From positions 1 through 13,605 of the forward strand of contig LJUI01000103.1 of assembly GCA_001303705.1 (NCBI GenBank): a stretch of 13,605 nucleotides of DNA. Direction: 5' to 3'. Positions 1 to 13,605 of the stretch are shown here, one piece after another; position 1 is the first letter of the stretch, and the number at the start of each line of letters is the position of its first letter. The translations under genes and the position numbers were made by a program. A model generated the notes under the pieces. It saw only the letters and a list, made by a program, of their open reading frames with translations, was not told the DNA's origin and searched no databases. This stretch comes from a candidate division TA06 bacterium SM23_40 (GTDB lineage Bacteria > LJUI01 > SM1-40).

Positions 1-102
1 GATCCGGACACGAGCCCGGATGGTGAGTGCCTCTTCGGTGAGGTGGAAGATTGGCAGGTGCACTACTTCGAAATTCAGGCAGGTCAGTGGATCAAGAAAT
101 AA
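1..102 (+). CDS. C-terminal end of a GEVED-domain secreted protein (partial)
   Basis: Reading frame 1 is open from the first base to a TAA at 100-102 and gives the last 33 residues of a protein whose start lies outside the window. The tail contains CLFGEVEDWQVHYFEI, which matches the GEVED motif (usual form GEVEDY) that closes the GEVED domain. That domain is found in secreted and cell-surface proteins of Bacteroidetes-like and related bacteria, often next to proteases and adhesins. Only the tail is visible, so the catalytic or binding function of the whole protein is unknown. No sorting domain follows the motif. The gap to the next start codon (178) is 75 bases with no clear terminator, so co-transcription with the protease gene is possible but not shown. 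Confidence 0.7.
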   Translation, partial: DPDTSPDGECLFGEVEDWQVHYFEIQAGQWIKK

Positions 103-177
103 CGGACTAGGAAGAGACCGATTGTTATGCGTACACGGAACGATTTTAATCGCAAAAAAGCACAGAAAGGATTCGAA

Positions 178-3100
178 ATGTTTTCAAGAAGTAAGCTCTT
201 TGGCTGTGCAGCGGTTCTCCTAGTCCTGCTAGTCTTGTTCCCAACGGTGCATTCGGTTGATGCTCAGGAAGAGCAGAAGGCAAAGATTGCACCGCAACTA
301 GCAGCACAACTTACTGCTGCAAAGCCTGACGATTATGTAACGGCGATCGTGCGCATGCGCGACATGCCGAACGTACAGATGCTTCGCGGGGACCGGCTCG
401 CGGTTTATAACGAGCTGCGTACCGTGTCGAAGCAAACACAGGCGGGCCTGGTGAGATACCTGGCAAGCGCTGAGATGCAGGGCAAAGTCGAGAAGATCCG
501 GCAGTTCTGGATCGACAACATTGTCCTCGTTCGGGCAAAGCCGGAAGTCATCTCGGCACTCGCAGCACGGCCCGATGTAATGGAAGTATTCGAAAACTTC
601 ACGGTCACCTTGCCTCCGAGACCGGAGGGTGGCGACAGGCCGCAACTCGGTCAGAGCCAGAACCAGCTCTGGGATTCGATAACGAAGATCGGTGTCAAGC
701 AGGTCTGGAGCACCTATGGCCTGGACGGTACCGGTGTCGTCATCGGTGGACTCGATACCGGTGTCGATATCACGCACCCCGACATCGCGGGCAAGATGAT
801 TACCAACAACCCGGCCGATCCTACCTACCCGGGTGGTTGGGCGGAGTTCGATGCGAACGGGAACATGATCGTTGGTTCTGTACCTCATGATTCCGATGAG
901 CACGGAACGCATACGACTGGAACGATGATCGGCGGCAACGCCAGTGGTTGGGATATCGGTGTTGCTCCCGGCGCATCGCTCATGCATGCACTCGTCATCC
1001 CGGGTGGGAGCGGTACATTCGCCCAGGTGATTGGTGGCATGGAGTGGATCATAGATCCCGACGGTATCCCGGCAACAGATGATGGCGCCCGGGTCATCAA
1101 CATGTCCCTCGGGGCGACGGGAACGTATACTGAGATGATCGCGCCTGTTGATAATATGATCGCGGCCAACGTGTTCCCGGCCATCGCGATCGGAAACAGC
1201 GGTCCTTCCCCGAATTCGACGTCAAGCCCCGGAAACGTGCCCAGCGCGTTCGGTGTCGGTATGACCGACAGTATGGATGTTATCGCAACCCTCTCGGGCC
1301 GCGGTCCGGTGACCTGGAATTACCCGCCCTATGTCGGAACGTACATAAAGCCGGACATCTCAGCACCCGGTGTCAAGATCTACTCATCGGTGCCCGGTAA
1401 TGATTGGCAGTGGACCAGTCCTCTCGGGGATTGGAGTGGTACCTCGATGGCCACACCGCATATGGCGGGGACAGCGGCCCTCATGTACCAGGCCAACCCA
1501 ACACTTTCCGTGGCAATCGCCAAGGATCTGGTTGCCCAGACTGCGATCGATCTCGGCGCTCCCGGAATGGACAACGATTACGGATGGGGACGCGTCAATG
1601 CGTTCGGAGCCGTCAGTGCGGCACTCGCCGGGGTCGGAACGGTGGAGGGTACGATTTACAGTTCAGCCGGTGGTACGGTAGAGAACGCGATGATCCTGCT
1701 CACCGATACCGGCCAGCGGGTTTACTCGGATGAGTTCGGCCACTACTCCCTCATGGCGGTCGCGGGGGATCATAACGTGGAGGTATCTCGTTTCGGTTAC
1801 GAGACCTACACCACGGCGGTCACCGTCATCGCTGACGAGACTGTCACGCTCGATGTGACCCTGACGCAGCTGCCGTCCGGCACGATCGCCGGATATGTGA
1901 CCGACGGTGAGAGTGGTGCGGGGATCGAAGCCAACATCACTATCAAGCTCGCCGGCGAGGCGGTTGTCTGGACATCGACCGATCCATCGACGGGTGAGTA
2001 CAGTGCTGTCCTACCTATCGGCATGTACGATCTCGTGTTCGCACCGGTATTCCCCTATCCCGTTACGATCAGAACGAATGTCGAAGTCTATGAAGGTATG
2101 ACGACGACACTCGATGTCACCATCGAGGGCGCCCAGATACTGATCGTCGACGATGATAAGGGCCAGGCATTCGAAACGTACTATGAAGCGGCCGTAATAG
2201 GTGCGGGGAGGTCGTTTATTACCATCACGACACCTCCCACAGCAGCCGATATGGCTCCTTTCGAGACGGTCGTCTGGCTTACCGGAAACGACTGGTCGAC
2301 CACGCTGACCACGGAAGATCAGGCGGAGATTGCCGCGTACCTCGACAGCGGCGGCCGGTTGTTCATATCGGGACAGGACATCGGTTACGATATCCGCACG
2401 GACGAATTCTACGCGAACTACCTCCATGCGACGTACGTGCAGGACGATGTCGGTCTCGGTGCCGTGATCGGTGATCCCGCGAGCCCTGTCGGTTACGGCT
2501 TCGCCTTTGAGATCCAGGGCGGAACGGGTGCCAATAACCAGGGGTATCCTTCCGAGATCGATCCGATCGTACCGGCGCTGCCCGCATTTCTCTACGATGA
2601 GTCCGTCCCCATGGGGACTGTGACGGGAAATGATCTGACGAAGGGGCAGGTCGAGACGAACAGTATCAACAGCTCGGGAACAGCCGCCTTGACATACGAA
2701 GGTGCCTACAAGCTGGTGTACTTCGCCTTCGGTTTCGAGGCAATTGCTGAGACAGAGACGAGGACACTCGTCATGGCCCGTATCCTCGACTGGCTCCTGG
2801 GGTACCCGGAGATCGTCCATACGCCTCTCGGTGATACCGAGGATACAGAGAATCCGTATCGGGTAACAGCATTCATCACCTCTGATTACTTCACCCTCGA
2901 CCCAGCGACCTTCGCCGTTGTCTACGACGTCGGCAGTGGTCCGGTCGTTCTGCCCATGTCTGCGACAGGCGTGCCCGATGAGTACGAGGCATACATCCCT
3001 GCGCAGGATATCGATACCGAGGTCTACTACTACATCACGGCGAGTGATGTGGAAGGACACACGAGTACCCATCCCATCGGTGCCCCGCTGAACATGCACA

Positions 3101-6100
3101 TGTTCACGGTAGGTTGGGATGAGGAAGCTCCCATGGTCGCTCACTCCAGGCACTACAACACGAATGACCTGGAAGGTCCGTACCGCATCTATGCCGAGGT
3201 ATCCGACAACATCGGCGTGGAGGCCGTCTACCTCATGTATTCGAGGAACGGGGGAATGCACCACCGTGTCAGGATGGAATACAATGATATGATGGGGAAT
3301 GGCATGTATCACGGTGAGATCCCTGGACCTTCCGAGGTCGGTGACATCTACGCTTACGATATCTATGCAATGGACGACTCGTACCACGGTAACGCCACCA
3401 GGGTGCCCGAGATGGGTGCCTTTATGTTCGAGATCGTCGAGTCCTTCTCGTGGGATTTCGAACTGGATAACGGCGGTTTCATGCAGACAGGGGACGTCTG
3501 GGAGTGGGGTGAGCCGACAACTGGTCCGGGAGAAGCCCATTCCGGCACCAATCTGTGGGCCACCGTTCTCGACGGTAACTACCCCAACTACGCCGATGCA
3601 ACGCTCGACATCCCTGCGATCACACTCTCCGCGAGCAAGCCGTACGCGTTGCTCACGTTCTGGCACTGGTACTACATCGAGACGAACTACGACGGTGGGA
3701 ACGTGAAGGTGTCGACTGACGGCGGAGCGACCTGGGAAGTCGTCGTCCCGATGGGTGGCTACGACGGGACGGCCCGGAGCGGAAACAGTGGTATTCCGGG
3801 CGAAGAGTGTTTCACCGGGTACAACAACGACTTCTGGCAGATGGAGCTCTTCGACCTCTCTGCCTACTCCGGCAGCCAGGTCATCGTTCGCTTCCACTTC
3901 GGCAGCGATAGCAGTGTGCCCAAGGTTGGATGGTATGTCGACGATGTCGAGCTGAGAAGTACAGATGTTGACGATATACCGCCTGTTATCAGCGATACAG
4001 AGATACCCACGAGCACCTTCGATACGGCAGGTCCGTACGAGGTTTCGACATACGTCGTGGACCCGCTGTCCGATGTTGCCGGTGTCTCCATCTTCTACAG
4101 TGTCGATGACGGCGCCACCTTCACAGAAGTGGCCATGGCACCCGGCACGGAGGAGAACCAGTGGGTAGGCTCGATTCCCGGCCAGCCGAATGGAACGAGG
4201 GTAAAGCTTTACCTCCGGGCGACGGATACCTCGTCCGGTGCGAACGAGGCTTTCGACCCGGCGGGAGCACCCGAGGATACCTACGAGTTTGCGATCCTCC
4301 CGTCCGCACCGATCCTCGTCATGCAGGCTACCAGCACGGCGAGCTCTCTCGAGATGTTCCGTGAGGCCCTCGAGGCCTACGGGCACGAGGCGGACTACTG
4401 GTACAACCCCACTCAGGGTTGGCTGTCGCTCGATCAACTCGAGCTGTACAAAATCATCATTCTCGATGAAACGGGCAGCCTGCTTACCACCGAACAGTCC
4501 GATCTCGGTGCGTACCTCGATGGTGGTTCCATGGGTGCGAAGAGACATCTCTTCATCATGGGCCGCGACCTCGGCTATTATTCCTCAACCAGACCGTGGA
4601 TAGAGGAGTATATGCGTGCCGCGTACGTCCAGGATAACCCCGGATGGCGCGAGCTGACCGGTTATCCCGGCGAATCTATCGGAGCTGGCGAAACCTTTGT
4701 GATTTCCGGCAGCTATCCGGACGAGGTGCAGCGTTCCACCACCTATCCCGGAGGCCAACTCGTGTACCAGTACACGGGAGAGGGTACTGCATCGTTCACG
4801 AGGGAGGAAATCGCCGGCGAGTATGAGAAGGACGAGAAGGAGTGGGACGGCATCATGCCATACGCTCCCAAGAGCCTCGATGCCGGTGCGGCGATCAAGT
4901 ACAACGGCGAGACGTACCGGTCCGTTTACTTCGCCTTCAACTTCTATTACATCCAAGAGCCCGACCGGCGAGCCGGCATCATGGACCGCGCCCTGGCATG
5001 GCTCTCGGCACCGGATATCTTGCACGAACCGCTGCACGATACGGAGGATATCGAAAATCCATACCCGGTGGTTGCAGAGGTCTACTCTGAGACACTCGAC
5101 CCCAGCCGCGTCAACATGGTCTACGACGTGGGCATGGGTCCCGTGTCGGTTCAGATGTTGCCCACCGGCAATCCCAACGAGTATGCGGCCAATATTCCTC
5201 CGCAGAGTCACGGAACGACGGTCAGTTACTACATCAGCGCGACCAACTACGACGGAACGACGGGCTTCCACCCGGATGGTGCGCCTGATGTGCAGCACAC
5301 CTTCGAGGTGACAACCGATATCACGCCGCCCGAGATCGTCCATATGCCCCTCGGCAATACGGCGAATCTCGCCGGTCCGTACGTGATAGAGGCCGTCATC
5401 ACCGATAACGTCGGTGTCGATCCGGCCGGTGTCTTCCTCACCTACAACAAGAACGGCGGATCGGACGTCACCGTGCCAATGGTCACATCAGGTGGCGACC
5501 TGTACAGTGCCGAGATCCCAGGGCCGTCAGTGCTCGGCGATGTGTACAACTACTTCATCCGTGCCCGCGATGTCGCCGCCGTACCGAATACGGCGAGACA
5601 CCCCGCGACCGGGTATCACTCCTTCGAGGTCGTCGATTACTACGCCTGGGATTTCGAGGCGAGTGACGGCGGCTTTGCCGCTACCGGTCCCGATTGGGAG
5701 TGGGGAGAGCCGACAACCGGTCCGGAAAATGCGTATTCCGGTGTTAATTTGTGGGCCACCAAGGTAGGTGACGACTACTCATACAGCTCGGATTCGAGGT
5801 TGGAGACTCCTGTGATCGGGGTTCCGACGGGTAGCACCTATGCAGCCCTGAGCTTCTGGCAGTGGTACTACATGCAGACTAACTACGACGGCGGGAACGT
5901 GAAGGTCTCCACTGACGGCGGCGCAACCTGGACGATCCTGACACCTGATATCGGATACAACGGTACAGCCTCCACAACCAACGCCGGTATCCCCGGCGAA
6001 CCCTGCTTCACCGGCTACAACGGTGACGAATGGCACAAGGTGACGTTCAACCTGACACCGTACAAGGGCCAGAACGTCATTATCAGGTGGCATTTCGGCA

Positions 6101-7554
6101 GTAACTCCTACACGAACTATGTCGGCTGGTACATCGACGATGTGAGGATCGAAGGTGTCGAGGACACCGAAGGCCCTGCGTTCGTTTCAACCGAGGTGCC
6201 CGGAAGCACGTTCGATACGGCGGGACCGTACACCGTGACGACCACGGTACTAGACGCTCTTTCGGGTATCGCTTCGGTGGACCTCTCCTACAGCACCGAC
6301 AACGGTACGAGCTGGACCGTTGTGGCGATGACCCCGACCGGCAATCCGGACGAGTACAGTGGGGATATCCCGGGACAGGATTCCGGTGCCAGGATCAAGC
6401 TGTACCTGGAGGCGACAGACAACGCCGCCAACAGCTCGACCGATCCTGCCGGTGCCCCGGCGATCACCTACGAGTTCGGCATCATGCCGTCGGGTGACTA
6501 CCTGGTGCTCCTCGGTGGTGGTTCGCACACGTCACCCGAAGACTACCAGCTGGCCTTCTCTGCGATCGGCCGGACTGCGGATATCTGGGATTGGGACGAT
6601 CTTGGATTGCCCACCGTCGAGATCATGCTCCTCTACGACGGTGTGGTCGTTGATGAGAGCTGGTACTTCGATTCATACCAGCAGGACTCCATCGGCAGTT
6701 TCCTTGACACCGACCGCGACGTCCTGAACCAGATCTTCTTCCTCGGAAGGGATCTCTCCTACGGTTCTTCGGCGCGTCCGTTCATGGAACAGTACACGGG
6801 AGCGGCCTACGTCCAGGATAATCCGGGATGGCGTGAGCTGACCAGTACGCCTGGCGATCCGATCGGTAACGATTCGACCTTCGTCATCCAGGGTAACTAC
6901 CCGGATGAGCTGAAGCTCTCGACATCGTACCCCGGCGCAAACATAGTCTACAGGTACAGCGCCCTCGGCTCGTCTCTCGAGCTCTTCGATACCGAGCAAG
7001 AGCTGAGAGAGTTCTACGAGGCGGAAGGGAAACCCTGGGATCCGAGGCTCTGGCCGATGGCTCCTCAGGGTCCCGACACGGCGGCCGCTGTACGCTACGT
7101 CGGCCCGCACCACGCGGCGGTCTACTTCGCGTTCAATCTCAACTACATCCAGGAGGATTGGCGGAGAGCGGGCATTCTCGACCGCGCCCTCAACTGGCTG
7201 TCGATGGCGACAAGCGTCATTGGCAAAGAGGTCGCCGGTGGCGGTCTGGCGGAAACGCCGGAGATCCCGGACAAGCTGACCCTATGGCAGAACTATCCGA
7301 ACCCGTTCAACCCGGTAACCACTGTACAGTTCGGTATACCGGCGAATGTGAAGGGTTCTGTGCAGCTCAGGATCTACAACGTCAAGGGTGAGCTGGTGAA
7401 GATACTCTTCGAGGGCACCAAGGAGCCCGGCGTCCATACCTTCAAGTGGGATGGACGAAATGAGCACGGGCGCAAGGTGTCATCCGGTATCTACTTCTGC
7501 AGATTTGTTGCAGGTGATGTCCGGATAACCAAGAAGATGGTGCTCTTGAGGTAG
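178..7554 (+). CDS. Giant secreted S8 (subtilisin-like) peptidase with duplicated GATase-like/Ig-like/jelly-roll modules and FlgD-like C-terminal domain
   Basis: A secreted serine endopeptidase of 2458 residues. I chose ATG 178 over ATG 127 because AAAGGA lies 6 bases before it and it gives a compact signal peptide (RSK, then a leucine/valine core, VDAQ near residue 30). Domain order: I9-like propeptide about 30-125; S8 domain about 150-485 with the complete triad D193 (LDTGVD), H242 (HGTHTTG), S423 (GTSMATPH) and oxyanion N340 (GNSG); two carboxypeptidase-regulatory-like folds 487-565 and 568-651; GATase-1-like domain 652-878; Ig-like 879-980 and 985-1090; MAM/immune-inhibitor-A-like jelly roll 1091-1261; Ig-like 1266-1375; second GATase-like 1377-1611; Ig-like 1614-1713 and 1717-1818; second jelly roll 1823-1992; Ig-like 1998-2105; third GATase-like 2106-2345; FlgD-like/type IX-type C-terminal domain 2367-2458 (NYPNPFNP). 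The GATase-like domains have no nucleophile cysteine (GQDIG, GRDLG, GRDLS), so they are probably structural or binding modules. The protease call is firm; the substrate and the secretion route are not known. Confidence 0.93.
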   Translation: MFSRSKLFGCAAVLLVLLVLFPTVHSVDAQEEQKAKIAPQLAAQLTAAKPDDYVTAIVRMRDMPNVQMLRGDRLAVYNELRTVSKQTQAGLVRYLASAEMQGKVEKIRQFWIDNIVLVRAKPEVISALAARPDVMEVFENFTVTLPPRPEGGDRPQLGQSQNQLWDSITKIGVKQVWSTYGLDGTGVVIGGLDTGVDITHPDIAGKMITNNPADPTYPGGWAEFDANGNMIVGSVPHDSDEHGTHTTGTMIGGNASGWDIGVAPGASLMHALVIPGGSGTFAQVIGGMEWIIDPDGIPATDDGARVINMSLGATGTYTEMIAPVDNMIAANVFPAIAIGNSGPSPNSTSSPGNVPSAFGVGMTDSMDVIATLSGRGPVTWNYPPYVGTYIKPDISAPGVKIYSSVPGNDWQWTSPLGDWSGTSMATPHMAGTAALMYQANPTLSVAIAKDLVAQTAIDLGAPGMDNDYGWGRVNAFGAVSAALAGVGTVEGTIYSSAGGTVENAMILLTDTGQRVYSDEFGHYSLMAVAGDHNVEVSRFGYETYTTAVTVIADETVTLDVTLTQLPSGTIAGYVTDGESGAGIEANITIKLAGEAVVWTSTDPSTGEYSAVLPIGMYDLVFAPVFPYPVTIRTNVEVYEGMTTTLDVTIEGAQILIVDDDKGQAFETYYEAAVIGAGRSFITITTPPTAADMAPFETVVWLTGNDWSTTLTTEDQAEIAAYLDSGGRLFISGQDIGYDIRTDEFYANYLHATYVQDDVGLGAVIGDPASPVGYGFAFEIQGGTGANNQGYPSEIDPIVPALPAFLYDESVPMGTVTGNDLTKGQVETNSINSSGTAALTYEGAYKLVYFAFGFEAIAETETRTLVMARILDWLLGYPEIVHTPLGDTEDTENPYRVTAFITSDYFTLDPATFAVVYDVGSGPVVLPMSATGVPDEYEAYIPAQDIDTEVYYYITASDVEGHTSTHPIGAPLNMHMFTVGWDEEAPMVAHSRHYNTNDLEGPYRIYAEVSDNIGVEAVYLMYSRNGGMHHRVRMEYNDMMGNGMYHGEIPGPSEVGDIYAYDIYAMDDSYHGNATRVPEMGAFMFEIVESFSWDFELDNGGFMQTGDVWEWGEPTTGPGEAHSGTNLWATVLDGNYPNYADATLDIPAITLSASKPYALLTFWHWYYIETNYDGGNVKVSTDGGATWEVVVPMGGYDGTARSGNSGIPGEECFTGYNNDFWQMELFDLSAYSGSQVIVRFHFGSDSSVPKVGWYVDDVELRSTDVDDIPPVISDTEIPTSTFDTAGPYEVSTYVVDPLSDVAGVSIFYSVDDGATFTEVAMAPGTEENQWVGSIPGQPNGTRVKLYLRATDTSSGANEAFDPAGAPEDTYEFAILPSAPILVMQATSTASSLEMFREALEAYGHEADYWYNPTQGWLSLDQLELYKIIILDETGSLLTTEQSDLGAYLDGGSMGAKRHLFIMGRDLGYYSSTRPWIEEYMRAAYVQDNPGWRELTGYPGESIGAGETFVISGSYPDEVQRSTTYPGGQLVYQYTGEGTASFTREEIAGEYEKDEKEWDGIMPYAPKSLDAGAAIKYNGETYRSVYFAFNFYYIQEPDRRAGIMDRALAWLSAPDILHEPLHDTEDIENPYPVVAEVYSETLDPSRVNMVYDVGMGPVSVQMLPTGNPNEYAANIPPQSHGTTVSYYISATNYDGTTGFHPDGAPDVQHTFEVTTDITPPEIVHMPLGNTANLAGPYVIEAVITDNVGVDPAGVFLTYNKNGGSDVTVPMVTSGGDLYSAEIPGPSVLGDVYNYFIRARDVAAVPNTARHPATGYHSFEVVDYYAWDFEASDGGFAATGPDWEWGEPTTGPENAYSGVNLWATKVGDDYSYSSDSRLETPVIGVPTGSTYAALSFWQWYYMQTNYDGGNVKVSTDGGATWTILTPDIGYNGTASTTNAGIPGEPCFTGYNGDEWHKVTFNLTPYKGQNVIIRWHFGSNSYTNYVGWYIDDVRIEGVEDTEGPAFVSTEVPGSTFDTAGPYTVTTTVLDALSGIASVDLSYSTDNGTSWTVVAMTPTGNPDEYSGDIPGQDSGARIKLYLEATDNAANSSTDPAGAPAITYEFGIMPSGDYLVLLGGGSHTSPEDYQLAFSAIGRTADIWDWDDLGLPTVEIMLLYDGVVVDESWYFDSYQQDSIGSFLDTDRDVLNQIFFLGRDLSYGSSARPFMEQYTGAAYVQDNPGWRELTSTPGDPIGNDSTFVIQGNYPDELKLSTSYPGANIVYRYSALGSSLELFDTEQELREFYEAEGKPWDPRLWPMAPQGPDTAAAVRYVGPHHAAVYFAFNLNYIQEDWRRAGILDRALNWLSMATSVIGKEVAGGGLAETPEIPDKLTLWQNYPNPFNPVTTVQFGIPANVKGSVQLRIYNVKGELVKILFEGTKEPGVHTFKWDGRNEHGRKVSSGIYFCRFVAGDVRITKKMVLLR
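2812..5016 (+). repeat. Intragenic tandem duplication, unit 1 (about 2.2 kb)
   Basis: Residues 879-1613 of the S8 peptidase form one unit in the order Ig-like, Ig-like, jelly roll, Ig-like, GATase-like. It begins at IVHTPLGDTEDTENPY and ends after the GATase-like domain (ALAWLSAPD). The following stretch repeats the same order and many of the same phrases: WEWGEPTTGP, NYDGGNVKVSTDGGATW, IPGEECFTGYN, TFDTAGPY and AAYVQDNPGWREL. Boundaries were set by eye from these phrases and may be off by a few residues. Confidence 0.85.
5017..7209 (+). repeat. Intragenic tandem duplication, unit 2 (about 2.2 kb)
   Basis: Residues 1614 to about 2344 repeat unit 1 domain by domain, starting at ILHEPLHDTEDIENPY and ending after the third GATase-like domain (ALNWLSMAT). 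The third GATase-like domain resembles the second far more than the first: it shares AAYVQDNPGWREL, a TYPG/SYPG phrase and an AAVRY/AAIKY phrase. This supports the unit being Ig-Ig-jelly roll-Ig-GATase, duplicated after the first GATase-like domain was already in place. Confidence 0.85.
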
Positions 7555-7567
7555 TGTGTTCAAGGAG

Positions 7568-7606
7568 GGGGCTTCCCGCTTTTCGGGGCGGGGAGCCCCT
7601 TTCATA
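7568..7606 (+). terminator. Rho-independent-type terminator after the S8 peptidase gene
   Basis: The arms ggggcttcccgc (7568-7579) and gcggggagcccc (7588-7599) pair over 12 bp with a single G-U wobble and an 8-base loop. They are followed by a short T stretch (tttcatatt), and a further T5 run lies near 7616. The hairpin sits 13 bases after the stop codon, where transcription of the protease gene would be expected to end. Confidence 0.8.
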
Positions 7607-7637
7607 TTCCCGACCTTTTTGTTATTATATTATTGTA

Positions 7638-7667
7638 TTGAAACCGGCTTTCGTTGTTACGTAAGAT
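7638..7667 (+). promoter_or_regulatory. Possible weak sigma70-type promoter for the small secreted protein
   Basis: TTGAAA (7638-7643) and TAAGAT (7662-7667) are separated by 18 bases, in a gap that follows a terminator and precedes the gene at 7752. The -10 match is only 4 of 6. The position is sensible but the signal is weak, and the AT-rich run just before it (7618-7637) could contain the true -10 instead. Confidence 0.3.
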
Positions 7668-7751
7668 GTTCATCGGTTAGACGAAGGCTTGAGATACGAG
7701 AAACCACCAATCGTGGCTGATTGTGCGGTGATTGTGACGTGGAGGTGGAAG

Positions 7752-8141
7752 ATGATGAAAAGAGCCGTCCTCGCGATATGTATCTCTCTGGTGCTTCTTC
7801 CCTGCTTAACTGTCCCGGACGTTGTTGGCTCTTCGGGGGCGGATGTCTCGCTCGGAACCCTGGAGTACATTCCACCCCCCGACGTGACGATATGCTTCTG
7901 CAGCTCGTACCACCTGGTCGGTGAGGAGGGATTCGAAAGCTATTACCTTCTTCCCGGTACGCTCGATCTGACCCCGTACATCGGTCAGAAGATACTTGTC
8001 CGGGGCAGGGCCTTCACGGGTATCTGCCAGGGAACCCTTGCCCTGCCTTGTGATTACCTCGTGGTGGAAAAGATCACTGCCCAATCGAGGTGGGAAACGA
8101 CCGAATCTAACTGGGGTGGAATCAAGAAGATATATCGGTGA
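7752..8141 (+). CDS. Small secreted protein of unknown function, four-cysteine pattern
   Basis: A 129-residue protein I do not recognise. ATG 7752 is preferred because GGAGGTGG (7741-7748) lies just before it and the protein then begins with a good signal peptide: MMKR, then a hydrophobic core to about residue 22, with likely cleavage near GSSGA (26-30). A longer reading from 7689 has no such signal. LLPC (15-18) is not a proper lipobox because proline precedes the cysteine. The mature part has C48-F-C50 (TICFCSSYH) and C92/C100 (GICQGTLALPC), which could form two disulfides or a metal site. The stretch LTPYIGQKILVRGR followed by DYLVVEKI looks like an OB-fold strand pattern, but this is a guess from spacing. 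It stands alone between a terminator and the regulator's promoter, so context gives no role. Confidence 0.7.
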   Translation: MMKRAVLAICISLVLLPCLTVPDVVGSSGADVSLGTLEYIPPPDVTICFCSSYHLVGEEGFESYYLLPGTLDLTPYIGQKILVRGRAFTGICQGTLALPCDYLVVEKITAQSRWETTESNWGGIKKIYR

Positions 8142-8219
8142 GGGGCCGGTGAGACATCTCAGTAGCTGTTCCGGGATCGCAGCATAATCCTCGCTACGAT
8201 TCTCGAGATACATGTGATC

Positions 8220-8236
8220 CGTAGAATCTACGTTTT
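8220..8236 (+). terminator. Possible weak terminator hairpin
   Basis: cgtag (8220-8224) and ctacg (8228-8232) form a 5-bp stem with a 3-base loop, followed by TTTT (8233-8236). The stem is short and a 4-base T run is marginal. It lies about 80 bases after the small secreted protein gene and just before the regulator's promoter, which is the right place for a terminator. Confidence 0.35.
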
Positions 8237-8258
8237 AGCATAAAAATTAAAAAATTAG

Positions 8259-8287
8259 TTGACAGGCGGGCTCTGATTATTAATAAT
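8259..8287 (+). promoter_or_regulatory. Sigma70-type promoter of the Fur/PerR-family gene
   Basis: A perfect -35 box TTGACA (8259-8264) is followed after exactly 17 bases by AATAAT (8282-8287), a 5 of 6 match to the -10 consensus. An A-rich tract (8242-8254) just upstream could act as an UP-like element. Transcription would start near 8294, giving a leader of roughly 23 bases before ATG 8317. The -10 box lies inside the palindrome described separately. Confidence 0.75.
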
Positions 8288-8309
8288 AGTAATTGTTACT
8301 ATTATTAAT
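8279..8309 (+). promoter_or_regulatory. 31-bp palindromic operator, probable Fur/PerR-type box
   Basis: The arms attaataatagtaa (8279-8292) and ttactattattaat (8296-8309) are perfect reverse complements of 14 bp around a 3-base centre (ttg). The AT-rich, ATAAT-like content resembles Fur-family operators (Fur, PerR and Zur boxes are AT-rich inverted repeats). The palindrome covers the -10 box and the expected start point of the promoter, and lies 8 bases before the regulator's start codon. This is the classic placement for negative autoregulation. Which family member binds it is inferred from the adjacent gene. Confidence 0.75.
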
Positions 8310-8316
8310 TACAGTT

Positions 8317-8736
8317 ATGCAACCAGAAAGACACATAAGGATGACTCAGCAGCGCCAGGTTATACTGGATGAGTTACGAAAGCTCGATTCGCATCCCACC
8401 GCGGATGAGATCTACGAGATCGTCCGCAGGAGGATTCCCCGGATCAGCCTCGGTACGGTATACCGGAATCTGGAGTTTCTTTCCAGGTGTGGTATCATTC
8501 GAAAGCTCGAACTCAGCGGCTCCCAGATGCGGTTTGACGGTTTTATAGACAGACATAACCATATCAGGTGCATTCGCTGCGGCAGGGTTGATGATTTACC
8601 CGCCGAGCAGTTGCTGACAGAATGTGACAGGGATCTACTGAAAGAGACGGGATACAAGGTTATCGAGCGACGGGTTGAGTTCCTGGGCGTGTGCCCGAAC
8701 TGCAGGGAAGATGAGGGCACCGAATCAGCGGGGTAA
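8317..8736 (+). CDS. perR: Fur-family transcriptional regulator, PerR-like
   Basis: A 139-residue metal-dependent repressor. The N-terminal winged helix (MTQQRQVILDEL through ISLGTVYRNLEFL) binds DNA and the C-terminal half dimerises. The structural zinc site is complete: C85, C88 (CIRC), C126 and C129 (CPNC). The sensing site matches Bacillus subtilis PerR in spacing: H26 (SHPTAD), D74 (RFDG), H80 and H82 (HNH), D93 (VDD), equivalent to H37, D85, H91, H93 and D104. An Asp rather than Glu at the last position favours PerR over Fur. PerR with bound Fe(II) is inactivated by peroxide through oxidation of the histidines. ATG 8317 is chosen because it lies just beyond the predicted transcript start and keeps the usual N-terminal arm; ATG 8341 is the alternative, and neither has a strong Shine-Dalgarno. 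A TTG at 8293 would place the start inside the operator and is unlikely. Nearby peroxide/superoxide defence and ferritin genes support the PerR reading. Confidence 0.87.
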   Translation: MQPERHIRMTQQRQVILDELRKLDSHPTADEIYEIVRRRIPRISLGTVYRNLEFLSRCGIIRKLELSGSQMRFDGFIDRHNHIRCIRCGRVDDLPAEQLLTECDRDLLKETGYKVIERRVEFLGVCPNCREDEGTESAG

Positions 8737-8807
8737 TCTCCTGGGGATGAATCTGGCCGAAAGATATCTGACAGGCCTGGAGGGCATGTAAGCAGGGGGA
8801 GGATACG

Positions 8808-9623
8808 GTGAACCACAAGACCACAAAAAAGAAGCGCTGGCGCCGGCACGTGAATTCTGATCCTCTCGTCTTCCTGTACGACTACGACGATATCCGGGAT
8901 CGGGAAATTGTCGGGCTCATCGCATCTTCTCTCGCATATGGGAATGTAAAACAGATATCGAAAAGCGTGGACGGTGTATTGAGTTTCATGGGAGCATCAC
9001 CGGCTCATTTTCTCGAGACGTCAACCCCCAGAGCAATTGAGAGAACATTTTCGAGTTTCAAACACCGGTGGACAACGGGTTGGGATTTGGCATCGATGCT
9101 CAAAGGAGCGAAGCAGGTGATAGAGAAGTACGGATCTCTCGAATCCTGTTTCGCCTATGGTCTCGAGACGTCCCATGTCGATACCGTTGCAGCTCTCACA
9201 CATTTCGTGAGCGAGTTGAAAGGTGCTGATGGCAGCTCGTACAATAGTCTTCTCCCCTCTCCGTGTAGGAACAGTGCCTGCAAACGTCTTCACCTCTTCT
9301 TACGTTGGATGGTTCGGAGCGATCGGGTCGATCCCGGCGGCTGGACCGAGGTTTCCGCTTCAAAGCTTCTCGTTCCTCTCGATAGACATATGTACCGGTT
9401 TGCCATGGATACAGGCCTGACCGAGCGGAAGCAGCCCAACCTGCATACGGCACGGGAGGTCACAGAGGCATTCAGGGAGATCTCTCCAGAGGATCCCGTG
9501 AAATACGACTTCGCCCTGACACGGCTGGGGATTCTCCGGATTGATGACCGGAATAAGTTCATGAGGCAGCTCGGTATGAATAAGGGAGACCGGATTAAGG
9601 GGGGTATCGCGTGGAGGGCGTAG
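8808..9623 (+). CDS. TIGR02757 family protein (DUF2400)
   Basis: A 271-residue cytoplasmic protein of the conserved bacterial TIGR02757/DUF2400 family, whose biochemical function is not established as far as I know. Family phrases are clear: DPLVFLYDYDDIRDREIVGL and IASSLAYGNVKQI (about 18-52), LFLRWMVRSDRVDPGGW (about 163-179), and LLVPLDRHMYRFA followed by EDPVKYDFALTRLGI near the C-terminus. The start is GTG 8808, supported by a strong GGGGGAGGA (8795-8803); no ATG is in frame upstream before a TGA at 8769. Relative to what I recall of the family, the N-terminal helix (usually ending LYDRYN) looks replaced by a lysine/arginine-rich stretch (KTTKKKRWRRH), so the N-terminus may be a little short. 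The 3' end overlaps the permease gene by 13 bases, which suggests translational coupling and one operon. Confidence 0.85.
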   Translation: MNHKTTKKKRWRRHVNSDPLVFLYDYDDIRDREIVGLIASSLAYGNVKQISKSVDGVLSFMGASPAHFLETSTPRAIERTFSSFKHRWTTGWDLASMLKGAKQVIEKYGSLESCFAYGLETSHVDTVAALTHFVSELKGADGSSYNSLLPSPCRNSACKRLHLFLRWMVRSDRVDPGGWTEVSASKLLVPLDRHMYRFAMDTGLTERKQPNLHTAREVTEAFREISPEDPVKYDFALTRLGILRIDDRNKFMRQLGMNKGDRIKGGIAWRA

Positions 9624-10870
9624 CCATCGCATTCGTTCTCGAACTCTGGGAGACGCTCCGTGAGATGGCGCCCTTTCTCATATTCGGCTTCTTCGTTGCG
9701 GGAGTGCTTTCAGTCCTGATCCAGCCCGAGGTTGTTGAGCGTCACCTGGGAGGGAGAGGATTGTGGCAGGTGATCAAGGCTGCGATCTTCGGTGTACCGC
9801 TGCCCCTCTGCTCCTGCGGCGTGATCCCGGTTGCCGCTTCTCTCCGGAGGCACGGGGCCGGTTCCGGCGCTACGACCTCATTCCTCATATCGACACCCCA
9901 GACGGGCGTTGACAGTATCATGGTGACCCTGAGCCTCCTCGGTCCTGTATTCGCTGTGTTCAGGCCACTCATCTCATTCGTGAGCGGTCTGCTCGGCGGC
10001 TCGCTCGTTACCTACTTCGGTTCGAGTGCCGGCTCTCGTGAGGAGCCGCGGCCGAAATGTGTGGAGGAATGCTGTACCGGCGTGGAGATTCAGGGAAAAA
10101 TCCCCCGAGTTCTTCGCTACGGATTTATCACCCTTCCGAGGGATATCAATAAGGCGCTCATTATCGGTGTGCTCGTGGCGGGAGCAATCTCCGCACTCGT
10201 TCCTGACGACTACTTCTCATGGATTCTCGGCGGTGGGATCGTCTCGATGCTCGTGATGATGGCAGTCGGTATCCCAATATATGTATGTGCCACGGCATCG
10301 GTACCCGTCGCGGCAGCACTCATCGCAAAGGGTGTATCGCCGGGTGCCGCCCTCGTATTCCTCATGACGGGTCCGGCCACGAACGCCGCGACGGTGACCA
10401 CAGTGTGGAAGATCATGGGAAAGAGAACAGCGGGTATTTACCTCGGAACGGTTGCAGTCTCTTCTGTTGCGGCAGGTCTTTTTCTCGATTACATCTTTGA
10501 GGCAGGCGCCTTGCCGGTGGCTTCGGGCATGCCGTGGATGGTACCTGGTTACGTGAAAACAATCAGTGCGGGAGCACTGCTTGCGATCATGGTAGCCGCT
10601 TTTTTCCGACCTTCAAAGGTAGGTGAGAAACCGATGACCAAAGAAGCGGGACAGACCTTGAAGTTGACGATAGAGGGGATGAGCTGTGATCACTGTGCGA
10701 GGAGCATTCAACGGGCCCTCGTCGAGAGCCCCGGTGTGCAGTCGGCGGTGGTTGATCTCAAGAGCGGTGAAGCTCTCGTCACAGGCGAGGATCTCGATAC
10801 GGCCGTACTCAGCGAGGCGATCGAAGAGCTGGGGTATAAGGTCGTGGACAGTGATTTCCTGGAGGAGTAG
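9611..10870 (+). CDS. SO_0444-like Cu/Zn efflux permease with C-terminal HMA domain
   Basis: A 419-residue inner-membrane permease of the DUF318/ArsP-like superfamily, closest by eye to the SO_0444 family of Cu/Zn exporters. GTG 9611 is preceded by AAGGGGGG (9597-9604) inside the upstream gene. About eight hydrophobic segments are visible. The signature PLPLCSCGVIPVA carries C67 and C69, and a second, related half (GIPIYVCATASVPVAAAL, C226, then GPATNAATV) shows an internal duplication of the transport core. A soluble loop between the halves holds C150, C154 and C155 (KCVEECC), a likely metal-binding cluster. Residues about 345-412 are a heavy-metal-associated domain with GMSC359-DHC362, which would bind Cu(I) or Zn(II) in the cytoplasm and pass it to the permease. 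Metal specificity cannot be read from sequence; arsenic efflux (ArsP) is the main alternative, less likely given the HMA domain. Its place beside a metal-sensing regulator and ferritin fits metal homeostasis. Confidence 0.85.
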   Translation: MEGVAIAFVLELWETLREMAPFLIFGFFVAGVLSVLIQPEVVERHLGGRGLWQVIKAAIFGVPLPLCSCGVIPVAASLRRHGAGSGATTSFLISTPQTGVDSIMVTLSLLGPVFAVFRPLISFVSGLLGGSLVTYFGSSAGSREEPRPKCVEECCTGVEIQGKIPRVLRYGFITLPRDINKALIIGVLVAGAISALVPDDYFSWILGGGIVSMLVMMAVGIPIYVCATASVPVAAALIAKGVSPGAALVFLMTGPATNAATVTTVWKIMGKRTAGIYLGTVAVSSVAAGLFLDYIFEAGALPVASGMPWMVPGYVKTISAGALLAIMVAAFFRPSKVGEKPMTKEAGQTLKLTIEGMSCDHCARSIQRALVESPGVQSAVVDLKSGEALVTGEDLDTAVLSEAIEELGYKVVDSDFLEE

Positions 10871-10952
10871 ATCTCGAGAGATCTCTCCTTCCGTTTATCA
10901 TAGATGAGAGAAAGAATGAAACATCGTGGACGTTGACCAGAAGGAGGAGTAT

Positions 10953-11525
10953 ATGTCCATCAAGGGTACGAGGACAGAAAAGAATATCCTGACTGCGTTC
11001 GCCGGCGAGTCACAGGCGAGGAACCGTTACAGCTACTTCGCGAGTCAGGCGAAGAAGGACGGTTACGAGCAGATCACCTCGATCTTCCAGGAGACGGCGG
11101 ATCAGGAGAAGGAGCATGCGAAGCGGCTGTTCAAGCTGCTCGAGGGGGATGAGGTCGAAGTCCAGGCATCTTTCCCGGCCGGTGTCATCGGCACCACCGC
11201 CGAGAACCTCAAAGAAGCTGCAGCCGGCGAGAACTACGAGTGGACGGATATGTACCCCGGTTTCGCCAAGGTGGCCCGGGAGGAAGGCTTCGATGAAATC
11301 GCCGACATCTTCATGTCCATCGCCGTGGCTGAAAAGCAGCACGAGAAACGGTACAACGATCTCAGGGCGAACATCGAGGCCGGCCGCGTTTTCAAGCGGG
11401 ATACAAAAGTCGTGTGGCGCTGCCGGAACTGCGGTTATCTGCACGAGGGGAATGAAGCACCGAAGGAATGTCCGGCGTGTGCTCATCCCCAGGCTCACTT
11501 CGAGCTGCTCGGTGAAAACTGGTGA
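10953..11525 (+). CDS. rbr: Rubrerythrin
   Basis: A 190-residue cytoplasmic non-heme iron protein that reduces hydrogen peroxide to water with electrons from rubredoxin or NADH:rubredoxin reductase; it is typical of anaerobes. The N-terminal four-helix ferritin-like domain has the full di-iron ligand set: E19 ([10 protein letters not shown]), E52 and H55 (QEKEH), E93 and E96 (ENYEW), E127 and H130 (EKQHE). The C-terminal rubredoxin domain binds one Fe through C157, C160 (CRNCGY), C173 and C176 (CPAC). Ligand spacing tracks Desulfovibrio rubrerythrin with an offset of one. ATG 10953 has an ideal AAGGAGG (10941-10947); the in-frame GTG at 10926 has none. The 82-base gap from the permease gene shows no terminator with a T run, so the gene may be read from upstream or from its own unrecognised promoter. 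Desulfoferrodoxin follows 75 bases later. Confidence 0.96.
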
Positions 11526-11543
11526 ATGTGTATTTCGTCTATT

Positions 11544-11563
11544 GTCACAGTGGGTACTGTGGC
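11544..11563 (+). other. Intercistronic hairpin between rubrerythrin and desulfoferrodoxin
   Basis: gtcacagt (11544-11551) and actgtggc (11556-11563) form an 8-bp stem with one G-U wobble and a GGGT loop. No T run follows, so it is unlikely to end transcription. It could stabilise or mark a processing point of a joint transcript. The 37-base stretch from here to the desulfoferrodoxin start carries only its Shine-Dalgarno. Confidence 0.4.
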
Positions 11564-11600
11564 AGGCGAATGCATGAAACGGTGAGAAGGAGGTTGTCAA

Positions 11601-11978
11601 ATGACGAAGCGACTCCAGGTTTACAAATGCGGTGTATGCGGCAACATTGTCGAGGTGCTGCATAAAGGAATGGGCCAGCTCGTGTGCTGCAATCAGCCGA
11701 TGAGACTGCGCGAGGAGAATACAACGGATGCCGCAACTGAAAAGCACGTCCCCGTTATCGAGAAGGTCGAGGGCGGCTACAAGGTGAAGGTCGGGAGTGT
11801 TCCCCACCCCATGGAGGAGAAGCATTACATCGAGTGGATTCAGCTCCAGGCCGGTGGAGAGTCTTACCGACGGTTCCTCAATCCCGGTGATGCACCGGAA
11901 GCGTTTTTCAACGTGACTGCTGAGAAGGTTTCGGCTCGCGAGTACTGTAACCTTCACGGCCTCTGGAAAGGGGAGTGA
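11601..11978 (+). CDS. dfx: Desulfoferrodoxin (superoxide reductase, two-iron type)
   Basis: A 125-residue cytoplasmic enzyme that reduces superoxide to hydrogen peroxide without making oxygen, using electrons from rubredoxin. The N-terminal desulforedoxin-like domain holds center I with C10, C13, C29 and C30 (CGVC, CC). The catalytic center II ligands are all present: H49, H69 (VPHPM), H75 (EKHYIEW), C116 and H119 ([10 protein letters not shown]), with the E47-K48 pair that guides substrate. The numbering is the same as I recall for the Desulfoarculus baarsii enzyme, so there are no insertions or deletions up to the last ligand. AAGGAGGT (11587-11594) precedes ATG 11601. The peroxide it makes is the substrate of rubrerythrin just upstream, and the ferritin gene begins 6 bases after its stop, so the three genes form a coherent pathway and probably an operon. 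Confidence 0.97.
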
Positions 11979-11984
11979 TCGCTG

Positions 11985-12509
11985 ATGATCAAAAAGAAGA
12001 TTCGTGATGCATTCAACGAACAGATACAGCACGAACTGTACTCGGCATACCTCTACCTCTCGATGGCGGCTTACTGCCATTCGATCGGATTGGACGGGAT
12101 GGCTCAGTGGCTTCGCGTTCAAACGATGGAGGAGATGACTCATGCCATGAAGTTCTTCGATCACATCATCGAGCGCGACGGCAAGGTCGAACTTCTGCCG
12201 ATAAAAAAGCCGAAGATAACGTGGAAATCTCCGCTCGAAGGATTTCAGGATGCCTACAAGCACGAGCAGTTCATTACCGGCAGGATCAATGAGCTTGTCA
12301 AGCTCTCCAATGCGGAGAAAGACTACGCATCGAACAGTCTTCTCCAGTGGTTCGTTGACGAACAGGTCGAGGAGGAGGCTTCGGCATCGAAGGTTGTCCA
12401 GCAGTTGGAGATGGTCGGTGATTCCGGTAACGGCCTTCTCATGCTCGACCGGGAGCTGGGACAGCGAACCTTCACCTGGCCGACCGCAAAGGAAGGTGAG
12501 GGTGAATAG
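11985..12509 (+). CDS. ftnA: Non-heme ferritin (FtnA type)
   Basis: A 174-residue subunit of the 24-mer iron-storage shell, which oxidises Fe(II) and stores it as a ferric mineral. The ferroxidase residues sit at the same numbers as in Escherichia coli FtnA: E17 (QHELYSAY), E50 and H53 (MEEMTH), E94 (KHEQF), Q127 and E130 (EQVEEE), with E49, E126 and E129 available for the third iron site. No heme-ligand methionine typical of bacterioferritin was seen. ATG 11985 lies 6 bases after the dfx stop, and its GGGGAG (11970-11975) overlaps the last codons of dfx, indicating translational coupling. Removing free Fe(II) limits Fenton chemistry, which fits its place with rubrerythrin and superoxide reductase. 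A hairpin-rich region follows the stop codon. Confidence 0.96.
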   Translation: MIKKKIRDAFNEQIQHELYSAYLYLSMAAYCHSIGLDGMAQWLRVQTMEEMTHAMKFFDHIIERDGKVELLPIKKPKITWKSPLEGFQDAYKHEQFITGRINELVKLSNAEKDYASNSLLQWFVDEQVEEEASASKVVQQLEMVGDSGNGLLMLDRELGQRTFTWPTAKEGEGE

Positions 12510-12557
12510 GATCCCTGCTGCTTTGTCGGGGATCCGTCTCTGTGACCGGCAAAGCAG
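12509..12557 (+). other. Two overlapping, mutually exclusive hairpins after the ferritin gene
   Basis: Hairpin A pairs ggatccc (12509-12515) with gggatcc (12529-12535). Hairpin B pairs ctgctttgtcgg (12518-12529) with ccggcaaagcag (12546-12557), 12 bp with one wobble. The B left arm occupies the A loop and the first base of the A right arm, so both full stems cannot form together. Neither is followed by a T run. This may simply be 3'-end structure protecting the ferritin message, or part of an attenuation arrangement with the hairpin at 12591. Confidence 0.5.
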
Positions 12558-12590
12558 AGGATCGTATCAGCGGTGATTTCTTAGTTCATG

Positions 12591-12614
12591 GGGGGGGATC
12601 GTTCCCCCCTCCGT
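12591..12614 (+). terminator. G6/C6 hairpin, possible terminator between ferritin and oxidoreductase genes
   Basis: Six G (12592-12597) pair with six C (12604-12609) around an ATCGTT loop, with a further G-T wobble (12591/12610). The sequence after it (ccgtcataact) has few T residues, so as an intrinsic terminator it is incomplete. It ends about 27 bases before the next start codon, so it could also act as a boundary or 5' leader structure. Confidence 0.45.
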
Positions 12615-12637
12615 CATAACTCATCTGAGGGGACGAT

Positions 12638-13605
12638 ATGGATGTCAGGTCATGTAACATTGTCATTGGTGGAGAGGCTGGTCAGGGACTGGTGACCGTG
12701 GGTCAGCTCCTCTCGAAGATACTCGTGCGGAGTGGTTACTCGATCGTTGTCACCCAGAGCTACCAGTCGAGGATACGGGGAGGGCACAACACCTTCGCCG
12801 TTCGGGTTAGTGCAGATCGTTTGGAGGCTCCCGTAGAACCGATCGACCTCCTCGTGGCGCTGAATGAGGAAACCGTCCACTTACACCAGGGTGAGATGTC
12901 TTCAGACGGTCTCGTGGTGGTGGATGGAGTATTTGGTATCACGGCCGAGCACTGCCTGAACGTCCCCTTCGAGAAGCTGGCCGGGGAGGAGTACATCAAT
13001 ACTGCCGCACTGGGGATTCTCTGTGCGCTCCTGGGGCTTGATCTCGGTATGGCTGCAACGATGCTGGAAGAGGTGTTCGGGAAAAAACATCCCGAGACGA
13101 TGGAGGATAACAGGAGTGCACTGACGAAGGCGTTCGAATGGACTCGTGGTCATCCTGAGTTCCTGCGAAAGCTGCCGCGGGTTAAGAGAGTGAAAAAGCG
13201 ATTGATGTTGGATGGAAATCAGGCCATCGCTCTCGGGGCGGTCTCTGCAGGTGTCAGGTTCTGCTCATTCTATCCTATGACGCCGTCGACATCCGTTTCA
13301 TTGAACCTGATCGGGATGGCAGAACGTATGGGTCTTGTCGTGGAGCAAGCCGAGGACGAGATTGCAGCAATCAATATGGCTATCGGAGCTTCATACGCTG
13401 GAGTTCCCGCCATGGTTGCCACCTCCGGTGGAGGTTTCGCCCTCATGGTGGAGGGAGTGAGCCTCGCTGCAATGACCGAGACACCAATCGTCGTTGTCGT
13501 CGCACAGCGGCCGGGTCCGGCAACGGGCCTCCCAACGAGAACGGAGCAGGCGGATCTGGAGTTCGTCCTTCACGCGGGGCACGGGGAGTTTCCTCGGGCG
13601 ATCTT
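12638..13605 (+). CDS. korA: 2-oxoacid:ferredoxin oxidoreductase, gamma-alpha fused subunit, KorA-like (3' end outside window)
   Basis: The first 322 residues of the alpha subunit of a 2-oxoacid:acceptor oxidoreductase, most likely 2-oxoglutarate:ferredoxin oxidoreductase (succinyl-CoA formation with reduction of ferredoxin, or the reverse carboxylation). Residues 1 to about 175 are the gamma domain ([16 protein letters not shown], then SRIRGGHN), and from about 190 the alpha N-terminal domain begins ([24 protein letters not shown] at 211-219, [42 protein letters not shown]). A fused gamma-alpha order is the KorA arrangement; separate pyruvate or branched-chain enzymes are less likely, but substrate cannot be proven here. 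The ThDP-binding beta subunit (KorB) would be expected just downstream, outside the window. ATG 12638 has GAGGGG (12627-12632) before it. The reading frame is intact to the window edge. Confidence 0.92.

Follow-up and report, generated by a model that had tools for sequence, protein, structure and literature searches.

The window analysed here is the whole stretch of 13,605 nucleotides, in which a perR-like gene is preceded by a promoter and a palindrome and followed by genes of peroxide and superoxide defence. The features are as follows.

8259 to 8264, forward strand: -35 hexamer TTGACA, from the promoter scan; TTGAC also lies 5' of the box in most orthologues.
8279 to 8309, no strand: full 31-bp palindrome, whose six outermost pairs are peculiar to this genome; it can be read as three 19-bp registers 6 bp apart.
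8282 to 8287, forward strand: -10 hexamer AATAAT after a 17-nt spacer, from the promoter scan.
8285 to 8303, no strand: putative core operator AATAGTAATTGTTACTATT, a predicted PerR box.
8317 to 8736, forward strand: perR-like gene, 139 aa from ATG 8317.
8808 to 9623, forward strand: DUF2400/TIGR02757 protein, a probable operon member.
9611 to 10870, forward strand: SO_0444-family Cu/Zn efflux permease with a fused HMA domain.
10926 to 11525, forward strand: rubrerythrin, by profile/family match.
11601 to 11978, forward strand: desulfoferrodoxin (superoxide reductase), by profile/family match.
11985 to 12509, forward strand: ferritin, by profile/family match.

The order perR, DUF2400, Cu/Zn permease, rubrerythrin, desulfoferrodoxin and ferritin is also found in a Latescibacteria locus (L045), and a Krumholzibacteriota locus (L044) has the identical order as far as its contig reaches. 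Each of these two loci carries a box 5' of perR. The DUF2400 and Cu/Zn permease genes (8808 to 10870) lie between perR and rubrerythrin, and it would be of interest whether DUF2400 acts in metal handling or against oxidative stress. A 2475-aa protein is encoded at 127 to 7554; by eye, a signal peptide and a subtilisin-like part can be made out towards its N-terminus, along with repeats and a sorting-like domain at the C-terminus.

The promoter TTGACA-N17-AATAAT (8259 to 8287) has 11 of 12 matches, against a chance expectation of 0.7 sites of this quality for the region, and transcription would be expected to start at about 8294. The palindrome reads ATTAATAATAGTAA-TTG-TTACTATTATTAAT, with perfect 14-bp arms in which all 14 pairs are formed around the TTG centre. 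It is the longest inverted repeat of the window; no other with arms of at least 9 bp and a loop of at most 8 was found across the 13,605 bases. The -10 hexamer ends at 8287, within 8279 to 8309, and the palindrome therefore covers both the -10 element and the expected start point. This confirms the perfect 14-bp inverted repeat with a 3-base centre of the original prediction, and the promoter scan bears out its placement over the -10 element and likely start of a promoter with a perfect TTGACA. The span of 8259 to 8309 given for the palindrome is real as promoter plus palindrome, but the palindrome proper occupies 8279 to 8309 only. No terminator was found. No clear Shine-Dalgarno sequence is seen at 8295 to 8316 before ATG 8317, unlike in L044 and in the paralogue described below; the perR-like start may be weak or lie elsewhere, and TTG 8293 and ATG 8341 are both in frame.

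The product of the perR-like gene belongs to the FUR family (PF01475, E 7e-30). Its best solved relative in a PDB search was B. subtilis PerR (E 1.8e-22), with which it aligns along its length, and H37, D85, H91, H93, D104 and both CxxC pairs are retained. The five single residues, in B. subtilis PerR numbering, are the regulatory-site ligands; the FUR domain, these ligands and the two CxxC zinc pairs that mark a PerR protein are all present in the window protein. The B. subtilis PerR row in the ligand alignment agrees with the PDB alignment. PerR models outscored Fur models on the window protein (110.7 versus 82.4 bits). The NCBIfam PerR equivalog cut-off was not passed (best model NF052545, 110.7 bits against a cut-off of 180), nor did any other Fur-family model pass its cut-off for this protein, and the name PerR-like is therefore used.

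Conservation was measured by scanning one genome per species from 84,980 species, which gave 42 relatives; six more came from other genomes. The closest relatives were found in Krumholzibacteriota (63%) and Latescibacteria (55%), in a compared set in which the window's genome is the only one of its phylum, and many were found in Desulfovibrionaceae. A palindromic motif was derived de novo from 32 upstream regions of orthologues with a Gly-Thr-(Val/Ile)-Tyr-Arg-Asn helix, with the window and its paralogue left out. The resulting motif was AATAGTAATnATTACTATT, with a log-likelihood gain of 217, where ten shuffled sets gave 29 to 40. The window core matches this motif with a score of 23.4, which was reached by 0 of 5000 shuffles of its own upstream region. 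A site above 13 was present in 28 of the 32 orthologue regions, and the comparison of orthologous perR upstream regions proposed in the original prediction thus found the core conserved. Among the loci that carry the box are ones labelled Krumholzibacteriota, Latescibacteria, Spirochaetales and Clostridia. In two loci perR lies inside an operon: in L046, a 23.8 site is located 5' of the rubrerythrin gene heading the operon, and in L048 the box precedes the upstream rubrerythrin gene. In L049, a 17.6 site lies slightly farther upstream. The distance from the box centre to the -35 start is 30 nt in Desulfovibrionaceae, with few exceptions, and 35 in the window, L044 and L045. The inner 19 bp (8285 to 8303) are most likely the functional unit of the palindrome.

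Where relatives have Ala at the Gly position of the helix, mostly in Desulfobulbaceae and related groups, the boxes resemble GATAATGATTATTGAT and are arranged otherwise. Six orthologues with an SLATVYRN helix (L061, L063, L066, L068, L072 and L076) differ in operator layout: upstream of perR, boxes resembling GATAATGATTATT lie between the -35 and -10 elements, and a further arm is found close to the start codon. A link between the helix residue (Gly versus Ala) and the box type is suggestive only.

A genome-wide search was performed by patterns only, and the pattern used would recover 25 of the 28 orthologue sites. The sole other site above 13 found in the genome, with a score of 16.2, precedes a 60% identical perR paralogue, with TTGACA-N17-TATATT just upstream (read by eye). 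The paralogue heads a second operon.

L034, 603 to 6145 (genome G000, contig C78): second peroxide operon, with perR2, rubrerythrin, Tpx-like peroxiredoxin, desulfoferrodoxin, ferritin, and later a ferritin-like protein and a flavodiiron protein; Tpx and flavodiiron were named by eye from sequence.

The search for further genomic copies, also proposed at the outset, thus returned a second strong copy before stress genes. The remaining pattern matches (37, versus 54 for a reversed-pattern control, with a maximum score of 12.3 among those scored) do not exceed the control, and no wider regulon is therefore claimed. No box lies near the rubrerythrin-family genes on contigs C106, C40, C97 and C140, so the regulon looks small. 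Regulation appears to be local, which agrees with the account that Rodionov et al. gave of delta-proteobacteria (PMC545781).

Rodionov et al. (2004; PMC545781, Table 7) predicted 19-mer PerR sites in Desulfovibrio before perR, rubrerythrin (rbr2) and other genes, with AtCAGTAATtGTTACTGgT upstream of perR-rbr-rdl in D. vulgaris and AATAaGAATtGTTACTATT in D. desulfuricans. They reported no Bacillus-type PerR sites upstream of delta-proteobacterial peroxide genes, and a different palindrome overlapping the -10 element in Geobacter. Our own summary of their Table 7 is the form AAYAGKAATnRTTMCTRTT, which 8285 to 8303 fits at every place; like the Desulfovibrio-type sites, the window site overlaps the promoter of perR, upstream of peroxide-defence genes. 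The two share a 19-bp palindrome before perR and rubrerythrin genes. The window differs in perfect pairing that continues for another six pairs on each side, in having AGT in each half where the Desulfovibrio sites have AGG, in its phylum, and in its operon (DUF2400, Cu/Zn permease, ferritin). The literature search turned up no binding test of the predicted Desulfovibrio sites. The suggestion that the operator may be lineage-specific does not hold: this 19-mer had already been predicted in Desulfovibrio by the 2004 study and is present in loci of several phyla. The B. subtilis PerR box TTATAATnATTATAA shares with the predicted window operator the Fur-family 7-1-7 layout, a left half whose inner end reads TAAT, and autoregulation by a repressor, which is predicted in the window; the window half-site is TAGTAAT, with G third, and the recognition helix is SLGTVYRN versus SVATVYNN. 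At 8287 to 8301, TAGTAATTGTTACTA departs from TTATAATnATTATAA at at least 2 places per half, in agreement with the earlier statement that the core is unlike the Bacillus consensus. The E. coli Fur box GATAATGATnATCATTATC is likewise a 19-bp palindrome with overlapping 6-bp registers, but the half-site letters of the window differ, and the nearest kin of its regulator is PerR.

Judged from sequence, it is highly probable that the inner 19 bp form the operator of the PerR-like protein, with peroxide releasing the repression of perR and the downstream defence genes. The protein encoded 14 bp downstream would bind the predicted operator, and the metal-loaded dimer would cover the -10 element and the start point and block RNA polymerase. 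Peroxide would oxidise the sensor, at histidine as is typical of PerR proteins, the protein would release the DNA, and perR, DUF2400, the Cu/Zn permease, rubrerythrin, desulfoferrodoxin and ferritin would then be transcribed. The proposal is built on the observed site, its position in the promoter, its conservation before orthologues and the paralogue, the conserved metal and zinc ligands, and the operon content; from these we infer binding, repression, metal identity, peroxide release and co-transcription, and from proximity and conservation the recognition of the site by this very protein. The boxes before 28 of 32 orthologues, and the further one at the head of the paralogue's peroxide operon, support the predicted operator for a PerR-like regulator.

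It is improbable that the site instead serves another Fur-family regulator, Fur or the paralogue, sensing iron rather than peroxide. Fur-family boxes resemble one another, a Fur-like YRN replaces the Bacillus YNN in the recognition helix, ferritin belongs to the operon, and the genome has four Fur-family genes (the window's and at least three more). However, the box precedes the orthologous gene itself in several phyla, the operon is one of peroxide and superoxide defence, and the PerR models score higher. The boxes of both are alike, so there may well be cross-talk between the paralogue and this protein. An RNA stem-loop in the leader is very unlikely: the RNA fold reaches -12.1 kcal/mol (z -2.7), but a start at the palindrome centre would leave the transcript without one arm, the orthologues retain half-site letters and not pairing (5 bp from the centre, left G in 23/28 and right T in 21/28), and Rfam gave no match. 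The RNA element was rejected on these grounds. A chance palindrome of an AT-rich promoter is scarcely credible, since despite the 73% AT of the region and the unconserved outer six pairs, an equal palindrome arose in 1 of 20,000 first-order simulations (local 110 nt, 27% GC) and the core is identical to the independently derived motif.

Of the six pairs that lie 10 to 15 bp from the palindrome centre, all are formed in the window; the set is complete in none of the 28 orthologues, with a mean of 2.1/6. The stated length beyond a standard box is therefore not a conserved trait, with pairing beyond 9 to 10 bp from the centre lost in orthologues. The probability of six outer pairs by chance is 0.0006 at local composition, and the extension may therefore not be idle. 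A 19-bp register extended by 6 at each end gives the length of 31, and by patterns, registers at -6 and +6 are found in the window and the paralogue site alike, resembling overlapping Fur dimers. The motif itself is 6-periodic, and the orthologue offset profile, judged by eye, does not rise at offsets of -6 and +6 by more than this periodicity would account for; the three-register reading therefore stays conjecture. A joint reading, in which the 31 bp would be an extended operator with three registers for more than one PerR dimer, the three registers before the paralogue would make both operons one cooperative switch, and the GTAAT box would go with the Gly-Thr-Val-Tyr-Arg-Asn helix across phyla, is doubtful.

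Very probably, a predicted peroxide-sensing repressor of its own gene and of oxygen-defence genes docks at the palindrome. By its letters, the core belongs with the predicted PerR sites of Desulfovibrio and adds, with good support, another example to a known type of switch. A PerR operator predicted for Desulfovibrio only (PMC545781) now extends to several other phyla, one of them uncultured. The box is tied to a conserved operon in which genes against peroxide and superoxide stand alongside those for ferritin, a Cu/Zn exporter and a DUF2400 protein, and it provides a ready handle for regulon members in unculturable genomes.
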